DNA of 64,000 nt from Ezakiella massiliensis (GTDB taxonomy: Bacteria > Bacillota > Clostridia > Tissierellales > Peptoniphilaceae): the NCBI RefSeq assembly GCF_900120165.1, contig NZ_LT635475.1, positions 744,001 to 808,000 of the forward strand. The letters run 5' to 3'. The notes below the pieces were generated by a model that was not told the origin of the DNA, did not search any database, and saw nothing but the letters and a program-made list of their open reading frames with translations. Positions 1-64,000 of this stretch are shown piece by piece (position 1 is the first letter of the stretch; each line of letters opens with the position of its first letter). Both the position numbers and the translations under genes were made by a program.

Positions 1-725
1 AACACCGTGTAGTCAAGCGAGACCGCCAGCAGTAAAATATTGCCCGCCGCATTAGTTACAAATGAAATTTGTCCAAAGATAATATTGGTCCCTGCGTTTA
101 TCACGATCCCTGCAACCAGACCAATCAAAATAATCAATGGTTCTATGTAGGAATCTGTTGTTAGAATTAAAATTAAAATAGTAAATAAAAATCCTATAGC
201 CGTTACAATTGCAATCTCCTTGATAGAAGATGTAGTTGACATGGCCGCATTTACAGCCGAGCCCGTCATGGCGTTATCTGGTCCAATAATTTCTCTAATG
301 CCCTCCACCGCATCAATTTCCTTGTCAGTGTCAACTGTAATATCAATCAGGGCGCTGTTGTTCTTATAATAGTTATCCAGATGTTTTTCATCCATAAAGC
401 TAGATGGCTTCATCAGATTTTCAAAATCATCCAACCAAATAATATCCATAACCCCGTCAACATTTTTTAATTCTTCTATAGTCTCTAATGTTTGATTGAT
501 GCTTACGTCTTTGAGCATAACTCTAACATTTGGTATCATCTCATCAAACTCTTCCTCCATTGTCTTAAGGGCAATAGTTGATTTGCTCTTTGAAGGTAAA
601 TAATCGTTTATGTGGTAGTTAACATCTACTTTTGTGTATGAAAAAATTGAAAATATCAAAAGCAAAACGTAAATGCTAACAACCATTTTTGGATGATCCA
701 AAACTTTTTTGATATATTTGTTCAA
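1..725 (-). CDS. MMPL/RND-family membrane transporter, N-terminal part (cut by window start)
   Basis: The leftward frame gives a protein whose first transmembrane helix lies near residues 13-30 (VVSIYVLLLIFSIFSY). A soluble extracytoplasmic portion of about 150 residues follows, then hydrophobic helices (VTAIGFLFTILILILTTDSY and onward) that run off the window edge. This matches the N-terminal half of MMPL exporters, which move lipids or hydrophobic molecules with the proton gradient. No ATG fits; a TTG at 725 lies six bases behind a GGGGGG Shine-Dalgarno, so TTG is chosen. It is divergent from a TetR-type regulator, the usual layout for a drug or lipid exporter and its repressor. The family is fairly sure; the substrate is unknown. 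Confidence 0.72.
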   Translation of the reverse strand, partial: MNKYIKKVLDHPKMVVSIYVLLLIFSIFSYTKVDVNYHINDYLPSKSKSTIALKTMEEEFDEMIPNVRVMLKDVSINQTLETIEELKNVDGVMDIIWLDDFENLMKPSSFMDEKHLDNYYKNNSALIDITVDTDKEIDAVEGIREIIGPDNAMTGSAVNAAMSTTSSIKEIAIVTAIGFLFTILILILTTDSYIEPLIILIGLVAGIVINAGTNIIFGQISFVTNAAGNILLLAVSLDYTV

Positions 726-758
726 AAATATCCCCCCTAAAAATAAATTGTAGAGTTC

Positions 759-857
759 ATTATACCCCCATAAATCGAAAACTAAAATGGCCATTTGTTG
801 GTCAGATGTGTAATAAATATTTTTTGTTTACACACATGTGATTAATAAGTCTAAAAT
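759..857. promoter_or_regulatory. Divergent promoter/operator region between MMPL exporter and TetR regulator
   Basis: Leftward -10 TATAAT lies at 764-759 with a weak -35 at 787-782. A perfect 12-bp palindrome AAATGGCCATTT (785-796) overlaps that -35. Rightward elements are TTTACA (827-832) and TAAAAT (852-857). A 7-bp inverted repeat TGTGTAA/TTACACA (807-813 and 828-834) overlaps the rightward -35. Both palindromes are candidate operators for the adjacent TetR protein; this assignment is inference. Confidence 0.45.
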
Positions 858-896
858 GGGTATATAAACACAAGAAAAATAAAAATGGGGTGGATT

Positions 897-1496
897 ATGA
901 GAAACGAAGAAATTTCTTACAATACAAAAAAAGCTTTGTCGCTCGCTCTAAAAGAGATGATGGAAAAAAAAGACCTAAATAAAATAACCATATCTGAAAT
1001 AACTAGGCTTTCAAATTACAACCGCAAGACCTTTTACTATCACTTTGAGGATATAGACGACCTGCTTTTATGGACTCTAGAAGACGAGGCAATGTTAAGG
1101 TTGCGTAATTTTGATAAGTCCAATGATTACAAAGAAGCGATAATCTTTGCCATGAACTATATCGAAAGCAATCAAACAGTTTTAAACTGTGCATACAATT
1201 CCGTGGGTAGGGAGACTTTGAGAAAGTTATTTTTAAAAGACTTCTATCAGATTTCCGAAGGAATTTTAAATAAATTCTTGGTTGAATCCAATATAAAAGT
1301 TGATGATGAGTTCAAAGACTTCTTATGTAAGATGATTTCAGGGGCCACAGCCACTATGATTATAGATTATTTCAACAAAAAGCAGGACTATTACAATAAC
1401 ATCGACAAGGACAGGGTCGCTGACTATATATTGCTGATTGCGTCCTCATCGATTAGAGCATCTATCGACGAATATGCCAAGTCTAGTTTGAAATAA
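897..1496 (+). CDS. TetR/AcrR-family transcriptional regulator
   Basis: A 199-residue protein with an N-terminal helix-turn-helix of TetR type: residues 20-45 contain LNKITISEITRLSNYNRKTF followed by YYHFEDIDDLL, the classic recognition helix and YxHF signature. The rest is an all-helical ligand/dimer domain resembling the TetR_C group of DhaS-like regulators. The ATG at 897 is preferred over one at 885 because GGGGTGG lies just upstream of it. It is transcribed away from the MMPL exporter and most likely represses it and itself through the palindromes in the shared gap. The ligand is unknown. Confidence 0.85.
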   Translation: MRNEEISYNTKKALSLALKEMMEKKDLNKITISEITRLSNYNRKTFYYHFEDIDDLLLWTLEDEAMLRLRNFDKSNDYKEAIIFAMNYIESNQTVLNCAYNSVGRETLRKLFLKDFYQISEGILNKFLVESNIKVDDEFKDFLCKMISGATATMIIDYFNKKQDYYNNIDKDRVADYILLIASSSIRASIDEYAKSSLK

Positions 1497-1522
1497 AAAC
1501 TTACAAATAATTTTAAAATCTT

Positions 1523-1550
1523 AGCCTTAAAAATTTTTAAGGCTTTTTTT
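1523..1550 (+). terminator. Rho-independent terminator after tetR-type gene
   Basis: Perfect stem AGCCTTAAAAA/TTTTTAAGGCT followed by a T run. It separates the regulator from nrdJ. Confidence 0.85.
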
Positions 1551-1602
1551 ATTGGTCTAAAGCCTTTTTTCTAATTGTGACTAAAATTTAATTATTTTTG
1601 CC

Positions 1603-1668
1603 TACAAAATCCATTTACATTTTGTACATTTAGGGATATAATGAAATAGGTGCACAAGATATTGTGCA
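1603..1668 (+). promoter_or_regulatory. nrdJ promoter with candidate NrdR box
   Basis: TTTACA (1614-1619) and TATAAT (1637-1642) are 17 bp apart. Directly downstream lies GCACAAGATATTGTGC (1652-1667), which has the shape of the NrdR box (ACACWATATWTTGTGT-like) that represses ribonucleotide reductase genes. A second inverted repeat, TACAAAAT/ATTTTGTA (1603-1610 and 1619-1626), spans the -35. The promoter is seen directly; NrdR control is inference from the box shape and the gene downstream. Confidence 0.6.
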
Positions 1669-1697
1669 ATCTATTAGAAATAAAATTGGAGGAAGAC

Positions 1698-3827
1698 ATG
1701 ACAAGTGTAATAAAAAGAGATGGCCGCAATGTGCCATTTGATGAAGGCAAAATAGAAATAGCCGTTTCTAAAGCCATGGCTGAAACTCAAAAAGGAATTA
1801 AAGAAGACGTCGCAGCCCTGGTGGCAAAAGCTGCTAAAGACAACTTTACTGACAAAGAATCAGTTACTATAGAAGAGATCCAAGACTTTGTTGAATTGGA
1901 ACTCATGAAACACAGCCCAGAAGCTGCAAAAAAATATATTCTCTACAGGGAAGAACGCACCAAGCTCCGTGAAGAGGGCTGGCAAATGTCCGACCTGCAA
2001 AAGGATATCTACAACAACAAATACCGTTACGACGGCGAAAGCTTTGAAGAGTTTATCAGAAGAGTTTCCGGCGGCGACGATTTTATCGGCAAGGCCATCA
2101 AGGACAAGAAATTTATGCCAGCTGGCAGAATTCTTGCAGGCCGTGGCCTAGACAAGTTTGGCAAGAAAATCACCCTGTCCAACTGCTATGTAATGCCCCA
2201 AGTTGAAGACAATATCGAATCCATTTTTGATACTGCAAAATACTTGGCCAGGACTTACAGCTACGGCGGTGGATGCGGACTCACCATTTCCAAGCTCCGT
2301 CCAAAGGGAGCCCACGTTAGAAATGCTGCCAACACAACTACAGGTGCAGTTTCCTTTATGGATTTATTTTCTCTAACCACATCCCTAATTGGCATGCGTG
2401 GACGCCGCGGTGCCCTCATGCTAAACATGGATGTATCCCACCCGGACATCGAAGACTTTATCGATGTTAAAAACAATCTGGAAAAAGTTACATCTGCAAA
2501 TATTTCTGTAAATATAAATGACGAATTTATTAAGGCTGTCAAGGACGGTACAGATTACACCCTCCACTTCCAAGTGGAATCCACAGGCGAAGTAATCGAA
2601 AAGACCATTGATGCCCGTGCCCTCTGGCACAAGCTAGCCAAAAACAATTGGAATATGGCTGAGCCTGGCGTTTTATTCTGGGACCGCATCAATTCCTGGC
2701 ACATCATGAGCGAAGACAAAAATTTCTCCTACGCTGGCGTAAACCCATGCGCTGAAGAACCGCTCCCAGCTTTTGGATCATGTAACCTATCCTCCATCAA
2801 CCTAAGCGAATTTGTAAAAGACCCATTCACAGACTATGCCCGCTTTGACTTTGAAGCCTTTGAAAAAATGGCAACAGCTGGAGTAATTTATCTAAACGGA
2901 ATCCTGGATGAAAATACAAATCTCCACCCACTTCCTGAACAAAGGAAGATGAGTGATGACCTCAGACAAATTGGCCTGGGCATTATGGGCCTGGCAGATA
3001 TGTTTATCAAACTCGGCATCACCTACGGTTCTGAGTCCTCAATCAAACTCATCCATCAAATCGGCCGTTCTCTAATAAATTCTGCTCTTAGACAATCAGC
3101 CTTACTTGCTAAAGAAGATGGACCATTCCCAATGTATGACGCAGAAGCAGTTCTAGCCTCACCATTCATCCAAGCAAACGCAGATGAAGACGTCCTAGAA
3201 CTCATCAAAGAGCACGGACTAAGAAACTCACAACTCCTCACCATTGCACCAACAGGATCCATTTCAACCCTGCTCGGATGCTCCAACGGAGTTGAACCAA
3301 TCTTCCAAATTTCCTACACCAGAAAAACTGAATCCATCCACTCAGAAGACAGATACTACAAAGTCTACACAGGTATTGTCAAAGAGCTCATGGATAAATT
3401 GGAAATCTACGAAGAAGAAGACCTACCAGATTATGTAATTACAACTTCAACCTTGAACTACAAGGACAGGATCGAAGTACAAGCAGCCTGGCAACAATAT
3501 ATAGACGCATCAATTTCATCAACCGTAAATGTGCCAAACGAATTCACAATCGAAGATGTCGAAGGCCTCTATATGTATGCCTATGACATGGGCCTCAAGG
3601 GCGTCACAATCTATCGTGATGGCTGTGCACGCGGAGGAATTTTAATCACAGATAACAAAAAATCATCTGCTGACAAAATCCAAGAACTCCAAAAAGAAAT
3701 CGACGAAATCGCCAGCACAGAACTCAAACAAAACCCAGACGTCTGCCCAATGTGTGGGGGCAAAATGATCCACTCAGGCGGCTGCGCAGAATGTACCTCC
3801 TGCGGCTACTCCCCATGCTCAGTGTAA
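1698..3827 (+). CDS. nrdJ: Adenosylcobalamin-dependent ribonucleotide reductase (class II)
   Basis: A 709-residue class II reductase that converts ribonucleotides to deoxyribonucleotides without oxygen, using adenosylcobalamin to make the thiyl radical. Residues 1-90 form an ATP-cone (VIKRDGRNVPFDEGKI). The catalytic barrel carries SNCYV (first redox Cys near 163) and NPCAEEPLPAFGSCN, where N349, C351 and E353 are the active-site residues. The C-terminus is a Cys-rich tail (CPMCGG, CAECTSCGYSPC) typical of NrdJ, which re-reduces the active site. The start at 1698 follows GGAGGA; an upstream in-frame ATG at 1650 lies inside the promoter/operator region and is rejected. No nrdAB or nrdD is in the window. 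B12 use ties in with the cobalamin riboswitch near 11.5 kb. Confidence 0.95.
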   Translation: MTSVIKRDGRNVPFDEGKIEIAVSKAMAETQKGIKEDVAALVAKAAKDNFTDKESVTIEEIQDFVELELMKHSPEAAKKYILYREERTKLREEGWQMSDLQKDIYNNKYRYDGESFEEFIRRVSGGDDFIGKAIKDKKFMPAGRILAGRGLDKFGKKITLSNCYVMPQVEDNIESIFDTAKYLARTYSYGGGCGLTISKLRPKGAHVRNAANTTTGAVSFMDLFSLTTSLIGMRGRRGALMLNMDVSHPDIEDFIDVKNNLEKVTSANISVNINDEFIKAVKDGTDYTLHFQVESTGEVIEKTIDARALWHKLAKNNWNMAEPGVLFWDRINSWHIMSEDKNFSYAGVNPCAEEPLPAFGSCNLSSINLSEFVKDPFTDYARFDFEAFEKMATAGVIYLNGILDENTNLHPLPEQRKMSDDLRQIGLGIMGLADMFIKLGITYGSESSIKLIHQIGRSLINSALRQSALLAKEDGPFPMYDAEAVLASPFIQANADEDVLELIKEHGLRNSQLLTIAPTGSISTLLGCSNGVEPIFQISYTRKTESIHSEDRYYKVYTGIVKELMDKLEIYEEEDLPDYVITTSTLNYKDRIEVQAAWQQYIDASISSTVNVPNEFTIEDVEGLYMYAYDMGLKGVTIYRDGCARGGILITDNKKSSADKIQELQKEIDEIASTELKQNPDVCPMCGGKMIHSGGCAECTSCGYSPCSV

Positions 3828-3867
3828 AATAAAATATAAAAAGTGTTTCTCATTTTTCCCAATATAA

Positions 3868-3896
3868 AACCGGCTTGCCTTGCAAGTCGGTTTTTT
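3868..3896 (+). terminator. Rho-independent terminator after nrdJ
   Basis: Stem AACCGGCTTGC/GCAAGTCGGTT (one G-T pair) with a three-base loop and a T6 run. Confidence 0.88.
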
Positions 3897-3905
3897 GTGT
3901 GTGAT

Positions 3906-4008
3906 GAATGTAATTTTCTATAACGCTCTGCGTTGTAGGGTCCATCTTTATGTGGACCGAAAAACATCAATCGTCCCTCGTGGACGTGAGATGTTTTTAA
4001 TTACATTC
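3906..4008. repeat. Nested inverted repeat with a GTAG-TTTAT hairpin
   Basis: Outer arms GAATGTAATT/AATTACATTC enclose two hairpins. One is GTAGGGTCCATCTTTATG followed by TGGACC (3936-3958). The other has AAAAACATC/GATGTTTTT arms (3960-3998). The same pair of hairpins in the opposite orientation occurs at 39868-39935, and the first hairpin recurs at 17.9, 39.2 and 39.9 kb. It sits between two convergent genes and could also end transcription of the leftward SIMPL gene. Confidence 0.7.
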
Positions 4009-4034
4009 CACGCAAATTTTAATCAAATATTTTT

Positions 4035-4691
4035 TTATTTTATCTCCCATACAACGGTCACTGTGTCGGACAAGTCTATTTCGTCGGCTTCGATGTCTAT
4101 GTCGTAGGCATCAGGTGCTGCCATCACCTTTGGCTCCATGACGAAATTTTCTATGGGGCTGGATGTAAAATGGAGTTCGCTCCAAGAGTAACTGATGTCC
4201 TCTATTTGACCCAATTCAACTTCTACCGCCTCTGCCAAAATCTTGGCCTTGGCTTTGGCGTCTGCGATGGCATTTTTTAGCATCTCATTTTTCGCGTCCT
4301 CAGGGTTTGAGACTGTATAGTCGATGTCAAAGCTAATTTCCACTGGGCACTTGGAGATGGCATAGAGGACCCTTCCTAAAATTTTATTGTCATTTTCAAA
4401 TTTAATATAGGTCCTGTGGGAAAATTTGTAGCCGACAAATCTGGACTTGTAATTACCCTCCTTGTCCTTGTAGGATTCATAGGCCGTGTTAATGTCAAAG
4501 CTCGTGGTTTTTAAATCCGCTGGGTCCAAACCTGCGCTTGCCAGAGTTTCCTTCAGTATCCTCGTTTGGTCAGCGGAAATCCTAATCGTATCTTCGTATT
4601 CATAGTAGGTCCCCTCTGTCGTGATCCTTAGCTTGATCGTGTCTGGCTTGACGGAAACTTGTCCCTTGCCAGTAACTGTAATTGTCCTCAT
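4035..4691 (-). CDS. SIMPL domain protein (DUF541 family)
   Basis: A 218-residue protein starting MRTITVTGKGQVSVKPDTIKL, the usual N-terminus of SIMPL proteins (V-x-G-x-G-x-v-x-v-x-P-D). The middle shows the alternating strands and the 'NAIADAKAKAKILAEA' helix typical of the family. No signal peptide is visible, so it appears cytoplasmic, unlike E. coli YggE. The start follows AAGGAGG. It is the last gene of the leftward unit, 12 bp after the ABC-F gene. Its biochemical role is not known for this family. Confidence 0.82.
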   Translation of the reverse strand: MRTITVTGKGQVSVKPDTIKLRITTEGTYYEYEDTIRISADQTRILKETLASAGLDPADLKTTSFDINTAYESYKDKEGNYKSRFVGYKFSHRTYIKFENDNKILGRVLYAISKCPVEISFDIDYTVSNPEDAKNEMLKNAIADAKAKAKILAEAVEVELGQIEDISYSWSELHFTSSPIENFVMEPKVMAAPDAYDIDIEADEIDLSDTVTVVWEIK

Positions 4692-4703
4692 AGCTTCCTC
4701 CTT

Positions 4704-6590
4704 TTATTCAGATAATTCTGTCCACTCGTCCATTTTTTTCTCTAATCTATCTGCCAAGTCTTTCCGCCTCATATCCAGGTCCAAAACTTTTTCGTGGTCC
4801 TCGTAAATCTCTGGCCTTGAAAGTTCTTGGTCGATCTGGTCAATTTCATTTTCGATTTTTTCTATGTCAGCCTCGACCTCTGCAATTTTTCTGCGGATGG
4901 CCTGGGACTTTCTGATCTCTTCGCGTTCACGCTTGCGGTCCTTTTGAATTTGGGTCTTGTTGACCTCCTCATATTCGTCCTGGTCCTTCTTGTATTTTCT
5001 AGACATATAATAATCAAAGTCGCCCATGTAAATTTGCTGGGCGTCCGGAGTCATGTCAAGGACTTTTGTCGCAAGTTTTTTTACAAAGTACCGGTCGTGG
5101 GAAATAAAAATCAGTGTCCCTTTGAATGCTAAGAGGGCTTCTTCCAAAACTTCTTTACTTGTCAAGTCCAAGTGGTTGGTCGGTTCGTCCAGCATCAAAA
5201 CATTAGCCCCGCTCAAAATTAATTTGAGAAGGGAAACCCTGGCCCTCTCACCACCCGACAGGTCTTTCATTTCCTTAAAGACATCGTCACCAGTAAAGAG
5301 AAAACTGCCAAGGAGGGTCCTGATTTCGTAGATATTCATCCGCGGATATTCGTCTGAAATTTCATCGACGATTGTGTTTTCCTCGTCCAAGACCTTTAAC
5401 TCTTGGTTGAAGTAGCCGAGTTTTACCCCAGTTCCCCACAAAAATTCCCCATTGTAAGTCGCCTTGTCATTTAAAATATTAAATAAAGTCGTCTTGCCCG
5501 ACCCATTTGGCCCCAAAATTGCCAGCCGGTCCTGGGCCTTGACTTCAAAATTTATATCCTTAAAAAGGTTCTTGTCAGGGAAAGATTTGGACAAGCCGAC
5601 AGCTGTCAAGACGTCGTTACCCGTCCGCTGTGGTTCTTTAAACCTAAAGCGAATAGCCTGGTCGACCTTGGGTGGTTCTTCGGTCTTCATGCGGGCCAGC
5701 ATTTTCTCCCGGCTCTTGGCCTGCCTATAAAATCTGTCGCGGGCGTAAGACCGGTAGCGTCTGATGATTTCCAGCTGGCGTTTCTCTTCTTCTTTGAAAC
5801 TTTCATAGTGCCTTTGCTGTTCTTCAATCCTTGCCCTCTTGACTTCACGATATTTATCATAGCCCATGTCATAGACTTCGACAGATCCGTTATTGACATC
5901 AAAAATTCTTTGGGCAACATTTTGTAAGAGCAAGCGGTCGTGGGAAATAAATAAAACTGCCCCTTTAAAATCGGTCAAAACCCTTTCCAAATAGGCAATC
6001 ATTTCCACGTCCATGTGGTTGGTCGGTTCGTCAAGTATAAGTAAATCAGGTTTTTCCATAAAGATTAAAGCCAGCTCCAGCCTGGCCTTTTCTCCGCCCG
6101 ACAAGGAGTGGACTGATCTGTCAAAAAAATCTTCGCCCATGCCAACCATGGCCAAGTAGCCTTTGATTTCTGACATATAAGCATAGCCGTTTAAGTGGTC
6201 GTAGGCGTCTCGGGCCGCTTGGTAGTCTTCCATGAGCTTTTCAAGGGCGTCTGGGTCCTCGGCCAAGTCCGCCATTTGTCCTTCCATGGCCCTCATGGAT
6301 TTTTCCAAATCCAAAACATCCTGGTATTTTTCCAGGGCCAGTTCCATTACAGTCCGCTTTTCATTTACGGAAATCTGCTGCTTCAAATAGGAAATTTTCA
6401 TTTCAGGCTTGTAAAAAATTTTGCCCTTGGCTTCCAAAATTCCCGCCAAACACTTGGCCAGAGTCGATTTGCCCGAACCGTTGTCGCCAACCATGCCGAT
6501 TTTGTCTCCTTCGTTTATGACAAAGTTTACGTCCTTAAAAATTTCATTTATATTATAGGAAAATTCTAAATCTCTAACTTGTATTAACAT
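4704..6590 (-). CDS. ABC-F family ATPase (ribosome-associated)
   Basis: A 628-residue protein with two ABC ATPase domains and no membrane segments. Domain 1 has Walker A GDNGSGKST (about 36-44), signature LSGGEKARLEL and Walker B LLILDEPTNHMD. Domain 2 has GPNGSGKTT (about 360), LSGGERARVSL and VLMLDEPTNHLD. A charged linker (about 240-300, the P-site tRNA-interaction motif) joins them, and a charged coiled-coil tail covers about 540-628. ABC-F proteins bind the ribosomal E site and rescue stalled translation or protect against antibiotics. The form resembles housekeeping YdiF/Uup-type members, but resistance cannot be excluded. Confidence 0.9.
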   Translation of the reverse strand: MLIQVRDLEFSYNINEIFKDVNFVINEGDKIGMVGDNGSGKSTLAKCLAGILEAKGKIFYKPEMKISYLKQQISVNEKRTVMELALEKYQDVLDLEKSMRAMEGQMADLAEDPDALEKLMEDYQAARDAYDHLNGYAYMSEIKGYLAMVGMGEDFFDRSVHSLSGGEKARLELALIFMEKPDLLILDEPTNHMDVEMIAYLERVLTDFKGAVLFISHDRLLLQNVAQRIFDVNNGSVEVYDMGYDKYREVKRARIEEQQRHYESFKEEEKRQLEIIRRYRSYARDRFYRQAKSREKMLARMKTEEPPKVDQAIRFRFKEPQRTGNDVLTAVGLSKSFPDKNLFKDINFEVKAQDRLAILGPNGSGKTTLFNILNDKATYNGEFLWGTGVKLGYFNQELKVLDEENTIVDEISDEYPRMNIYEIRTLLGSFLFTGDDVFKEMKDLSGGERARVSLLKLILSGANVLMLDEPTNHLDLTSKEVLEEALLAFKGTLIFISHDRYFVKKLATKVLDMTPDAQQIYMGDFDYYMSRKYKKDQDEYEEVNKTQIQKDRKREREEIRKSQAIRRKIAEVEADIEKIENEIDQIDQELSRPEIYEDHEKVLDLDMRRKDLADRLEKKMDEWTELSE

Positions 6591-6594
6591 TTAA

Positions 6595-6846
6595 TCACCT
6601 GATCAGCCTTCCTATGTTTACAGCGCACATAAAACCCGATGCAAGGGCCAAGATAATATGACTTGGCAGAGGGCTTATTTTTTTCTGATAAGCGTTTATA
6701 ACTTCCAAAAAATATTTTACAAAGACTATAGCAAAAATCGTCGCCATCAGGCCTTCAAAGACAATAAATTTTAAAGTATAAAGGGCCAGGGCTAGGACCG
6801 CCATAATTCCCCCATAAATATTGTATTGTTTTAAAAATTTATCCAT
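6595..6846 (-). CDS. Small membrane protein, unknown function
   Basis: An 83-residue protein with three hydrophobic segments: about 11-28 (YGGIMAVLALALYTLKFIVF), about 30-48 and about 62-80. I do not recognise a family. Its start codon overlaps the stop of the DHHW gene (TAATG) and a GGAGG lies inside that gene's last codons, so the two are translationally coupled. The same arrangement leads on to the ABC-F gene 4 bp downstream. Context suggests a helper of the MBOAT/DHHW envelope system; this is inference. Confidence 0.65.
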   Translation of the reverse strand: MDKFLKQYNIYGGIMAVLALALYTLKFIVFEGLMATIFAIVFVKYFLEVINAYQKKISPLPSHIILALASGFMCAVNIGRLIR

Positions 6847-7796
6847 TAAAATCCTCCGATTACATAAATGTCGCCATCCAAGACCTTGTCCTCAATTTTT
6901 TCTCTCAAGAACCTAGGGTCTATAGCACGAACATGCTTATATTTTTTTGCAAAAAATCCTAAAGTTGGATTGGCAAAGGAGTCTTTGATAATTGTGACCG
7001 AACCTTGGCCAGTCCCCTCGATGTCTACGACCCCGTAGTTGCCAGATAAATAAAATAAATAGGGATCAGCAGAATCCAGCTTGTCAAAATTGTAGAGATT
7101 AATCTCCTTGCCATCGGCCAGGATTTTTTTATCCTTAAAGTCTTCTATATATAAGCCAACAAATTTATCTTTCTTAATAAAACCAGTCTTGCGACTGAGG
7201 CCACCGCGAAAATCGTGAGCCTCTGTTCTTTTATAATCTCCATCCAGGCCCAGCTTATCAATGACCTTCAAGACTCCATTTTCGTTTAAGTGGTGGTCGC
7301 CCTTATAATAATCTCCTGTGTCAAAATCTTTAAAGAGATTTTCTCCGACCAGACTATAATATTTTTTGGTCATCTGCCTTTGCAAATTATTCATCTGAAT
7401 AACCTTTGGCAGGTCCTCTGCGTAGACCATCTTGTAAGGAATGGCAAAGACCTTGGCCTGGTCATTATCCTTTATAAATTTCTCCGCCCTGTCATTGGCA
7501 AGCGGCCTCTGATATAAATTCCTCCCGGCGATTATATTATCGTATTCGCGGACGCCACAAATATAGTTAGTATAGGCGCGGACAGACAAAAACTCCGGCT
7601 TAAAGGCAAAGCGGTCGGACAAATAATCCTCCAGGGCCGACATATAGATCCCGGTCGACAGGTTGTCAAAAGTAAACTCTGCCTTGTCCTTGAGTGGCCG
7701 CTGCAAATAATCCGCGTAATCTCTAGGAAAAACCGCCGAGATTAGAGGCAGGCCTGCCAGCAATATTAAAATTATAAGAGCAATTTTCTTTTTCAT
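6846..7796 (-). CDS. DHHW-family secreted/anchored protein (SGNH-like, O-acetylation partner)
   Basis: A 316-residue protein with an N-terminal signal/anchor (KKKIALIILILLAGLPLISA) and an extracytoplasmic domain carrying YYKGDHHLNENG near residue 165. This is the DHH motif of DHHW/AlgX-J-like proteins, which sit outside the membrane and accept or transfer acyl groups made available by an MBOAT protein. The gene lies 7 bp behind the MBOAT gene, confirming the pairing. A longer paralogue with KTDHHMSKTG lies at 22122-23255. The polymer acetylated is unknown; lipoteichoic acid or a wall glycan is plausible. Confidence 0.75.
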   Translation of the reverse strand: MKKKIALIILILLAGLPLISAVFPRDYADYLQRPLKDKAEFTFDNLSTGIYMSALEDYLSDRFAFKPEFLSVRAYTNYICGVREYDNIIAGRNLYQRPLANDRAEKFIKDNDQAKVFAIPYKMVYAEDLPKVIQMNNLQRQMTKKYYSLVGENLFKDFDTGDYYKGDHHLNENGVLKVIDKLGLDGDYKRTEAHDFRGGLSRKTGFIKKDKFVGLYIEDFKDKKILADGKEINLYNFDKLDSADPYLFYLSGNYGVVDIEGTGQGSVTIIKDSFANPTLGFFAKKYKHVRAIDPRFLREKIEDKVLDGDIYVIGGF

Positions 7797-7803
7797 ACTT
7801 CAC

Positions 7804-9150
7804 CTAAAATCTAAAATACAAAAATGGATTAAAGCTGCCCGAAACTATAAAGGCGGCTGAAATTATAAAGAGAATTAAAAATACAATATGTCTGACCCAC
7901 GGCTTCATTTTTTCATAGAGCTTATCTGGCCAGTCCGTGGCAAAAATAAATCCTAATACAAATAAAGAGCCGTATTGAAGAATTGTCGTCGCCGCCTTGA
8001 CGTCTGTAAAAGGCAGATTAAAAAGCCCTGTAAAAAATATCCCTAGGATCGAAAAGTCTTCGGCTATAAAGATTAGCCAGCCGACCAAAACTATTGCGAG
8101 CGTGTAAATTCGTTTTAAAAATACAGGAGCTTTATCAAAAATTTTGGACAAAATATATTTTTCAATAATTAAAACTAGGAAATAATAAATCCCCCATAAA
8201 ATAAAATTGTAATTGGCACCGTGCCAAAGGCCAGTCAGGGCCCAAGTCACAAATAAATTAAAGATGTGGCGGAGAGGCTTCACCCTGTTGCCGCCCAGGG
8301 GAATGTAGACGTATTCCTTAAACCAAGACGACAAGGTCATGTGCCAACGGGTCCAAAAATCCGTAACCGACTTTGCCATATATGGATGGTTGAAGTTCTT
8401 TGGAAAGTGAAAACCCAAGGCTCGGCCAAGGCCAATTGCCATAAGTGAATAGCCTTGGAAATCAAAATAAATTTGAAAGGCGTAGGCAAAGAGCTTGATT
8501 AAAAGCATGGCCACAGAATTGGCCGCATCAAATTCAACCAGGTTAAAGACAATGCCAAAATTATTGGCCAAGAGGACTTTTAAAAATAATCCTTGGAAAA
8601 ATATCATCATGCCATCATAAACTGCGTCAAGTGAATCGTCGCGAGTCTTTAACTCGTCCTCAATGTCGGTGTACTTGACGATAGGTCCGGCGATTAATTG
8701 TGGAAAAGATACAATATAAAAACTAAAGTCGATCAGATTTTTTTGAGCTGCAACCTTTTTCCTATATACATCAATGGTATAGGACATGGTCTGAAAGGTA
8801 TAAAAGCTGATGCCAAGCGGCAGGGCCAGCTTTGGCAGGTCGATTGCAAAGGTTTTTGAAATTAGCCCTGCGTATTTAAAGGCAAATAAATTGCCAACGG
8901 AAAATAAAATTGAAATAATGAGCAAGGCCTTGCGAGTCTTTGGAGATTTCCCCTCCATCATGAGGGCCAAAAAATAATTTAAAAGTATATTTACTATCAT
9001 AATAAGTAAATATTTCGGCTCGCCCCAGGCATAAAAAACCATGGACATCAAAAGCAGCCAAGCATTTCTATACCGCCTTGGCAAAAGTAAATTAACTATC
9101 AATGTGATAGGCAAAAAATAAAATAAAAATATAATCGATGAAAAAACCAT
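7804..9150 (-). CDS. MBOAT-family membrane O-acyltransferase (AlgI/DltB-like)
   Basis: A 448-residue polytopic membrane protein with the AlgI/DltB signature: SFYTFQTMSYTIDVYR, QLIAGPIVKY, the conserved SVTDFWTRWHMTLSSWFKEY segment, and LTGLWHGANYNFILWG with the catalytic His. Such proteins pass acyl groups through the membrane to an extracellular acceptor. The start at 9150 follows AGGAGTG; a longer frame to 9246 has no ribosome site and reads back into a terminator. A TATAAT (9175-9170) lies just upstream. First gene of the leftward operon ending with the SIMPL gene. Confidence 0.92.
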   Translation of the reverse strand: MVFSSIIFLFYFLPITLIVNLLLPRRYRNAWLLLMSMVFYAWGEPKYLLIMIVNILLNYFLALMMEGKSPKTRKALLIISILFSVGNLFAFKYAGLISKTFAIDLPKLALPLGISFYTFQTMSYTIDVYRKKVAAQKNLIDFSFYIVSFPQLIAGPIVKYTDIEDELKTRDDSLDAVYDGMMIFFQGLFLKVLLANNFGIVFNLVEFDAANSVAMLLIKLFAYAFQIYFDFQGYSLMAIGLGRALGFHFPKNFNHPYMAKSVTDFWTRWHMTLSSWFKEYVYIPLGGNRVKPLRHIFNLFVTWALTGLWHGANYNFILWGIYYFLVLIIEKYILSKIFDKAPVFLKRIYTLAIVLVGWLIFIAEDFSILGIFFTGLFNLPFTDVKAATTILQYGSLFVLGFIFATDWPDKLYEKMKPWVRHIVFLILFIISAAFIVSGSFNPFLYFRF

Positions 9151-9247
9151 ATTCACACTCCTATCCATTATTATAACATATAAAAAGGCATAGTCCACCA
9201 AAAATAACAAGAAAAGATTAATTTCCCTGCCATCTATTAAAGGCAAA

Positions 9248-9272
9248 TAAAAAAGGACCTTTCCGGTCCTTA
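9248..9272 (-). terminator. Rho-independent terminator after marR-type gene
   Basis: Read leftward: AAGGACC, loop GGAAA, GGTCCTT, then a T-rich run. Confidence 0.82.
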
Positions 9273-9345
9273 TAAATATTTTAATAATAAAGTTTTTTAA
9301 TTTTTAAAATTTTCAAATAATTTCTACGAGCTTTTTATTTTAATA

Positions 9346-9762
9346 CTAGGCTCGCTCATACTTAGCAATAAGTTTTTTAAGAGTTTGAATCTCCTCTGGA
9401 CTATATACTTGAAGCTCTTCTTCATACATTTCAAGTACCTTAGGATATGCCCTTTCGATTACATCCCTACCAAAGTCTGTAAGTGATAATAAATTTTTTC
9501 TTCTGTCTTCGTCGTCTAAACGTCTTGAAATTAATTTATGTTTTTCAAGGTTCTTAATGACCAATGATATTGCAGCGTTTGAATCCAAAATTTCTTCTTG
9601 AAGCTCGTTAACTGCCAATTCTCCATTATTGTGTAGGGCTTCCAGGACAAAATACTGGCTAAGCGTAACACCGAAGCGTTTAGCAATGACTTCAATCTTA
9701 GAGTCAATGTGTGCAATCATATGGTGCATACTGACGACGGTTTTGGTAATTTCTTCGTTCAT
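9346..9762 (-). CDS. MarR-family transcriptional regulator
   Basis: A 138-residue winged-helix regulator. The DNA-binding core covers about 30-95 (LSQYFVLEALHNNGELAVNE, then SNAAISLVIKNLEKHKLISR and the wing DDRRKNLLSLTDFG with DDEDRR). The start at 9762 follows GGAGGGGG and replaces a longer frame beginning at 9810. It is monocistronic, between the MBOAT operon and the gltS segment; which of its neighbours it controls cannot be told from the sequence. Confidence 0.92.
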   Translation of the reverse strand: MNEEITKTVVSMHHMIAHIDSKIEVIAKRFGVTLSQYFVLEALHNNGELAVNELQEEILDSNAAISLVIKNLEKHKLISRRLDDEDRRKNLLSLTDFGRDVIERAYPKVLEMYEEELQVYSPEEIQTLKKLIAKYERA

Positions 9763-9891
9763 AAATACACCCCCTCCGATGAATAGCTTTATACCCCATT
9801 TAAGAAGCATTAAAACAAAAAACTCTTATTAATTTATTTTATTTTTTATTTTTTTATAAAAATTTTATTTTACGACAAAATTTCTAATAAA

Positions 9892-9962
9892 AAATAACGG
9901 ACCATAAGCCCGTTATTAAAATTAAAATATTTTGTTTTCCTGCTTTTTCATCTTCGCCATTA
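9892..9962. repeat. Direct repeat, left copy (duplicated 3' end of the TlpA-like gene plus its terminator)
   Basis: About 70 bp closely matching 11638-11704. It contains the hairpin ATAACGG...CCGTTAT (9893-9917, working terminator for gltS) and, read leftward, codons for GEDEKAGK, the last residues of the TlpA-like protein at 11679-12470, but without that gene's stop. It lies just downstream of gltS. Confidence 0.8.
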
Positions 9963-9982
9963 AATTTTATAAACTTCTATTC

Positions 9983-11209
9983 CTATAAAAAATTTATAAA
10001 TAAAGTGATGATTATTGAGTTTGTAATATCAATTGCAAACGCTCCTACAAGTGGCAAGACCAAATAGGCCATAGGGGCCGGGCCGTGATGTTCTATAATG
10101 GAGTCCATATTGGCAAGCGCATTGTATGTTGCTCCTAAAGAAAAACCGCAAAGACCACTTGATAAAACAGCCGCTTCATAGTTTCTTCCCATAAAATAAA
10201 AGTTTACATAATATGCGTAAAGGAAAATGAATATAGTCTGAGCAATCATAATCACAACCAAGTCAAGAGCTGCATCTTTTAATTGCATCAGGTCGATGTC
10301 TATAAGGGCCAGGCATAGAAAAATATTTAAAGCTATATTTCCAGCCAAAGTAGCCGCCCTAATATTAACAGAAAATCCATTCACCTTTCCAATTGTATTA
10401 ACATAAATCATAGCTATAATCATCGATGTAACATATGATGGCAGGTTTAACTGAACTCCCATAATGCTGACATTTTCTTTAATCAATCTTTGAAGTATTA
10501 CACCTATACCAACAGAAACAAATATTAAACCTAGGACTTTTATAAAATCATCAGCCACTAGAGGTTTTGTTTGTTGACCATCAGCTTTTATGTCAAAGGT
10601 CTTTTTGGGTTCCTTAGTCTTATCAAAATTAGGTGTTGAAAGTTTTTTATTTTTAATAAGAAGTTCTGCAACTGGCCCTCCCGTTAGAGCAGATGCTGCC
10701 GATCCAATTGTAGCCATTGCAAAACCAATAGTCTTTGCATTTAGTAAGCCTTTTTCCATGTACATATCATTCCATGCACCAACTGTTCCAAAACCACCAA
10801 GAAGCGATGTAGATCCCATCATTAGACCCATAACTTTATCTCCTGAAATTAATTGCGCAAGGCTAATTCCCAAAAAGTTTTGTAAAAGAATGACTCCTAT
10901 GGATATAAGCCAAAAGAGCAAAAAGTTTCTGCCCCCAATTTTTAACATTTTCACATCTGCGCTTACACCTATAGCTGTAAAAAAGACCATCATAAAAGGC
11001 ATCTGCAAAGTTTGATCAAAGACTATCGTACATACCCCATTTACCTGCAAAATAAGTCTAATAATTGAAAATACAAAGCCTCCTACAACTGGTGCTGGTA
11101 TAAAAAATTTTCTTAAAGTTTTGCTGATTCTAAGAAAAAATCTTCCCAGATAATAAACCATAATTGCAAGCCCAACTGTCTGAATCATGTCAAAATGCAA
11201 GGTAATCAT
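9983..11209 (-). CDS. gltS: Na+/glutamate symporter, GltS family
   Basis: A 408-residue membrane protein with the GltS architecture: two halves of about five helices. The N-terminal half has IPAPVVGGFVFSI and FFTAIGVSADVKML; the first re-entrant segment is STSLLGGFGTVGAWND, and the second half has LSSGLCGFSLGATYNALANM near the C-terminus. A hydrophilic loop at about 190-220 separates the halves. It imports glutamate with sodium, useful to an amino-acid fermenter. The start codon overlaps the stop of a 62-codon upstream ORF (ATGA), and a cobalamin riboswitch lies ahead of both. Glutamate specificity is the family norm, not shown here. Confidence 0.9.
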   Translation of the reverse strand: MITLHFDMIQTVGLAIMVYYLGRFFLRISKTLRKFFIPAPVVGGFVFSIIRLILQVNGVCTIVFDQTLQMPFMMVFFTAIGVSADVKMLKIGGRNFLLFWLISIGVILLQNFLGISLAQLISGDKVMGLMMGSTSLLGGFGTVGAWNDMYMEKGLLNAKTIGFAMATIGSAASALTGGPVAELLIKNKKLSTPNFDKTKEPKKTFDIKADGQQTKPLVADDFIKVLGLIFVSVGIGVILQRLIKENVSIMGVQLNLPSYVTSMIIAMIYVNTIGKVNGFSVNIRAATLAGNIALNIFLCLALIDIDLMQLKDAALDLVVIMIAQTIFIFLYAYYVNFYFMGRNYEAAVLSSGLCGFSLGATYNALANMDSIIEHHGPAPMAYLVLPLVGAFAIDITNSIIITLFINFL

Positions 11210-11394
11210 AGGCCTTCACCTGCAAATAAGTTAGTGTAAATTCCCACAATTGCCAAGCGATTTAAAAATGCTAATTTTAAACCGCATGCCTCATTCGAGC
11301 CCTGCCCTAAAACACGGTGACCTGTGCATAAAAATGGTGGACAAACTCTTTTCTGGGTACACAAAAATACCCAGCCCCCTGTTAAATTGTACAT
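11206..11394 (-). CDS. Small ORF between cobalamin riboswitch and gltS (candidate leader peptide)
   Basis: A 62-codon frame with a near-perfect ribosome site (AGGAGG, 7 bp to ATG) whose TGA overlaps the gltS ATG. The predicted peptide contains four Cys residues and a hydrophobic stretch LAFLNRLAIVGIYTNLFAG. I recognise no family. Bases 11354-11375 can form a hairpin (CTGGGTA/TACCCAG) within it. It may be a real small protein, or a translated leader that couples gltS translation to the riboswitch. Reality of the peptide is uncertain; the signals for translating it are good. Confidence 0.45.
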   Translation of the reverse strand: MYNLTGGWVFLCTQKRVCPPFLCTGHRVLGQGSNEACGLKLAFLNRLAIVGIYTNLFAGEGL

Positions 11395-11462
11395 AAAAAA
11401 TCCTCCTAAAATTTATAGAGGAAGCTAAAAATAAACTTCTCTATCTTTCGTAAAGAAATTTG

Positions 11463-11600
11463 ACTTGACAGGTATCCTGACTCTTTGCCTCAATCAGTTG
11501 CAACCCTTCCCTATAAGTGAGTTGCAGCCTCGGCTTTAACAGTGGCGAAGACCGTGTGGTTTAATCCAGCTTCCCTGTTTGGCCAAGCCATGTTCAATTG
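11463..11600 (-). ncRNA. Cobalamin riboswitch
   Basis: Read leftward, the RNA contains the landmarks of the cobalamin element in order: CAGGGAAGCTGG, TTAAACCA, ACGGTCTTCGCCACTGT, then AAGCCGAGG, and near the 3' end GAGTCAGGATACCTGTC. GTTGCAAC-type pairing (AGGCTGCAAC with GTTGCAAC) closes an internal arm. A promoter lies at 11606-11633. Downstream, ATAGAG/CTCTAT arms just before the AGGAGG of the small ORF could be the expression platform. Such RNAs bind coenzyme B12 or a derivative and usually shut expression off. Confidence 0.85.
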
Positions 11601-11605
11601 CTATA

Positions 11606-11633
11606 ATTATAGCATATATAAAATAATAATCAA
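11606..11633 (-). promoter_or_regulatory. Promoter of the riboswitch-gltS transcript
   Basis: Read leftward: TTGATT (11633-11628), 16 bp, TATAAT (11611-11606). Confidence 0.65.
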
Positions 11634-11637
11634 CTAA

Positions 11638-11704
11638 AAAATAACGGGCCTTGAGCCCGTTATTGATAGAAAAATATTCTATTTTCCTGCCTTTTCATCT
11701 TCGC
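11638..11704 (-). repeat. Direct repeat, right copy; includes terminator of the TlpA-like gene (11641-11665)
   Basis: Read leftward it holds the last codons and stop of the TlpA-like gene and a perfect terminator (AATAACGGGC, loop, GCCCGTTATT, T run). Nearly the whole stretch recurs at 9892-9962, on the far side of gltS. Confidence 0.82.
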
Positions 11705-12470
11705 CTTGTTGCCAAACTTCTTGAAGTTTGTCTGGATCTGGCATTGGGTTGCCAGCATTTAATTCATCAGCAACAAAGTTTAGAACCTTGTCATTCCAAG
11801 CACCGAACAATTGGCCTACGATCTTTCCGTCCTTGATGTAATAATTGCTTGGGAAAGATCCAATATTATAAGCCTTGTTTACATCTCCGCTTTCATCTGA
11901 AAATACTGGTAGGTCGATTTGTTGGCCTTCAATCAATGTCTTAACTGCAGAAGCCTTTTCGCCTGAGTCAATGAGTACTACCTTGATGTCGTCGCGTTTG
12001 TTGAGTTCAACTAGGTCAGGCATTTCTTTGATGCAGTATGAGCACCAGGTTTGGAAGAAGTTTAATTGAACTAGTTCTCCTGAAGCTAGGATTTGGTCAA
12101 GCTTAACTTCCTTGCCTTCATCGATTGTCTTAACTGTAAAGTCTACTGGAGCTCCTCCCATTTCAGCTTTGTCAGCATGTTCGAGTTCTGTGAATTCTTC
12201 GCTATAAGCATTCTTGGTTGTTTCGATATACTTTGTGCGAGCTGCCATGCGTTCTTCTTGTTCTTTTTTCTTTTGTTCTTCAGTTTTTTCGTCTTTCTTT
12301 TCTTTCTTGTCTTCTTTAGATTCTTCTTTCTTGTCGTCTTTCTTTTCTTCTGTCTTTGTTTCTGTTTGTTCTACAGGTTTTTCTTCCTTAGGTGCGTCTT
12401 TAGAGCAAGCTGTAAAGACCATGGCTCCTGCGAGCATTAGTGCGATAATAATTGTGTGTAATCTTTTCAT
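11679..12470 (-). CDS. TlpA/ResA-like thioredoxin-fold lipoprotein
   Basis: A 263-residue protein with a lipoprotein signal (MVFTAC lipobox, Cys near 22). A Lys/Glu-rich spacer of about 70 residues follows, then a thioredoxin domain with FFQTWCSYCIKEMPDL, whose CSYC is the redox motif. It would act on the outer face of the membrane, reducing disulphides or methionine sulphoxide partners. CcdA lies 19 bp upstream in the same operon and would supply electrons. The start at 12470 follows AAGGAG. The tail GEDEKAGK is duplicated near 9.95 kb. Confidence 0.9.
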   Translation of the reverse strand: MKRLHTIIIALMLAGAMVFTACSKDAPKEEKPVEQTETKTEEKKDDKKEESKEDKKEKKDEKTEEQKKKEQEERMAARTKYIETTKNAYSEEFTELEHADKAEMGGAPVDFTVKTIDEGKEVKLDQILASGELVQLNFFQTWCSYCIKEMPDLVELNKRDDIKVVLIDSGEKASAVKTLIEGQQIDLPVFSDESGDVNKAYNIGSFPSNYYIKDGKIVGQLFGAWNDKVLNFVADELNAGNPMPDPDKLQEVWQQGEDEKAGK

Positions 12471-12489
12471 AATACTTCTCCTTTTGTTT

Positions 12490-13161
12490 TTAAATTCCAA
12501 ATAGTAAACCTAGTTTATCAAAGACCATAAAACCACCAAAAATAATTAGGATTGCTCCTGCAATCTTTGGCATAACTTTGATAACTTTTTCATATTTTTT
12601 AAGTCCTCTCATAAGGGCTGGCGCGAAAAATCCTGCTAAAATAAATGGCACGCCCAAACCAATTGAGTAAGACAATAACAAGGTTGCTGCCTTCCATACT
12701 GTGGCTTTTGTTGCGGCAAACATCATAATTGATCCCAGTATTGGTGCTGCGCATGGGCCCATGCCAAATACAAATACCATGCCCATCAAAAAGCTGGACC
12801 AAAATCCACCTGCGTCTTTCATTCTTCTGTTGCCACCGATTTGTGGAAGTTTAAAAAGACCAAGCATTGCCAGTCCAAATAAAATAATAACAACTCCGCC
12901 AATTCTTTGTAGGAGCAATTTGTTGGACTGCATAAAGCTGCCAAGTGCGGTTGCCGTCATTCCCAAGGCTACAAATACAACTGTAAAGCCTAGGACAAAG
13001 GCCACGCTCCTGACAAGGGTCTTCTTCCAGTTGCTACCAATTTCATCAACATCCATGGCCCCGGTTAGATACATGAGATAAACAGGTATCATAGGTAGGA
13101 CGCAAGGGCTGATAAAGGAAACAAAGCCTGCCGAAAAACCTCCAAATAAAGATAAATCCAT
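12490..13161 (-). CDS. ccdA: CcdA/DsbD-type membrane electron carrier
   Basis: A 223-residue protein with six hydrophobic helices. The two transport Cys are in SFISPCVLPMIPVYL (helix 1) and FGMGPCAAPILGS (helix 4), the defining pair of CcdA. It passes electrons from cytoplasmic thioredoxin to extracytoplasmic thioredoxin-like proteins, here evidently the TlpA-like lipoprotein encoded immediately downstream. The start at 13161 follows AAGGAGGT. No cytochrome c genes are nearby, so a repair or general reductase role is more likely than cytochrome maturation. Confidence 0.93.
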   Translation of the reverse strand: MDLSLFGGFSAGFVSFISPCVLPMIPVYLMYLTGAMDVDEIGSNWKKTLVRSVAFVLGFTVVFVALGMTATALGSFMQSNKLLLQRIGGVVIILFGLAMLGLFKLPQIGGNRRMKDAGGFWSSFLMGMVFVFGMGPCAAPILGSIMMFAATKATVWKAATLLLSYSIGLGVPFILAGFFAPALMRGLKKYEKVIKVMPKIAGAILIIFGGFMVFDKLGLLFGI

Positions 13162-13228
13162 TCTATACCTCCTTATAAGCAATAGGATTATTACTCACTT
13201 AGTTTATTTACCCATTTTTAATTTTTTT

Positions 13229-14554
13229 CTAAACATTTTTCTTAATTTGTTTTTTTTGGGCAACTTTTAAAGGCCTTATTATTTCGTGCCTGATAAAATA
13301 AAGGGATACAATTGCCGTCAAAGCCTCCGCACATGTGAGGACCGACCATATAAAGGGCCCTCCTATAAAGTTTTCGTATATAAGCATCAAAATTGTAATT
13401 GAAATCGGCGTCCGCAAAAGCGACATCCAAATGGCGTACTTGGACCTGCCAAGGCTGGCAAAAACAGTAATCATAATTACATTGAGTCCGGTAAAAAAAT
13501 ACGAATAAGAATAGACCGACAGGGCCTGGGATGTTTTTTGGGTGAGTTTGGTCCCCTCTTCCAAAAATAAATTTACCATGGAGTCTCCAAAAAATATTAT
13601 TAGGACCTTAAAGACCAGGGCGATTGATAAAACAAAGGCAAAGCCTCCCGACAGGGACTTCAATATTTTTTTGTAGTCTTTGCGCCCATAGTCGACTGCA
13701 AAAAGCGGAGCCAAACCCTGGGCTACGCCCGTCATTGCAACCTGGGCAAAGATAGATATATAGGAGATGGCCGCATAAATTATAAGGCCTTCTGGGCCAA
13801 CCATTTTTAAAATCGTCCTGTTAAATAAAAATACCGTGTAGCCAATGGCAATCTCGCTGATGGCATCACCCATACCCAAGGGCAGGATTTTCTTTAGCAT
13901 TTTAAAATCATAGGACTTGACAAATTTGAGCCTGCCCTTGCGGTTAAAGAAATGCGAAAACATCATTCCAGAGCTTACAAGCTGGGCAAGGCCCGTTGCT
14001 AGTCCTGCCCCGTAAACGCCCATATCAAATTTTACAATAAATAAATAATCCAAAACAATATTGGAAACGGCCGCCACAAAAACGGAAAAAGCCGTTATCA
14101 TTGGAAAGCCATCGAGTTTGACCATGACCTCGAATTGGTAAGTAGTCATAAAAAACAAGGCAAAGGGCAAGATTACGGATAGATAATCCTTGACGTAGAC
14201 ATAAGTCTCCTCGGTTGCTCCAATTAGACAAATAATTTTCTCCATAAAAATAAAAATGATGGCTATATAAGAAAGGCCAATTATTATTAGGGATAAAACC
14301 GCCGTGGAAAATATTTGATTGGCCCTCTTTAAATCTCCAGCTCCCAAACTGTAGCCAACCTTTGCCTGGGTGCCAATGCTAAGCAAGATGCCAATGGCAA
14401 AAAATGTCGTGACCACCGGCATGGCAATGTTTACTGCTGCAAATTCAATTTCTCCAACATAGTTGGCAACAAAAAATCCGTCCACCATAGTGTAGAGGGC
14501 GTAAACCCACATGGAGAAAACAGATGGCAGGGTAAACTTAAAAAATCTTTTCAT
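13229..14554 (-). CDS. MATE-family efflux transporter
   Basis: A 441-residue protein with twelve hydrophobic segments in two similar halves, starting KRFFKFTLPSVFSMWVYALY and containing GFFVANYVGEIEFAAVNIAMP, the common MATE N-terminal motif. MATE proteins export cationic drugs or metabolites with sodium or protons. The start follows AGAGG. It is a single gene, divergent from the LTA synthase. Substrate unknown. Confidence 0.9.
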   Translation of the reverse strand: MKRFFKFTLPSVFSMWVYALYTMVDGFFVANYVGEIEFAAVNIAMPVVTTFFAIGILLSIGTQAKVGYSLGAGDLKRANQIFSTAVLSLIIIGLSYIAIIFIFMEKIICLIGATEETYVYVKDYLSVILPFALFFMTTYQFEVMVKLDGFPMITAFSVFVAAVSNIVLDYLFIVKFDMGVYGAGLATGLAQLVSSGMMFSHFFNRKGRLKFVKSYDFKMLKKILPLGMGDAISEIAIGYTVFLFNRTILKMVGPEGLIIYAAISYISIFAQVAMTGVAQGLAPLFAVDYGRKDYKKILKSLSGGFAFVLSIALVFKVLIIFFGDSMVNLFLEEGTKLTQKTSQALSVYSYSYFFTGLNVIMITVFASLGRSKYAIWMSLLRTPISITILMLIYENFIGGPFIWSVLTCAEALTAIVSLYFIRHEIIRPLKVAQKKQIKKNV

Positions 14555-14642
14555 AATAACCTCTTCTTTTCAGTAATGCGTTTGTACTTGTCTTATCCTT
14601 CTATTATACCTGTGAAAATCCTTATTTGCAAATTTTATCATT

Positions 14643-14790
14643 TATGCGGTCATTTTGAATTTGCAAACGCAATTTTTATTTGCCTTTCTCTCGATTCTAG
14701 TTTTGAATTTACAAATGCTATTTTTGTTTGCTTTTCTCTGGCTTCTCATTTTGAATTCTTAAGCGCTATTTTCTTTTTAAAGTCTTCTTA
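14643..14790. repeat. 48-bp degenerate tandem repeat, three units
   Basis: Three 48-bp units, each with a core TTTTGAATTTnCAAAnGC followed by TATTTnnnTTTGCn and a C/T-rich end. Because 48 is a multiple of three, a chance ORF through it shows a 16-residue repeat. Same family as arrays at 24.8-25.1 kb and 44.8-45.1 kb. It occupies the gap between divergent MATE and LTA synthase genes. Confidence 0.75.
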
Positions 14791-14793
14791 TAA

Positions 14794-14822
14794 TTGTAAA
14801 AGGTATGTAAAAATGGTATAAT
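14794..14822 (+). promoter_or_regulatory. Promoter of the LTA synthase gene
   Basis: TTGTAA (14794-14799), 17 bp, TATAAT (14817-14822), followed by GGAGG before the ATG at 14840. Confidence 0.75.
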
Positions 14823-14839
14823 TATCGCGGAGGTTTTTT

Positions 14840-17737
14840 ATGCAGTACTTTTTATTGTTAACTTTTAAATTAATAGTTTTTATGATTTTAACTGAGGTCA
14901 GCTACGCTCCATGGCTTGCTTTTGCAATTGACATGGTCTTTGTTAGCTTGCTCTCATTTTTATTTTTTAGGAAAGAAAAATGGGCCAAACGGACCAGCTC
15001 CGCTATTTATTGGCTTATCACCGCCATTCTCGTGGTGGATACAGCCTATTACTTTTACTTCGGCAGGCTGCCAGTTGCCAAAGAACTTTCACACGCAGGC
15101 AATGTGGGCGACGTTACAGATGCCCTTGGTCTTGTTTTAAAGCCGGCTCTGCTCTTGTACTTTGTAGACCTGCCCATCAATCTTTTTAAATGGATATCTA
15201 AAAACAAAAAATCCATCAAGAGATTTTTTGTAAATTTTGGCAGAGTCATCAAAAGGACTTATCTTGATTTTATTGGCAACACCAAGAGGATTTTCAGATC
15301 TTTTAATATAAAAAATCCTAACAGGGACTTAACAAGCGGCTACAGATTTTTAACCGTTTGTCTGGCAATATTTATTATATTGATTTTTGTGGGTGCTCCC
15401 TTTATGAAGGGGTCCTCCCACCAATCGCTCTTTGCCTACCACACTATGGACCTAGCAGGTGCCATTGAAGAAAAGCCAATGGATATTACTGAGTCAGATA
15501 TTACAGATGTTATAGAAACAGAATCCCACGATAACGAACTCACAGGTGTGGGTGAGGGGAAAAATTTAATTATTATTCAAGTTGAATCTTTAAACAATTT
15601 TGTTATTAATAGAAAATACAAAGACCAGGAGGTCACTCCAAACTTAAACGCTCTGGTAAATAGTCCAGGGTCTATATACGCCAGCGACTACTATGAAGTC
15701 CTGGGTGCAGGCAACACATCTGATGCTGAGTTTGTAAGCCTTCACTCCATGTATCCATCCATGAAAAATCCTTCCTACGAGGTTTATCTGGATACCTATC
15801 TATACGGTCTGCCAAAAATTTTAAAGGACCACGGCTACAATCCCCTTGCCCTCCACGGCTACAGGAGAGATTTTTGGATCAGAGACAGGGCCTATCCCCA
15901 CATTGGCTTTGAAAAATTTTACGCAGAGGACAATTATGAGCTTGATGAAGTTATCGGCATGGGCCTGGGCGACAAGTCATTTCTAAGGCAATCTATCTCA
16001 AAGATTGAAAACGAAAAGAGCCCCTTCTTTGCATTCTTGGTAACCCTTACCAGCCATGTGCCTTATGATATGCCAGTGGAAGAACAAAAGCTAACAATGG
16101 ATGAAGAGGATTCAAAAAACATTTTTGGCAAATATCTTCAAGCCGTCCACTATACTGACGCGGCCATTGGAGAATTTATAGAAGGACTTAAAGCCAAGGG
16201 CCTATATGACAATTCTATTATTGCAATCTACGGTGACCACCATGGTTTTACAGGCATGGATAAGGAAGCTAACGCAAGAATTGAAGAGTTCACTGGTCTT
16301 GACTTTGACTTTGATACACTTTTAAATATTCCACTCATAATTCATGTGGGTGGCCAAGACTTTAAATACCAAGTTGACGGTGTCCGTAGCCAAATCGACC
16401 TGGCACCTACACTTTTAAATCTCATGGGCATCGACTATTCCAAATATATCTTTATGGGCCAAGACATCATGAGTGAAAACCACTATGCAACCCTCTTCCC
16501 CCAAGCCTATATGCTCAAGGGCTCATTTATAAATGATGATTACATCTTTAATATGAAAAGAGATGGAATCTTTGAAAACGGCAAGCTAAAAAACCGCCAC
16601 ACCAGAGAGTTCGAAGATGTATCTGCAGCCAAATCCCTTCACCAAGAAGGCATCAGGCGGATAAATATGTCGAAAACAATTCTGGAAAACGACCTAATCA
16701 AGCAAATGATGAGTGGAGAAAATCTTGACCACATCGAAAGCGACAAGCAAAAACTTAAAAACGCAATCGAAGTCAAAGACTCCTACCAACTTCTAAGAGC
16801 TTATGAAGCTGGCTTTGATACCTTCAAAATCAATCTATACAAAACAGAAGACGATTATTATGTAAGTCGCGAAGACGCAGGAAACTTCAAGCTAAATGAA
16901 ATTGGAGGCAATGTCATAAGCCTGGGCGATATTGTAAGCAGGTACACAGACCTAAACTTTATTGTCAAAGTCGAGAACATTCCTGAGTTTGCAAACAGGG
17001 TTAGACAAATCCCTGGCCTGCAAAAAAATATTATTATAGAAGTGGACAATCTAGAAGACTACGGCAAGATTTCCGCCAAGCAAAACGGATACAAAATTAT
17101 GTTTACACAAGGAGACATAGAGCCCAACAAACTCATAAGCATGAGCGAGCTGAACTCAGATCTAATCTTTTACAACAACCCTTATCCAGAGCTTGAGCAA
17201 ATCACCTACTTCCCATTTAGCCAACAAGTCTCCCACCAAAATGTCATCTTCACCTACGACCAAGCAGACATTAAAAAGGTCAGAGACTTTGATGTTAACT
17301 ACGAAATTAATATCTTAGATATAATAAAACGCAAGTCTCCATATACTTTGGAAGAGCTATTAAAACGCGAGGACAAAACCCCAATTATGGTCGATTTCGA
17401 ATACGATATCTTTGATGGCAAGGCCTTTGTATCCGGCATTTTTAAAGAAGACGGATCCAAATTTACCCTGTCAGACCTGGACGAACTTCTAAAAGCCAAT
17501 AAAAATCTCAATATAGCAATTGGTTCATCCATAAATCTCTATGAGATCTACAGCTCAGTTGCTGCATCTCATACAGATTTAACCAGGATAATCCCCACCA
17601 CCGACCAAGCCTGGGCCCTCATGCACCCAGCCAAACTCGGCTACAAAGACTCAGCCTATATAGGCGACGGGTCTGTCGAATCCTTTGAGATCATCAAACT
17701 CTACAAGTCCTCAAAGGCAAATATAATCGAGAAATAA
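14840..17737 (+). CDS. Lipoteichoic acid synthase-like sulfatase-fold enzyme with an extra C-terminal domain
   Basis: A 965-residue protein, much longer than ordinary LtaS (about 650). Residues 1-200 hold five membrane helices. The extracellular sulfatase-fold domain (about 240-560) keeps the metal and catalytic residues: QVESLNNF (E249), GAGNTSDAEF (nucleophile T293), HGYRRDFWIRDR (H339, W346, R348) and IYGDHHG (D466, H467). It would polymerise glycerol phosphate from phosphatidylglycerol. Residues about 640-965 form an added domain with repeated strand-helix units (AYEAGFDTFKINLYKTEDDY; SLGDIVSRY; NIIIEVDNLEDYGKIS). It resembles a glycerophosphodiesterase-type barrel without that family's acidic metal ligands. 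The added domain's identity is inference. Confidence 0.88.
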   Translation: MQYFLLLTFKLIVFMILTEVSYAPWLAFAIDMVFVSLLSFLFFRKEKWAKRTSSAIYWLITAILVVDTAYYFYFGRLPVAKELSHAGNVGDVTDALGLVLKPALLLYFVDLPINLFKWISKNKKSIKRFFVNFGRVIKRTYLDFIGNTKRIFRSFNIKNPNRDLTSGYRFLTVCLAIFIILIFVGAPFMKGSSHQSLFAYHTMDLAGAIEEKPMDITESDITDVIETESHDNELTGVGEGKNLIIIQVESLNNFVINRKYKDQEVTPNLNALVNSPGSIYASDYYEVLGAGNTSDAEFVSLHSMYPSMKNPSYEVYLDTYLYGLPKILKDHGYNPLALHGYRRDFWIRDRAYPHIGFEKFYAEDNYELDEVIGMGLGDKSFLRQSISKIENEKSPFFAFLVTLTSHVPYDMPVEEQKLTMDEEDSKNIFGKYLQAVHYTDAAIGEFIEGLKAKGLYDNSIIAIYGDHHGFTGMDKEANARIEEFTGLDFDFDTLLNIPLIIHVGGQDFKYQVDGVRSQIDLAPTLLNLMGIDYSKYIFMGQDIMSENHYATLFPQAYMLKGSFINDDYIFNMKRDGIFENGKLKNRHTREFEDVSAAKSLHQEGIRRINMSKTILENDLIKQMMSGENLDHIESDKQKLKNAIEVKDSYQLLRAYEAGFDTFKINLYKTEDDYYVSREDAGNFKLNEIGGNVISLGDIVSRYTDLNFIVKVENIPEFANRVRQIPGLQKNIIIEVDNLEDYGKISAKQNGYKIMFTQGDIEPNKLISMSELNSDLIFYNNPYPELEQITYFPFSQQVSHQNVIFTYDQADIKKVRDFDVNYEINILDIIKRKSPYTLEELLKREDKTPIMVDFEYDIFDGKAFVSGIFKEDGSKFTLSDLDELLKANKNLNIAIGSSINLYEIYSSVAASHTDLTRIIPTTDQAWALMHPAKLGYKDSAYIGDGSVESFEIIKLYKSSKANIIEK

Positions 17738-17766
17738 AAATGAATTGAAGATTAAAATCAAATTTA

Positions 17767-17797
17767 AAAGGAACTCAGCAGATGAGTTCCTTTTTTT
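17767..17797 (+). terminator. Rho-independent terminator after LTA synthase
   Basis: AAAGGAACTC, loop, GAGTTCCTTT, T run. Confidence 0.88.
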
Positions 17798-17905
17798 ATA
17801 TTTCTGGTTAAATTTGCGACATTCTTTGGAAATTAAATTTACATCAAACATTATTTTGCTACATTTACATCTGCAGAAGATTTTTTCTTTTGGGCGTGAC
17901 TTTTC

Positions 17906-17931
17906 GGTCCACATAAAGTGGACCCTACAAC
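17906..17931. repeat. CTAC/ATAAA hairpin repeat, copy
   Basis: GGTCCAC, loop ATAAA, GTGGACC, then CTACAACCG. The following 80 bp (AGCGA, ATGCC, TGATATAAAAA, AAAGAGTGCGAACA) are shared with the block after 39235. The rest of the gap 17798-18089 holds AT-rich sequence and no gene. Confidence 0.72.
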
Positions 17932-18089
17932 CGCAAAGCGACATTTAATAGATGCCATTGATATAAAAATTATTACATAAAAATAAAGAGTGCGAACACT
18001 CTTTATTAAAAAATTTTCAAATTAAAATTATTTTATTTTCTCTCTACCTTTTTATATCTATAAATTCCTTCACCCATAACATGGCACTG

Positions 18090-18213
18090 AATTTAGGAGG
18101 ATAAATCGATGAGATTCGAAGTGAAACAAAATTTTTAGGACGCAGGTGTACTCAAGTGTACTCCGAGGACTAAAATTTTTTTCACGAGAATGTCGCGATT
18201 TAGACCCTAAATT
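18090..18213. repeat. Long hairpin element, copy 1 (behind truA)
   Basis: A 124-bp imperfect inverted repeat bounded by AATTTAGG and CCTAAATT. The left arm carries AGGAGG, 8 bp, then ATGAGATTC; the right arm reads TTTCACGAGAATGTCGCG. The centre forms its own hairpin around GGTGTAC. The right end lies within truA and supplies its last codons and stop. Also at 27019-27150 and 39444-39567. Confidence 0.85.
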
Positions 18214-18952
18214 CAAGATTGTTGTACAATATTGAGATCATCGTGAGCCCCTTCGCCGGCATCGTCACCCCCGCCTTCTGCCTATCCGGCCTTTGAAAAA
18301 GCCCCATTAAACCTTCCAAACTCAGCCTGCCTTCGTTGATTTTTAAAATTGTCCCGACCATTATGCGGATCATATTTTTTAAAAAGGCCTCTCCGTAGAT
18401 ATCGAAGATTAAAAAATTTCCTTCCACATTTACGTCGACCTTGTTGACTCTACGGACGGAGGTTGGCATTTGCGCATAAGGTCCTTCAAAGGCCTTAAAA
18501 TCGTGCTCGCCTTCCATTATTTCGCCAGCTGCCTGCATGAGTTCTAAATTGATTTTGCGGTCATATAGAGCCGCATTTCGGCCTTCTGTCGCCGGCAAAA
18601 CTTGGCCCAGATAAATCCTGTATTGATAGTGCTTCTCCAAGGCGTCAAAGCGAGCGGAAAAATCGTCAGCGACTTGGGCGGAGGCCATTATCCTGATATC
18701 ATCTGGCAAAATATTGTTAAGTGGATAGAGAAACTTGTCACCAGGTATACTTGATTGTGTATAAAAGTCTGCCACCTGTCCCTTGGCGTGGACTCCTGCA
18801 TCTGTTCGTCCAGCCGCACGCAAATTAATTTCTTCGCCTGTGATTTCCTTCAGGGCATTTTCAATTATCTCCTGAATGCCTATGCCATTTTTTTGCCTCT
18901 GCCAGCCGTTATAATTTGTCCCGTCGTAATCGATAAGAAGCGCAACTCTCAT
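18200..18952 (-). CDS. truA: tRNA pseudouridine synthase A
   Basis: A 250-residue enzyme that makes pseudouridine at positions 38-40 of the tRNA anticodon arm. It has LIDYDGTNYNGWQRQ at the N-terminus and GRTDAGVHAKGQVADF with catalytic D51; RFDALEKHYQYRI and KNMIRIMVG follow as expected. The family core ends near ISILYN. The final LEFRV and the TAA come from the repeat element at 18090-18213. The start overlaps the ecfT stop (TGATG), giving an ecfA-ecfT-truA order familiar from Firmicutes, though there it normally follows rplQ. Confidence 0.96.
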   Translation of the reverse strand: MRVALLIDYDGTNYNGWQRQKNGIGIQEIIENALKEITGEEINLRAAGRTDAGVHAKGQVADFYTQSSIPGDKFLYPLNNILPDDIRIMASAQVADDFSARFDALEKHYQYRIYLGQVLPATEGRNAALYDRKINLELMQAAGEIMEGEHDFKAFEGPYAQMPTSVRRVNKVDVNVEGNFLIFDIYGEAFLKNMIRIMVGTILKINEGRLSLEGLMGLFQRPDRQKAGVTMPAKGLTMISILYNNLEFRV

Positions 18953-19755
18953 CAGTAGAGCCCCGTGTAATTGAGGGCAATCATGCCTGCAAAGTATAAA
19001 ATCACAATTGTGTAAGCCAGGTAATCCCTCTTGTGGTATTTAAGAGGATTTAATTTTGTTCTGTCATTTCCGCCCCTATAAAGCCTTGCTTCCATTGCAT
19101 TGGCAAGCTCGTCTGCCCGCCTAAAGGAAGAAATAAAAAGGGGAATCAAAATTGGCACAAGGGCCTTGGCTCTTTTTACAATAGACCCTTCTTCAAAATT
19201 TGCCCCACGGGCCTTTTGAGCCTTGATAATTTTTTGCGTCTCTTCCATAAGGGTCGGAATAAATCTAAGGGCAATGGTCATCATCATGGAAATCTCATGG
19301 GCCGGAACCTTGATAAGTTCAAGTGGCTTCATGATTTTTTCCAGGCCATCCGTCAAGCGAATTGGCGATGTGGTAAGGGTCATTACAGCTGAGCCCATTA
19401 CCATGAGTATAAGTCTAAGGGCCATAAAGATTGCGTATCTTAGGCCTTCCTTGCTGGCGGTTAAGCCAAAGATTGTAAAGAGGGTTTCCCCTTCTATCAT
19501 AAATATATTTAAGGCCAGAGTCAAAACTATAATAAAAATTAATGACTTGATCCCTTTAAAAAGCATTGAGAAAGGTATGTTTGCAATTTTCATTACCACA
19601 TACAAATACACAAGAGCCATGGCGTAGGCCGAAAAAGTTTTTACAAAAAACAAAACCATAATATACATAAAGGAGAGGGTGATTTTGGTCCTGGGGTCCA
19701 GCCTGTGGATTACGCTGTCACCAGGAAAATATTGACCGATAGTTAAATCTTTCAT
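18952..19755 (-). CDS. ecfT: ECF transporter transmembrane protein EcfT
   Basis: A 267-residue membrane protein starting KDLTIGQYFPGDSVIHRLDPRTKI, the EcfT hallmark. It carries two coupling-helix motifs with A-R-G: AQKARGANFEEGS, and ANAMEARLYRGG with its Ala-Arg-Leu. These contact the two ATPases. Together with the fused EcfA encoded just upstream it forms the shared energising module for vitamin-uptake S proteins; no S component is in the window. Confidence 0.95.
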   Translation of the reverse strand: MKDLTIGQYFPGDSVIHRLDPRTKITLSFMYIMVLFFVKTFSAYAMALVYLYVVMKIANIPFSMLFKGIKSLIFIIVLTLALNIFMIEGETLFTIFGLTASKEGLRYAIFMALRLILMVMGSAVMTLTTSPIRLTDGLEKIMKPLELIKVPAHEISMMMTIALRFIPTLMEETQKIIKAQKARGANFEEGSIVKRAKALVPILIPLFISSFRRADELANAMEARLYRGGNDRTKLNPLKYHKRDYLAYTIVILYFAGMIALNYTGLY

Positions 19756-21503
19756 TATAGTATCTCCTTCAAATATGCTGCGGCCTCTTCAGGCACAAGT
19801 ACTTGTCCCATCCCGTAGCCTGCCCGGCAAAGAGCGTTTCTATAAGTCACAACGCTTGGTAGGTCCAGGCCGATTTGGACCAAGTCTTCTTCATTTGCAA
19901 AGACGCGTTCAGGTATTGTGTAATATTTTAATTTTCCATGGTCAAGGACCAAAATTTTATCTGCAATGGCCGCTATATCATCCATGGAGTGGGTTACATA
20001 AATTACTGTGAGGCCTTCCCTATCTGCAATTTCTTTTATCTCGTCAATTATTTCGTCCCTACCCATTGGGTCCAGACCGGCTGTTGGCTCGTCAAGTATC
20101 AAATACGATGGCTTCATGGCAAGGACACCTGCAATTGCAACCCGGCGTTTTTGTCCGCCCGATAAATCAAAGGGGCTCCTGTCCTTGACCCATTCATAAT
20201 CTAATCCAACGGCTTCAAGGGATTCCTTAACACGTTTTTCAATTTCCGCATCGTCTAGGCCCAAGTTCTTTGGACCAAAGGCCACGTCCTTGGCACAAGT
20301 TTCTTCAAAGAGTTGGTGTTCAGGATATTGGAAGACCATGCCCACCTTTTGGCGGAGCTTGATTAGATCCATATCCTTGGAAATTTTTTCCCCTTCCACA
20401 AAAATTTCCCCCTCAGTTGGGAACATGAGGGCGTTTAAGTGTTGGATAAAAGTGGACTTGCCCGAACCCGTGTGGCCAATTACGCCAACGAAATCGCCTT
20501 TCTTTATAGACATGCTAATGCCTTCCAGGGCCTTGAATTCAAAGGGCGTGCCTGGACTGTATACATGGGATAAATTTTTTATTACAATTGCGTCATCGTT
20601 GTCGACAGGCTCAACTGGCTGAGTTTTTTCTTCATCAGGTGCTTGACTCTTGGGAACATTTAAGGCTTGTAATTTTGCAATGGTGCAATCCGTATACTCG
20701 TGAAGTTCCAAGCTGTCGCAACCCATGGCCTTGTCTCCTAAAAGATATTCCATCTCTGGAGCAAAAGGCGCATCCAGTCCATAAGATCTGACCTTCTTTG
20801 GGTCTTTAAAAATTTCCTTGGGCGTGCCCACTTCTGCAATCTTGCCTTCTTCAAAAATAAAAATCCTGTCAGCATAAATCGCCTCTTCCATAAAGTGGGT
20901 GATTAAGAGGATTGTTTTATTTTCTTCCCTATTGAGCTTTAAAATTGTATCCAAAACATCCTTGCGACCACCCGGATCCAGCATGGCTGTCGGTTCGTCA
21001 AAGATAATTATATCTGGCATCAAGGCGAGTATCCCTGCTATGGCGACCCTTTGCTTTTGACCGCCCGATAAAAGGGTTGGACTGTGGTCTTTAAACTTGG
21101 TCATGCCAACTATATCAAGGGCCATGTCCACGCGTTTTCTGATTTCTTCTGATGGGAGGCCTAGGTTTTCTGGACCAAAGGCCACGTCTTCTTCTACAAT
21201 TGTCGTTACGATTTGGTTGTCGGGATTTTGAAAGACCATGCCGCACTCTCTTCTGATTTCCCAAATCTTATCTTCATCAGTTGTGGACATGCCTTCAACC
21301 CTAATCTCCCCTTCTTGGGGTGTGAGCTGGGCGTTAATAAGCTTTGCCAGAGTCGATTTGCCCGATCCATTTGCACCCAAGATGCAAACGAATTCGCCTT
21401 CTTTGACATCAAGGCTGACCCCGTCAATAGCTTTTACGTTCTCACCAGAAATATTTGACTTGTAAGAAAAACTTACGTCTTTAATTTCTATTACATTCTC
21501 CAT
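19755..21503 (-). CDS. Fused EcfA1-EcfA2 ATPase of ECF vitamin transporters
   Basis: A 582-residue protein holding two complete ABC ATPases that most Firmicutes encode as separate genes. Half 1 (about 1-250) has GANGSGKST, LLSGGQKQRVAIAG and IIIFDEPTAMLDP. Half 2 (about 300-582) has GHTGSGKST (about 343), DLSGGQKRRVAIAG and YLILDEPTAGLDP. An acidic linker of some 50 residues (LGDKAMGCDSLELHEY to PVEPVDNDD) joins them. The frame is open throughout with no sign of sequencing error. It overlaps murI by 13 bp and touches the ecfT start. Confidence 0.93.
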   Translation of the reverse strand: MENVIEIKDVSFSYKSNISGENVKAIDGVSLDVKEGEFVCILGANGSGKSTLAKLINAQLTPQEGEIRVEGMSTTDEDKIWEIRRECGMVFQNPDNQIVTTIVEEDVAFGPENLGLPSEEIRKRVDMALDIVGMTKFKDHSPTLLSGGQKQRVAIAGILALMPDIIIFDEPTAMLDPGGRKDVLDTILKLNREENKTILLITHFMEEAIYADRIFIFEEGKIAEVGTPKEIFKDPKKVRSYGLDAPFAPEMEYLLGDKAMGCDSLELHEYTDCTIAKLQALNVPKSQAPDEEKTQPVEPVDNDDAIVIKNLSHVYSPGTPFEFKALEGISMSIKKGDFVGVIGHTGSGKSTFIQHLNALMFPTEGEIFVEGEKISKDMDLIKLRQKVGMVFQYPEHQLFEETCAKDVAFGPKNLGLDDAEIEKRVKESLEAVGLDYEWVKDRSPFDLSGGQKRRVAIAGVLAMKPSYLILDEPTAGLDPMGRDEIIDEIKEIADREGLTVIYVTHSMDDIAAIADKILVLDHGKLKYYTIPERVFANEEDLVQIGLDLPSVVTYRNALCRAGYGMGQVLVPEEAAAYLKEIL

Positions 21504-22141
21504 TTATCTTCTTCCTCCAAAAGGTCTACTAGGCGTAGGACTTGCTTGGCTTGGTACTTACCCGGATACAAGAGTTCCAAGTGGGGGTAAATATCCCTGA
21601 TTATATAATCAATTAGCTCATAGTGTGTACACCCTAAGACCACGCGTTCGATGCCGCGCTGTACCATTGGTTGCAAGAGTCTTTTGACTTCATTTCTGAT
21701 GGCGAGTTCGTTCTCACTAATGCCATCTTCAATAAGCTTGGCCAAGGTCTTTGAGCTGCGGCTCGGAATCTTAAGCGCACGCAAGTAAAGTTTGGACTTA
21801 TGCGTGTACTCTGTTGAAATAATTGCTAAATTTCTTAAATTTTGCCTCTTCAGTTCGTGGATGGTGGGCGTAATAATATCCACCGTCCTCCGATTTAATC
21901 TGCCCCCTTCAATCAAAGCGGCAGACATGGTATTGCAGGCTGGCACGAGAATATCGTACTCGCCCTCGTGTTTGTCTATTATATTTTTGGTTAGTCTCAA
22001 AATTTCTTCTCTGGACTTGGCGCCATAGGGCATATTTTCTATGTCGCAATCGTAGATTATATCCAGGTCCTTGTTCCAAGACTTCAGATACCTCTCCACG
22101 ACCTTGCCGCCGCTGCCAGAATCAATTATCAAAATCTTCAT
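21491..22141 (-). CDS. murI: Glutamate racemase (short form)
   Basis: A 216-residue Asp/Glu racemase-superfamily protein: IIDSGSGGKVVERYL at the N-terminus, catalytic Cys in VPACNTMSAAL (C69) and VLGCTHYELID (C171). It would make D-glutamate for peptidoglycan. It is about 50 residues shorter than B. subtilis RacE, and DSGVGG is changed to DSGSGG. The start at 22141 lies inside the end of the upstream DHHW gene, so it depends on coupled translation; no strong ribosome site is seen. Substrate could be aspartate; glutamate is favoured by the motif spacing. Confidence 0.82.
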   Translation of the reverse strand: MKILIIDSGSGGKVVERYLKSWNKDLDIIYDCDIENMPYGAKSREEILRLTKNIIDKHEGEYDILVPACNTMSAALIEGGRLNRRTVDIITPTIHELKRQNLRNLAIISTEYTHKSKLYLRALKIPSRSSKTLAKLIEDGISENELAIRNEVKRLLQPMVQRGIERVVLGCTHYELIDYIIRDIYPHLELLYPGKYQAKQVLRLVDLLEEEDKWRM

Positions 22142-23255
22142 CGGAGTAAAAAATATACCCCCTTTCAAGTCTAAAGCTGGTCTCGTCTGCAATTAAAACC
22201 AGCAAATCTGTATCGTAAAAACACTGTGGCCGCTTTTCATCCACCGCTCGGAGGTCCGGCCTAAAGTCGTAGGACCTCATGCGTTTTAGACGCGGCCATA
22301 TAAAGGCCTCCACAATATTTGTGTAGGAGTCGCCGTAAATAATTAGGTCGGCTCCGTCCTTTACGTCCGTCTCAATGCAGGTGTACTTGTTGTCCCCGTA
22401 CATATAAGACGGATAGTCAATCTTTTCTTTAAAATTATTTATATCTTCGTGGCCATCGCCTGATCTTTTATAATCTGTGAAATAAATTGGCTCAAAAATA
22501 TCGTCTGTCCCCGTTAGATATGCAGCCCGTTTGGACCTGGACCCTTTGAACTCGTGAATATCAACATCAATTCGCGCATCATTTAAGGCCTTGCCGTTTT
22601 CTTTTAAATGCTCATCTATAATTTGGATCAGCTTGTCCGAGCCAGTCTTTGACATGTGGTGGTCGGTCTTGTAATAATCATCATAGGCCAAAACTTTCCT
22701 TAAGTCCACATAGGACAGATTGTGTCTATCAAATTCCCTAAACATTATCTCAGCTGCAGCCTTGTCAATAGGCTCTGGATCCAAAATATAAGACGGATAC
22801 TGATAAAAGGCCGAAATTTTTGGCACGGGAATTATCAGTAGATCGCCGCCATTTGCTCTCAACTTATCTCTGATTTCCGCCAATTTTTCTGCAGAATTTA
22901 TTATATTTTTTTCTACATCGCCAGGGCTTATAGAATAAGCAGGTGCCCCTTCCACATCAAAAATATTAGGCGATTTTACCTGAACATTGTTTACAAAGGG
23001 CCGCCTATAAATATATTTGTCAAAAAAAGCTCCAGCCAAAACCATATCATCACGCAGGTAATAATCCTTGAGCATGGTTTCAAAATTATCTGCATTAAAA
23101 GTCTTAAAATAATCCAGATTATAGGCCTCTGGCTTTCTGATTCTCATTCTATTGTCAAAAGACAAGTATCCCCAATCTGTAAAGTGTATAATGATACTTG
23201 CAGAGAAAATTATAAGAATAAATATTAAAATATAAAATCTCTTAAATCGCTTCAT
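22122..23255 (-). CDS. DHHW-family membrane-anchored protein, second copy
   Basis: A 377-residue protein with one N-terminal membrane anchor (FYILIFILIIFSASIIIHF) and an extracytoplasmic domain with YYKTDHHMSKTG near residue 205. A C-terminal block has GADLIIYGDSYTN, a Ser-Asp-type motif of SGNH-like folds. It is a distant paralogue of the gene at 6846-7796 but has no MBOAT neighbour. The start at 23255 follows GGGAGGG. It heads the operon with murI, ecfA, ecfT and truA. A role in modifying an envelope polymer is inferred. Confidence 0.7.
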   Translation of the reverse strand: MKRFKRFYILIFILIIFSASIIIHFTDWGYLSFDNRMRIRKPEAYNLDYFKTFNADNFETMLKDYYLRDDMVLAGAFFDKYIYRRPFVNNVQVKSPNIFDVEGAPAYSISPGDVEKNIINSAEKLAEIRDKLRANGGDLLIIPVPKISAFYQYPSYILDPEPIDKAAAEIMFREFDRHNLSYVDLRKVLAYDDYYKTDHHMSKTGSDKLIQIIDEHLKENGKALNDARIDVDIHEFKGSRSKRAAYLTGTDDIFEPIYFTDYKRSGDGHEDINNFKEKIDYPSYMYGDNKYTCIETDVKDGADLIIYGDSYTNIVEAFIWPRLKRMRSYDFRPDLRAVDEKRPQCFYDTDLLVLIADETSFRLERGYIFYSDEDFDN

Positions 23256-23311
23256 AATCCCTCCCACAATTAATTTCCATTATACCACAAAGAAGCTTAT
23301 AAAAACACCCC

Positions 23312-23430
23312 AAAATTCTAAGTCCACGGATGAATTTATTTTTTAATTGCACAAGGCCGCCAGCTTTGATATAATTAAAAGAGTTATTAATCCACTTTTG
23401 ATTTTAAAAAACAAGTGGGCTTAGAATTTT
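23312..23430. promoter_or_regulatory. ogg promoter flanked by a 16-bp inverted repeat
   Basis: Rightward TTGCAC (23347-23352), 17 bp, TATAAT (23370-23375). The repeat AAAATTCTAAGTCCAC (23312-23327) is matched in inverted form at 23415-23430 with one mismatch, flanking the promoter. A smaller hairpin CCACTT/AAGTGG lies in the leader. Confidence 0.6.
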
Positions 23431-23445
23431 TAAGGAGCGACTAAG

Positions 23446-24285
23446 ATGAAGAACTTACAAACTTATAAATATAAATTGCCCGACCACTTTAATCTCTACG
23501 ACATTATGGAAAGTGGCCAGGTCTTTATGTATTACCCTCACGAAAAGGGTTTTATAATTCAGACTTTAAACAAGCGGGCCTATCTGGAAGAGGACGGCGA
23601 CACCTTGATAATTAAAACCGACCACGATCCGGCCATATTTTTACATTACCTGGACTACGACTACGATTACGACAGGGACTTTCAGCTCTTGGAAGACATG
23701 GGCTTTCCCAGTGACGTTTTGGAATATTCTGACGGCATTAGGCTCTTGAACCAAGACTTAGAGGAGATTGTTTTTTCTTTTATTATCAGTCAAAATAACA
23801 ATATCAAGCGGATTAAAAAAATTATAAACGCCTTAAGAGAATCCGTTGGAGACAAAATATCGGACAGCTTTGGCGAATATTATTCCTTCCCCCGGGCTGA
23901 CCAAATAAATAAATTATCGGTCGAGGACCTCCGGGAAATGGGGGCCGGCTACAGAGACAAGTACATCAAAAACACGGCCGAGTTTTTGACTAATAACCCA
24001 GACTTTTTAGCCCAAACTCTTAAGCTCGACACCAGGGCTGCCCACGCAGAACTCTTGACTCTATCGGGCGTTGGTCCAAAGGTTGCTGACTGCATTCTGC
24101 TCTTTGGTATGGGCAAACGTGACGTCTTTCCCCTGGATACCTGGATGGAAAAAGTTTTCCTGGAACGCTTTTACCAGGAAAAAAACCGGGTCAAGATGGC
24201 AAACGCGGGGACAAAGGCCTACGGCAATTTGGCGGGTCTGGCCCAGCAGCTATATTTTTATCATATAAGGACGGCCGGCAAATGA
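23446..24285 (+). CDS. ogg: 8-oxoguanine DNA glycosylase (OGG1-type)
   Basis: A 279-residue base-excision repair enzyme. The N-terminal strand domain has FNLYDIMESGQVFMY, the OGG entry motif (usually D-x-x-x-SGQ-x-F-R-W). The helix-hairpin-helix GPD region is LSGVGPKVADCILLFGMGKRDVFPLDTWMEKV, with catalytic K212 and D231 spaced 19 apart as in human OGG1. It removes oxidised guanine. The frame overlaps the following acetyltransferase gene by ATGA. Confidence 0.92.
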   Translation: MKNLQTYKYKLPDHFNLYDIMESGQVFMYYPHEKGFIIQTLNKRAYLEEDGDTLIIKTDHDPAIFLHYLDYDYDYDRDFQLLEDMGFPSDVLEYSDGIRLLNQDLEEIVFSFIISQNNNIKRIKKIINALRESVGDKISDSFGEYYSFPRADQINKLSVEDLREMGAGYRDKYIKNTAEFLTNNPDFLAQTLKLDTRAAHAELLTLSGVGPKVADCILLFGMGKRDVFPLDTWMEKVFLERFYQEKNRVKMANAGTKAYGNLAGLAQQLYFYHIRTAGK

Positions 24286-24809
24286 AAATCGAAACCGATA
24301 ATTTGATTTTGCGGCCCATATCTTATTTTGATGCTAGGGACATGTTTGAGTACGCATCTGATCCTCGGCTCGCCCTCTACGGATCCTGGACTCCCCATAC
24401 CAGGATTGAGGAGACATTACGCGTTATAGAAAATATGATTGAAAAATCCGAGGACAGGCCCCTCTTTGCCATAGTCCACAAGGCTGACAAGAAGATGATT
24501 GGGACTATACACGCAAATATTGATCGGACAGAGGACGGGGCTGGCAAACGCTGTGAGGTCGGCTATATTATTTCGCCTGCCTATCAAAATCGGGGCTACG
24601 CCAGCGAGAGCCTAAGGGCCTTTATAAAATATCTCTTTGATGATTGCAGCATTCACAGGATCGAGGGCAGGCACCTGGCGGAAAATATTGCCAGCGGCCG
24701 GGTCATGGGCAAGACTGGCATGGAAGTGGAGGGCGTCCTCAAGGACTTTTATTTTAAAGATGATAAGTATCATGATGTCGTCATCCACGCTATTTTAAAT
24801 GATAAATAA
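24282..24809 (+). CDS. GNAT-family N-acetyltransferase (RimJ/RimL-like)
   Basis: A 175-residue acetyltransferase beginning METDN-like (KIETDNLILRPISYFDARDM). The acetyl-CoA site is EVGYIISPAYQNRGYASESLRAF, and HRIEGRHLAENIASGRVMGKTGMEVEG follows; both are standard RimJ-type blocks. Target unknown (protein N-termini or small amines). It is translationally coupled to ogg. Confidence 0.9.
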   Translation: MKIETDNLILRPISYFDARDMFEYASDPRLALYGSWTPHTRIEETLRVIENMIEKSEDRPLFAIVHKADKKMIGTIHANIDRTEDGAGKRCEVGYIISPAYQNRGYASESLRAFIKYLFDDCSIHRIEGRHLAENIASGRVMGKTGMEVEGVLKDFYFKDDKYHDVVIHAILNDK

Positions 24810-24825
24810 AGGCTAAGAAGATTTT

Positions 24826-25095
24826 TTATTTCATTTTTTAAGGCCAGTCAACTTTAATTAAAAATTGAATTTTCTTTTTCATTTCTCAAGCCCTCACGAT
24901 TATAATTGTAAATTTCATTTTATTTTTCATATTGAAAGTCCGCAGGATTTTAATTTTAAAGAGCATTTTATTTTTTTTATTTAGAGGCCGCTTATTTTTA
25001 ATTTTAAATTGCGTTTTACTTTTCATTTTTTACGGCCGCCTACTTTTAATTTCAAATTACGTTTATTTTTCTTGTTTAAAGGCATTTTAAAAACA
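24826..25095. repeat. 48-bp degenerate tandem repeat, about 5.5 units
   Basis: Units of 47-49 bp, each with AAGGCCGC-like start, then CTTTTAATTTnAAATTnCG, then TTTTATTTTTCA. Same family as 14.65 kb and 44.8 kb. The gap between the GNAT and radical SAM genes (303 bp) is filled by it, and the promoter of the next gene probably lies in the last unit. Confidence 0.8.
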
Positions 25096-25112
25096 TATAT
25101 AAAGGAGCTTGC

Positions 25113-26774
25113 ATGAAAGTACTTTTAGTTGGAGTCAATTCAAAATACATCCACACCGCCCTGGCTGTCGATTATATCTACGGCATGTGCGGGAATTTTG
25201 ATGTGGAAAAACTAGAATTTAATATAAATCAAAATCTAAATTTCGTCTACGGGGAAATTTTAAAGAGAGAGGCCCAGGTGATTTTATTTTCCACCTACAT
25301 ATGGAATATCGATTACATTTCCAAACTCACTTCCGATTTATCTCAGGTGACCGATGCCATCATCGGCTGGGGCGGGATCGAATCCAATTTTGAAATCGAA
25401 ACTCATTTTAAAGAAAATCCTGGCCTGGATATAATAATTAGAGACGAGGGCGAGCTCACTGTGCCCGATTTACTAGGAGCTTTGGAAAATAAAAGAGATT
25501 TAAAAAATGTTTTAGGAATTTCTTATAGGGAAGGTGAAAATATTTTCCACAATCCGCCCAGGCCCCTAATAAAAAACCTGGACATTATCCCAAGTCCCTT
25601 TGTAGATATCAAGTGCCCACCTGGCAAAATAATCTACTACGAGATGAGCCGGGGCTGTCCATTTAAGTGCACTTTTTGCATGTCATCAACAATTAAAGGT
25701 GTCAGATATTTTTCGACCGAGCGAATCAAGTCGGACCTTCTTTACATCATGGATTCGGGCGCCAAAATCGTCAAGTTGGTCGACAGGACCTTTAACGCCA
25801 ACGAGCGCGAAAGCATTGAAATGATGACCTTTATCAAGGACAATGTCAAGACCGACATGGTCTTTCACATGGAGCTTATGGCCCACCTGATCTCAGATAA
25901 CTTTTTGGAATTTTTATCCACCCTGCCCAAGGGTCTCTTTCAATTTGAAGTCGGCGTTCAATCGTCCAATCCAAAAACCCTGGAGGCCATAGAAAGGCGG
26001 GCCGATTTAGACAGGTTAAAATACGTAGTCCAAAAAATTCGTTCTTTCAATAACATCCACCAGCACGTGGACCAAATCGCAGGCCTACCCTACGAAGACT
26101 ACAAGTCCTTCAAAGAGTCTTTCAATTATATTTACTCGCTGGGCGCAGAAAAATTCCAGCTGGGCTTTTTAAAAGTCCTCCGCGGTTCAAAAATAAAAGC
26201 CCAGGCGGCCGAACACGGGATAAAATTTACGACCTATGCCCCCTATGAAGTCTTAGAGACAAAATACATTTCCGCCCTTGAGCTTAAGAGGATCAAGGTT
26301 ATCGAAGACCTTGTTGAAAAATTTTCCAACGAAGATTATTTTGCCAACACCCTTGAATATGTAATTAAAGACTACAAGCCCTTTGATTTCTTTGAGGCCA
26401 TGAGCATCTTTTGGGAAGACCACGGCTACACGGAGATCGGTCACTCCCGCGACTCTCTCTATGAGTATTTTTACGAATTTTTGTCGGACAGGCCGGACAT
26501 AGAATATATCAAAGAGCTATTGAGGCTGGATTTTATTTCCAACAACCGCAAAAATCCTCCTGCCTTTTTAAATCCACAGCCCCTGGCCTTGCCAGTCTAT
26601 CACGAGCTACTCGATAAAATCGACATCCGCCAGCTCTTCGATCTAGACATGACCAGCCCAACCAAGTACCTGGTCAAGGACTTCCGCTTTGAATACTTTA
26701 ATTTTAATAATAAAAAAGTTTTGTTTGGAGTCAAATACAAGCCAGAAATAACGGTCAAGGAAATCCAAATTTAA
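25113..26774 (+). CDS. B12-binding-domain radical SAM protein (DUF4080-type)
   Basis: A 553-residue protein. Residues 1-150 form a Rossmann-like B12-binding domain (KVLLVGVNSKYIHTALAV; VILFSTYIWNIDYI; IIGWGGIES). The radical SAM domain has MSRGCPFKCTFCMSS, with 4Fe-4S Cys at 182, 186 and 189. The C-terminal 200 residues match the DUF4080 part of this group. The Cys motif and fold are clear; the reaction is unknown for most members. It has its own ribosome site (AGGAGC) and a terminator behind it. Confidence 0.88.
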   Translation: MKVLLVGVNSKYIHTALAVDYIYGMCGNFDVEKLEFNINQNLNFVYGEILKREAQVILFSTYIWNIDYISKLTSDLSQVTDAIIGWGGIESNFEIETHFKENPGLDIIIRDEGELTVPDLLGALENKRDLKNVLGISYREGENIFHNPPRPLIKNLDIIPSPFVDIKCPPGKIIYYEMSRGCPFKCTFCMSSTIKGVRYFSTERIKSDLLYIMDSGAKIVKLVDRTFNANERESIEMMTFIKDNVKTDMVFHMELMAHLISDNFLEFLSTLPKGLFQFEVGVQSSNPKTLEAIERRADLDRLKYVVQKIRSFNNIHQHVDQIAGLPYEDYKSFKESFNYIYSLGAEKFQLGFLKVLRGSKIKAQAAEHGIKFTTYAPYEVLETKYISALELKRIKVIEDLVEKFSNEDYFANTLEYVIKDYKPFDFFEAMSIFWEDHGYTEIGHSRDSLYEYFYEFLSDRPDIEYIKELLRLDFISNNRKNPPAFLNPQPLALPVYHELLDKIDIRQLFDLDMTSPTKYLVKDFRFEYFNFNNKKVLFGVKYKPEITVKEIQI

Positions 26775-26783
26775 TTTTTGCAA

Positions 26784-26807
26784 TAAAAAAGCCCCATGGG
26801 CTTTTTT
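26784..26807 (+). terminator. Rho-independent terminator after radical SAM gene
   Basis: AAAAAAGCCC, loop CAT, GGGCTTTTTT. Confidence 0.88.
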
Positions 26808-26849
26808 GTTTTGAATATTTAAGAATTATATTGGAACATTCCCATTTCA

Positions 26850-26969
26850 ATCGGTCAATTTCTTGGCGACCATTTCAGGATCGCCGCTACGGGAAATTGA
26901 CCTCTTGGGCAGGGCTGCAGGTCGCAAAAAGTAGAACACTGCAAAAATTCGCAATTTTAACCGCAAATT
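26850..26969. repeat. Mosaic intergenic repeat
   Basis: Bases 26902-26969 (starting CTCTTGGGCAGGGCT, ending ACCGCAAATT) match 52750-52817 at 65 of 68 positions. The part before it is an inverted repeat GGTCAATTTC/GAAATTGACC enclosing a GGCGA hairpin (GGCGACCATTTCAGGATCGCC). No gene. Confidence 0.72.
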
Positions 26970-27018
26970 ATCAAATTAAAAATCTTTTTCTTTCCTCTCC
27001 ATACATAACATGGCACTG

Positions 27019-27150
27019 AATTTAGGAGGATAATTAGATGAGATTCGAAGTGAAATAAAAATATTAATCGGCCATGTAGAGGCGATCCTTTATGGTCGCC
27101 AAGCCGATTAATATTTTTTCACGAGAATATCGCGATTTAGACCCTAAATT
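27019..27150. repeat. Long hairpin element, copy 2 (behind the AlkD-like gene)
   Basis: A 132-bp copy with the same outer arms as copies at 18.1 and 39.5 kb but a different centre: 13-bp perfect arms AATATTAATCGGC/GCCGATTAATATT around a GTAGAGGCGATCC, TTTAT, GGTCGCC hairpin. The 15 bp before it (CATAACATGGCACTG) are also shared with copy 1. Its right end supplies the last codons of the AlkD-like gene. Confidence 0.85.
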
Positions 27151-27796
27151 CTAATAGTTGTTCTTTCGTTTGATCTGAAACCCTATAACTCTCTCTCGCC
27201 TTCTGTATGGCTTTGTTCTGCGTCCACTCATCTAAAACTTTATTTTCTAAAGCCTCATAGGCCGGGTCAAAATTTTTCACCAAAAGCTCTGCCATATACC
27301 AAGCCCGAGCCATATTTACATAATAAAAATCAGTTTTTATCTGGACTATTTGATCCAAATCGGATGGCAAAAAATTTTCCCCTTGCAAATTCATAAGTAA
27401 AATTACGCCCATCCGCACTTGGTATTCGCCACCTCTACTAATAAGTTCTCTGGCAGTTTCTCTTGCTATAGTTGGATTCTTCTTAAAAGCTTTGGGCTTA
27501 ATGACATCTGTCTGGGCCCAATTTTCAAGATAATTCCCAAAGGCCAAGAGTTTTTCCCTAGCCAAATCTCCATCCTTGATTTCATTTATAAGTAGGCCGT
27601 GAATCATATTTTCTTCATGATAAAAATGGGGCAGATTTTCTAAAAAACCTAGCCCCTCATTTTTATAAATTTCTTTTGCAAGCTTTCTTAAGGTCGGCAT
27701 CCTAATTCCCAAAATCTTTTCCCGATCTATATTTGGAATTAATTTTGCCGTAAAGTCCCCGTAGCTTTGATCCTTGTAAAAATTTAAATCAACCAT
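27137..27796 (-). CDS. AlkD-like DNA alkylation repair protein (HEAT-repeat)
   Basis: A 219-residue all-helical protein with ILGIRMPTLRKLAKEIYKN near the N-terminus, NWAQTDVIKPKAFKKN in the middle and FYYVNMARAWYMAELLVK near 165, the pattern of the DNA alkylation repair (AlkD) family. Such proteins excise alkylated bases using HEAT repeats. The start at 27796 lies 13 bp behind dnaB; a longer frame to 27922 is antisense overlap within dnaB's own end. The last residues LEFRV and the stop come from the hairpin element, as in truA. Confidence 0.85.
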   Translation of the reverse strand: MVDLNFYKDQSYGDFTAKLIPNIDREKILGIRMPTLRKLAKEIYKNEGLGFLENLPHFYHEENMIHGLLINEIKDGDLAREKLLAFGNYLENWAQTDVIKPKAFKKNPTIARETARELISRGGEYQVRMGVILLMNLQGENFLPSDLDQIVQIKTDFYYVNMARAWYMAELLVKNFDPAYEALENKVLDEWTQNKAIQKARESYRVSDQTKEQLLEFRV

Positions 27797-27809
27797 AATA
27801 AATTCTAAA

Positions 27810-29153
27810 TTATTGATACAAATCAGCCGGTGCTTCCACCTTTGACATTGGTAAAAACTTGGTGTTTTCGCCCTTGTAGACGAGTTTAACTGTACCCGTT
27901 GGTCCGTTTCTGTGCTTGGCAATTATAACTTCGCCTATGCCCCTGTCCTCTGAATCGGGATTGTAGTATTCGTCACGATACAAGAACAAAACAACGTCTG
28001 CGTCTTGTTCGATGGCCCCTGATTCACGAAGGTCAGAAAGAATCGGCCTGTGGTTGGTCCTTTGCTCTGGAGCCCGTGACAATTGCGAAAGTGCAATGAC
28101 TGGCACGTCGAGTTCTTTGGCCATGGCCTTGAGGCCACGAGAAATTTTTGAAATTTCCAAGGTCCTGTTTTCAGTTTGACCGCCAGCTTCCATGAGCTGC
28201 AAGTAGTCGATTACAACCAAATCAAGCCCTTGTTCTAGCTGGAGGCGTCTGAGTTTGGCCCGCATATCTTGAACGCTGGTTCCACTCATATCATCGATGT
28301 ATAAATTATTTTGAGAAAAGTCAACCAGGGTCTTGGAAATTCGTTTCCAATCATCTGTCTTCAAATCCCCTTGGATAAGATTTGTCAGAGAAATATTGGT
28401 CAGCTGAGAATAAATTCTGAGGGCCAATTGGGTCTTGGACATTTCCAGAGAAAAAATGGCAACTGTCTTTTTATTTTGTGCAGCATTTACCGCAAAGTTT
28501 ACGCCAAGTGCGGTCTTACCCATAGAAGGTCTAGCCGCAAGCAAAATAAGATCACTCTTTTGAAAGCCAGATAGCATATCGTCGATGTCCTTGAAGCCTG
28601 TGGAAAGTCCTGACAAGGCTCCCTTTAGTTTGGCCCTATCCATGAGGTCCTTGCTGGATTCCTGGAGGATTCCGCCGATGTGTTTGAGGTCATCATCGCC
28701 TGATTTCAAACCCAAATCCAAAATCATATCCTCGGCCGCACCAATGGTATCCACCGCTTGGCCCTTGGCTTCGACAGCTTGGACTTTTATTTCGTCTGCA
28801 ATGCCAGCCAGTCGCCTAAATAGATATTTTTCGTGGACAATTTCCGCCAAGTCCTTTTGCCTGGCCCCAGTTACGTATGAAGAACCAACTTCAGCAATGT
28901 ATTGGGGGCCGCCAGCCATATCCAAAGCGTCCATGGCCTTGAGCTCTTCGGCAATGCTAACCCTGTTTATGGACTTGCCCCGACTGGCCAAAGACATAAT
29001 GGCCTTGTACATGAGCTTGTTTCTTTTGTGGTAAAATTCCTCTTCGGACTTGATAATTTCCAGGGACACATCCACGGTCTCGGCGTCATTTATCATATTT
29101 GCAATTACATTAATCTCCGCATCCAAGGATTCTGGCAGAGTGAAATCTTGCAT
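27810..29153 (-). CDS. dnaB: Replicative DNA helicase
   Basis: A 447-residue hexameric helicase: N-terminal primase-interaction domain (LPESLDAEINVIANMIND), then the RecA-like core with LLAARPSMGKTALGVNFA (Walker A near 207), VVIDYLQLM (Walker B) and LSQLSRAPEQR. Length and motifs are normal and no intein is present. The start overlaps the rplI stop (TAATG). The gdpP-rplI-dnaB order is the same as in B. subtilis. Confidence 0.97.
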   Translation of the reverse strand: MQDFTLPESLDAEINVIANMINDAETVDVSLEIIKSEEEFYHKRNKLMYKAIMSLASRGKSINRVSIAEELKAMDALDMAGGPQYIAEVGSSYVTGARQKDLAEIVHEKYLFRRLAGIADEIKVQAVEAKGQAVDTIGAAEDMILDLGLKSGDDDLKHIGGILQESSKDLMDRAKLKGALSGLSTGFKDIDDMLSGFQKSDLILLAARPSMGKTALGVNFAVNAAQNKKTVAIFSLEMSKTQLALRIYSQLTNISLTNLIQGDLKTDDWKRISKTLVDFSQNNLYIDDMSGTSVQDMRAKLRRLQLEQGLDLVVIDYLQLMEAGGQTENRTLEISKISRGLKAMAKELDVPVIALSQLSRAPEQRTNHRPILSDLRESGAIEQDADVVLFLYRDEYYNPDSEDRGIGEVIIAKHRNGPTGTVKLVYKGENTKFLPMSKVEAPADLYQ

Positions 29154-29596
29154 TAGATTACAACCTCCAATTTTACATTGGCATTTGTTGCCCCGTAGAG
29201 TTTAACTGTAACTTCGTAGTCGCCTGTTTCTTTGATTGGCGATTTTAAATCAATCTTCTTTCTATCTATGTCAAGGCCAAGCTCTTCCTTGATGGCGTCA
29301 GCAATTTCTGGACTGTTTACAGAACCAAATAATTTGCCTGAGCTCCCGCCCTTCCATTTGATAATTATTTTTTTCTTTTCCAAAGCCTTCTTCATTTCTT
29401 GGGCCTCGGCCTTATTTTCAGCGTCAAGTCTCTTTAGTTCGGCTTGTTCAGCTTCCCATTCTTTCATATTTTCAGGAGTTGCCTCGATGGCTAAGTTTTG
29501 TGGAAAGAGGGCGTTTCTTGCATAACCTGGTTTAACTTCCTTGATCTCACCCTTCTTGCCAATTTTTTTAACATCTTCAATTAGTATTACTTTCAT
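29153..29596 (-). CDS. rplI: 50S ribosomal protein L9
   Basis: 147 residues: N-terminal domain [20 protein letters not shown] and [18 protein letters not shown], long connecting helix, C-terminal domain ending VKLEVVI. It binds domain V of 23S rRNA. It overlaps the end of gdpP by 20 bp. Confidence 0.97.
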
Positions 29597-31586
29597 CTTT
29601 TTCCTCCTTTATATAATCGTCAATTGCGTCTTTAATTTTTTCTTTAACTTCGTCAATGGTCCCCTCAACCCTTGCACCTGCTTGGGCTATGTGGCCACCA
29701 CCACCCAGAGCCTCCATAATAAGTTGAACAGAAACCTGTCCCATGGACCTGGCACTTATGTGAACCATGTTATCAATCTTTGCCATTACAAAGCTGGCCT
29801 TGACTCCCTCGATTTTTAAGAGGTCGTCGCTGGCTTGGGCTGCGGTTAAAATCGCCTCGTTGCCTTCGTTTTTGGTCATGGAAATTGCAAAGTAATCCTT
29901 GTAAATTTCCGCAGATTCAACTGCCTTGGCCTTGTTGACGAAGGTTTTAAAGTCGTCTCTAAATAAGAGTTTGACTTCTTCAGGGTCTGCGCCCATACGA
30001 GTTAAGAGGCCTGCAGCTTCAAAAGTCCTAAGGCCTGTTTGAGTTGTAAAGTTCTTGGTATCCAGCATAATTCCCGCCATAAGAGCCGAAGATTCAAAGT
30101 GGGATAGCTTCTTGTCATCTATCATGTATTGGAGAATTTCTGCAACCAATTCACTGGCAGATGAAGCGTGTGGTTCCAAGTAAACAAGGGCAGGATTGTC
30201 TATAAATTCGTCCGACCTTCTGTGGTGGTCGATAATTACAATATTGTCCGCCTTCTCACTCAGCTCTTTGCTAGGCGATAAGGATGGCTTGTGGTGGTCG
30301 GTTAAAATCAAGAGGTCGCCTTTTTTAAAGGACCTTAGGGCCTCATCAGGACTGATAATAGAATCGTACATGGCCTTTGATTCAGCCTTCATAAGATCCA
30401 TTATGGAAGTGACGGCTTCTGTGTCGTCATCCAAAATAAGTCTGGCGTTTTTCCCTCTGAGTTGGACTATAGCCATGATGCCCACAGCTGATCCAATGGC
30501 ATCCATGTCAGGATTTTTGTGGCCAGATACATAAATATTTTCCACTTGGTCAATAAGTTCCTTGAGGGCGTAGCCGATCACGCGGGCCTTGACCTTGGTG
30601 TGCTTTTGCACGGCCTTGGTCTTGCCGCCAAAGTATTCGTAGCCGTTTTCGCCCACGCATACAGCCTGGTCACCCCCACGGCCAAGGGCAATGTCGATGG
30701 CAGATCTGGCCTTGACGAATTTTTCGTTTGGATTTTCGCCCAGGTCGCAAACGCCAATTGAAAGCGTCAGCGGAATTGTGTTTTCAAATTCCAGCTCACG
30801 GATGGTATCTAAGATATTAAATTTCTTGGCCTTAATCTTGTTAAAGGAATCCCTATCAGCAATTACCAAGTACTTGTCGTTGTCATATTTTCTAACGATT
30901 GAATTGTGGGAGGTAAAGTAGTCGACGATTGTCGTATCAACTGTTGAAGAAATTTTTGTTCTCAGAGCCTCGTCTCCGCCAGTTTTGGCCTCGTCAAGAT
31001 TGTCTACAAAGACAACCATAACTGCAAGGGCGTCTTGGTTATAAGCTTTTTCAAGCTCACGGTTCTTGGTCACATCTAGCATGTAGACGATGTACCTGTC
31101 GACCTTGCCGTGGTCCAAAACCTTGTCGCTCCTCACCAAATAATACTTATCCTTGTAGGAAATATTAAAAGATTTTTGTTCCTTTTCGAGTTCGCTAAGG
31201 TTGATAGCCGGAATTAGCTCGTTTAATTTTGCATTCCTGTCAATTTCCCCAACAATTTCACTAAAAGGCGAGTTTTGCCAGGTGATGACCCCCGACTTGT
31301 CGGTCATGACAAGTGGGTAAGGCATGCGAAATATAGCGTGCATAGTCACGGATTCAAACTCTTCAGACTCCTTGGACTTTTCAGATTCCAGGGCCTTTAT
31401 TTTTGTATCGTGTTCTCTGATGTCATAAGTAATTAAAAATGCAAGCGTGACAATCAAAAGACCTGCAAGTATTGGTTCCAAGAAAACTAATATTACAGTG
31501 ACTACAATTGCCAGTAAAATATATCGATATGAAAAACGAAAATATTTGTTTACTCCAAATTTCGTTAACTCCCAAAAGTTCTTCAT
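29577..31586 (-). CDS. gdpP: Cyclic-di-AMP phosphodiesterase GdpP
   Basis: A 669-residue membrane enzyme: two N-terminal helices (about 20-60), PAS domain (about 85-150), degenerate GGDEF domain (about 175-305), DHH domain with [27 protein letters not shown] and [12 protein letters not shown], and a DHHA1 domain with [13 protein letters not shown] near the C-terminus. It degrades c-di-AMP, which controls potassium and wall homeostasis. A TTGAAA-17-TATAAT promoter precedes it and a clear ribosome site (AGGAGG) fixes the start. Confidence 0.96.
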
Positions 31587-31608
31587 AATTCCTCCTATAT
31601 ATAGCTTT

Positions 31609-31637
31609 ATTATACAATAGAGGCTCTTTTATTTCAA
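31609..31637 (-). promoter_or_regulatory. Promoter of gdpP-rplI-dnaB
   Basis: Read leftward: TTGAAA (31637-31632), 17 bp, TATAAT (31614-31609). Confidence 0.75.
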
Positions 31638-31640
31638 GCA

Positions 31641-31666
31641 AAAAGCCCGCAATAAATTAGCGGGCC
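31641..31666 (-). terminator. Rho-independent terminator after the RNase E/G-like gene
   Basis: Read leftward: GCCCGC, loop TAATTTATT, GCGGGC, T5. It overlaps the -35 region of gdpP. Confidence 0.85.
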
Positions 31667-31675
31667 CCTGTGAAT

Positions 31676-32623
31676 TTATATTCCCATTATTTTATTTATT
31701 ATATCCTGGTCAATGTATTTTCGGCCTGTCTTTCTTCGAGTAATCTCCATTAGTTCAAGCTTAGTTATATCGTGAAAATAATAGCCCTGAGATTTTAAAA
31801 TATTTTTTGTGATTTTTATAAAGTCCCCATAGTCCTTGAGCTTCAAGATATCGATCAAAATCATGCCTTCGATATTTCTTAAAGTCAAAATCCTAATGGC
31901 CTCAATCAAAAGTTTTTCATTTAAATCCAAGTGGTTGAGGTCGCGATTGTAGGACTTGGAGTAGTCGTCTGTGTTAAAGTCCACAAAGGTAAAGTGGTCC
32001 TTACTGTCTATGATTAAGCTACCTTCTTCACACTCCATAATCCTTCCCGTAAGCTCAGGCGTATTAGCCATAGCCCTTAGCATGGCCGCGTGATCGCCCA
32101 AGTCCTCCTGGTACTTTTCAATATATTTTTCGCTTTTGCTCGCTTCCTTGTAGACGACTTTTGGTATAGGGAGTCGTGATTGTTCTTTTAAAATTCCCTC
32201 CCAGGTCGACTTGAGCTCTCTGGCCAAATCTGGGTCATCAGCTTTTGATTTTACAGGGAAGCCTGTGATTTTTTCCATGGGATTATTATAAAATTCTTTT
32301 CCAAGCGGAAAGCCGATTGCACCTTCGATTTTTATTTTAATATTCCTATCCAGCTTGTAGCCCTTCTCGCCCGATGGTTTTTTGCGGACATTAAAAAAAT
32401 AATCCTCGCCCGCCTTTAGGTCGGCCGCATTGTAAAAACCGTCCTCGCCGTCTAATTGTATAAAGGAAAAATTGCGATTTGTATCTACACTTTTTACCCG
32501 GGCGTGGACTATGGATCCAACTTGAATTTCCTTATTATTCTCTACAAAAATACGACGAACTTTGTCGTCGTATATAATTGTATAGATTATTTTTTCTTTG
32601 TCATCTTCGATTTTAAAATACAT
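31676..32623 (-). CDS. Short RNase E/G-like protein
   Basis: A 315-residue protein with the RNase E/G layout in compressed form. It has an S1-like strand region (about 20-75: VGSIVHARVKSVDTNRNFSF), then a catalytic-domain remnant with FTFVDFNTDD and NIEGMILIDILKL. The two Asp match the magnesium-binding pair of RNase E (VDVNTG and IVIDFI). The zinc-link CPxCxG and the C-terminal half are missing; normal RNase G is about 480 residues. Position behind mrdA in an mre-type operon is usual for rng in Clostridia. It may be a reduced nuclease or only an RNA-binding relative. Confidence 0.7.
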   Translation of the reverse strand: MYFKIEDDKEKIIYTIIYDDKVRRIFVENNKEIQVGSIVHARVKSVDTNRNFSFIQLDGEDGFYNAADLKAGEDYFFNVRKKPSGEKGYKLDRNIKIKIEGAIGFPLGKEFYNNPMEKITGFPVKSKADDPDLARELKSTWEGILKEQSRLPIPKVVYKEASKSEKYIEKYQEDLGDHAAMLRAMANTPELTGRIMECEEGSLIIDSKDHFTFVDFNTDDYSKSYNRDLNHLDLNEKLLIEAIRILTLRNIEGMILIDILKLKDYGDFIKITKNILKSQGYYFHDITKLELMEITRRKTGRKYIDQDIINKIMGI

Positions 32624-35600
32624 TATTCCACCAACCTGTTTTCAAATGGCATGGAGTCTTTGACTTCTTCCCTGTTCATGCCAAGGTATTCTGCCATCAA
32701 ATCTCTGGCCATAGGTCCTGCATTTGAACCAGTGCCCCCTTGGAATAGGACGGATGCGACTACGACTTCAGGGTCGTCAGCAGGTGCATAGGATACAAAC
32801 CAAGCGAAGTCATCGTACTTGAGCCCTGTCGTTGGATTTGTCCCCTCGCGCTGAGCGGTCCCAGTTTTTGAGCCCGTGCTTACAGGAAAATCTTGGAATA
32901 CCCTCCTGGATGTACCAGACCTACTTACAAGTTCCATGCCGTGCATGAGTTCCTTGTAGCCGACAGGATTTTTTATATCAATTTTTTCGCCTTCCCTGGT
33001 CGGCCTGTAAACATCTTTAAGGCCGTCGTCGGTCTTAACCGAATTCAAAAGAGTGGCCTTGTTTTTGATGCCACCGTTTACCAAAGTCGAAACATACTTG
33101 GCCATCTGCATGGTCGTAAGCGAACTTGCCCCCTGACCAATGGTTACGTTGATGGTATCTGCCAGTGACCATTCGGCCTGGTTGATGTAATCGTATTTGA
33201 TCCTATCAGCCAGAGGAATCTTTTGGCCAGGCACAGTTTTTTCTGAAATATAACCCATCTGATCAAGCCTATTTACAATTTCGCCCTTGGTTAGGCTCCT
33301 GCCCTCTTCGGCCCAGTTAGCAATATTTTTAATATCTTCTTCTATTTCGTCTGCGGTTTTTTCATCTTCAAGGAAGTCTTCTATATTTTCTTCCAAAAAC
33401 TTCCTCAGATAAAATTTAATTGTTCGGACTTTTTTCTCAGGTTCTATAACCTCACCCACAGCCTCGCGGGGAATATTTATTTCAATACCCGTCGGCTCGT
33501 TTAAACCGAAAGTCTTGCCAGCTTCTCTAATGTCGTCAATGTCAATCCTGGCTGACAAAGGCTTATTGTTTAACCTTTGGTTGACGCCCAAGGCTAATGA
33601 ATAAAAATAATAGTTGCAGGAGTGCTCGATGGCGTGAGCCAGGTCCACATTTCCGTGGCTAGCGTGCGACAAAGTCCAGGCCAAGCAGTTAAACTTGGTG
33701 TCACCAATTTCTACATAACCACCGTCGTAAATTCTTTCAAAAGGGTCTAGGCCATTTTGCAGGCCTGCAAAACCAGTTATCATTTTAAATACAGAACCCG
33801 GTTGAACAGCTGTCCCCGTTGCAATATTTAAAAGTGGACGAGCGGCCAGAGGATCGTTTTCATCCTTAGGGTGAAGAGCCTTCCAATCCGTTTCTGAAAT
33901 TCCAGTTGAAAATAAATTGGGATCGTAAGCAGGATATGAGGCACTTGCCACCACCTCGCCAGTCTTTGCATTCATAACTACAACAGCACCTGCGTTGGCG
34001 TGGATAAAGGGCCTGGTCTTATCAAGGGTCCCGTCCATTTGATAGTCACCCCACTTGCTCTGCCAGACGCCTTGGGTCCGCGTGAGCTCCAAGGTCCTCT
34101 TCAAATAATCTTCGGCCATTTTTTGCAACTTGCTATCAATGGTCAAGTAAAGGGTGTTGCCCGGCTTGGCCCCAGTCACATTTAAAACGTCAATGGTGTT
34201 TCCAATATAGTCGACCTCGACCATTTTTTCCCCATTGGTCCCGTGCAAATAATTTTCAAAATATTCTTCAACCCCAGTTTTTCCTATGAATTCATTCTTG
34301 TCGTAGCCGCCTTCGTTAACGTACTTTTCAATCTCGGCCTTGGAAGAAATCTTGCCCATGTAACCAAGTATATGGGCCAAGGTGGTCCCCTGCGGATAAT
34401 ACCTGATAGGCTCAACACTGATGAGAACGCCCACATCTTCGTCTATATTCTCTTCAATCTTGGCAACGGTCTGATCTTTTATACCGTAAGACAAGTTGAT
34501 AGGCTTATAAGCGCTTTCGCCTTGGAGATAAGTCAGCTCGTAAATATTTAAAATCGCCTTGGCCTCGTAATTGGAAATCTCCTCTGGAATCTTGTAAGAG
34601 TCCTTGGCCCTTTCAAACAAGTCTTCAACTGATGGAAGACCGTCTTTCATTTCAGATTTTTTGAAAAATCTGCCGTATAAATTTTCGGTGTCAATCTCCG
34701 ATGTAAATTTAATTTCATTGGCCACAGAAATCCTAGGGTTGATGCCTTGGCTCAAAAGCTCAGCCTGCACCACATTTCTAATATCCTCTTCAAGGAGAAA
34801 ATCATCCAAATCAGCAGGAGTCAAAGACCCGATCAAAGTCTTCAAAGGATCGCCCTTAACGTCATTTATAAAGCGGAAAAAGACTGATTTTTTATCCTGG
34901 CTAATGTAAATATCTATATTTTCATTTTTCCCCTGGCTCCTAGACTTTTTCAAAAGCATTTCACCTGGAATTAGATCGCCGTCCTTGTAGGTTTTTTTGA
35001 GGATACCTTCCAGGGCAAAGTTCCTGGCCAAGTATAGATAAACTTCCTCAGCAGTGGAATTTATATCCAAACCATCGTAAGCGTTTACAAATTTTACCCG
35101 ATTTTCGTAGCCTTCAATTTCGCTCTTTATGGCAATTGACAGCATGCGAATATCGCCCAGCTGTTTGTGGTCGCTTGCTATTTGAAATAAAATAGCCCTG
35201 GCAATCGGATGGTTCATAATTTTTCTCATAATATTTGTATCGGATTTAATAATATTAATCATCAAATCATCAGGGCTTAAATTTTCGTCAAAACCCTTTT
35301 CCATCAAAAAGTTTTTAAGCCTGAGCTCATTTGCGACAAAGTTTCCGTCTTCAATTGTAACTGGCAGGTCAACATACTTGGCCTTAACAGCATTTAGGGC
35401 CCTGTCCTTAACGGAAAATTTGTAGTGGCCCGGATATTTTTTCAGGTCCATCTTGCCATTTATAAATTCCCTTAAGATATCTTCATCCTCAAAGAGGGAA
35501 ATCATATATTCAGTTGGACTCATGTCAGTCGTCAGATACTTGTCTGGATTCTTGTAGATGTAGACATTTAAATCCATAGGAAATTCGCCTTGGTAAAAGG

Positions 35601-35934
35601 CCCCGTCCTCTTCCAAATACCTGATCAGCTTCAAGAGATTTTCATTGCGCTTTTCCTTGTCCCTTTCATTTAAGAGTCTGTCCTTTTGAATTTGAACAGT
35701 AAAGGCCGGGATATTGCCTGCCAAAAGTCGGCCGTGGACGTCTCTGATCTCCCCTCTGGGAGCAGTTGTGTAGACCTTCCTAATCCGCCTTTGGTCTGCG
35801 ACTTCCCTCATCTCATCGCCCTTAATTATAGTCAGATAAAACATCCTGGCAAGGAGCAGGGCAAATAAACCCAGGACTACAATAAGTACTAGGTCCAACC
35901 TATTTTTTACGTTTGCCTTGTTTTTAGACTTCAA
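32623..35934 (-). CDS. mrdA: Penicillin-binding protein 2 (elongasome transpeptidase) with very long N-terminal region
   Basis: A 1103-residue class B PBP; relatives usually have 600-700. One N-terminal membrane helix (LDLVLIVVLGLFALLLARMF) is followed by APRGEIRDVHGRLLAGN. About 400 residues of charged helical sequence then precede the recognisable dimerisation part (YYPQGTTLAHILGYMG). The transpeptidase has GSVFKM (Ser near 714), SCN (near 772) and KTGT (near 1023). A further 70-residue acidic insert (EEDIKNIANWAEEG) sits between SCN and KTGT. TTG at 35934 behind AAGGTGA is preferred to a GTG at 35943. It builds side-wall peptidoglycan with MreC/MreD. Confidence 0.9.
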   Translation of the reverse strand: MKSKNKANVKNRLDLVLIVVLGLFALLLARMFYLTIIKGDEMREVADQRRIRKVYTTAPRGEIRDVHGRLLAGNIPAFTVQIQKDRLLNERDKEKRNENLLKLIRYLEEDGAFYQGEFPMDLNVYIYKNPDKYLTTDMSPTEYMISLFEDEDILREFINGKMDLKKYPGHYKFSVKDRALNAVKAKYVDLPVTIEDGNFVANELRLKNFLMEKGFDENLSPDDLMINIIKSDTNIMRKIMNHPIARAILFQIASDHKQLGDIRMLSIAIKSEIEGYENRVKFVNAYDGLDINSTAEEVYLYLARNFALEGILKKTYKDGDLIPGEMLLKKSRSQGKNENIDIYISQDKKSVFFRFINDVKGDPLKTLIGSLTPADLDDFLLEEDIRNVVQAELLSQGINPRISVANEIKFTSEIDTENLYGRFFKKSEMKDGLPSVEDLFERAKDSYKIPEEISNYEAKAILNIYELTYLQGESAYKPINLSYGIKDQTVAKIEENIDEDVGVLISVEPIRYYPQGTTLAHILGYMGKISSKAEIEKYVNEGGYDKNEFIGKTGVEEYFENYLHGTNGEKMVEVDYIGNTIDVLNVTGAKPGNTLYLTIDSKLQKMAEDYLKRTLELTRTQGVWQSKWGDYQMDGTLDKTRPFIHANAGAVVVMNAKTGEVVASASYPAYDPNLFSTGISETDWKALHPKDENDPLAARPLLNIATGTAVQPGSVFKMITGFAGLQNGLDPFERIYDGGYVEIGDTKFNCLAWTLSHASHGNVDLAHAIEHSCNYYFYSLALGVNQRLNNKPLSARIDIDDIREAGKTFGLNEPTGIEINIPREAVGEVIEPEKKVRTIKFYLRKFLEENIEDFLEDEKTADEIEEDIKNIANWAEEGRSLTKGEIVNRLDQMGYISEKTVPGQKIPLADRIKYDYINQAEWSLADTINVTIGQGASSLTTMQMAKYVSTLVNGGIKNKATLLNSVKTDDGLKDVYRPTREGEKIDIKNPVGYKELMHGMELVSRSGTSRRVFQDFPVSTGSKTGTAQREGTNPTTGLKYDDFAWFVSYAPADDPEVVVASVLFQGGTGSNAGPMARDLMAEYLGMNREEVKDSMPFENRLVE

Positions 35935-35939
35935 AAAAA

Positions 35940-36410
35940 TCACCTTCTGACAAGATATAGCTTAGTAAATCTACTTGCAAAAATAGAATATATCATCATG
36001 ATTGGAATCTCCAAAGAGAAGATTGAGTTTAAGAGGACTTGGAATTCCAAACCCTCGCCAACAGCGTTTATAATTAAAAAATACAAAAATTGGTAGAGGG
36101 TCCCGGCAAGTAAAGTCAAAGTCAAAACGACAAAGACCGACCTGCTTATAAAGGTCTCTGCAAAGCCGGACAAAAAATACGCCAGGGCAAAGAAAAGCAA
36201 GGTCCTTGCACCAAAGCCCTTGATAAAATAAAAATCCAAGACCAGACCAGCCACCAGGGCAAATATGCAGGCCTCTTTTCTCTCGCACATAATGGCTATG
36301 GCGATTATTAGTGGCAAAAATAATTCTGGAATTGCAAGAGTCGGGAAAAGGCCCGGCAAAAATCCAATTTGCAGTATAAGTGTAAGGGCAAAAATTAATA
36401 CAAAATACAT
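35940..36410 (-). CDS. mreD: Rod shape-determining protein MreD
   Basis: A 156-residue membrane protein with about five helices, beginning YFVLIFALTLILQIGF and including LVAGLVLDFYFIKGFGARTL, the conserved MreD region. It overlaps mreC at its start (TAATG) and runs into mrdA. It is part of the elongasome with MreC and PBP2. Confidence 0.9.
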   Translation of the reverse strand: MYFVLIFALTLILQIGFLPGLFPTLAIPELFLPLIIAIAIMCERKEACIFALVAGLVLDFYFIKGFGARTLLFFALAYFLSGFAETFISRSVFVVLTLTLLAGTLYQFLYFLIINAVGEGLEFQVLLNSIFSLEIPIMMIYSIFASRFTKLYLVRR

Positions 36411-37237
36411 TAGTTCACCACAAAAACCTTGGTAATATTGCGGGTGTCAACAGCTGGTTTAATGTAAATATTTTTCTTTAAATTGCTTTCGTCAGTTTCG
36501 ACTCGGTCGACCACGCCAACCATAACGCCTTCCTTGTAGACCTCGCCCATGCCCGAAGTGAGTATGGTGTCTCCCACAATTATATCTGAGTTCCGGTCGT
36601 ACATGTAGCCCTCAAGGAGGCCGTTTTTCATGCCCGTAATAATGCCGCCATCGCCTGACCGCATATTCTTTATGGCAACCTTATTTTTTTCGCTATTAAT
36701 AGTCGTAACATTTGCATAGTCGTAGCCGATTTCAGAAATTTTGCCAACCAAACCCTCGATTGCATCGCCCTCTTCACCAGCGGCAACTACAATCGTGTCG
36801 TTTAGCTTGAGGCCCTGATGTGATCCCTTGTTTATTTTAAATAAGTCAAACCAATTGCCAGGCGCCCTTGCCACAATTTTTACGGGGACCAGGTCGCGAT
36901 TTGTAGTCTCCAGGAGTTCGTATTCACGCTTGATGGCCTCGCTCTTTACAATAGTCGAGTAGAGCTTGCGGTTTTCCTCTTCCAAAACAGCAATCTTGAT
37001 GCGGAGCTTGTCAACTTCTTCGGTATCTTGGGTCTTAAAAAGTTTTTTGGCACCGCCATTTATCTTTAGACCAGCGTCCCTAAAAAAATTGCTGACAGGA
37101 CTGATGGCCTTGCCCATCAAATTTAAAACTTTGGAATTGGACTTGACCAGCTTGGGACCAGCAATAGTAATCCCAATAAGGGCCAAAAATATCAGCCAAA
37201 TTATTAATTTTTTATAATTTCTATTTGAAAAATTCAC
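36410..37237 (-). CDS. mreC: Rod shape-determining protein MreC
   Basis: A 275-residue protein: membrane helix (LIIWLIFLALIGITIAG), coiled coil (about 70-110, DKLRIKIAVLEEENRKLYS), then the beta-barrel domain with ARAPGNWFDLFKINKGSHQGL and VVGKISEIG-like (GLVGKISEIGYDYANVTTI). Start is GTG after GGTGATA inside the radC stop region. mreB, normally directly upstream, is absent; radC lies there instead. Confidence 0.93.
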   Translation of the reverse strand: MNFSNRNYKKLIIWLIFLALIGITIAGPKLVKSNSKVLNLMGKAISPVSNFFRDAGLKINGGAKKLFKTQDTEEVDKLRIKIAVLEEENRKLYSTIVKSEAIKREYELLETTNRDLVPVKIVARAPGNWFDLFKINKGSHQGLKLNDTIVVAAGEEGDAIEGLVGKISEIGYDYANVTTINSEKNKVAIKNMRSGDGGIITGMKNGLLEGYMYDRNSDIIVGDTILTSGMGEVYKEGVMVGVVDRVETDESNLKKNIYIKPAVDTRNITKVFVVN

Positions 37238-38065
37238 TTACATATCACCATTTTCTTTAAAAGAATAATAAGAGTTGTGGCCCACCACAAAATGGTCGAG
37301 CACATTAATCCCTAAGATTTTGCCGGCATCCGCCATCCGCCTGGTCAAATTGATATCGTCCATGGACGGGCGGACATCGCCTGAGGGATGGTTGTGGGCC
37401 AGTATAATCGAGCTAGCCCCCAGGTCAATAGCCTTCCTAAAAACCTCGCGCGGCATAGCTATAGTCTGATTTACAGTTCCCTTGGAAATTTCATCCTCGC
37501 CAATATATTTGTAGGCCTTTTCTTCTTTAAAAAATTCTTCAAAGGCCTCTTCGGACGAGAGTTTAAAAAGCTCTTGATCCTTCCTAATCAAAGAATCAAT
37601 CTCTTCGTTCTTGTTATTTAAAAGCAAGACAAAAAAGTGCTCTTCATTGTAGTGGGAAAGCTTACTTACCAGATATGAGCCGACTCTTTTGGTCGTGACA
37701 AAACGCTCAATGTCCACCTTGATTTCCTCTTGGTAGACGCGTTTGGAAAGTTCAAAGCTGGTCATTAGAGTCGCCAATTTTGCAGGGCCAATCCCCCTAA
37801 TCTTGGCCAGGTCCTTTTGACTCATGGAGACGACCTTTCTAAGAGACCGCCCATTCATCTCATAAAGCATATTGGCCAAATCAAATACAGAATGCTTTTG
37901 AGAGCCCGTGCCAATTAAAATCGCCAGAAGCTCTTCATCACGCAGGTCTTGGACCCCGTTTTCCAAAAGCTTCTCCCTGGGCATGAGTGAATCGTCCTTT
38001 GTAATTTCTATATCTAAATTTTCGGCATCCTCTTTTAATATATCGGAAAAATCAGTAAATTTCAT
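37238..38065 (-). CDS. radC: RadC-family JAB/MPN protein
   Basis: A 275-residue protein. N-terminal HhH segment has MPREKLLENGVQDLRDEELLAI and KIRGIGPAKLATL. The C-terminal JAB domain has ILAHNHPSGDVRPSMDD, with the His-x-His and Asp zinc ligands, though the preceding ligand region has an extra insertion (EAFEEFFKEEKAYKY). Function of RadC is unsettled despite the name. It sits directly before mreC, as in many Firmicutes. Confidence 0.92.
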   Translation of the reverse strand: MKFTDFSDILKEDAENLDIEITKDDSLMPREKLLENGVQDLRDEELLAILIGTGSQKHSVFDLANMLYEMNGRSLRKVVSMSQKDLAKIRGIGPAKLATLMTSFELSKRVYQEEIKVDIERFVTTKRVGSYLVSKLSHYNEEHFFVLLLNNKNEEIDSLIRKDQELFKLSSEEAFEEFFKEEKAYKYIGEDEISKGTVNQTIAMPREVFRKAIDLGASSIILAHNHPSGDVRPSMDDINLTRRMADAGKILGINVLDHFVVGHNSYYSFKENGDM

Positions 38066-38073
38066 TTTAAACC

Positions 38074-38577
38074 TCATACAAAAAACCTATGCAAAACATC
38101 TTTTCTCTCCAGCTCGTTTATAATGAAGCCAATCAAAGTCCCCATGAGAGTCCCCACCAAAGTTATATAAGGCAGGTAATAAAAATATACAAATGAAGAG
38201 AGGACCAGATAGCTGGTAAAGACCTGGACTAAATTATTTATAAAAGCCCCAATCACACTTACACCCACGTAAGAAATTCTTGGAACCATTTTCATAGCCA
38301 GACTCATAAGTAAAATTGCAGCCAGGCCTGACGGAAATGAATAAATAAATGAAGTCGGTGAACCCGAAAAAATTGCAACTAAGACCGATTTTAAAGCCGC
38401 CACTAACATGGCCTTTGACACAGGCATGTGGATAAGTGCGACCAGCAAGACCACGTTTGATAAGCCCAATCTCATACCTGGTATGGGTACGATGGGCGTT
38501 ATAATAATTTCTACAAAGGAAACCATGGCAGCCAAAATCGCCAAAGTCCCAATCAAAGTAATGTCTTTAACCCTCAT
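38074..38577 (-). CDS. Gx transporter family protein (Hpre_diP_synt_I)
   Basis: A 167-residue membrane protein with about five helices and GMRLGLSNVVLLVALI, the common start of this family. The name 'heptaprenyl diphosphate synthase component I' is historical; the fold looks like an ECF-type S component, so a transport role is suspected. It overlaps the NusG-II gene by 4 bp, the usual partner. Confidence 0.82.
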   Translation of the reverse strand: MRVKDITLIGTLAILAAMVSFVEIIITPIVPIPGMRLGLSNVVLLVALIHMPVSKAMLVAALKSVLVAIFSGSPTSFIYSFPSGLAAILLMSLAMKMVPRISYVGVSVIGAFINNLVQVFTSYLVLSSFVYFYYLPYITLVGTLMGTLIGFIINELERKDVLHRFFV

Positions 38578-38942
38578 TTTACAATCACATCCGGATAATC
38601 ATCGTCGACCTCGCCCTCAATTGTCACCAGCAAATGATTGGGCAGGCAAATAATGCTCTCGCCACCTCTGCTGATCTTGCCCTGCTTGACATCAAGCTTG
38701 TTTGGGCAAGAAGCACTAATAACTTGGACATAGTCGGGCCCAATCTCCAAAAGATTGTAGCCATAAGCCGTCTCAATTTTTTTCTCAATTGTCTCATTTG
38801 AAAAAGACTTAGTATATAAAACCTGGCCATCCACCTTTACCACAACCTTGGAGCCCTGCTTCTTAGGCATGAAAAAAATCCCAAGGCCAGATAAAATTAA
38901 AAAACCAATAATAATAAATAAATCAAATCTTGTAAGCTTCAT
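38574..38942 (-). CDS. NusG domain II-containing protein
   Basis: A 122-residue protein with one N-terminal membrane helix (LFIIIGFLILSGLGIFFM) and a small beta domain ending with SASCPNKLDVKQGKI and ESIICLPNHLLVTIEG, the NusG_II pattern with its two conserved Cys. The start follows AGGTGAA. First gene of the leftward unit through radC to the RNase E/G-like gene. Function unknown; often linked to redox or isoprenoid genes. Confidence 0.85.
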   Translation of the reverse strand: MKLTRFDLFIIIGFLILSGLGIFFMPKKQGSKVVVKVDGQVLYTKSFSNETIEKKIETAYGYNLLEIGPDYVQVISASCPNKLDVKQGKISRGGESIICLPNHLLVTIEGEVDDDYPDVIVK

Positions 38943-39443
38943 AATTCACCTAGTATAATTTTACCATATTTTGCCAAATAAATATAGACCAAGGCCGGTG
39001 AAATCTTAAAATCTATAAGGACAAAAAAATAAAGATTAATCAAAACCTTTAAAAAATAATTTGCGTAAAAATAAATTGATAAGATTCGCTACAATCTCGT
39101 CCTCGCGGCATCGAGCCTGCTCGTACGAGGTGTCCACAATAAAGTGGACGGTACATGACTATATAAATATCCGTTGGAGAATTTCTGACTTTTAGGGCGG
39201 GACTCTTGGGCTACATAAAGTAGCCCCTACAACCGAAGAGCGATTTATAGAAAATGCCTATGATATAAAAAATCATTAGATACATAATTTATTGCAAAAA
39301 AATAAAGAGTGCGAACAACACCCTTTGAATAAATAATTTGCGAGGAAATTTCGATGAAATTCGTAGGTAAAATTTTCGAGGGGACGCAGGTGTACTCAAA
39401 TGTACTCTTAAAATAAAAAAGAGCATTACGCCCTTTAAGAAAT
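38943..39443. repeat. Repeat-rich intergenic block
   Basis: No gene seen. It holds a decayed hairpin TGTCCACAATAAAGTGGAC (39131-39149) and a full CTAC/ATAAA hairpin GGGCTACATAAAGTAGCCC (39208-39226) with CTACAACCG behind it. A half copy of the long hairpin element lies at about 39334-39408, starting GCGAGGAAATTTCGATG. The stretch 39236-39320 resembles 17932-18010. Confidence 0.65.
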
Positions 39444-39567
39444 AATTTAGGAGGATAAATCGATGAGATTCGAAGTGAAATAAATTTTTTAGGACGCAGG
39501 TGTACTTGTTGTACATCGAGGACTAAAAAATTTTTTCACAAGAATGTCGCGATTTAGACCCTAAATT
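39444..39567. repeat. Long hairpin element, copy 3 (behind tRNA-Leu)
   Basis: A 124-bp copy with the same arms as at 18090 and 27019 and the GGACGCAGGTGTAC centre of copy 1. Its right end lies 6 bp beyond the 3' end of the leftward tRNA-Leu gene, so the orientation relative to the host gene is the same in all three copies. Confidence 0.85.
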
Positions 39568-39573
39568 AAATTG

Positions 39574-39650
39574 TGGTACGGGTGAAGAGACTCGAACTCC
39601 CAAAAACACGGACCTGAACCGTGCGCGTATGCCAATTCCGCCACACCCGC
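39574..39650 (-). tRNA. tRNA-Leu (CAG anticodon)
   Basis: Read leftward: acceptor GCGGGTG with CACCCGT, D-arm GCGGAATTGGCATACGC, anticodon stem CACGG/CCGTG with loop TTCAGGT (anticodon CAG), T-loop TTCGAGT, discriminator A and encoded CCA; 77 nt. The D-arm and A73 are leucine-like, but the variable region is only TTTTT, whereas leucine tRNAs carry a long variable arm. A half copy lies at 39806-39839. Confidence 0.85.
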
Positions 39651-39805
39651 TTATAAAATATTTTGTTTTGCTTATTTGTCGTATACTCGGCCGTAAAATT
39701 CTACAATCGAGCATCGTTATCACTCGCTCTCTTGTGAGTTTCTGACATGAGACCTGCTAGCCAATCGACCTTCGCTTTCGCTCGCTCTCTTGGGCTAGGG
39801 CTTCA
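39651..39805. repeat. Mosaic intergenic repeat
   Basis: AATCGAGCATCGTTATCACT through CTCTTG (39705-39734) matches 52726-52755 with one difference. CTCTTGGGCTAGGGCTTCA (39787-39805) resembles the start of the repeats at 26902 and 52750. No gene. Confidence 0.65.
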
Positions 39806-39839
39806 AACCGTGCGCGTATGCCAATTCCGCCACACCCGC
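39806..39839 (-). pseudogene. 5' half of tRNA-Leu (CAG), broken before the anticodon
   Basis: Thirty-four bases identical to nucleotides 1-34 of the tRNA-Leu at 39574-39650, in the same orientation and 189 bp upstream of it. The match ends exactly at the base before the anticodon triplet. No 3' half follows. Confidence 0.85.
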
Positions 39840-39867
39840 ATAAAAAATATTGAATTGTTTCTGATAA

Positions 39868-39935
39868 TTAAAAACATTTCACGCATTCAAGATGCGATCA
39901 ATGTTTTTCGGGCCACATAAAGTTGCCCCTACAAA
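39868..39935. repeat. Paired hairpins, reverse copy of the 3936-3998 block
   Basis: AAAAACAT/ATGTTTTT hairpin followed by GGGCCACATAAAGTTGCCC and CTACAAACG. Read on the opposite strand it matches 3932-3998. Confidence 0.68.
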
Positions 39936-40086
39936 CGTGCTGAACAATATCCGTAGGATAAATGTATTCATTCGGAACATCGCTCTGCGGTGTAGCGGTC
40001 GCGGTTAATCCCGACCATTTCGGGCCCGATACCGGGTCAACCCGGTTGAGGGTTCGAATAAATACCATCCTTTATTTAACATTCTT

Positions 40087-40115
40087 ATTATATAAAACTC
40101 GCCTGAAATTGTCAA
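40087..40115 (-). promoter_or_regulatory. Consensus promoter reading toward tRNA-Leu
   Basis: Read leftward: TTGACA (40115-40110), 17 bp, TATAAT (40092-40087). There is no protein gene downstream before the tRNA at 39650, so it probably drives the tRNA. The first 100 nt would be GC-rich and foldable (39985-40065), unlike the AT-rich surroundings. Confidence 0.7.
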
Positions 40116-40137
40116 CACGCCCTGCCCAATTCAAATC

Positions 40138-40166
40138 ACAAAAAAATGCATGGATTTCTCCATGCA
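40138..40166 (-). terminator. Rho-independent terminator after ridA
   Basis: Read leftward: TGCATGGA, loop GAAA, TCCATGCA, T7. Confidence 0.88.
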
Positions 40167-40174
40167 CTTATTTT

Positions 40175-40552
40175 TTATCCTAGATATGCGATTGCTTCGA
40201 TTTCGATTCTGGCATCCTTTGGTAGTCTAGCAACTTCTACGCATGATCTGGCTGGTTTGTGGTCGCCAAAGAATTCTGCGTATTCTTCATTAACTGCTGC
40301 GAAGTCGTTCATATCTTTTACAAAGATATTGACTTTCATAATATTTTTTATGTCTCCGCCTGCTGTTTTAACAATTTCTAAAACGTTGGTTAGAGATGTG
40401 CGGGTTGCTTTTTTAATGCAATCTGAAACGAGTTCTCCACTTGCTGGGTCGATTGGGAGTTGTCCGCTGGTAAATACAAATTTTTCTGCGGCCATGCCTT
40501 GTACATATGGGCCAACTGCGCCCGGTGCCTTATCGGTGTTCAATACTTTCAT
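40175..40552 (-). CDS. ridA: RidA/YjgF-family enamine/imine deaminase
   Basis: A 125-residue protein: APGAVGPYVQG, FTSGQLPIDPASGE, and RSCVEVARLPKDARIEIEAIAYLG with the substrate-binding Arg. RidA hydrolyses reactive enamines made by PLP enzymes. The start at 40552 follows AAGGAGG; the longer frame overlaps rsfS. Last gene of the obgE-to-ridA run. Confidence 0.94.
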   Translation of the reverse strand: MKVLNTDKAPGAVGPYVQGMAAEKFVFTSGQLPIDPASGELVSDCIKKATRTSLTNVLEIVKTAGGDIKNIMKVNIFVKDMNDFAAVNEEYAEFFGDHKPARSCVEVARLPKDARIEIEAIAYLG

Positions 40553-40562
40553 AATGTCCTCC

Positions 40563-40895
40563 TTATTCTTCTGTTTCCTTCCACAAGCGTTCAAGATCAT
40601 AGTACTTGCGTGCCGTAACCTCGAAGATGTGAACAATTATATCTCCAAAATCTAGCAAGAGCCACTCGCTGGATTTTTTGGACATGGGATTTTCTAAGCT
40701 GTAGCCAGCTTTTTCCATTTCATATAAGACATTGTCGGCAATACTATTTAGCTGGTTGACGTTGGCAGCGCCTGCAATTACAAAGTAGTCAGCAAAGCTT
40801 GAACGTTCTTTGATATCGATGATTTCAATATCATAACCCAGTTTGTTTTCAATTGCCTTCTCAATAATTTCTAATTTCTTTTCTATTTCTTTCAC
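40563..40895 (-). CDS. rsfS: Ribosomal silencing factor RsfS
   Basis: 110 residues with KLGYDIEIIDIKERSSFADYFVIAG, and WLLLDFGDIIVHIFEVTARKYYDLERLW at the C-terminus, the standard RsfS blocks. It binds L14 and blocks subunit joining in starved cells. The GTG start overlaps the yqeK stop (GTGA), with AAGGGGAG in the yqeK end. Confidence 0.95.
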   Translation of the reverse strand: MKEIEKKLEIIEKAIENKLGYDIEIIDIKERSSFADYFVIAGAANVNQLNSIADNVLYEMEKAGYSLENPMSKKSSEWLLLDFGDIIVHIFEVTARKYYDLERLWKETEE

Positions 40896-41476
40896 TTTAT
40901 CTCCCCTTGTTTTGTAATTTTTAAGTAATAGTTCCTTGCCTCAAGCGAGCTACCAGCAATATAGCGGTCGTTTCTGATGAGATGTGCCAGATTCTCGTTT
41001 AGGATTTCATACATGGCCCGGTCCAAATCAACCTTGGCCATAGCCCGAAAATCATCGACAAATTCATAATTTCTGGCAGGTTCTATCATATCTGCAATGT
41101 AGACAATCTTTTCCAAATCAGACATGGCTGGTCGGCCAGTGATGTGGTTTTTGATTGCATTTAAAACATCTGCGTCCTCTATGCCGAAAATATTTTTGGC
41201 TATATAAGTGGACAGGGCTCCGTGGACAAGATTGTACTCTGCCCTCTCCTCCTCACTTAATATTATACCCCAGTCCTGGACCTTTTGCAATGTTTTTTCT
41301 CTTGACTTCCACTTGCCAGAGTCGTGGAGGATGCCTGCCATCTCAGCCTTTTTCTCGTCGACGCCGTGAATTTTTGCAAGTTCAACCGCCGTTTCCATTA
41401 CGCGAATTGAGTGACCGTAGCGAAAGTCGTCCAGGTTGTCTTTTAAAAATTCTAAAACCTTATCTAATTCGTACAT
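40892..41476 (-). CDS. yqeK: HD-domain hydrolase YqeK
   Basis: 194 residues with RYGHSIRVMETAVELAK, GILHDSGKWKS (HD pair) and NAIKNHITGRPAMSDLEKIVYIADMIEPAR, all typical of YqeK, which cleaves diadenosine tetraphosphate symmetrically. ATG at 41476 lies 8 bp from AAGGAG and is preferred to GTG at 41482. It overlaps nadD by 13 bp. Confidence 0.94.
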   Translation of the reverse strand: MYELDKVLEFLKDNLDDFRYGHSIRVMETAVELAKIHGVDEKKAEMAGILHDSGKWKSREKTLQKVQDWGIILSEEERAEYNLVHGALSTYIAKNIFGIEDADVLNAIKNHITGRPAMSDLEKIVYIADMIEPARNYEFVDDFRAMAKVDLDRAMYEILNENLAHLIRNDRYIAGSSLEARNYYLKITKQGEIK

Positions 41477-42066
41477 CCGCACAGCTCCTTAAAGTCGATC
41501 CCTTTTAAAAACTCATAGGCCCTATCTGTCACGTAAAATCTCACGTCTTCACCCGCCTTTAATCTCTCGCGAACAAAGGACGAGGACATTTCAAATATGG
41601 GATTATCCACAAAATAAAAGCGGTCCTTGTATTTTTCGTACAAGTCGTGAGCCGCAAATTCGTAGCCGCCCCTCTTCATAACTATAACCCTGGCCAGCTT
41701 TAAAATCTCCTCTGCATTTTTCCACTTTGGTAATGACAAAAAAGAATCCATGCCCACAACTATGGCCAGGTCTTCTTGGGTCTTCTTAAAATGCTCCAGG
41801 GTTTTAAAGGTATAGGACTCGCCTGCCTGCCTAAACTCGTAATCGCTGACCTCCACGCCCTCGATTTCACCAAAGACGATCTTTGCCAGCTCTAACCTAG
41901 TCTCATCATCCAAGCACTCCAGGTCCTTGTGGGGAGGATTGCCCGTTGGCATAACTAAAAAATCGTCAAATTCCAGGCTGTCGACCAGATATTTTACATT
42001 TAAAACATGGGCAATTGTAGGCGGATTAAAGGCTCCGCCAAAAATAATCGTGCCAAACTTTTTCAT
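41464..42066 (-). CDS. nadD: Nicotinate-nucleotide adenylyltransferase
   Basis: 200 residues: IIFGGAFNPPTIAHVLN (nucleotide-binding G-x-F-x-P-x-x-x-H), MPTGNPPHKD, VVGMDSF and the C-terminal MSSSFVRERLKAGEDVRFYV. It makes the dinucleotide of the NAD pathway. The start overlaps the yhbY stop (TAATG). Confidence 0.96.
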   Translation of the reverse strand: MKKFGTIIFGGAFNPPTIAHVLNVKYLVDSLEFDDFLVMPTGNPPHKDLECLDDETRLELAKIVFGEIEGVEVSDYEFRQAGESYTFKTLEHFKKTQEDLAIVVGMDSFLSLPKWKNAEEILKLARVIVMKRGGYEFAAHDLYEKYKDRFYFVDNPIFEMSSSFVRERLKAGEDVRFYVTDRAYEFLKGIDFKELCGCTN

Positions 42067-42347
42067 TATAAATAAATATTCTTGTCGGACTTCCTATAAA
42101 TAGAAAGCACACTTCCCATTTTTTGCACAAATTCCACGCCCAATTTTTCTTCTAGCTCGTCAAAAAGCTCGTAAGCGTCGACATCTGTGTTTTGCAATAA
42201 TTGTATCTTCATAATTTCATTTTTATTTAAATATAAATCAATAGCCTCGATTAGCTCGTCGCTAACCCCACCCTTGCCAACGCGGATGGCTGGCTTTTGG
42301 GTGTTTAGCTTTGATTTTAAAAATGCTCTTTCCTTAGCTGTAATCAT
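42066..42347 (-). CDS. yhbY: YhbY-type CRM-domain RNA-binding protein
   Basis: 93 residues with the CRM core AIRVGKGGVSDELIEAIDLY, containing the GKGG (family GxxG) loop, and KIQLLQNTDVDAYEL. Associated with pre-50S particles. It starts 6 bp behind obgE. Confidence 0.93.
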   Translation of the reverse strand: MITAKERAFLKSKLNTQKPAIRVGKGGVSDELIEAIDLYLNKNEIMKIQLLQNTDVDAYELFDELEEKLGVEFVQKMGSVLSIYRKSDKNIYL

Positions 42348-42353
42348 TCTCGT

Positions 42354-43613
42354 CTACTCCATGTGTTCAAATTCATATCCAAAGACGTCGACAATGTCCC
42401 CGTCCTTGATGCCCAGCTCACGCAGCTGGTCCATAATACCAATCCGGCTTAAGAAATCTTGGAAACGCCTTACACTGTCTGGCTCTGTAAAATCTGTCCC
42501 CATGAAATAGTATTCGACATGGTCGCCAGTAATGTAATAGATGTCGCCTTCCTTCCAGACCTTTATTGGTCTTTCTTCGAATTCGGCCTCAGCAAATTCT
42601 TCCACCTCAGCCTCTGCAGGCAATTCTTGAAGCTTGTTGTAGAGGGCGTACTTTAATTCCTTGACCCCCTGTAAGCTTGCAGCAGAAATTACAAAGACCT
42701 CTTCGCCGGTTTTTTCTTCAAATTTTTTCTTAACTTCAAGGATTTCTTCCTCAGTCATCAAATCAGTTTTATTTAGGGCGATGACTTCGACTTTTTGGCT
42801 GAGCTTTTCTGAATAATCCTTCATCTCCCGCCTCAAAATCTCATAGTCTTCGATTGGATCGCGGCCCTCTGAACCCGATGCGTCAATCACATGGCAAAGG
42901 AGTCTGACCCTTTCAACATGCCTCAAAAACTTTAGGCCGAGTCCTGCGCCGCCGGATGCCCCTTCAATGATGCCCGGTATATCACAGGCCACATAAGACC
43001 TGCCCTCTTCCACAAAAACTACGCCCAGATTTGGCTCAAGTGTTGTGAAATGATAATTGGCAATCTTTGGCTTAGCTGCAGAAATAATTGAGAGGAGACT
43101 AGATTTTCCCACATTTGGAAAACCCACAAAGCCCACGTCTGCAATTAATTTTAATTCCAAGTCGATTTCAATCTCTTGACCGCGTGCGCCCGGCTCCATA
43201 AAGGTCGGCGCCTGACGAGTAGCAGTTCTAAAATGCCAGTTGCCCCTGCCGCCTCTGCCGCCTTTTACAATTACAAACTCCTCGCCAACTTCCTTGAAGT
43301 CGTAGAGGATGCCGTCCTTGCCAACTTGCTTGACCACAGTGCCCACGGGAACCTTGAGATAAAGATCTTGACCGTCCTTGCCTTTTTTCAGGTTATTCAT
43401 CCCGTTCTCGCCGTTTTCTGCCTTAAATTTTGTTTTAAATCTATAATCGATGAGCGAATTTAAATTGTCAGTTGCGACCAAAATAATATCGCCGCCCTTG
43501 CCACCATCGCCACCGTGCGGGCCGCCCTTAGGCTCATACTTTTCGCGTCTCCAACCAATATGTCCGTCTCCGCCCTTGCCCGCTTTTAATTGTAGTCTAA
43601 CCTTATCAAACAT
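42354..43613 (-). CDS. obgE: Obg GTPase
   Basis: 419 residues: glycine-rich Obg fold (1-158: KAGKGGDGHIGWRREKY), G domain with GFPNVGKSSLLS, DIPGIIEGASGGAGLG and NKTD, then the C-terminal OCT domain (about 345-419, IYYITGDHVEYYF). A large-subunit assembly GTPase. ATG at 43613 is chosen with GTAGGTGA ahead. Confidence 0.96.
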   Translation of the reverse strand: MFDKVRLQLKAGKGGDGHIGWRREKYEPKGGPHGGDGGKGGDIILVATDNLNSLIDYRFKTKFKAENGENGMNNLKKGKDGQDLYLKVPVGTVVKQVGKDGILYDFKEVGEEFVIVKGGRGGRGNWHFRTATRQAPTFMEPGARGQEIEIDLELKLIADVGFVGFPNVGKSSLLSIISAAKPKIANYHFTTLEPNLGVVFVEEGRSYVACDIPGIIEGASGGAGLGLKFLRHVERVRLLCHVIDASGSEGRDPIEDYEILRREMKDYSEKLSQKVEVIALNKTDLMTEEEILEVKKKFEEKTGEEVFVISAASLQGVKELKYALYNKLQELPAEAEVEEFAEAEFEERPIKVWKEGDIYYITGDHVEYYFMGTDFTEPDSVRRFQDFLSRIGIMDQLRELGIKDGDIVDVFGYEFEHME

Positions 43614-43630
43614 AATAATCACCTACTTAC

Positions 43631-43657
43631 AAAAAAAGCTTGACCTAGGTCAAGCTG
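43631..43657 (-). terminator. Rho-independent terminator after rpmA
   Basis: Read leftward: AGCTTGACC, TA, GGTCAAGCT, T6. It separates rplU-prp-rpmA from obgE and following genes. Confidence 0.88.
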
Positions 43658-43661
43658 ATTC

Positions 43662-43949
43662 TTAAGCGATTTCTCTTGGATAAACGCTTACTTGTGTTCT
43701 CTTCTTACTTTTCTTTTCAAATTTTACAACGCCATCAATCTTAGCAAATAGCGTGTCGTCGGATCCTCTACCAACATTGTTGCCAGCATGAATCTTTGTT
43801 CCTCTTTGACGAACAAGGATGTTACCAGCTGTAACAATTTGGCCATCGCCGCGTTTTGTTCCCAAGCGCTTAGCAATAGAATCTCTACCGTTTTTAGAAG
43901 ATGCAGCTCCCTTTTTAGAAGCAAATAATTGAAGATTTAATTTAAACAT
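43662..43949 (-). CDS. rpmA: 50S ribosomal protein L27 (with Prp-cleaved leader)
   Basis: 95 residues. The N-terminus LNLQLFA followed by [14 protein letters not shown] is the Firmicute form in which Prp removes the first nine or so residues to expose the tail that reaches the peptidyl transferase centre. The body ([20 protein letters not shown]) is standard. Confidence 0.96.
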
Positions 43950-43950
43950 T

Positions 43951-44283
43951 CTATTCCTCCATTTCTAATCGGACAAATTGCCCATAGCTTTCCACCAGAC
44001 TCTTAACCCCTTCTAATAGAGTTTTCATAATCAGATCTAAGTCGTCGCTTTGGACCTTGGAAATAAATTCCATCAGACTCTCGTCATCGTCCTCGATCAT
44101 TTTTTCAGTATAATCGCCATCCTTAAGCTGACAATTAACTATGGCCGACCTGTAGACAGTGTGGGTGAGAACACTCACAGCCGCACATACAATGTCCTTG
44201 CCGTAGTCATCATAACCTGCATGACCATGTGACCTAAATCCGTAAAAACCCTTTTCGTTCTTAAAAAGAGTTACGACTATCAT
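43951..44283 (-). CDS. prp: Ribosomal-processing cysteine protease Prp
   Basis: 110 residues with [26 protein letters not shown]21 and C33 are the catalytic pair. It cuts the L27 leader encoded next door. The start overlaps the rplU stop (TAATG) and the gene ends 1 bp before rpmA. Confidence 0.95.
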
Positions 44284-44597
44284 TAGATAGCCAAGCTTTC
44301 AATTTGTACTCTTGTGAAAGGTTGTCTGTGGCCTTTTTTCTTGCGATAGTTCTTTTTAGCTTTGTATTTGAAAACGATAACTTTCTTAGCTTTACCATTC
44401 TTAAGAACTTTCGCACTTACGCTTGCGCCCTCAACATATGGCTTACCAACTTTAATCGCCCCATCATCACCAGAAGCTAATAGAACCTTGTCGAAAACTA
44501 CCATTTCGCCTTCGCCTGCGCCTAGTTTTTCAACGTGTAGCACATCGCCTTCTTTGACTTGGTATTGCTTTCCACCAGTTTCAATAATTGCGTACAT
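44283..44597 (-). CDS. rplU: 50S ribosomal protein L21
   Basis: 104 residues: [24 protein letters not shown] to [22 protein letters not shown], a complete L21. An L21-type leader RNA lies upstream. Confidence 0.97.
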
Positions 44598-44690
44598 AAT
44601 CCACCTCCATTGTGATTTAGTCTCGCCGTCTAAGGTGGCCTAAAAATAAGCACTTAAAAACCTGTTCCGTGCGGAAGATTACCTACTAAT
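44598..44690 (-). ncRNA. L21 leader (autoregulatory mRNA structure)
   Basis: Read leftward the leader contains GCACGGAACAGG, TTTTTAAGTGC, then GGCCACCTTAGACGGCGAGAC just ahead of the rplU ribosome site GGAGG. This matches the known L21 leader motif of Firmicutes, which is thought to let ribosomal protein repress its own mRNA. Confidence 0.75.
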
Positions 44691-44784
44691 AATACCACAT
44701 AAAAAGCCATCTGTCAAGGATTTACAAGGAATTTTCTTGTAATTTTTTCTTTTAAATATTTTTAATTTAAAAAATTTTTCAATA

Positions 44785-45060
44785 ATCCAGGCCTCTAACT
44801 TTCACATTGAAATACAATTATTTTTCAAATTCCAAGACTACTAACTTTTAAATTTAAATATAATTATTTTATCAAAACTCCCAGACTTTAACTTCTTAAA
44901 ATACAAATACAATTATTTTTCTAAATCGCCAGGCCGTTAACTTTTAAATTTAAATGCAATTATTTTTTAAAATCGCCTGTCCTTTAACTTCTTAAAATAA
45001 AATGCAATTATTTTTTCAAAACTTCTAGCCTTTAACTTTCAAATTCAAAATGCATTTTAT
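44785..45060. repeat. 48-bp degenerate tandem repeat, six units
   Basis: Six units of 47-49 bp with consensus TCGCCAGGCC, TTTAACTTTTAAAT, TTAAATGCAATTATTTTTT, AAAA. Odd and even units alternate slightly (TTTTAAATTTAAAT against TTCTTAAAATA). Same family as 14.65 and 24.8 kb. The remaining gap 44691-44784 is AT-rich without visible genes. Confidence 0.82.
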
Positions 45061-45080
45061 TCCCCACATCTTAAGGCAAT

Positions 45081-45109
45081 AAAAAAACTGGAGTCAGCCT
45101 CCAGTTTAA
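45081..45109 (-). terminator. Rho-independent terminator after the aminotransferase gene
   Basis: Read leftward: AAACTGGAG, loop GCTGA, CTCCAGTTT, T run. Confidence 0.87.
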
Positions 45110-45118
45110 ATCATAAAT

Positions 45119-46297
45119 TTATTTTGCGTCTTCGATTGCGACGGTAATTTTCTTACAAAGGTCTTCGATAAATCTGGTTGGTGATGCCAGGTTGATCCTT
45201 TCAAAACCTTGGCCACCCTTGCCAAAGATATAGCCTTCATCTAAAAATACATCGTGCTTTATCATGTGCTTTTCAAGAGCCTCATGGTCCATGCCAAGAG
45301 CATTGAAATCCAACCACAAGAGATAAGTTCCTTGGTGGTCAGCAATTTTAATTTCAGGATGGTTTTTAGCCATGTAGTCCCTGATATATTTGCTGTTTTC
45401 TTCAATCTTTTTCATCATTTCTTGGTACCAGTCTTCACACTTGTCATAGCAAATTTCAACTGTCTTGTAACCCAGTGCTGTTGGACTTAGCCTAGATGTG
45501 CAAGCAGCCCTGTTCACATACCTTTCCCTCATTTCAGGATTCTTAACAAAAACTGTGCAAAGGTCCATACCTGCAACATTAAAAGTCTTGGATGCAGATG
45601 TAAAAGTAATGGCCCTATCTGCCAAGTCATCAGAAAGAGTTTGGAAAACTGTGTGCTTGTGGCCAGGCATAATCAAATCATTGTGAATTTCATCAGCAAA
45701 TAGAAGCTTGTCATTTTTTATAATACCATCAGCCAATCTTTGGAGCTCCTCACGCTTCCAAACCCTGCTAACAGGATTGTGAGGCGAGCAGAAGAGCAGA
45801 GCCTTGTTTTCTGGTTTGGCAATGAGTTCTTCAAAGAGATCAAAATCAATCTCATAAGTATTATCTTTTTTAATCAAAGGACATTCGACAATCTTCCTGC
45901 CCAAAGCTTCAATAACCATAAAGAATGGATAATAAACTGGTGGCATAACGATAATCCCATCGCCAGGCTCAGTAAATTCTTCAATAGCTGTATAGATTGC
46001 GCTAACAATAGCTTGGAAATTGACAATCCAATCGCTTTCAACTTCAAAATCGTGGTGCCTCTTCATCCATGATTTAACGGCATTATAGTAAGCTTCATTG
46101 CCCACAGTATAGCCCAAAACCATTTCATCCAAATAAGCCTTCAAACCCTCCACAAGTGCTGGAGCAGTTTTAAATTCCATATCTGCAACTGAAAAAGGCA
46201 TAACGTCGTCAGAAACATCAGCCTTCAAATCCTTCATAATGAGCCACTTCTTAGAACCTTGGGCCCTTCTATCAACTACTGTCTCAAAATCGTACAT
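45119..46297 (-). CDS. MalY/PatB-type PLP-dependent aminotransferase (cystathionine beta-lyase-like)
   Basis: A 392-residue fold-type I PLP enzyme: FSVADMEFKTAPALVEGLK near the N-terminus, MPPVYYPFF, LFCSPHNPVSRVW, FADEIHNDLI, and TSASKTFNVAGMDLC with the PLP lysine, all typical of PatB/MalY. It would cleave cystathionine or cysteine to pyruvate, ammonia and a thiol. The start at 46297 follows AGGAGG. A TTGCCA-17-TATAAT promoter lies at 46350-46322. Confidence 0.9.
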   Translation of the reverse strand: MYDFETVVDRRAQGSKKWLIMKDLKADVSDDVMPFSVADMEFKTAPALVEGLKAYLDEMVLGYTVGNEAYYNAVKSWMKRHHDFEVESDWIVNFQAIVSAIYTAIEEFTEPGDGIIVMPPVYYPFFMVIEALGRKIVECPLIKKDNTYEIDFDLFEELIAKPENKALLFCSPHNPVSRVWKREELQRLADGIIKNDKLLFADEIHNDLIMPGHKHTVFQTLSDDLADRAITFTSASKTFNVAGMDLCTVFVKNPEMRERYVNRAACTSRLSPTALGYKTVEICYDKCEDWYQEMMKKIEENSKYIRDYMAKNHPEIKIADHQGTYLLWLDFNALGMDHEALEKHMIKHDVFLDEGYIFGKGGQGFERINLASPTRFIEDLCKKITVAIEDAK

Positions 46298-46321
46298 GAA
46301 TATCCTCCTATTCTTTACTCC

Positions 46322-46350
46322 ATTATAACACTTTTTGAAACTCATGGCAA
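46322..46350 (-). promoter_or_regulatory. Promoter of the PatB/MalY gene
   Basis: Read leftward: TTGCCA (46350-46345), 17 bp, TATAAT (46327-46322). Confidence 0.7.
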
Positions 46351-46372
46351 GAAAAGAAGACTTATAAGCAAT

Positions 46373-46402
46373 AAAAAACGGGGAAATATATCCCCCGTTT
46401 AA
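46373..46402 (-). terminator. Rho-independent terminator after stalk-domain gene
   Basis: Read leftward: AAACGGGG, loop, CCCCGTTT, T run. Confidence 0.85.
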
Positions 46403-46409
46403 TAGCAGC

Positions 46410-47666
46410 TTAAATAAAAACTACATAGTAAGTGGCTTGATAACCAAACAATTCTTTAAACATGAGCATTTCAAGACCATCAAGATCTTTCTTTGAAATC
46501 GTTAGGCCCTCTGCTAAAGAGATATTGCTAACTTTTCCATTCACAACTTTGGAAGTATTGAGTGGAACAAAACCAAATACAGTCTTTTCAAAATCTTCCT
46601 CTGGATAATTTTTGTAAGAATTTTCATCTGCCGAAAGATCTACAACTTTTACAACTCCAAATGCATTATCACTATAGTCAGTATACGCTTTCTTTGTACG
46701 ATCATTGTACATAGTAAATTTAATTGCATCAAAAATGCTATTTAAATAAATCTTGTCATCCTTTATCCTGTCTTTTTTAATAAAATAAATCGGATATTCT
46801 GGGTAAGGACGTTCTGTGTAGAATTCAGGCACCCCTTCTAGGGCTTCAAATTCTTTAGTTTGTCTATAAGCATTTTTAAAAGCGTCTTTTGTAAATTCGT
46901 AATTAATATCACTTAAATAAAATAATCTGCTGTCATCTGCTCGATTAAATTTATAAAAAGTCTTTCCCTCTATTATATATATAATAAAGTCTTGAGTGTT
47001 TCTATCAGGATCATTAATGTAAGCTTCAATTTCTTCTTGGCTTGCATTTATTTCCTTGATGCTTTGGCCATATCTTTCATAGAAAGACTTACCTTCAGCA
47101 TTGTCAGCTTTCTTGTCTTCAGTTTTCTTGTCTTCAGTTTTTTCCTCAGTTTTTTCTTTAGAATCTTCTGCGCTAATGCCAGTGTTTAGCAAAATATCTT
47201 GGGTTTCCTTGTTATAACCTACAGAAAAACCAACAACATCAGCCAAATCACGGAGCTTAACATAGTTATTTTGGTCGATTAGGGCAGCCTTTAACATAAC
47301 TTCCTCGCCGTCCACCAAAATATTATTTGTAAGCATCTTGGCCTCAGTCTTGTCGTGTTTCATCGCTTGCAAGTCTGTTTCCAACTTTTCATAAGGCTTT
47401 CCAAGTTCAAGTTCAATCTGTTTCTTTTCCTTGTTAAAAGTAACATTGAACTGACTCTTTGTGCCAGATAAAATCGCAGCCAAGTCTCTGAGCTTGTAAT
47501 AGTTATTTTGATTGATCAAATAACCGCCAATTTCAACAGACTCCCCGTCCAATTTAAATGGCTGAAAACTCTTTACAGCCCCTGCCATATCTCCCTCTGC
47601 CTTCACGCTTGGTACCATTGATACAAGTAGCAAAACGCTAAGAGCAATCGCTAGTAATCTTCTCAT
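46410..47666 (-). CDS. Secreted stalk-domain (copper amine oxidase N-like) protein
   Basis: A 418-residue exported protein: signal peptide (about 1-23, cut after VKA). Two stalk repeats follow, each with NNYxKLRDLA: INQNNYYKLRDLAAIL near 52 and IDQNNYVKLRDLADVV near 130. An acidic Lys/Glu spacer (EDSKEKTEEKTEDKK) and a C-terminal domain of about 220 residues that I do not recognise complete it. Stalk domains probably attach to the cell surface. The start follows AGGAGG; promoter at 47697-47725. Confidence 0.75.
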   Translation of the reverse strand: MRRLLAIALSVLLLVSMVPSVKAEGDMAGAVKSFQPFKLDGESVEIGGYLINQNNYYKLRDLAAILSGTKSQFNVTFNKEKKQIELELGKPYEKLETDLQAMKHDKTEAKMLTNNILVDGEEVMLKAALIDQNNYVKLRDLADVVGFSVGYNKETQDILLNTGISAEDSKEKTEEKTEDKKTEDKKADNAEGKSFYERYGQSIKEINASQEEIEAYINDPDRNTQDFIIYIIEGKTFYKFNRADDSRLFYLSDINYEFTKDAFKNAYRQTKEFEALEGVPEFYTERPYPEYPIYFIKKDRIKDDKIYLNSIFDAIKFTMYNDRTKKAYTDYSDNAFGVVKVVDLSADENSYKNYPEEDFEKTVFGFVPLNTSKVVNGKVSNISLAEGLTISKKDLDGLEMLMFKELFGYQATYYVVFI

Positions 47667-47696
47667 AATTACCTCCTAAATATATTATTATATATA

Positions 47697-47725
47697 ATTA
47701 TATTTGATATGGAAGTATAAATCAA
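47697..47725 (-). promoter_or_regulatory. Promoter of the stalk-domain gene
   Basis: Read leftward: TTGATT (47725-47720), 17 bp, TATAAT (47702-47697). A TA-rich run follows the -10 but is not in the spacer. Confidence 0.65.
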
Positions 47726-47790
47726 GCTATATTTATTTATTGATCAGACAGAGCCAATAGGTCAATTTCCAGTAGAGGCGATCCCCATTT

Positions 47791-47815
47791 ATGGGGTGAG
47801 GATTTGATCATATAT
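47791..47815. repeat. GTAG/TTTAT hairpin repeat, copy
   Basis: GTAGAGGCGATCCCCATTTA then TGGGGTGAGGAT: the same flank and loop as the 27.09 kb hairpin but with a changed stem (CCCCA/TGGGG). Lies in the gap between two surface-protein genes. Confidence 0.5.
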
Positions 47816-47848
47816 TGCCCAAAAAGACCACCCGACATTTTCCCAACA

Positions 47849-47884
47849 AAAAACTACAACGAGGATTAACCCCGCTGTAGTTTA
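47849..47884 (-). terminator. Rho-independent terminator after the large surface protein
   Basis: Read leftward: AAACTACAGCGGGG, loop TTAAT, CCTCGTTGTAGTTT (with G-T pairs), T run. Confidence 0.85.
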
Positions 47885-47923
47885 AAGGAATTTACAAAAA
47901 GAATAATTTATCTTCTTCTTTTA

Positions 47924-50900
47924 TTATTGATTTTCTCTTACAGTGATAATTACTCTGTAATTTTCTTGATCCCATTCGATGTCATTGTATACGCCATCTC
48001 TTAGGTCGCCATTGGTCATGCCAAAGATTTGTGAGATGTTTGTGAGTGGGACAAAGATTCTTTCAGAAATAACTGTTGGTTCAGCGTCCATTACGATTTG
48101 ACGGCCGTCTGAAACTTGGATGATATTTGAACCCAAAGTGATTGTTGCTGTGATACCATCCTTTGTGAAGGTTGCACTTTGTGTGTCTTGGTGCCATTCA
48201 ACTGTAGCTCCAATAGCTTCTGCTACAAATCTGATAGGTAGCATGGTTCTTTGGTTGATAGCTGTTGGTGCTACGTCCATTGGAATTTGGCTAATATTTC
48301 CGTTTAATTCCATTTCATAGTAATATTTTTCCAAGTAGAAGTAAAGTGTCTTAAAGGCATCTTTCTTTTCTTCTTCCTTAACTTCATCCTTCTTATCTTC
48401 ATTTCTTTCTGAAGGTTTATATTCGTCTTTTTTGCTGTAGTCTCTTAGATAATTTGGACTTGGTTCATCATAGTAGTAACCTGGATAGTAAGGTGGATTT
48501 GAAGGTTGATAAGGATCTTCACCTGGTTCATCTTCACCTGGTTTTTCTGGTTCTGGTTGCGGTTTGTTTTTATTTTCTTTATCCTTTTCCTTTGCATCTG
48601 CTAGAGCCTCTTCAAGAGCACCCTTGGTTTGAGCCTTATCAACAGCATCCTTAAATTCATTCTTTTCTTCTGGACTTAGATTATCTAAGGCGTCTATAGC
48701 TTTCTTAGCTTTATCCTTTTCTTGGGCTGTAGGAGCAAGAGCATTTTCTTTTGCCTCAGCATCAGCCTTGGCCTTGTCAGCTGCATCTTGTGCCTTGTCA
48801 GCTGCGTCTTGAGCGTCTTTTGCATCTGCTTTAGCTTGGTCAGCTTCTTTTTTGGCTTCGTCAGCTTTATTTTGAGCTTCCTTAGCTTCGATTTCTTTAG
48901 TATCTGCTGCTTCTTTGGCTTCCTTTTGAGCATCCTCTGCTGCGTCTGCTGCTTTCTTAGCTTCTTCTAGTGCCTTTTGTGCTTCTGCATCATTAGGATT
49001 TTCTTTTGCAGCTTTTTCAGCTTCCTCTTCTTTAGCCTTTGCATCTTCATATGCCTTTTGTGCTTCAGTTTCTTTAGTTTTTGCGTCTGCTGCTTCTTTA
49101 GCTTTAGCATCTGCTTCTGTTTGTGCTTCTTCAGCTGCTTTTTCTGCGTCTGCTGCTTTCTTTTCAGCTTCTTCAGCTTTAACCTTTTCTGCGTCTGCTG
49201 CTTCTTGAGCTTTATCTGCTTCTGCTCTTGCCTCTTCAGCATCTTTCTTTTTCTTGTTTTCTTCATCTTGAGCTTGAGCTGCTTCTAATACTTTTTCAAC
49301 AGCTTCCTTGCTATCAGCTTGGTCAACTTTTGCTTTTTCTGCATCTTTTTCTTCTTGGCTTAAATTTTCAAACTTATCAATATCTTTTTTAGCTGCATCT
49401 TTTGCTTCTTCAAGAGCTTTCTTGGCTTCAGCTTCTTTCTTGTTTTCTTCATCTAATGTCTTTGCAGCTTCTAGAGCTTTTTCAACAGCTTCTTTGTTAT
49501 CAGCTTGGTCAACTTTATCTTGAGCATCTTTCTTTTCTTCAGGACTTAAATTTTCAAGCTTATCAATATCTTTCTTAGCTGCGTCTTTTGCTTCTTCAAG
49601 AGCTTTCTTAGCTTCAGCTTCTTCTTTGTTCTTAGTATCTTGAGCCTTAGCAGCTTCAACAGCACTATCTACTCCAGCTTTGTCCTTTGCTTGGTCAACT
49701 TTAGCTTGAGCATCTTTCTTTTCATCATCGTTTAAGTTTTCTAAAGCTTCAATATCTTTCTTAGCTTGGTCTTTAGCAGCTTTCAATTCTTTAGCTGCAT
49801 CAAATTCTTGTCTAATATCATTTAATCCTGCTGGATCTTCTAATGCATCAACTTTATCAGTTAGATTTTTCTTTGTTTCAGCGTCTAAATCAGATTTTTC
49901 AATTTCACCTTTTAATTCAGTCTTTCTTTCATCAAAGTTTTCTTTGTCTTGTTCGGTTTTGATTCCATCTTCTATTTCTTTTGTTAATTCATCAAGATCA
50001 GTATCAACTGTTGCATCATTAACTTTTTTCTTCAAAGCTTCAACAGCTTTTGTATCTTTTAAATTTGCTTCATCAATCTTTCTAAGCAATTCTGCCTTCT
50101 TTTCTTCAAGAGCCTTTTCAGCTTCTTTTTTGGCTTTAATTTCAGCATCTTTATCTTGAGCCTCTTTTAAAGCTGCACTTACTCCAGCTTCATCTTTTGC
50201 TTCTTCAACTTTTGCTTTAGCTTCATTTTTTTGATCGTTAGTTAGGTTTTCAAGCTTATCTATTTTATCTTTAGCATCTTCTTTTGCTTTCTTTAAAGCT
50301 GCTTTTTTTGCTGCGTCCTTGTCAACTACTTCTAGGGCTGTATCAATTTCAGCATCATCTACATCCTTGCCTGCCTTGTCCCAATAAACAGCAAGCTTCT
50401 TGCCATTATATTCTAATTTAACAAGGGTGTTATTGTCGATGTCTTCTCCATCAACTATCTTAACTTTTAATCCGTAGTCTTTAAAATCCTTATAGGAAAC
50501 TTTTCTAGTCACATCTGCTTGGGTGTTATCTTTATTAGCTGCTTTTAATTCAACTTCTAAATTATCTAAATAAAATTTCACTTGTTCTGAGTCAGCGACT
50601 TGATAAGATGTTGATGGGTTCCTTGTAACTTTTATGGATTTAATATTATCCTTGTCAAAACCATCATCAATAACTTCTAAGGATTTATTTGTATAAACAA
50701 AGTATTCTTTGCCATTTTCTGTATAAGTTACTTTGATATACTTGCCATTGTCTTCACCTGTTAGCTTTTGACCATCTGTGTAATTGAGTGTAATACCCTT
50801 GGCCGCAAAATCTCTAGGATGAACATATGTTGTACTTCCTCGACCTTCTGCATCATATTTATTAATTCCAACTAGCATTTTGCTTAGGTCAATTTTTGGT

Positions 50901-52159
50901 TCAGCCATTTCCTTGTAATCATATTGTGGTTCACCGATAATTTCAATCTTAGCTTCTTCACTGTTTCCAGATGTATCCATGCCTAGGAAATAATCTTTTT
51001 TAATTTCTGTTTCTTTATCAAATTTTTCTGAAGAAAAGCTCTTAGTGTTTAAATTATATTCATAATAATCATTACCATATAAAGAAACTTTTTTTCCGTC
51101 TTCTACAGTACGTGCTTCTCCATAATCTAATGATAAATTATTCCTCCAACCTTTTTGGCCTGTGTACACAATGCGATTTGGAGTATATACTTCATATAGG
51201 TCTACATCTTCTAATTTGCCTTCATATGTTGGGTTGTTAAAATCAATTGCGTTAAAAAAATTAAATTCATCATACTTTTTATCAAGTGCATAGATTTTTC
51301 TTGAACCATGTTCTTCTTCACCAAGCCAGCCCGCAAACTTTTGTCCTTGTGGTGGGTTAGATGTTTCTTTTGACCTCAATACCTTTACTACTTCTTCATA
51401 AGTAGCTGTTGGAGCAAAGGTTAATACTTCAGTTTCATCTGTTCCATACTTGTGCAAGATAACCTTATAATCAAGATATTTATCATATTCCAAAGTTTTA
51501 TTTGTATTTTCTGTAAAAATGCCTTTAACCTTTGAAGTATCTTTCAACTTATAACCAGAATCTGTATCAAAAAAAACTACATCAAAATGTGCTTGATTTC
51601 TTTCTATTATTTCTACCTCATACAAAGGATTTACATAAAAAGTTTCATTCTTATAAGGTTGGTCCCCTTTGCTCCAAGGTTGAGGTATAAACCCACCATG
51701 GTCTCCTGCATTTACAGTTACTTTGACCCAACCTGTAGGCTGTGATGTAGCTTTTGAGACAACATAGTTTTTTGCCTTGTGTGATTTTGTAGTTACATAT
51801 ATAACAACGTCGTGATCAGGCATTGTAAATTTACGATCTTCTATTTTTTTCCCATCGTAATAATAGTTATAATAAGAATTCCACGAAAAATTACTGTTGT
51901 CAACAGGATAGATTGTAAGTTGAGTTCCAGCCTTTGCCTTTGTTAAACCCTCAGAACTCCAATTGTACGTATTTATTATTTTTAATTCCTCTGGCTTTAA
52001 ATTCACAATATCGTCACTGAATTTAAATTCAATGTTATACTCTCTATTGGGGTCTGCTTGGACTGGTTGTTCTTCACCAGCTGCGAATGTTGGCGCTGCA
52101 AAGGTCACTAGCATGGCTAGGGCCATTAGCAGGGCTAATAATTTCTTAGAATTATTCAT
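47924..52159 (-). CDS. Large surface protein: GA-like helical modules, Ala-rich coiled coil, C-terminal stalk domain
   Basis: A 1411-residue exported protein. Signal peptide about 1-27 (cut after TFA-A). Residues 30-600 hold beta-rich domains, including a MucBP/InlB-like part (KYLDYKVILHKYGTDETE). From about 620 there are at least five GA-like three-helix modules of about 60 residues with core LENLxxxEKxxAxxKVDQAxxKxxVxxAL, near 625, 796, 856, 920 and 1165; two weaker ones lie between. An Ala/Glu/Lys coiled coil follows (about 970-1150), a Pro-rich part (EPEKPGEDEPGEDPYQPSNP) and a stalk domain (about 1290-1411, TMLPIRFVAEAIGATVEW). There is no LPxTG motif. GA modules bind albumin in Finegoldia; binding here is inference. 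Confidence 0.85.
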   Translation of the reverse strand: MNNSKKLLALLMALAMLVTFAAPTFAAGEEQPVQADPNREYNIEFKFSDDIVNLKPEELKIINTYNWSSEGLTKAKAGTQLTIYPVDNSNFSWNSYYNYYYDGKKIEDRKFTMPDHDVVIYVTTKSHKAKNYVVSKATSQPTGWVKVTVNAGDHGGFIPQPWSKGDQPYKNETFYVNPLYEVEIIERNQAHFDVVFFDTDSGYKLKDTSKVKGIFTENTNKTLEYDKYLDYKVILHKYGTDETEVLTFAPTATYEEVVKVLRSKETSNPPQGQKFAGWLGEEEHGSRKIYALDKKYDEFNFFNAIDFNNPTYEGKLEDVDLYEVYTPNRIVYTGQKGWRNNLSLDYGEARTVEDGKKVSLYGNDYYEYNLNTKSFSSEKFDKETEIKKDYFLGMDTSGNSEEAKIEIIGEPQYDYKEMAEPKIDLSKMLVGINKYDAEGRGSTTYVHPRDFAAKGITLNYTDGQKLTGEDNGKYIKVTYTENGKEYFVYTNKSLEVIDDGFDKDNIKSIKVTRNPSTSYQVADSEQVKFYLDNLEVELKAANKDNTQADVTRKVSYKDFKDYGLKVKIVDGEDIDNNTLVKLEYNGKKLAVYWDKAGKDVDDAEIDTALEVVDKDAAKKAALKKAKEDAKDKIDKLENLTNDQKNEAKAKVEEAKDEAGVSAALKEAQDKDAEIKAKKEAEKALEEKKAELLRKIDEANLKDTKAVEALKKKVNDATVDTDLDELTKEIEDGIKTEQDKENFDERKTELKGEIEKSDLDAETKKNLTDKVDALEDPAGLNDIRQEFDAAKELKAAKDQAKKDIEALENLNDDEKKDAQAKVDQAKDKAGVDSAVEAAKAQDTKNKEEAEAKKALEEAKDAAKKDIDKLENLSPEEKKDAQDKVDQADNKEAVEKALEAAKTLDEENKKEAEAKKALEEAKDAAKKDIDKFENLSQEEKDAEKAKVDQADSKEAVEKVLEAAQAQDEENKKKKDAEEARAEADKAQEAADAEKVKAEEAEKKAADAEKAAEEAQTEADAKAKEAADAKTKETEAQKAYEDAKAKEEEAEKAAKENPNDAEAQKALEEAKKAADAAEDAQKEAKEAADTKEIEAKEAQNKADEAKKEADQAKADAKDAQDAADKAQDAADKAKADAEAKENALAPTAQEKDKAKKAIDALDNLSPEEKNEFKDAVDKAQTKGALEEALADAKEKDKENKNKPQPEPEKPGEDEPGEDPYQPSNPPYYPGYYYDEPSPNYLRDYSKKDEYKPSERNEDKKDEVKEEEKKDAFKTLYFYLEKYYYEMELNGNISQIPMDVAPTAINQRTMLPIRFVAEAIGATVEWHQDTQSATFTKDGITATITLGSNIIQVSDGRQIVMDAEPTVISERIFVPLTNISQIFGMTNGDLRDGVYNDIEWDQENYRVIITVRENQ

Positions 52160-52233
52160 TTTTTTCCTCCTATTTTATTTATATTTATTATAGTGTAATA
52201 CTTGCTTGCATCCACCTAAATCTATATACTTCC

Positions 52234-52260
52234 ATTATATATATATATATATAATGTCAA
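52234..52260 (-). promoter_or_regulatory. TA-repeat (phase-variable type) promoter of the large surface protein
   Basis: Read leftward: consensus TTGACA (52260-52255), a 15-bp spacer consisting of T then TA repeats, and consensus TATAAT (52239-52234). Nine uninterrupted TA units cover 52236-52253. Transcription would start near 52227, giving a 68-nt leader to the ribosome site AGGAGG and ATG at 52159. Confidence 0.8.
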
Positions 52261-52829
52261 TAGTAATTATTTTATATTTTAATTAGTAAAACGGCAAAGA
52301 TATTTTTATTTTTTATTTATTCCCCTAGGCATTGATTTTACGGGCTTATATTCTTTCGATTTTGCTTTTTATTTTTGTTTTTATATTTTTCTCTTATATT
52401 ACATTTGTGTTACATTTTTTCTACTATATGTATTGGTGGGCAGTCTTTATATTTTGTCCGGTAAGTGGCGGATAAAATTTGATTTTTAATTTTTATATGT
52501 ATTTCGGTTTTTGAAATTGTTTTGTGGTTTCATTTTTTTACATTTATAATTTTTTGCAGGCAAAATATTTTCGTAATGTATTGGTCTATGCGTCGAATGT
52601 TCATGCCCACAAGGGGCAATCACATTCGCCTAATGTCCACAATTTTCCTCAGACTATTTCATTCAATCAAACATCGCCTTTGGCTCGTTTTCTTGAGAAA
52701 TAGGTTGCGTGAGTCGCTGCATACCAATCGAGCATCGTTGTCACTCGCTCTCTTGGGCAGGGCTTCAGTTCGCAAAAAGTCGAACACTGCAAAAATTCGC
52801 AATTTTAACCGCAAATTTCCCAACAAAAA
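52261..52829. repeat. Intergenic gap with mosaic repeat (52726-52817)
   Basis: Bases 52261-52560 are very AT-rich with no visible gene. Bases 52726-52755 match 39705-39734 (one difference) and 52750-52817 match 26902-26969 (65 of 68). ORFs here have no ribosome sites and are chance frames. Confidence 0.7.
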
Positions 52830-52854
52830 AGACGATCTTTTCGATCGTCTTTAT
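52830..52854 (-). terminator. Rho-independent terminator at the end of the ribosomal protein cluster
   Basis: Read leftward: AAAGACGATC, loop, GATCGTCTTT, T run, directly behind rplQ. Confidence 0.9.
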
Positions 52855-52855
52855 C

Positions 52856-53194
52856 TTATACCATTTCGATGATACACATTTCCGCGCCATCTCCACGGCG
52901 GGCTGTTGTTTTTAATATTCTTGTGTAGCCACCATTTCTTTCTGCATACTTTTCGCTGTATTCTGTGAATACTTTTTTAGCAGCCTCTTTGTCGTATAGG
53001 TATGAGTTGACTTGTCTCATTGCATGTTGGTCGCCTCTTTTGCCGAGGGTTACCATTTTGTCAGCAAGTCTCCTTGTTTCCTTTGCTTTTTCTACTGTTG
53101 TAACGATTCTGCCGTTTAGTAGTAGCGAGGTTGTCATGTTTCTAAGCATTGCATTTCTGTGGTCGGACGTGCGTCCTAATTTTCTTTGCGCCAT
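52856..53194 (-). CDS. rplQ: 50S ribosomal protein L17
   Basis: 112 residues, [19 protein letters not shown] at the N-terminus and [19 protein letters not shown] near the end. Last gene of the cluster, 14 bp behind rpoA. In many Firmicutes ecfA1-ecfA2-ecfT-truA follow; here those genes are at 18-21.5 kb. Confidence 0.97.
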
Positions 53195-53208
53195 ACAATC
53201 CTCCTTAA

Positions 53209-54162
53209 TTATTCTTCTTTCAAACTAAGACCGATATCGTCCAGCTTGTTCTTTATTTCTTCTAAACTTTTTTTACCTAGGTTTCTTACTCCCAGCATAT
53301 CTTCTTCTGATTTTTGAATCAGATCTGAGACTGTGTCTATGCCGTCTCTTTTTAGGCAGTTGTAGCTTCTGACTGATAGTTCGAGTTGATCGATGTCCAT
53401 GTCAAGTAGCATTGTTTTTTGTTTTTCGCCTTTGTTTTTTAATATGCCTTTGGTGTCCACATCTTCTACCAGGTCTGCGAATAGGTTTAGGTGTTCAATC
53501 AAAATTTTTGCTCCAAATGATACTGCAGCGTCTGCTTCGATTGTGCCGTTTGTCCAGACTTCAAGTACTAGTCTTTCGTAGTCTGTTCTTTGTCCTACCC
53601 TGGTGTTTTCTATGTGGAAGTTTACTTTTTTAACCGGTGTAAATTCTGAGTCGATTGGAATGTCTTGGATATTGGTTGTTTTTCCATCTTCTGCTACGGC
53701 CTTGTTTTTTTCTTGTAGTACGTAGCCTCTGCCATGTTTTAAGTCCATGTCGATGGCTAGGTGGCCGCCTTTGTTTACGGTTGCGATGTGGTGATCTGGA
53801 TTCATGATTTCACAGTCGCTGCCTGTTACTATGTCGGCTCCTGTTACTACTTTTGGCCCTGTTACATCGATTGTTAGGAGTAGGTTATCCTTTGTGTAGC
53901 TTTTTATTGCTAGTCCTTTTATGTTTAGTATTATTTCGGGAACGTCTTCAAGTACTCCTTTTATTGTTGAGAATTCATGAAGCACTCCTTGGATTCTTAT
54001 ATTAGAAATTGCGGATCCTGGCAGTATGGAAAGAAGTACTCTTCTCATTGAGTTGCCAAGCGTTGTACCGTATCCTCTTTCTAATGGTTCGATAGCTATT
54101 TTTGCATAGCTTTTATCTTCGCTTTGTTCCAGTATTTGTACTGAAGGTTTTTCAATTTCCAT
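53209..54162 (-). CDS. rpoA: RNA polymerase alpha subunit
   Basis: 317 residues: N-terminal assembly domain ([20 protein letters not shown]) and C-terminal DNA-binding domain ([32 protein letters not shown]). Complete and of normal length. Confidence 0.98.
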
Positions 54163-54189
54163 GAGTCATCCCCCTTTAAAAGTTTGTCA

Positions 54190-54588
54190 CTAGACTCTTC
54201 TGCGCTTTGGTGGTCTGCATCCGTTGTGTGGAAGTGGAGTTTCATCTTTGATGAGTGTAACTTCAAGTCCTGCTGCTTGTAGAGCTCTGATTGCAGATTC
54301 TCTTCCACCGCCTGGTCCCTTTACGTATACTTCAACATATTTTAAGCCGTGTTCCATAGCTTTTTTTGCTGCTTCTTCAGCTGCTTCTTGGGCTGCAAAT
54401 GGTGTGGATTTTCTGCTTCCTTTGAATCCTAGTCCGCCTGCTGATGCCCAGCTGATTACGTTTCCTTGCATGTCAGATAAGGTTACCATGGTGTTGTTGA
54501 AAGATGACGAAATGTGAGCTTGTCCTTTTTCAATATTTTTTCTGGCTCTTCTCTTAACTCTAGCTGTTTTTCCTTTAGCTTTTGCCAT
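54190..54588 (-). CDS. rpsK: 30S ribosomal protein S11
   Basis: 132 residues ending [18 protein letters not shown], with [16 protein letters not shown]. rpoA follows directly; rpsD (S4), often found between them, is absent. Confidence 0.98.
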
Positions 54589-54598
54589 TTTTACCTCC

Positions 54599-54940
54599 TT
54601 ATCTTACACCTTTTCTAGTTCTTGCGTTTGTCTTTGTTCTTTGTCCTCTTACTGGAAGGTTTCTTCTGTGACGGAGGCCTCTGTAGCATCCGATTTCACG
54701 TAGACGTTTGATGTTTAGTGATGTGTCACGTCTTAAGTCACCTTCTACTGTGATGTGTTCCATAGCGTTTCTGATTTGTGCTACGTCAGCTTCAGTAAGG
54801 TCTCTTACTCTAATATCTGGATTTACACCTGCATCTTGAAGGATTTTTGTTGCTGTTGGGCGTCCAATTCCGTAGATGTAGGTTAATCCGATTTCTATTC
54901 TTTTATCTCTAGGTAGGTCAATACCTGCAATTCTTGCCAT
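54599..54940 (-). CDS. rpsM: 30S ribosomal protein S13
   Basis: 113 residues: [20 protein letters not shown] and the C-terminal [14 protein letters not shown]. Forms the head contacts with tRNA and L5. Confidence 0.98.
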
Positions 54941-54952
54941 TATTTGTCCTCC

Positions 54953-55066
54953 TTAACCCTGTACTTGTTTATGTTTAGGGTTTTCACAGATTACCATCAC
55001 TTTTCCTTTTCTTTTAATGATTTTGCATTTGCTGCAAATCTTTTTTACAGATGGTCTTACTTTCAT
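54953..55066 (-). CDS. rpmJ: 50S ribosomal protein L36
   Basis: 37 residues: [20 protein letters not shown] then [15 protein letters not shown]. The zinc ligands C-x2-C, C and H are all present, so this is the zinc-binding form. It is too short for most ORF filters. Confidence 0.96.
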
Positions 55067-55084
55067 GATAATTCATCCCCTTTA

Positions 55085-55303
55085 TTATTTGTTTCTCCAG
55101 GTGATTCTGCCCTTGGTTAGATCATATGGTGATAATTCCATTGTGACCTTGTCTCCAGGTAAGACTCTGATGTTGTTCATTCTGAGTTTGCCTGAGAGGT
55201 GGCCAATGATTTCATAACCGTTGTCCAGTTTCACCTTGAATATAGCATTTGGTAATGCGTCGACTACTACGCCTTCTACCTCTATAGTGTCTTTTTTTGA
55301 CAT
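55085..55303 (-). CDS. infA: Translation initiation factor IF-1
   Basis: 72 residues, an OB fold: [38 protein letters not shown], ending [10 protein letters not shown]. Overlaps the preceding gene by 22 bp. Confidence 0.97.
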
Positions 55304-55572
55304 AAATGTCCATTCCCCCTATTATTGTAACTTTTAGTTAGAGCTTTCAATGATTTGTTTGTGAATTCAAAATCTTCAATATTTGTGGCCTTGTCATTTG
55401 TAAAGGCTAGGTGAGATATTTTTTTCTTTTTTGGAGCTTCGATCTTTCTCAAATCTCCATCTGCTATTAGGCAGTAGCTTTCGTCGATGACTTCGATTAC
55501 GACGAAGTATCTAAATTTATCTCTACCTGCTTTACTTCTGACTATGGCCCCTCTTTCGATTTTTTCTATCAT
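55282..55572 (-). CDS. KOW-domain RNA-binding protein (L14e/L6e/L27e-like)
   Basis: 96 residues with an N-terminal KOW-like fold ([20 protein letters not shown] and [18 protein letters not shown]). This protein is often found between adk/map and infA in Clostridia and is annotated only as a KOW-domain RNA-binding protein. Its start overlaps the adk stop (ATGA). Probably ribosome-associated; role unknown. Confidence 0.85.
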
Positions 55573-56219
55573 TTAAGATTGTCTAATCCTCTAAAAATTT
55601 GGTCACGAACCTCTTCTAGAGGTTGGTTGCCATCAATGTTAAGCACAAGTCCAAATTGATTGTAGTAATCAATTAGGGGGGCAGTTTCGGCTTCGTACAC
55701 ACCAATACGCTTTAACACTGTTTCTTCTTTGTCGTCTTCACGTTGGTAGAGCTCGCCTCCGCAATGGTCACAGACGCCTTCTACCTTGGGTGGGTAGTTT
55801 TTGATGTGGAAGCTTGCTTTGCAGTCCTTGCACATTCTTCTGCCTGTGATTCTGTCTACTAGCGATGCCTTGTCAACGTTAAGATTTACAACTGCATCTA
55901 AGTCTTCGTTTCTGGATTTTAAGAAGTCTGTTAGTGCAGCTGCTTGATCTAGATTTCTAGGAAATCCGTCAAGCAAAAATCCGTCTTTGACGTCGTCTTG
56001 TGAGAGTCTGTCCTTTACAAGTTCTATAGTGAGTTCGTCAGGAACTAGTTGTCCCTTGTTCATATAGACTTGGGCTTGTTTGCCAAGCTCGGTTTCATTT
56101 CTCAAATGTTCTCTGAATATATCTCCTGTTGAGATATGCACTATATTATATTTTTCTTTTATAAAAGTTGCTTGTGAACCCTTACCCGCTCCTGGCGGTC
56201 CTAATATTATCAGTCTCAT
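55569..56219 (-). CDS. adk: Adenylate kinase
   Basis: 216 residues: ILGPPGAGKGSQATFI (P loop), GFPRNLDQA, and a LID with four Cys (CKDCKASFH and CDHCGGE) that bind zinc, as in other Gram-positive enzymes. It equilibrates ATP, ADP and AMP. map, usually next, is missing from the cluster. Confidence 0.97.
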   Translation of the reverse strand: MRLIILGPPGAGKGSQATFIKEKYNIVHISTGDIFREHLRNETELGKQAQVYMNKGQLVPDELTIELVKDRLSQDDVKDGFLLDGFPRNLDQAAALTDFLKSRNEDLDAVVNLNVDKASLVDRITGRRMCKDCKASFHIKNYPPKVEGVCDHCGGELYQREDDKEETVLKRIGVYEAETAPLIDYYNQFGLVLNIDGNQPLEEVRDQIFRGLDNLK

Positions 56220-56220
56220 A

Positions 56221-57501
56221 TTATCCTAAGAACCCCTTATAGTGACGCATTGTCATTTGTGCTTCTAGTTGTTTTACAGTTTCTAGGGCAACACCTACGA
56301 CAATGATGATTCCTGTGCCGGTAAATCCGACTTCCAAATTGGAAAAGTGTGCTAATAATAATGGTAATGTTGATAGAATTGCAAGGGCAACACCACCAAC
56401 AAAGGTAATTCTGTTGACTGTTCTTCCTAAATAGTCGCTTGTTGGTTTACCAGGTCTGATACCTGGGATAAATCCACCTTGAGATTGTATATTTTTTGCA
56501 TATTCAACTGTGTTGAATTGAATTGCGTTGTAGAAATAGGTGAAGAATATGATTAGGATAATGTTTATTACCAAATATATCCAAAAACCTACCTTGCCTT
56601 CTGTTGTAAGGAAGTTTCTCAAAAATCTGGAGAAACCACTGTTTCCGCCTGTTAGTAATACTATGGTGCCTGGAATTTGCATAAAGGTTGATGCAAAGAT
56701 AACTGGCATAACTGAAGCCATGTTTACCTTGATTGGAATGTGTGTGGCTTGTCCGCCGTAAACTCTTCTTCCTACAACTCTCTTTGCGTATTGAACAGGA
56801 ACCCTTCTTTCACCTTCTTGAATTAGAACAACGAAAGCAAAGATTGCAACTAGGATTAAAATCCATAGAGCAAATGAGATCCATGAAATTTGTCCGATTT
56901 GTGCTAGTCTGATTTGCTTCATAAATGTTGCAGGCATTCTACTGATGATACCGATAAAGATGATAAGACTCATGCCGTTACCAATACCTTTTTCAGTGAT
57001 TTGGTCACCAAGCCATACTAGGAAGCTTGAACCTGCTACTAGTGTAATGATGATTAAAAGGTGTTCGATGAATCTATTGGCAACGATAGCGCCAGAGTAG
57101 ATTCCATAAACTGATCCTGCTGCTTGAATAAATGCAAGCACAACACCAACGATTCTTGTAATCTTTTGAATTTTCTTTCTGCCTTCTTCTCCTTCTTTTG
57201 AAAGTTGTTCCAATGATGGAATAGCAACTGTCAATAGTTGGATGATAATGGAGGCTGTAATGTGTGGATAAACGCTGAGGGCGAATATCGACATATTTGA
57301 GAAGCCGCCACCGGCCATAAGGTCTAAAAATCCGAGTAAGCTGTCGCTTGCTGCACCAAAGATTTCTTTAATCCTGTTAATGTCCATAAATGGTGCTGGG
57401 ATTTGGTTACCAAATCTAAAAACAAGAAGACATAAAAGAGTAAAGAGCATTCTGTCTCTTAATTCTTTTACTTTCCAGGCATCTCTCAAGGTCTTAATCA
57501 T
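56221..57501 (-). CDS. secY: Protein translocase subunit SecY
   Basis: 426 residues with ten membrane helices; LLCLLVFRFGNQIPAPFMD start, RRVPVQYAKRVVGRRVYGGQ in the cytoplasmic loop and SQGGFIPGIRPGKPTSDYL. Channel of the general secretion pathway. Overlaps rplO by one base. Confidence 0.98.
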   Translation of the reverse strand: MIKTLRDAWKVKELRDRMLFTLLCLLVFRFGNQIPAPFMDINRIKEIFGAASDSLLGFLDLMAGGGFSNMSIFALSVYPHITASIIIQLLTVAIPSLEQLSKEGEEGRKKIQKITRIVGVVLAFIQAAGSVYGIYSGAIVANRFIEHLLIIITLVAGSSFLVWLGDQITEKGIGNGMSLIIFIGIISRMPATFMKQIRLAQIGQISWISFALWILILVAIFAFVVLIQEGERRVPVQYAKRVVGRRVYGGQATHIPIKVNMASVMPVIFASTFMQIPGTIVLLTGGNSGFSRFLRNFLTTEGKVGFWIYLVINIILIIFFTYFYNAIQFNTVEYAKNIQSQGGFIPGIRPGKPTSDYLGRTVNRITFVGGVALAILSTLPLLLAHFSNLEVGFTGTGIIIVVGVALETVKQLEAQMTMRHYKGFLG

Positions 57502-57938
57502 TATAGCACCTCTACTTTGCCGCCAGCTTTTTCGATTTTATTTTTCGCTTCTTGGCTGAATTTTGAAGCAGTAACTGTAAGCTTTTTGCTAATTTCACCG
57601 TTGCCTAGGATTTTGATGTTCTTGTCTGATCTGTGGATAAGTCCAACTGATACTAGGGCTTCACGATCAACTGTGTCACCGTCGTTAAACATTTCTTCTA
57701 AGTCACGAACGTTAATAACCTTGTAGCTTACACCCCAAATATTTGTGAAGCCTCTTTTTGGGAGCCTTCTGAATAATGGCATTTGTCCACCTTCAAATCC
57801 TGGTCTAACGCCACCACCACTTCTGGAGTTTTGTCCTTTGTGACCACGAGTTGAAGTTTTACCCATGCCAGAACCGGTTCCTCTACCGACTCTTTTTTTG
57901 GAAGTTCTTTCCAAAGCTTGTAAATTTTCTAATTTCAT
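57501..57938 (-). CDS. rplO: 50S ribosomal protein L15
   Basis: 145 residues: [38 protein letters not shown]. Complete. Confidence 0.97.
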
Positions 57939-57949
57939 TATAGAACCTC

Positions 57950-58126
57950 CTAGTCAATAACTTCTACAATGTGTGAAACCTTTTTGATCATACCACGAAT
58001 TTGTGGTGTGTCTGTAGTTTCAACAACATGTCCAATTCTTCTAAGTCCAAGAGCCTTTACAATTTTTCTATGACTTTCAGGTTTGCCAATAAGACTTCTT
58101 GTTTGTTTGTATTTAATATTAGCCAT
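57950..58126 (-). CDS. rpmD: 50S ribosomal protein L30
   Basis: 58 residues beginning [19 protein letters not shown] and containing [20 protein letters not shown]. It lies in the expected place between rpsE and rplO. Confidence 0.96.
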
Positions 58127-58136
58127 GATAAGTCAC

Positions 58137-58640
58137 CTATCCTAAAATTTCTTCAACACTCTTGCCTCTCATTCTGGCAACGTCTTCTGGACGTTTCAGA
58201 CTGAGTAGACCTTGAATTGTCGCATCTACAACGTTTCTTGGATTATTTGATCCAAGGCACTTTGTTCTTATATCTTGAATTCCTGCAAGTTCGCAAACAG
58301 CACGGACAGCAGAACCAGCGATAACACCAGTACCTTCTTTAGCAGGTTTTAGTAAAACTGTACCTGCACCTTTGATTCCAACGATTTCGTGTGGAATAGT
58401 TGTGCCTTGAATTGGAACTTGGATCATGTTTTTCTTAGCATCTGCAACAGCTTTTCTGATAGCATCTGGAACTTCCAGAGCCTTGCCCATGCCAACGCCA
58501 ACACGTGAATTCTTATCTCCTACTACTACAAGAGCTGCAAAACGGAAGTTCTTACCACCTTTAACTGTCTTTGAGACTCTGTTTATAGCAACAACTCTTT
58601 CTTCTAGATCGAGCTCTTGTGGTTTAATATTATTGGTCAT
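58137..58640 (-). CDS. rpsE: 30S ribosomal protein S5
   Basis: 167 residues: [37 protein letters not shown] and [15 protein letters not shown]. Complete. Confidence 0.98.
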
Positions 58641-58654
58641 ATTTCCCTCCTACT

Positions 58655-59017
58655 TTAGAAGTTCAGGCCAGCTTCTCTAGCGCCATCTGCAAGTTCTTTA
58701 ACGCGTCCGTGATAGATGTAACCACCTCTATCAAAAACAACGTCTTTGATTCCCTTGTCAACAGCACGTTTACCGATTAGCTTACCAACTTCTCTTGCCG
58801 CTTCTTTATTTTCTGTTTTATCGAGGCTAAATTCTTTATCTAAGGTTGATGCACTTGCAAGTGTAACCATCTTTACGTCGTCAATAAGTTGTGCATAGAT
58901 GTGTTTTGAAGATCTTCTAACACATAGTCTTGGACATTCAGCTGTACCGCTAATCTTATTGCGCACTCTTTGGTGTCTTTTTTGACGCAGTGCATTTTTA
59001 TCAGCTTTGTTAATCAT
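58655..59017 (-). CDS. rplR: 50S ribosomal protein L18
   Basis: 120 residues: [49 protein letters not shown]. Binds 5S rRNA. Confidence 0.98.
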
Positions 59018-59026
59018 TTATACCTC

Positions 59027-59563
59027 CTACTTACCGGTCTTACCAACTTTGCGACGAACGTATTCATCAGCATAGCGGATACCTTTTCCTAGATATGGTT
59101 CAGGTGGTCTGTATCCACGGATGTGGGCGGCAAATTGACCAACAGCTTGCTTGTCTGCACCTGATACAACGATTGTATCTTGAGCAGGAACTTCTACTGT
59201 AAGTCCTTCTGGAATGTCGAGATCAAGTGGATGTGAAAAACCAAGTGTTAAACCAAGTTTTTTGCCATTCATTTGGGCCCTGTAACCAGTACCGATGATC
59301 TTTAATTCCTTCTTATAGCCTTCGTGTACACCTACAACCATATTATTAATTAAACTTCTTGTTAAGCCGTGTAGACTTCTAACTCTTTTGGTATCATTCG
59401 AGCGGATAACTTCATATCCTCCGTCTACTTTTTCTAGTTTCATCTCAGGAACCATTGTGAGACTTAACTCTCCCTTTGGCCCTTTGACGCTTACGTCTTG
59501 GCCATTTACGTTAAATGTAACGCCTTCTGGGATTTCAATTAGTTTTCTACCAATTCTACTCAT
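59027..59563 (-). CDS. rplF: 50S ribosomal protein L6
   Basis: 178 residues from MSRIGRKLIEIPEGV to KGIRYADEYVRRKVGKTGK. The start at 59563 follows AGGAGG; a longer frame to 59602 reads back into rpsH. Confidence 0.97.
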   Translation of the reverse strand: MSRIGRKLIEIPEGVTFNVNGQDVSVKGPKGELSLTMVPEMKLEKVDGGYEVIRSNDTKRVRSLHGLTRSLINNMVVGVHEGYKKELKIIGTGYRAQMNGKKLGLTLGFSHPLDLDIPEGLTVEVPAQDTIVVSGADKQAVGQFAAHIRGYRPPEPYLGKGIRYADEYVRRKVGKTGK

Positions 59564-59573
59564 CTTATCCTCC

Positions 59574-59969
59574 TTACCAGACGTAGCAAAGTACTTCGCC
59601 ACCGACTTTTTGCTTGCGAGCTTCTTTGTCAGTCATAATTCCATTTGATGTGGAAATGATTGCAATGCCAAGTCCGCCAAGTACGGTTGGAAGTTCATTT
59701 GAATTTACATATATTCTTAAACCCGGTTTTGAAATTCTTCTAATACCGGTAATAACTCTTTCTTTTTCGTTGATATATTTTAGGCTAATGCGAATTGTGC
59801 CTTGCACATTTTCCTCAATAACTTCATAGTCAGCAATGTAGCCTTCTTCTTTGAGAATTTCCGCAATAGCAAGCTTGATTTTGCTAGCAGGAATGTCCAC
59901 TGTTGCATGTCTTTGGTGGTTTGCATTCCTGATTCTAGTTAGCATATCTGCAATAGGATCTGTTAACAT
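59574..59969 (-). CDS. rpsH: 30S ribosomal protein S8
   Basis: 131 residues: [19 protein letters not shown] and the C-terminal [19 protein letters not shown]. Complete. Confidence 0.98.
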
Positions 59970-59982
59970 CTTTTTTCCTCCT

Positions 59983-60168
59983 TTACCAACTTGCTTTCTT
60001 TACTCCAGGAATTTCGCCCTTATAAGCGAGTTCTCTAAAGCAAATACGACAAATTCCGTACTTTCTCAAATAGCCGTGTGGTCTTCCGCAAATCTTGCAG
60101 CGATTATATGCTCTGGTTGAGAATTTTGGTTCTCTCTTTTGACTTGCAATTTTTGATTTCTTTGCCAT
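59983..60168 (-). CDS. rpsN: 30S ribosomal protein S14, zinc-binding type
   Basis: 61 residues with [21 protein letters not shown]; four Cys in two C-x2-C pairs mark the zinc type (S14 type Z). Confidence 0.97.
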
Positions 60169-60177
60169 TGTTCCTCC

Positions 60178-60720
60178 TTACTTTTTAAAAGGCATACCTA
60201 AGAGCTCTAAGAGTGAGTAAGCTTCTTCGTCGGTATTTGCAGTTGTGATAATTGCAATATCCATACCGTGAATATCGTTTACTTCATCATAAATGATTTC
60301 AGGGAAAATCAATTGTTCTCTAATACCGATAGCATAATTTCCTCTTCCATCAAAACTCTTTGAGCTAACGCCCTTAAAGTCTCTAACGCGTGGGAGTGAG
60401 ATGTTCATAAACTTGTCTAAGAAGTAGTACATCTTGTCGCCACGAAGAGTAACTTTAGCACCAATCTTCATGCCTTCACGTAACTTAAAGTTAGCGATTG
60501 ATTTTCTAGCATGAGTTACAACCGGAGCTTGACCGGAAATGAGTGCAAGTTCTCTAACTACATCATCTAACATCTTTGGATTGTCCTTAGCCTTGCCAAG
60601 ACCAACGTTTAAAACTACCTTTTCTAATTTTGGTACTTGATTTACGTTTTCATAGCCATGTTTCTTAACAAGTTCAGGCACAACCTCAGTTTTATATTTT
60701 TCTAATAATCTTGGAGCCAT
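60178..60720 (-). CDS. rplE: 50S ribosomal protein L5
   Basis: 180 residues: [59 protein letters not shown]. Binds 5S rRNA. Confidence 0.98.
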
Positions 60721-60731
60721 ATTGTTCCCCC

Positions 60732-61043
60732 TTAGTCAATAACTTCCCCGTCGGACTTTCTAAATCTTACTTTAGTGCCGTCGTCTAGGAATTTGTACCC
60801 AAGTCTTGTACGTTTCTTGTTCACTTGATCATAGTACATAACATTACTTACATCAATCTTACCTTCTCTTTTAATTAATCCGCCTGGTTTTGTTGGTCCC
60901 ATTGGCTTTTGGTGTTTAACTTGAATATTAACACCTTCAACAATTACCTTTTTTTCTCTAGGAAAAGTGCGTAATACCTTACCAGTCTTACCCTTATCTT
61001 TTCCGGCAATTACTATAACTGTGTCTTCTTTTTTAATTCTCAT
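60732..61043 (-). CDS. rplX: 50S ribosomal protein L24
   Basis: 103 residues starting [20 protein letters not shown] (KOW motif). The start at 61043 follows AAGGAG; the longer frame overlaps rplN. Confidence 0.97.
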
Positions 61044-61053
61044 AAAGCACTCC

Positions 61054-61422
61054 TTATAAAACCTCAGGAGCAAGACTTACGATCTTCATATAACCGCCAG
61101 CTCTTAACTCTCTGGTAACAGGTCCGAATATACGGGTTCCAACCGGATTCTTGTCATCTTTTATAATAACGCATGCATTGTCATCAAAGGAGATATATGA
61201 GCCATCAGGACGTGATAGTGGATAAGTTGTCCTAACTATAACAGCCTTTTGAACGTCTCCTTTTTTAACAACTCCGCCGGGTGTTGCGCTTTTAACAGCA
61301 ACGACTACTATGTCCCCAACCTTAGCGATTCTCTTTTTAGAACCACCTAGAACTTTGATAACGAGGACTTCTTTTGCCCCGGAGTTGTCAGCAACTCTCA
61401 TGCGGCTTTCTTGTTGTATCAT
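61054..61422 (-). CDS. rplN: 50S ribosomal protein L14
   Basis: 122 residues: [20 protein letters not shown] and the C-terminal [18 protein letters not shown]. This is the docking site of RsfS, also encoded in this window. Confidence 0.98.
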
Positions 61423-61434
61423 ATAATCCTCCTT

Positions 61435-61692
61435 TTACTTAGCACGCTCGATGATTTCAACGAGTCTCCATCTTTTACCACGGCTTAGAGGTCTTGTTTC
61501 GGTAATCTTTACCTTATCTCCAATTTTAGCTTCGTTGTTTTCATCATGTGCCTTAAAAACTGTTGTACGATTAATTCTCTTCTTGTATACAGGGTGGGCT
61601 ACCTTTGTTTCAATCTTAACGGAAATAGTCTTGTCCATTTTATCGCTTGTAACGATGCCAACTCTTGACTTTCTTAAATTTCTTTCCATCAT
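61435..61692 (-). CDS. rpsQ: 30S ribosomal protein S17
   Basis: 85 residues: [40 protein letters not shown]. The first ATG overlaps the rpmC stop (TAATG); the next codon is also ATG. Confidence 0.97.
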
Positions 61693-61898
61693 TATGCCTC
61701 CTTCCTGATACCTAGAGCTCTTTCTTGCTCAATGGTTTTAACCTTTGCAATTTCTTTTCTAACTGTTCTTATTCTTAAAGGATTATCTAAACTACCAGTG
61801 GCTGCTTGGAAGCGAAGATTGAAAAGCTCTGCTTTAAGATCTTTTTGTCTTGCTACAAGTTCTGCATCTGATAGTTGGCGTATTTCTTTAATTTTCAT
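61692..61898 (-). CDS. rpmC: 50S ribosomal protein L29
   Basis: 68 residues: [35 protein letters not shown]. The start at 61898 lies inside the rplP end (11-bp overlap); the longer frame to 61973 is only overlap. Confidence 0.96.
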
Positions 61899-62331
61899 TA
61901 CCAACACCTGCCTTTGGTTCAAAATTATCTCTACTGATAAATCTTGTCTTAATTGGTAGCTTGTGAGCAGCAAGTCTCATAGCTTCTCTTGCGTCTTCTT
62001 CACTTACTCCACCCATTTCAAACATAACTCTACCTGGTTTAACTACAGCTACCCAGTACTCTGGAGCACCTTTACCTGAACCCATACGAGTTTCAGCAGG
62101 TTTTTGTGATACAGGTTTGTCTGGGAAAATCTTAATCCAGATACTACCGCCACGTTTAACTGATCTTGTCATAGCACGACGTGCGGCTTCTATTTGATTG
62201 GAGGTAATCCATGCTGGCTCTAATGCTTGGAGGGCATATTCACCATAAGTGATGGTGTTACCTCTTTGAGCACTACCTTTCATTCTGCCACGGTGGACTC
62301 TTCTTCTTTTTACTCTTTTAGGCATCAACAT
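61888..62331 (-). CDS. rplP: 50S ribosomal protein L16
   Basis: 147 residues: [60 protein letters not shown]. Complete. Confidence 0.98.
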
Positions 62332-62347
62332 AATTATTTCCTCCTAC

Positions 62348-63067
62348 TTACTTAGATTGTCCGGCTTGTCCCTTGACAAATCTTTTTCTTCTTCTTCTCT
62401 TTCTATCATCGCGTGGAGGTTCGATTTCTGGTAAAACGCCGTTTAGAACTTCACCTTTGTAGATCCAAACCTTAACACCAATCTTACCATAAGTTGTGTT
62501 TGCTTCTGCAAAACCATAATCGATATCAGCTCTTAAAGTTTGTAGAGGAATTGTTCCTTCACTATAACCTTCAGCTCTTGCGATATCTGCTCCTCCTAGA
62601 CGACCTGAAACTTGGGTTTTAATACCAAGTGCACCCGCTCTCATTGATCTTTGAATTGCTGATTTCATAGCACGGCGGAATGCGATACGTCTTTCTAGCG
62701 CACCTGCAATGTTTTCTGCAACAAGTTGTGCATCAACATCAGGATTTTTTATTTCTTCAACGTTTACTACAACGTCCTTACCTGTCATCTTGCTTAATTT
62801 AGCGCGTAGGGCTTCAACACCTTCGCCGCCTCTACCGATAACTACACCTGGCTTTTGTGTGTAGATTGAAACCTTAACCTTACCGGCTGCGCGTTCGATG
62901 TTAACCTTTGAAATTCCAGCTTGATATAGCTCTTTCTTAATGAAATTTCTGATATTGTAGTCTTCTACCAAAAGATCAGAAAAGTCTTTTTTATTCGCAA
63001 ACCATGTGGAATCCCAGTCTTTAATAACGCCAACTCTTAAGCCATGTGGATTTACTTTTTGACCCAT
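62348..63067 (-). CDS. rpsC: 30S ribosomal protein S3
   Basis: 239 residues with the KH-domain [15 protein letters not shown] and a basic C-terminal tail ([17 protein letters not shown]). Complete. Confidence 0.98.
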
Positions 63068-63077
63068 AACACTCTCC

Positions 63078-63410
63078 TTATCTTTCTTCGACTACTACGC
63101 CGATGTGACTAGTACGTTTTAAAATTGGATATGCCATCCCCTTAGCCTTTGGACGATATCTCTTCATTCTTGGACCGTCATTTGCATAAGCGTCTTTGAC
63201 ATATAATTTTGATCTATCAGCATTGTTGTTATGTTCAGCATTAGCCACTGCGGATTTTAAAACATCCGATAGAATGCGTGCACCCTTTTTAGGTGTAAAC
63301 ATTAGGAAAGCTAACGCGTCATCAACTTGCTTGCCTCTGATTTCGTCACAAATAAAGTGAACTTTTCTTGGGGCAATTCTAACATATTTTGCAATTGCTC
63401 TTGTTTCCAT
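63078..63410 (-). CDS. rplV: 50S ribosomal protein L22
   Basis: 110 residues: [18 protein letters not shown] start ([20 protein letters not shown]) and the loop [18 protein letters not shown], which lines the exit tunnel. Confidence 0.98.
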
Positions 63411-63423
63411 AACTTCCCCCTAC

Positions 63424-63705
63424 CTACTTACTTACCGCTTTAGCGTCTTTTCCGCCATGACCCTTAAAGGTTCTTGTCAAAACAAATTCGCCAAGTTTGT
63501 GGCCAACCATATCTTCTGTAATATATACAGGAACGTGTTTTCTGCCATCATGAACAGCAATTGTGTGGCCTACAAATTCAGGGAATATAGTTGATCTTCT
63601 AGACCATGTTTTAATAACTTTTTTCTCATTAGCTTCGTTTAATGCTTCAATCTTTTTCATCAGATGATCATCTACGAAAGGCCCTTTTTTAATTGATCTA
63701 CTCAA
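63424..63705 (-). CDS. rpsS: 30S ribosomal protein S19
   Basis: 93 residues: [20 protein letters not shown] and [20 protein letters not shown]. Complete. Confidence 0.98.
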
Positions 63706-63716
63706 ATTATTCCTCC

Positions 63717-64000
63717 TTACTTGGTTCTTCTTCTAATAATTAAGCTATTAGACTTGTTATTCTTCTTACGTGTCTTAACCCCGCGGCTCTTCTTGCCCCA
63801 TGGAGTCATTGGTGATGGACGACCAACTGGTGCTCTACCTTCACCACCACCGTGAGGGTGGTCAACAGGGTTCATAGCTGAACCTCTTACGTGTGGACGT
63901 CTGCCCAAGTAACGGCTTCTACCAGCCTTACCAATAGTGATAAGTTCGTGAGTTGAGTTGCCAACTTCACCAATTGTAGCCTTACATTCAAGTAAAACCA
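63717..64000 (-). CDS. rplB: 50S ribosomal protein L2, C-terminal part (cut by window end)
   Basis: The last 93 or so residues are visible: [40 protein letters not shown] and [20 protein letters not shown] with the conserved His of the peptidyl transferase region. The start lies beyond the window. Confidence 0.97.

Follow-up and report, generated by a model that had tools for sequence, protein, structure and literature searches.

The window (the whole stretch of DNA that was analysed, 64,000 nucleotides) carries copies of a dispersed palindrome of about 125 bp that we regard, with a probability of roughly 0.55, as a mobile-type element similar to REP and MITE sequences, which lies in one orientation at gene 3' ends in Ezakiella and some of its relatives, most often at a stop codon and sometimes behind a tRNA or a terminator, and whose working form would be a folded DNA strand. 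The family determines the final codons of housekeeping proteins that are unrelated to one another, and it is bound to both the stop codon and the coding strand. A preliminary description of the window listed three copies with shared arms behind truA, an AlkD-like gene and tRNA-Leu; all three were recovered at their coordinates on the - strand with those arms, overlapping each of the two genes by 14 nt and leaving a gap of 6 nt to the tRNA. The copies, related elements and host genes are as follows.

18090..18213, - strand: element copy 1, family I, 124 bp; covers the last 14 nt of truA, giving EFRV and the stop; covariance model score 139.5 bits
27019..27150, - strand: element copy 2, family I shell, 132 bp, with the usual tip swapped for another palindrome; shares 14 nt with the end of the AlkD-like gene; 90.6 bits
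39444..39567, - strand: element copy 3, family I, 124 bp; 6 nt 3' of tRNA-Leu; 139.5 bits
39335..39407 (G000 783335-783407), - strand: partial element comprising the 3' part, placed after copy 3 and after a terminator-like sequence
26937..26968 (G000 770968), - strand: 5' half of a family III related element
52785..52816 (G000 796816), - strand: 5' half of a family III related element, behind a terminator-like sequence; present at the same place in E. peruensis
17800..17832 (G000 761800), + strand: 5' half of a related element, degenerate, located past a terminator-like sequence; E. peruensis has one too
18200..18952, - strand: truA (tRNA pseudouridine synthase), C-terminus ...ILYNNLEFRV
27137..27922, - strand: AlkD-like gene, C-terminus ...QTKEQLLEFRV; Pfam DNA_alkylation at residues 66-194
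39574..39650, - strand: tRNA-Leu (cag)
17982..18007, - strand: intrinsic-terminator-like hairpin behind truA, downstream of element copy 1

Copy 1, read on the - strand, runs from AATTTAGGGTCTAAATCGCGACATTCTCGTGAAA through an apical part, GTCCTCGGAGTACACTTGAGTACACCTGCGTC, to CGATTTATCCTCCTAAATT at its end. An 81-nt second repeat (window 26902-26982 and 52750-52830, 90% identical) is attached to the family III half elements, and further mosaic palindromes are nested in and around the elements.

In the window's genome (G000, a single contig of 1,741,785 bp), blastn gave 36 matches; the three copies are therefore not a product of chance, and the family is larger than first noted. All 36 matches lie within 583-1703 kb of the contig, and the remaining third of the chromosome has none. 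Across genomes, blastn matched 3/61, all of the genus Ezakiella. Two of the genomes compared with G000 were those of E. peruensis M6.X2 (G001) and E. coagulans DSM 20705 (G005). A covariance model built from 19 copies gave, at E up to 0.1, 59 matches in G000, 54 in G001, 50 in G005, 8 in G002, 2 in G004 and 0 in G003, counts that come from the 150 candidates scored out of 569-1699 first-look candidates per genome and that include reverse-strand readings; this amounts to dozens of matches per species in three Ezakiella species and fewer in relatives. Family-wide, under stricter filters, matches were obtained in 17/120 genomes and 6/39 genera. Element length is 122-132 nt in a set of 104 elements that omits incomplete or very weak copies, and 124-128 nt in 97 of them. 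The element is an imperfect palindrome with the ends AATTT..AAATT and, as a short non-coding repeat with inverted ends and many copies, it resembles MITEs in form. Copy 1 had no blastn match among plasmids and phages, and viral contigs contained no match to either the tip pattern or the family III pattern. At the Rfam gathering score nothing was detected at elements within the window; at E up to 10, copy 1 gave nothing except a chance match in its flank, and eight foreign loci gave nothing except RNase P. By eye, the loops were also weighed as hammerhead-like or k-turn-like motifs, and both readings were dropped.

Among the matches listed, a literature search with the tip sequence returned unrelated work, and searches on stop-codon palindromic repeats, Ezakiella repeats, conserved MITE hairpins and REPs close to stops returned related kinds of element and not the one in Ezakiella. 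Two of these related kinds, as far as the available text of the reports goes, provide precedents for the stop-codon position and for donated stops. E. coli REPs are given as lying within 15 nt of a stop codon in 260/496 cases in an earlier study and 446/4,072 by RepRanger (available text of PMC12306157), and REPs are described as 20-40 bp long with GTAG or CGTC tags, the GTAG type accompanying RAYT transposases (available text of PMC3733652). The Ezakiella element resembles REPs and BIMEs as a dispersed palindrome behind genes, with many copies near stop codons, but it is about 125 nt long, has neither GTAG nor CGTC at its ends, and occurs in E. coagulans without a Y1 transposase match. QMITE1 and QMITE2 of Coxiella burnetii are reported as mobile palindromes over gene 3' ends that supply new C-termini or just a stop codon (available text of PMC5896051); they are likewise palindromic and overlap gene 3' ends, but measure 150-400 bp with direct repeats and are given no fixed orientation in that text, and the likeness is by description and not by sequence.

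Position was counted in a 995 kb sample of G000 and E. peruensis, in which 75 covariance matches represent 50 distinct places; the remaining 25, which were removed before counting, are reverse-strand readings of these palindromes. A same-strand stop codon lies -14 to +12 nt from the element start in 35 of the 50 copies (34 by script, plus the AlkD-like copy counted by hand since the gene caller, a plain reading-frame rule, had assigned a farther gene), against an expected share of 13.6% for insertions scattered evenly along 3' flanks (p about 1e-19). In the functional sense of dispersed palindromes near stop codons, the element behaves like a REP. Of the other places, two are behind tRNA-Leu and two behind a guaA-type att sequence. 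At 44 places the element and the gene upstream share a strand and at 6 they do not, and the downstream gene shows no preference (27 versus 23). Corresponding numbers for E. coagulans are 36 same, 5 opposite and 2 without a gene in the stretch, with a stop codon within -16..+14 in 17/43 copies; a second genus (g16) has 18 same and 3 opposite, with 9/21 copies stop-adjacent. Loci from E. coagulans and g16 were the best model matches, of which 64/69 were used and 5, all under 30 bits, were dropped. Pooled over three Ezakiella species and g16, element and upstream gene share a strand in 98/112 copies and lie on opposite strands in 14. The preliminary description had proposed a spreading 3'-end module and named copies lacking a fixed orientation to genes as evidence that would speak against it; the pooled counts agree with such a module, orientation being nearly fixed relative to the upstream gene.

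A 375-kb stretch in which 265/328 genes are on the - strand separates the effect of the gene from that of replication: its 20 elements include seven on the + strand, six of which have an upstream gene on that strand too, so orientation is set by the gene, and strand-directed insertion during replication was rejected. Copies away from stop codons, some of them behind terminator-like sequences, keep the same orientation, and selection on the mRNA therefore does not explain it. A T-tract rule in E. coagulans is weak: 15/42 copies have six or more T among eight nucleotides in the 25 nt upstream, versus 19% of random stretches from the same loci. Behind several E. coagulans copies (L289-L308), which sometimes occur in tandem, comes a tail of one type (GGTGTTTATATG-like) together with a terminator of one type (ACCGGTAAACACCGGTTCTTTTTT). 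The element's own 3' tail (TATGTATAA or GTGTTTATATG) may contain a promoter; conservation of the tail is weak.

The overlap with genes has consequences for protein ends. The 5' arm reads as stop-bearing codons, AATTTAGGGTCTAA giving EFRV, ATTTGCGGTTAA giving ICG and ATTTCGCGTTAA giving ISR. Of the LEFRV tail, EFRV and the stop come from the element arm; L belongs to the flank, and its codon differs among all three sequences examined (truA of two species and the AlkD-like gene). In G000, the ICG tail is found on CobB, Maf, HisRS and glycogen synthase, and the ISR tail on a GNAT protein (all names read from the sequence and not from a database result); E. peruensis has ICG on at least one further protein. 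Such element-coded tails are a minority, and it is for this minority that the element brings its own stop, as had been proposed; in more copies the host's stop codon abuts the element edge. Comparison of orthologues reveals replaced ends: HisRS ends FICG in G000 and FITE in E. peruensis, and Maf has the end IRHIICG (ATT TGC GGT TAA) in the former and IRYLI (ATT TAA) in the latter. For a third protein, the ICG tail is on the E. peruensis side (ILEICG), with TLEKTI in G000. The two Maf ends are a hint of what the target may be. The AlkD-like gene of E. peruensis has an apparent collapsed scar, AAATTTAGGGTCTAAATTCAGTG, and LKFRV as its C-terminus. Distant orthologues carrying LEFRV without the element would speak against an element-borne tail; TruA was found in 61/61 genomes (30 loci retrieved), and LEFRV ends 0/28 TruA proteins outside G000 and E. 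peruensis, the two closest species, with alignments to the 250-residue query stopping at residues 239-249. A short + strand reading frame, MRFEVK, was noticed by eye and carries no evidential weight.

Evidence on the working form comes from the fold. In an alignment of 115 matches (A3, seven reverse readings kept), double-sided changes occur at 44/46 pairs, and the covariation score is 0.525, as opposed to 0.138 when partners are shuffled and 0.06-0.12 when they are slid; because the alignment was fitted to the model, these pair counts lean towards structure. With the seven reverse readings removed, G-U cells make up 0.9% of helix 1, 0.8% of helix 2 and 0.2% of helix 3, and A-C cells 1.3%, 0.1% and 0.8%, respectively; the inner helices are looser, with 3.3% G-U. 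As a control, 29/326 pairs (8.9%) are G-U in 15 ARAGORN-drawn tRNAs from the fetched Ezakiella and relatives. Near-pure Watson-Crick covariation of this kind fits better with arms that act as DNA or are copied from each other than with a conserved RNA, and low G-U could also arise from arm copying during replication, in which case no fold-reading enzyme would be needed. With RNA and DNA parameters alike, the better fold is that of the antisense strand (relative to the gene) in 104/104 copies, by a mean of 10-13 kcal/mol with the former and 4.4 kcal/mol with the latter.

These results weigh on a possible but distinctly less probable explanation, namely, that the element is a host-useful 3'-UTR RNA whose stop-codon hairpin, formed in the mRNA, blocks 3' exonucleases or brakes translation. 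It would account for the same-strand position at the stop codon and for sites that are retained while the element family changes (see below), and it has a precedent in the E. coli REPs already mentioned (available text of PMC12306157), whereas the near absence of G-U pairs from the variable helices, the lower stability of the mRNA strand in every one of the 104 copies and the orientation that persists off stop codons, in some cases behind terminator-like sequences, all count against it. The RNA-stability role suggested in the preliminary description is weakened in the same way, as G-U scarcity counts against selection at the RNA level, although the element may still have some RNA effect. Its other suggestion, a terminator, fared worse: a family of intrinsic terminators would explain hairpins at gene ends, but the window copies have no T tract directly after the hairpin, and at truA a scan of 17850-18350 detected nothing but the intrinsic terminator at 17982-18007, which is distinct from the element and lies downstream of it, so that we give this explanation almost no weight.

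Comparison of orthologous sites shows how the elements turn over. Of 26 G000 places tested against E. peruensis, 19 had an orthologous upstream flank, and 18 were compared (770968, adjoining 771149, was omitted), with flanks 88.7-99.0% identical. Nine of the 18 carry a different element family at the same gene end (633005, 642508 behind groEL, 783566 behind tRNA-Leu, 840454, 896926, 917824, 920486, 923174 and 931370); the other nine comprise four with the same or a similarly degenerate element, one nested, one scar and three with no element. At 633005, both outer flanks are identical, and everything inside the ATTT/AAAT arms differs. Nine family differences at the same site are not readily produced by random independent insertion, and it follows that the site is specific or that elements are exchanged in place. 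Newer elements are also nested in older ones at the TTAA of the arm (L054, L066 and behind groEL of E. peruensis). In the orthologous places compared between G000 and E. peruensis, we found neither a clean target-site duplication nor a clean empty site; the species without the element has a differing downstream flank too.

An ordinary MITE of a DDE transposon, with the 3'-end bias due to selection against insertions elsewhere, is in our judgement unlikely. Its appeal lies in the Coxiella QMITEs, which overlap gene 3' ends and add stop codons (available text of PMC5896051), and in a Verrucomicrobia metagenome-assembled genome (MAG) where, judged by eye, the tip of the hairpin sits in the middle of typical MITEs with the ends GTAACAGATC/GATCTGTTAC and 8-bp direct repeats in at least six copies. 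Selection alone, however, does not readily produce either an orientation ratio of 98:14 or a degree of stop abutment above that of insertions scattered evenly along 3' flanks, and in Ezakiella we saw no target duplication.

In the matching genera of the family besides Ezakiella and g16, all ten copies found (in nine genomes) are at GARTGGGARTAA, behind guaA or a copy of its end. Two of these guaA-site copies, in two other genera, are 96-98% identical to Ezakiella copies and have therefore probably moved between genera, perhaps travelling with guaA-targeting islands. E. peruensis has a tyrosine integrase between guaA and its GARTGGGARTAA site. Stretches from guaA to further copies of its 3' end (GARTGGGARTAA) form gene islands at L070 (9439-19868), L138, L139 and L142; they are apparently tandem in some genomes, often with a hairpin at the junction, and by eye contain methylase-, ABC-transporter- and P-type-ATPase-like genes, with an integrase in one.

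We searched for enzymes that could mobilise the element. A Y1 transposase model had one match in G000, one in E. peruensis and 0 in E. coagulans despite dozens of copies there, and a reverse transcriptase model had no match in E. coagulans; since neither matches in that species, both were rejected as required mobilisers. Integron integrase was over the TIGR02249 cut-off in 0/6 genus genomes, and the weak matches span the C-terminal part alone. The likeness to integron attC sites drawn in the preliminary description therefore stands for shape and not for the recombination machinery. That the elements are themselves attC sites, with gene and element once having formed cassettes, is very improbable: although the 3'-end position, the orientation to the gene and a bulged palindrome without conserved stem sequence are shared, and the more stable antisense strand may parallel attC, which recombines by its bottom strand and is recognised by structure (available text of PMC2727003), the host genes are syntenic, with single elements behind genes and no cassette arrays, and attC core sequences were not recognised by eye against the consensus. 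Short tandem pairs of elements occur in E. coagulans, with no genes between them.

We consider mobile folded DNA with a 3'-end target rule the most likely explanation and a 3'-UTR role at the RNA level the next. In the mobile folded DNA reading, DNA would fold from one strand, antisense to the host gene, and the folded strand would be read by a candidate recombinase or transposase. The target would be AT-rich, for example ATTT/AAAT, and would often contain the stop codon TAA; insertions elsewhere would be purged, and the C-terminal tails would be by-products of arm overlap with the reading frame. To our knowledge, how the hairpin recombination sites of integrons join gene 3' ends is an open question, and the Ezakiella genomes offer a system for following the attachment of hairpins to gene 3' ends.

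The tip of the hairpin is shared with distant bacteria. A scan for CTCGRWGTRCN{5,7}GYACACCTGCG in one genome per species (84,980 species) found at least 120 stretches, versus about 6 expected by chance in the whole collection (hand calculation). Among the matches listed, 100 of the 117 that could be tested occupy the middle of a hairpin whose z is below -3; 86 of the 100 are from outside the family, and the 100 carry 27 organism labels, at least 23 outside the family. The taxa, mostly represented by MAGs, include Verrucomicrobia, Bryobacterales, Desulfobacteraceae, Geobacter, Syntrophus, Bacteriovoracaceae, Coxiellaceae, Nitrospiraceae and Clostridia. The same strand folds better in 100/100 tip hairpins (RNA parameters), and at least 8 of the 17 others are reversed. 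In twenty folds that were inspected, the apex is common to all and includes a GCA/GA internal loop; additional G.A-rich loops are present in most. Hairpin repeats in the MAGs (Verrucomicrobia, Bryobacterales and others) thus share tip and strand polarity with the Ezakiella element, but those inspected have their own terminal repeats (in Bryobacterales, CCTGCATTTCTCACC by eye), and their orientation to genes is weak. Among the matches listed, the placed tip matches, several of them from Ezakiella, have a same-strand upstream gene in 32/53 cases, which indicates that the orientation rule is weak outside the family; copies from Desulfobacteraceae and related organisms (L156, L176 and L221) adjoin a same-strand stop codon by eye. 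The shared tip hints at an undescribed kind of mobile hairpin, and its conservation on one strand in distant bacteria suggests a common, unnamed reader of folded DNA. We put forward only tentatively, as an idea we would not expect to hold in full, that the tip C-GCA-GGUGUAC(N4-6)GUACAUC-GA-G, often with G.A-rich loops, marks an undescribed and widespread class of folded single-strand DNA, one strand of which is read, that is carried inside unrelated mobile repeats; a candidate enzyme would move the folded strand and dock it at gene 3' ends in Ezakiella and apparently some Desulfobacterota, much like attC without an integron. If true, this would be a natural way of attaching recombination hairpins to genes.

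The Verrucomicrobia MAG (JABDDU01, L155-L217) contains many near-identical MITEs with 8-bp direct repeats, which were therefore probably active recently. The window also holds a 1411-codon reading frame at 47924-52159 with long imperfect repeats, including 186-nt units; AT-rich 48-bp tandem repeats at 24822-25070 and 44816-45060; and Rfam matches to a cobalamin riboswitch (11450-11607) and an L21 leader (44609-44683).
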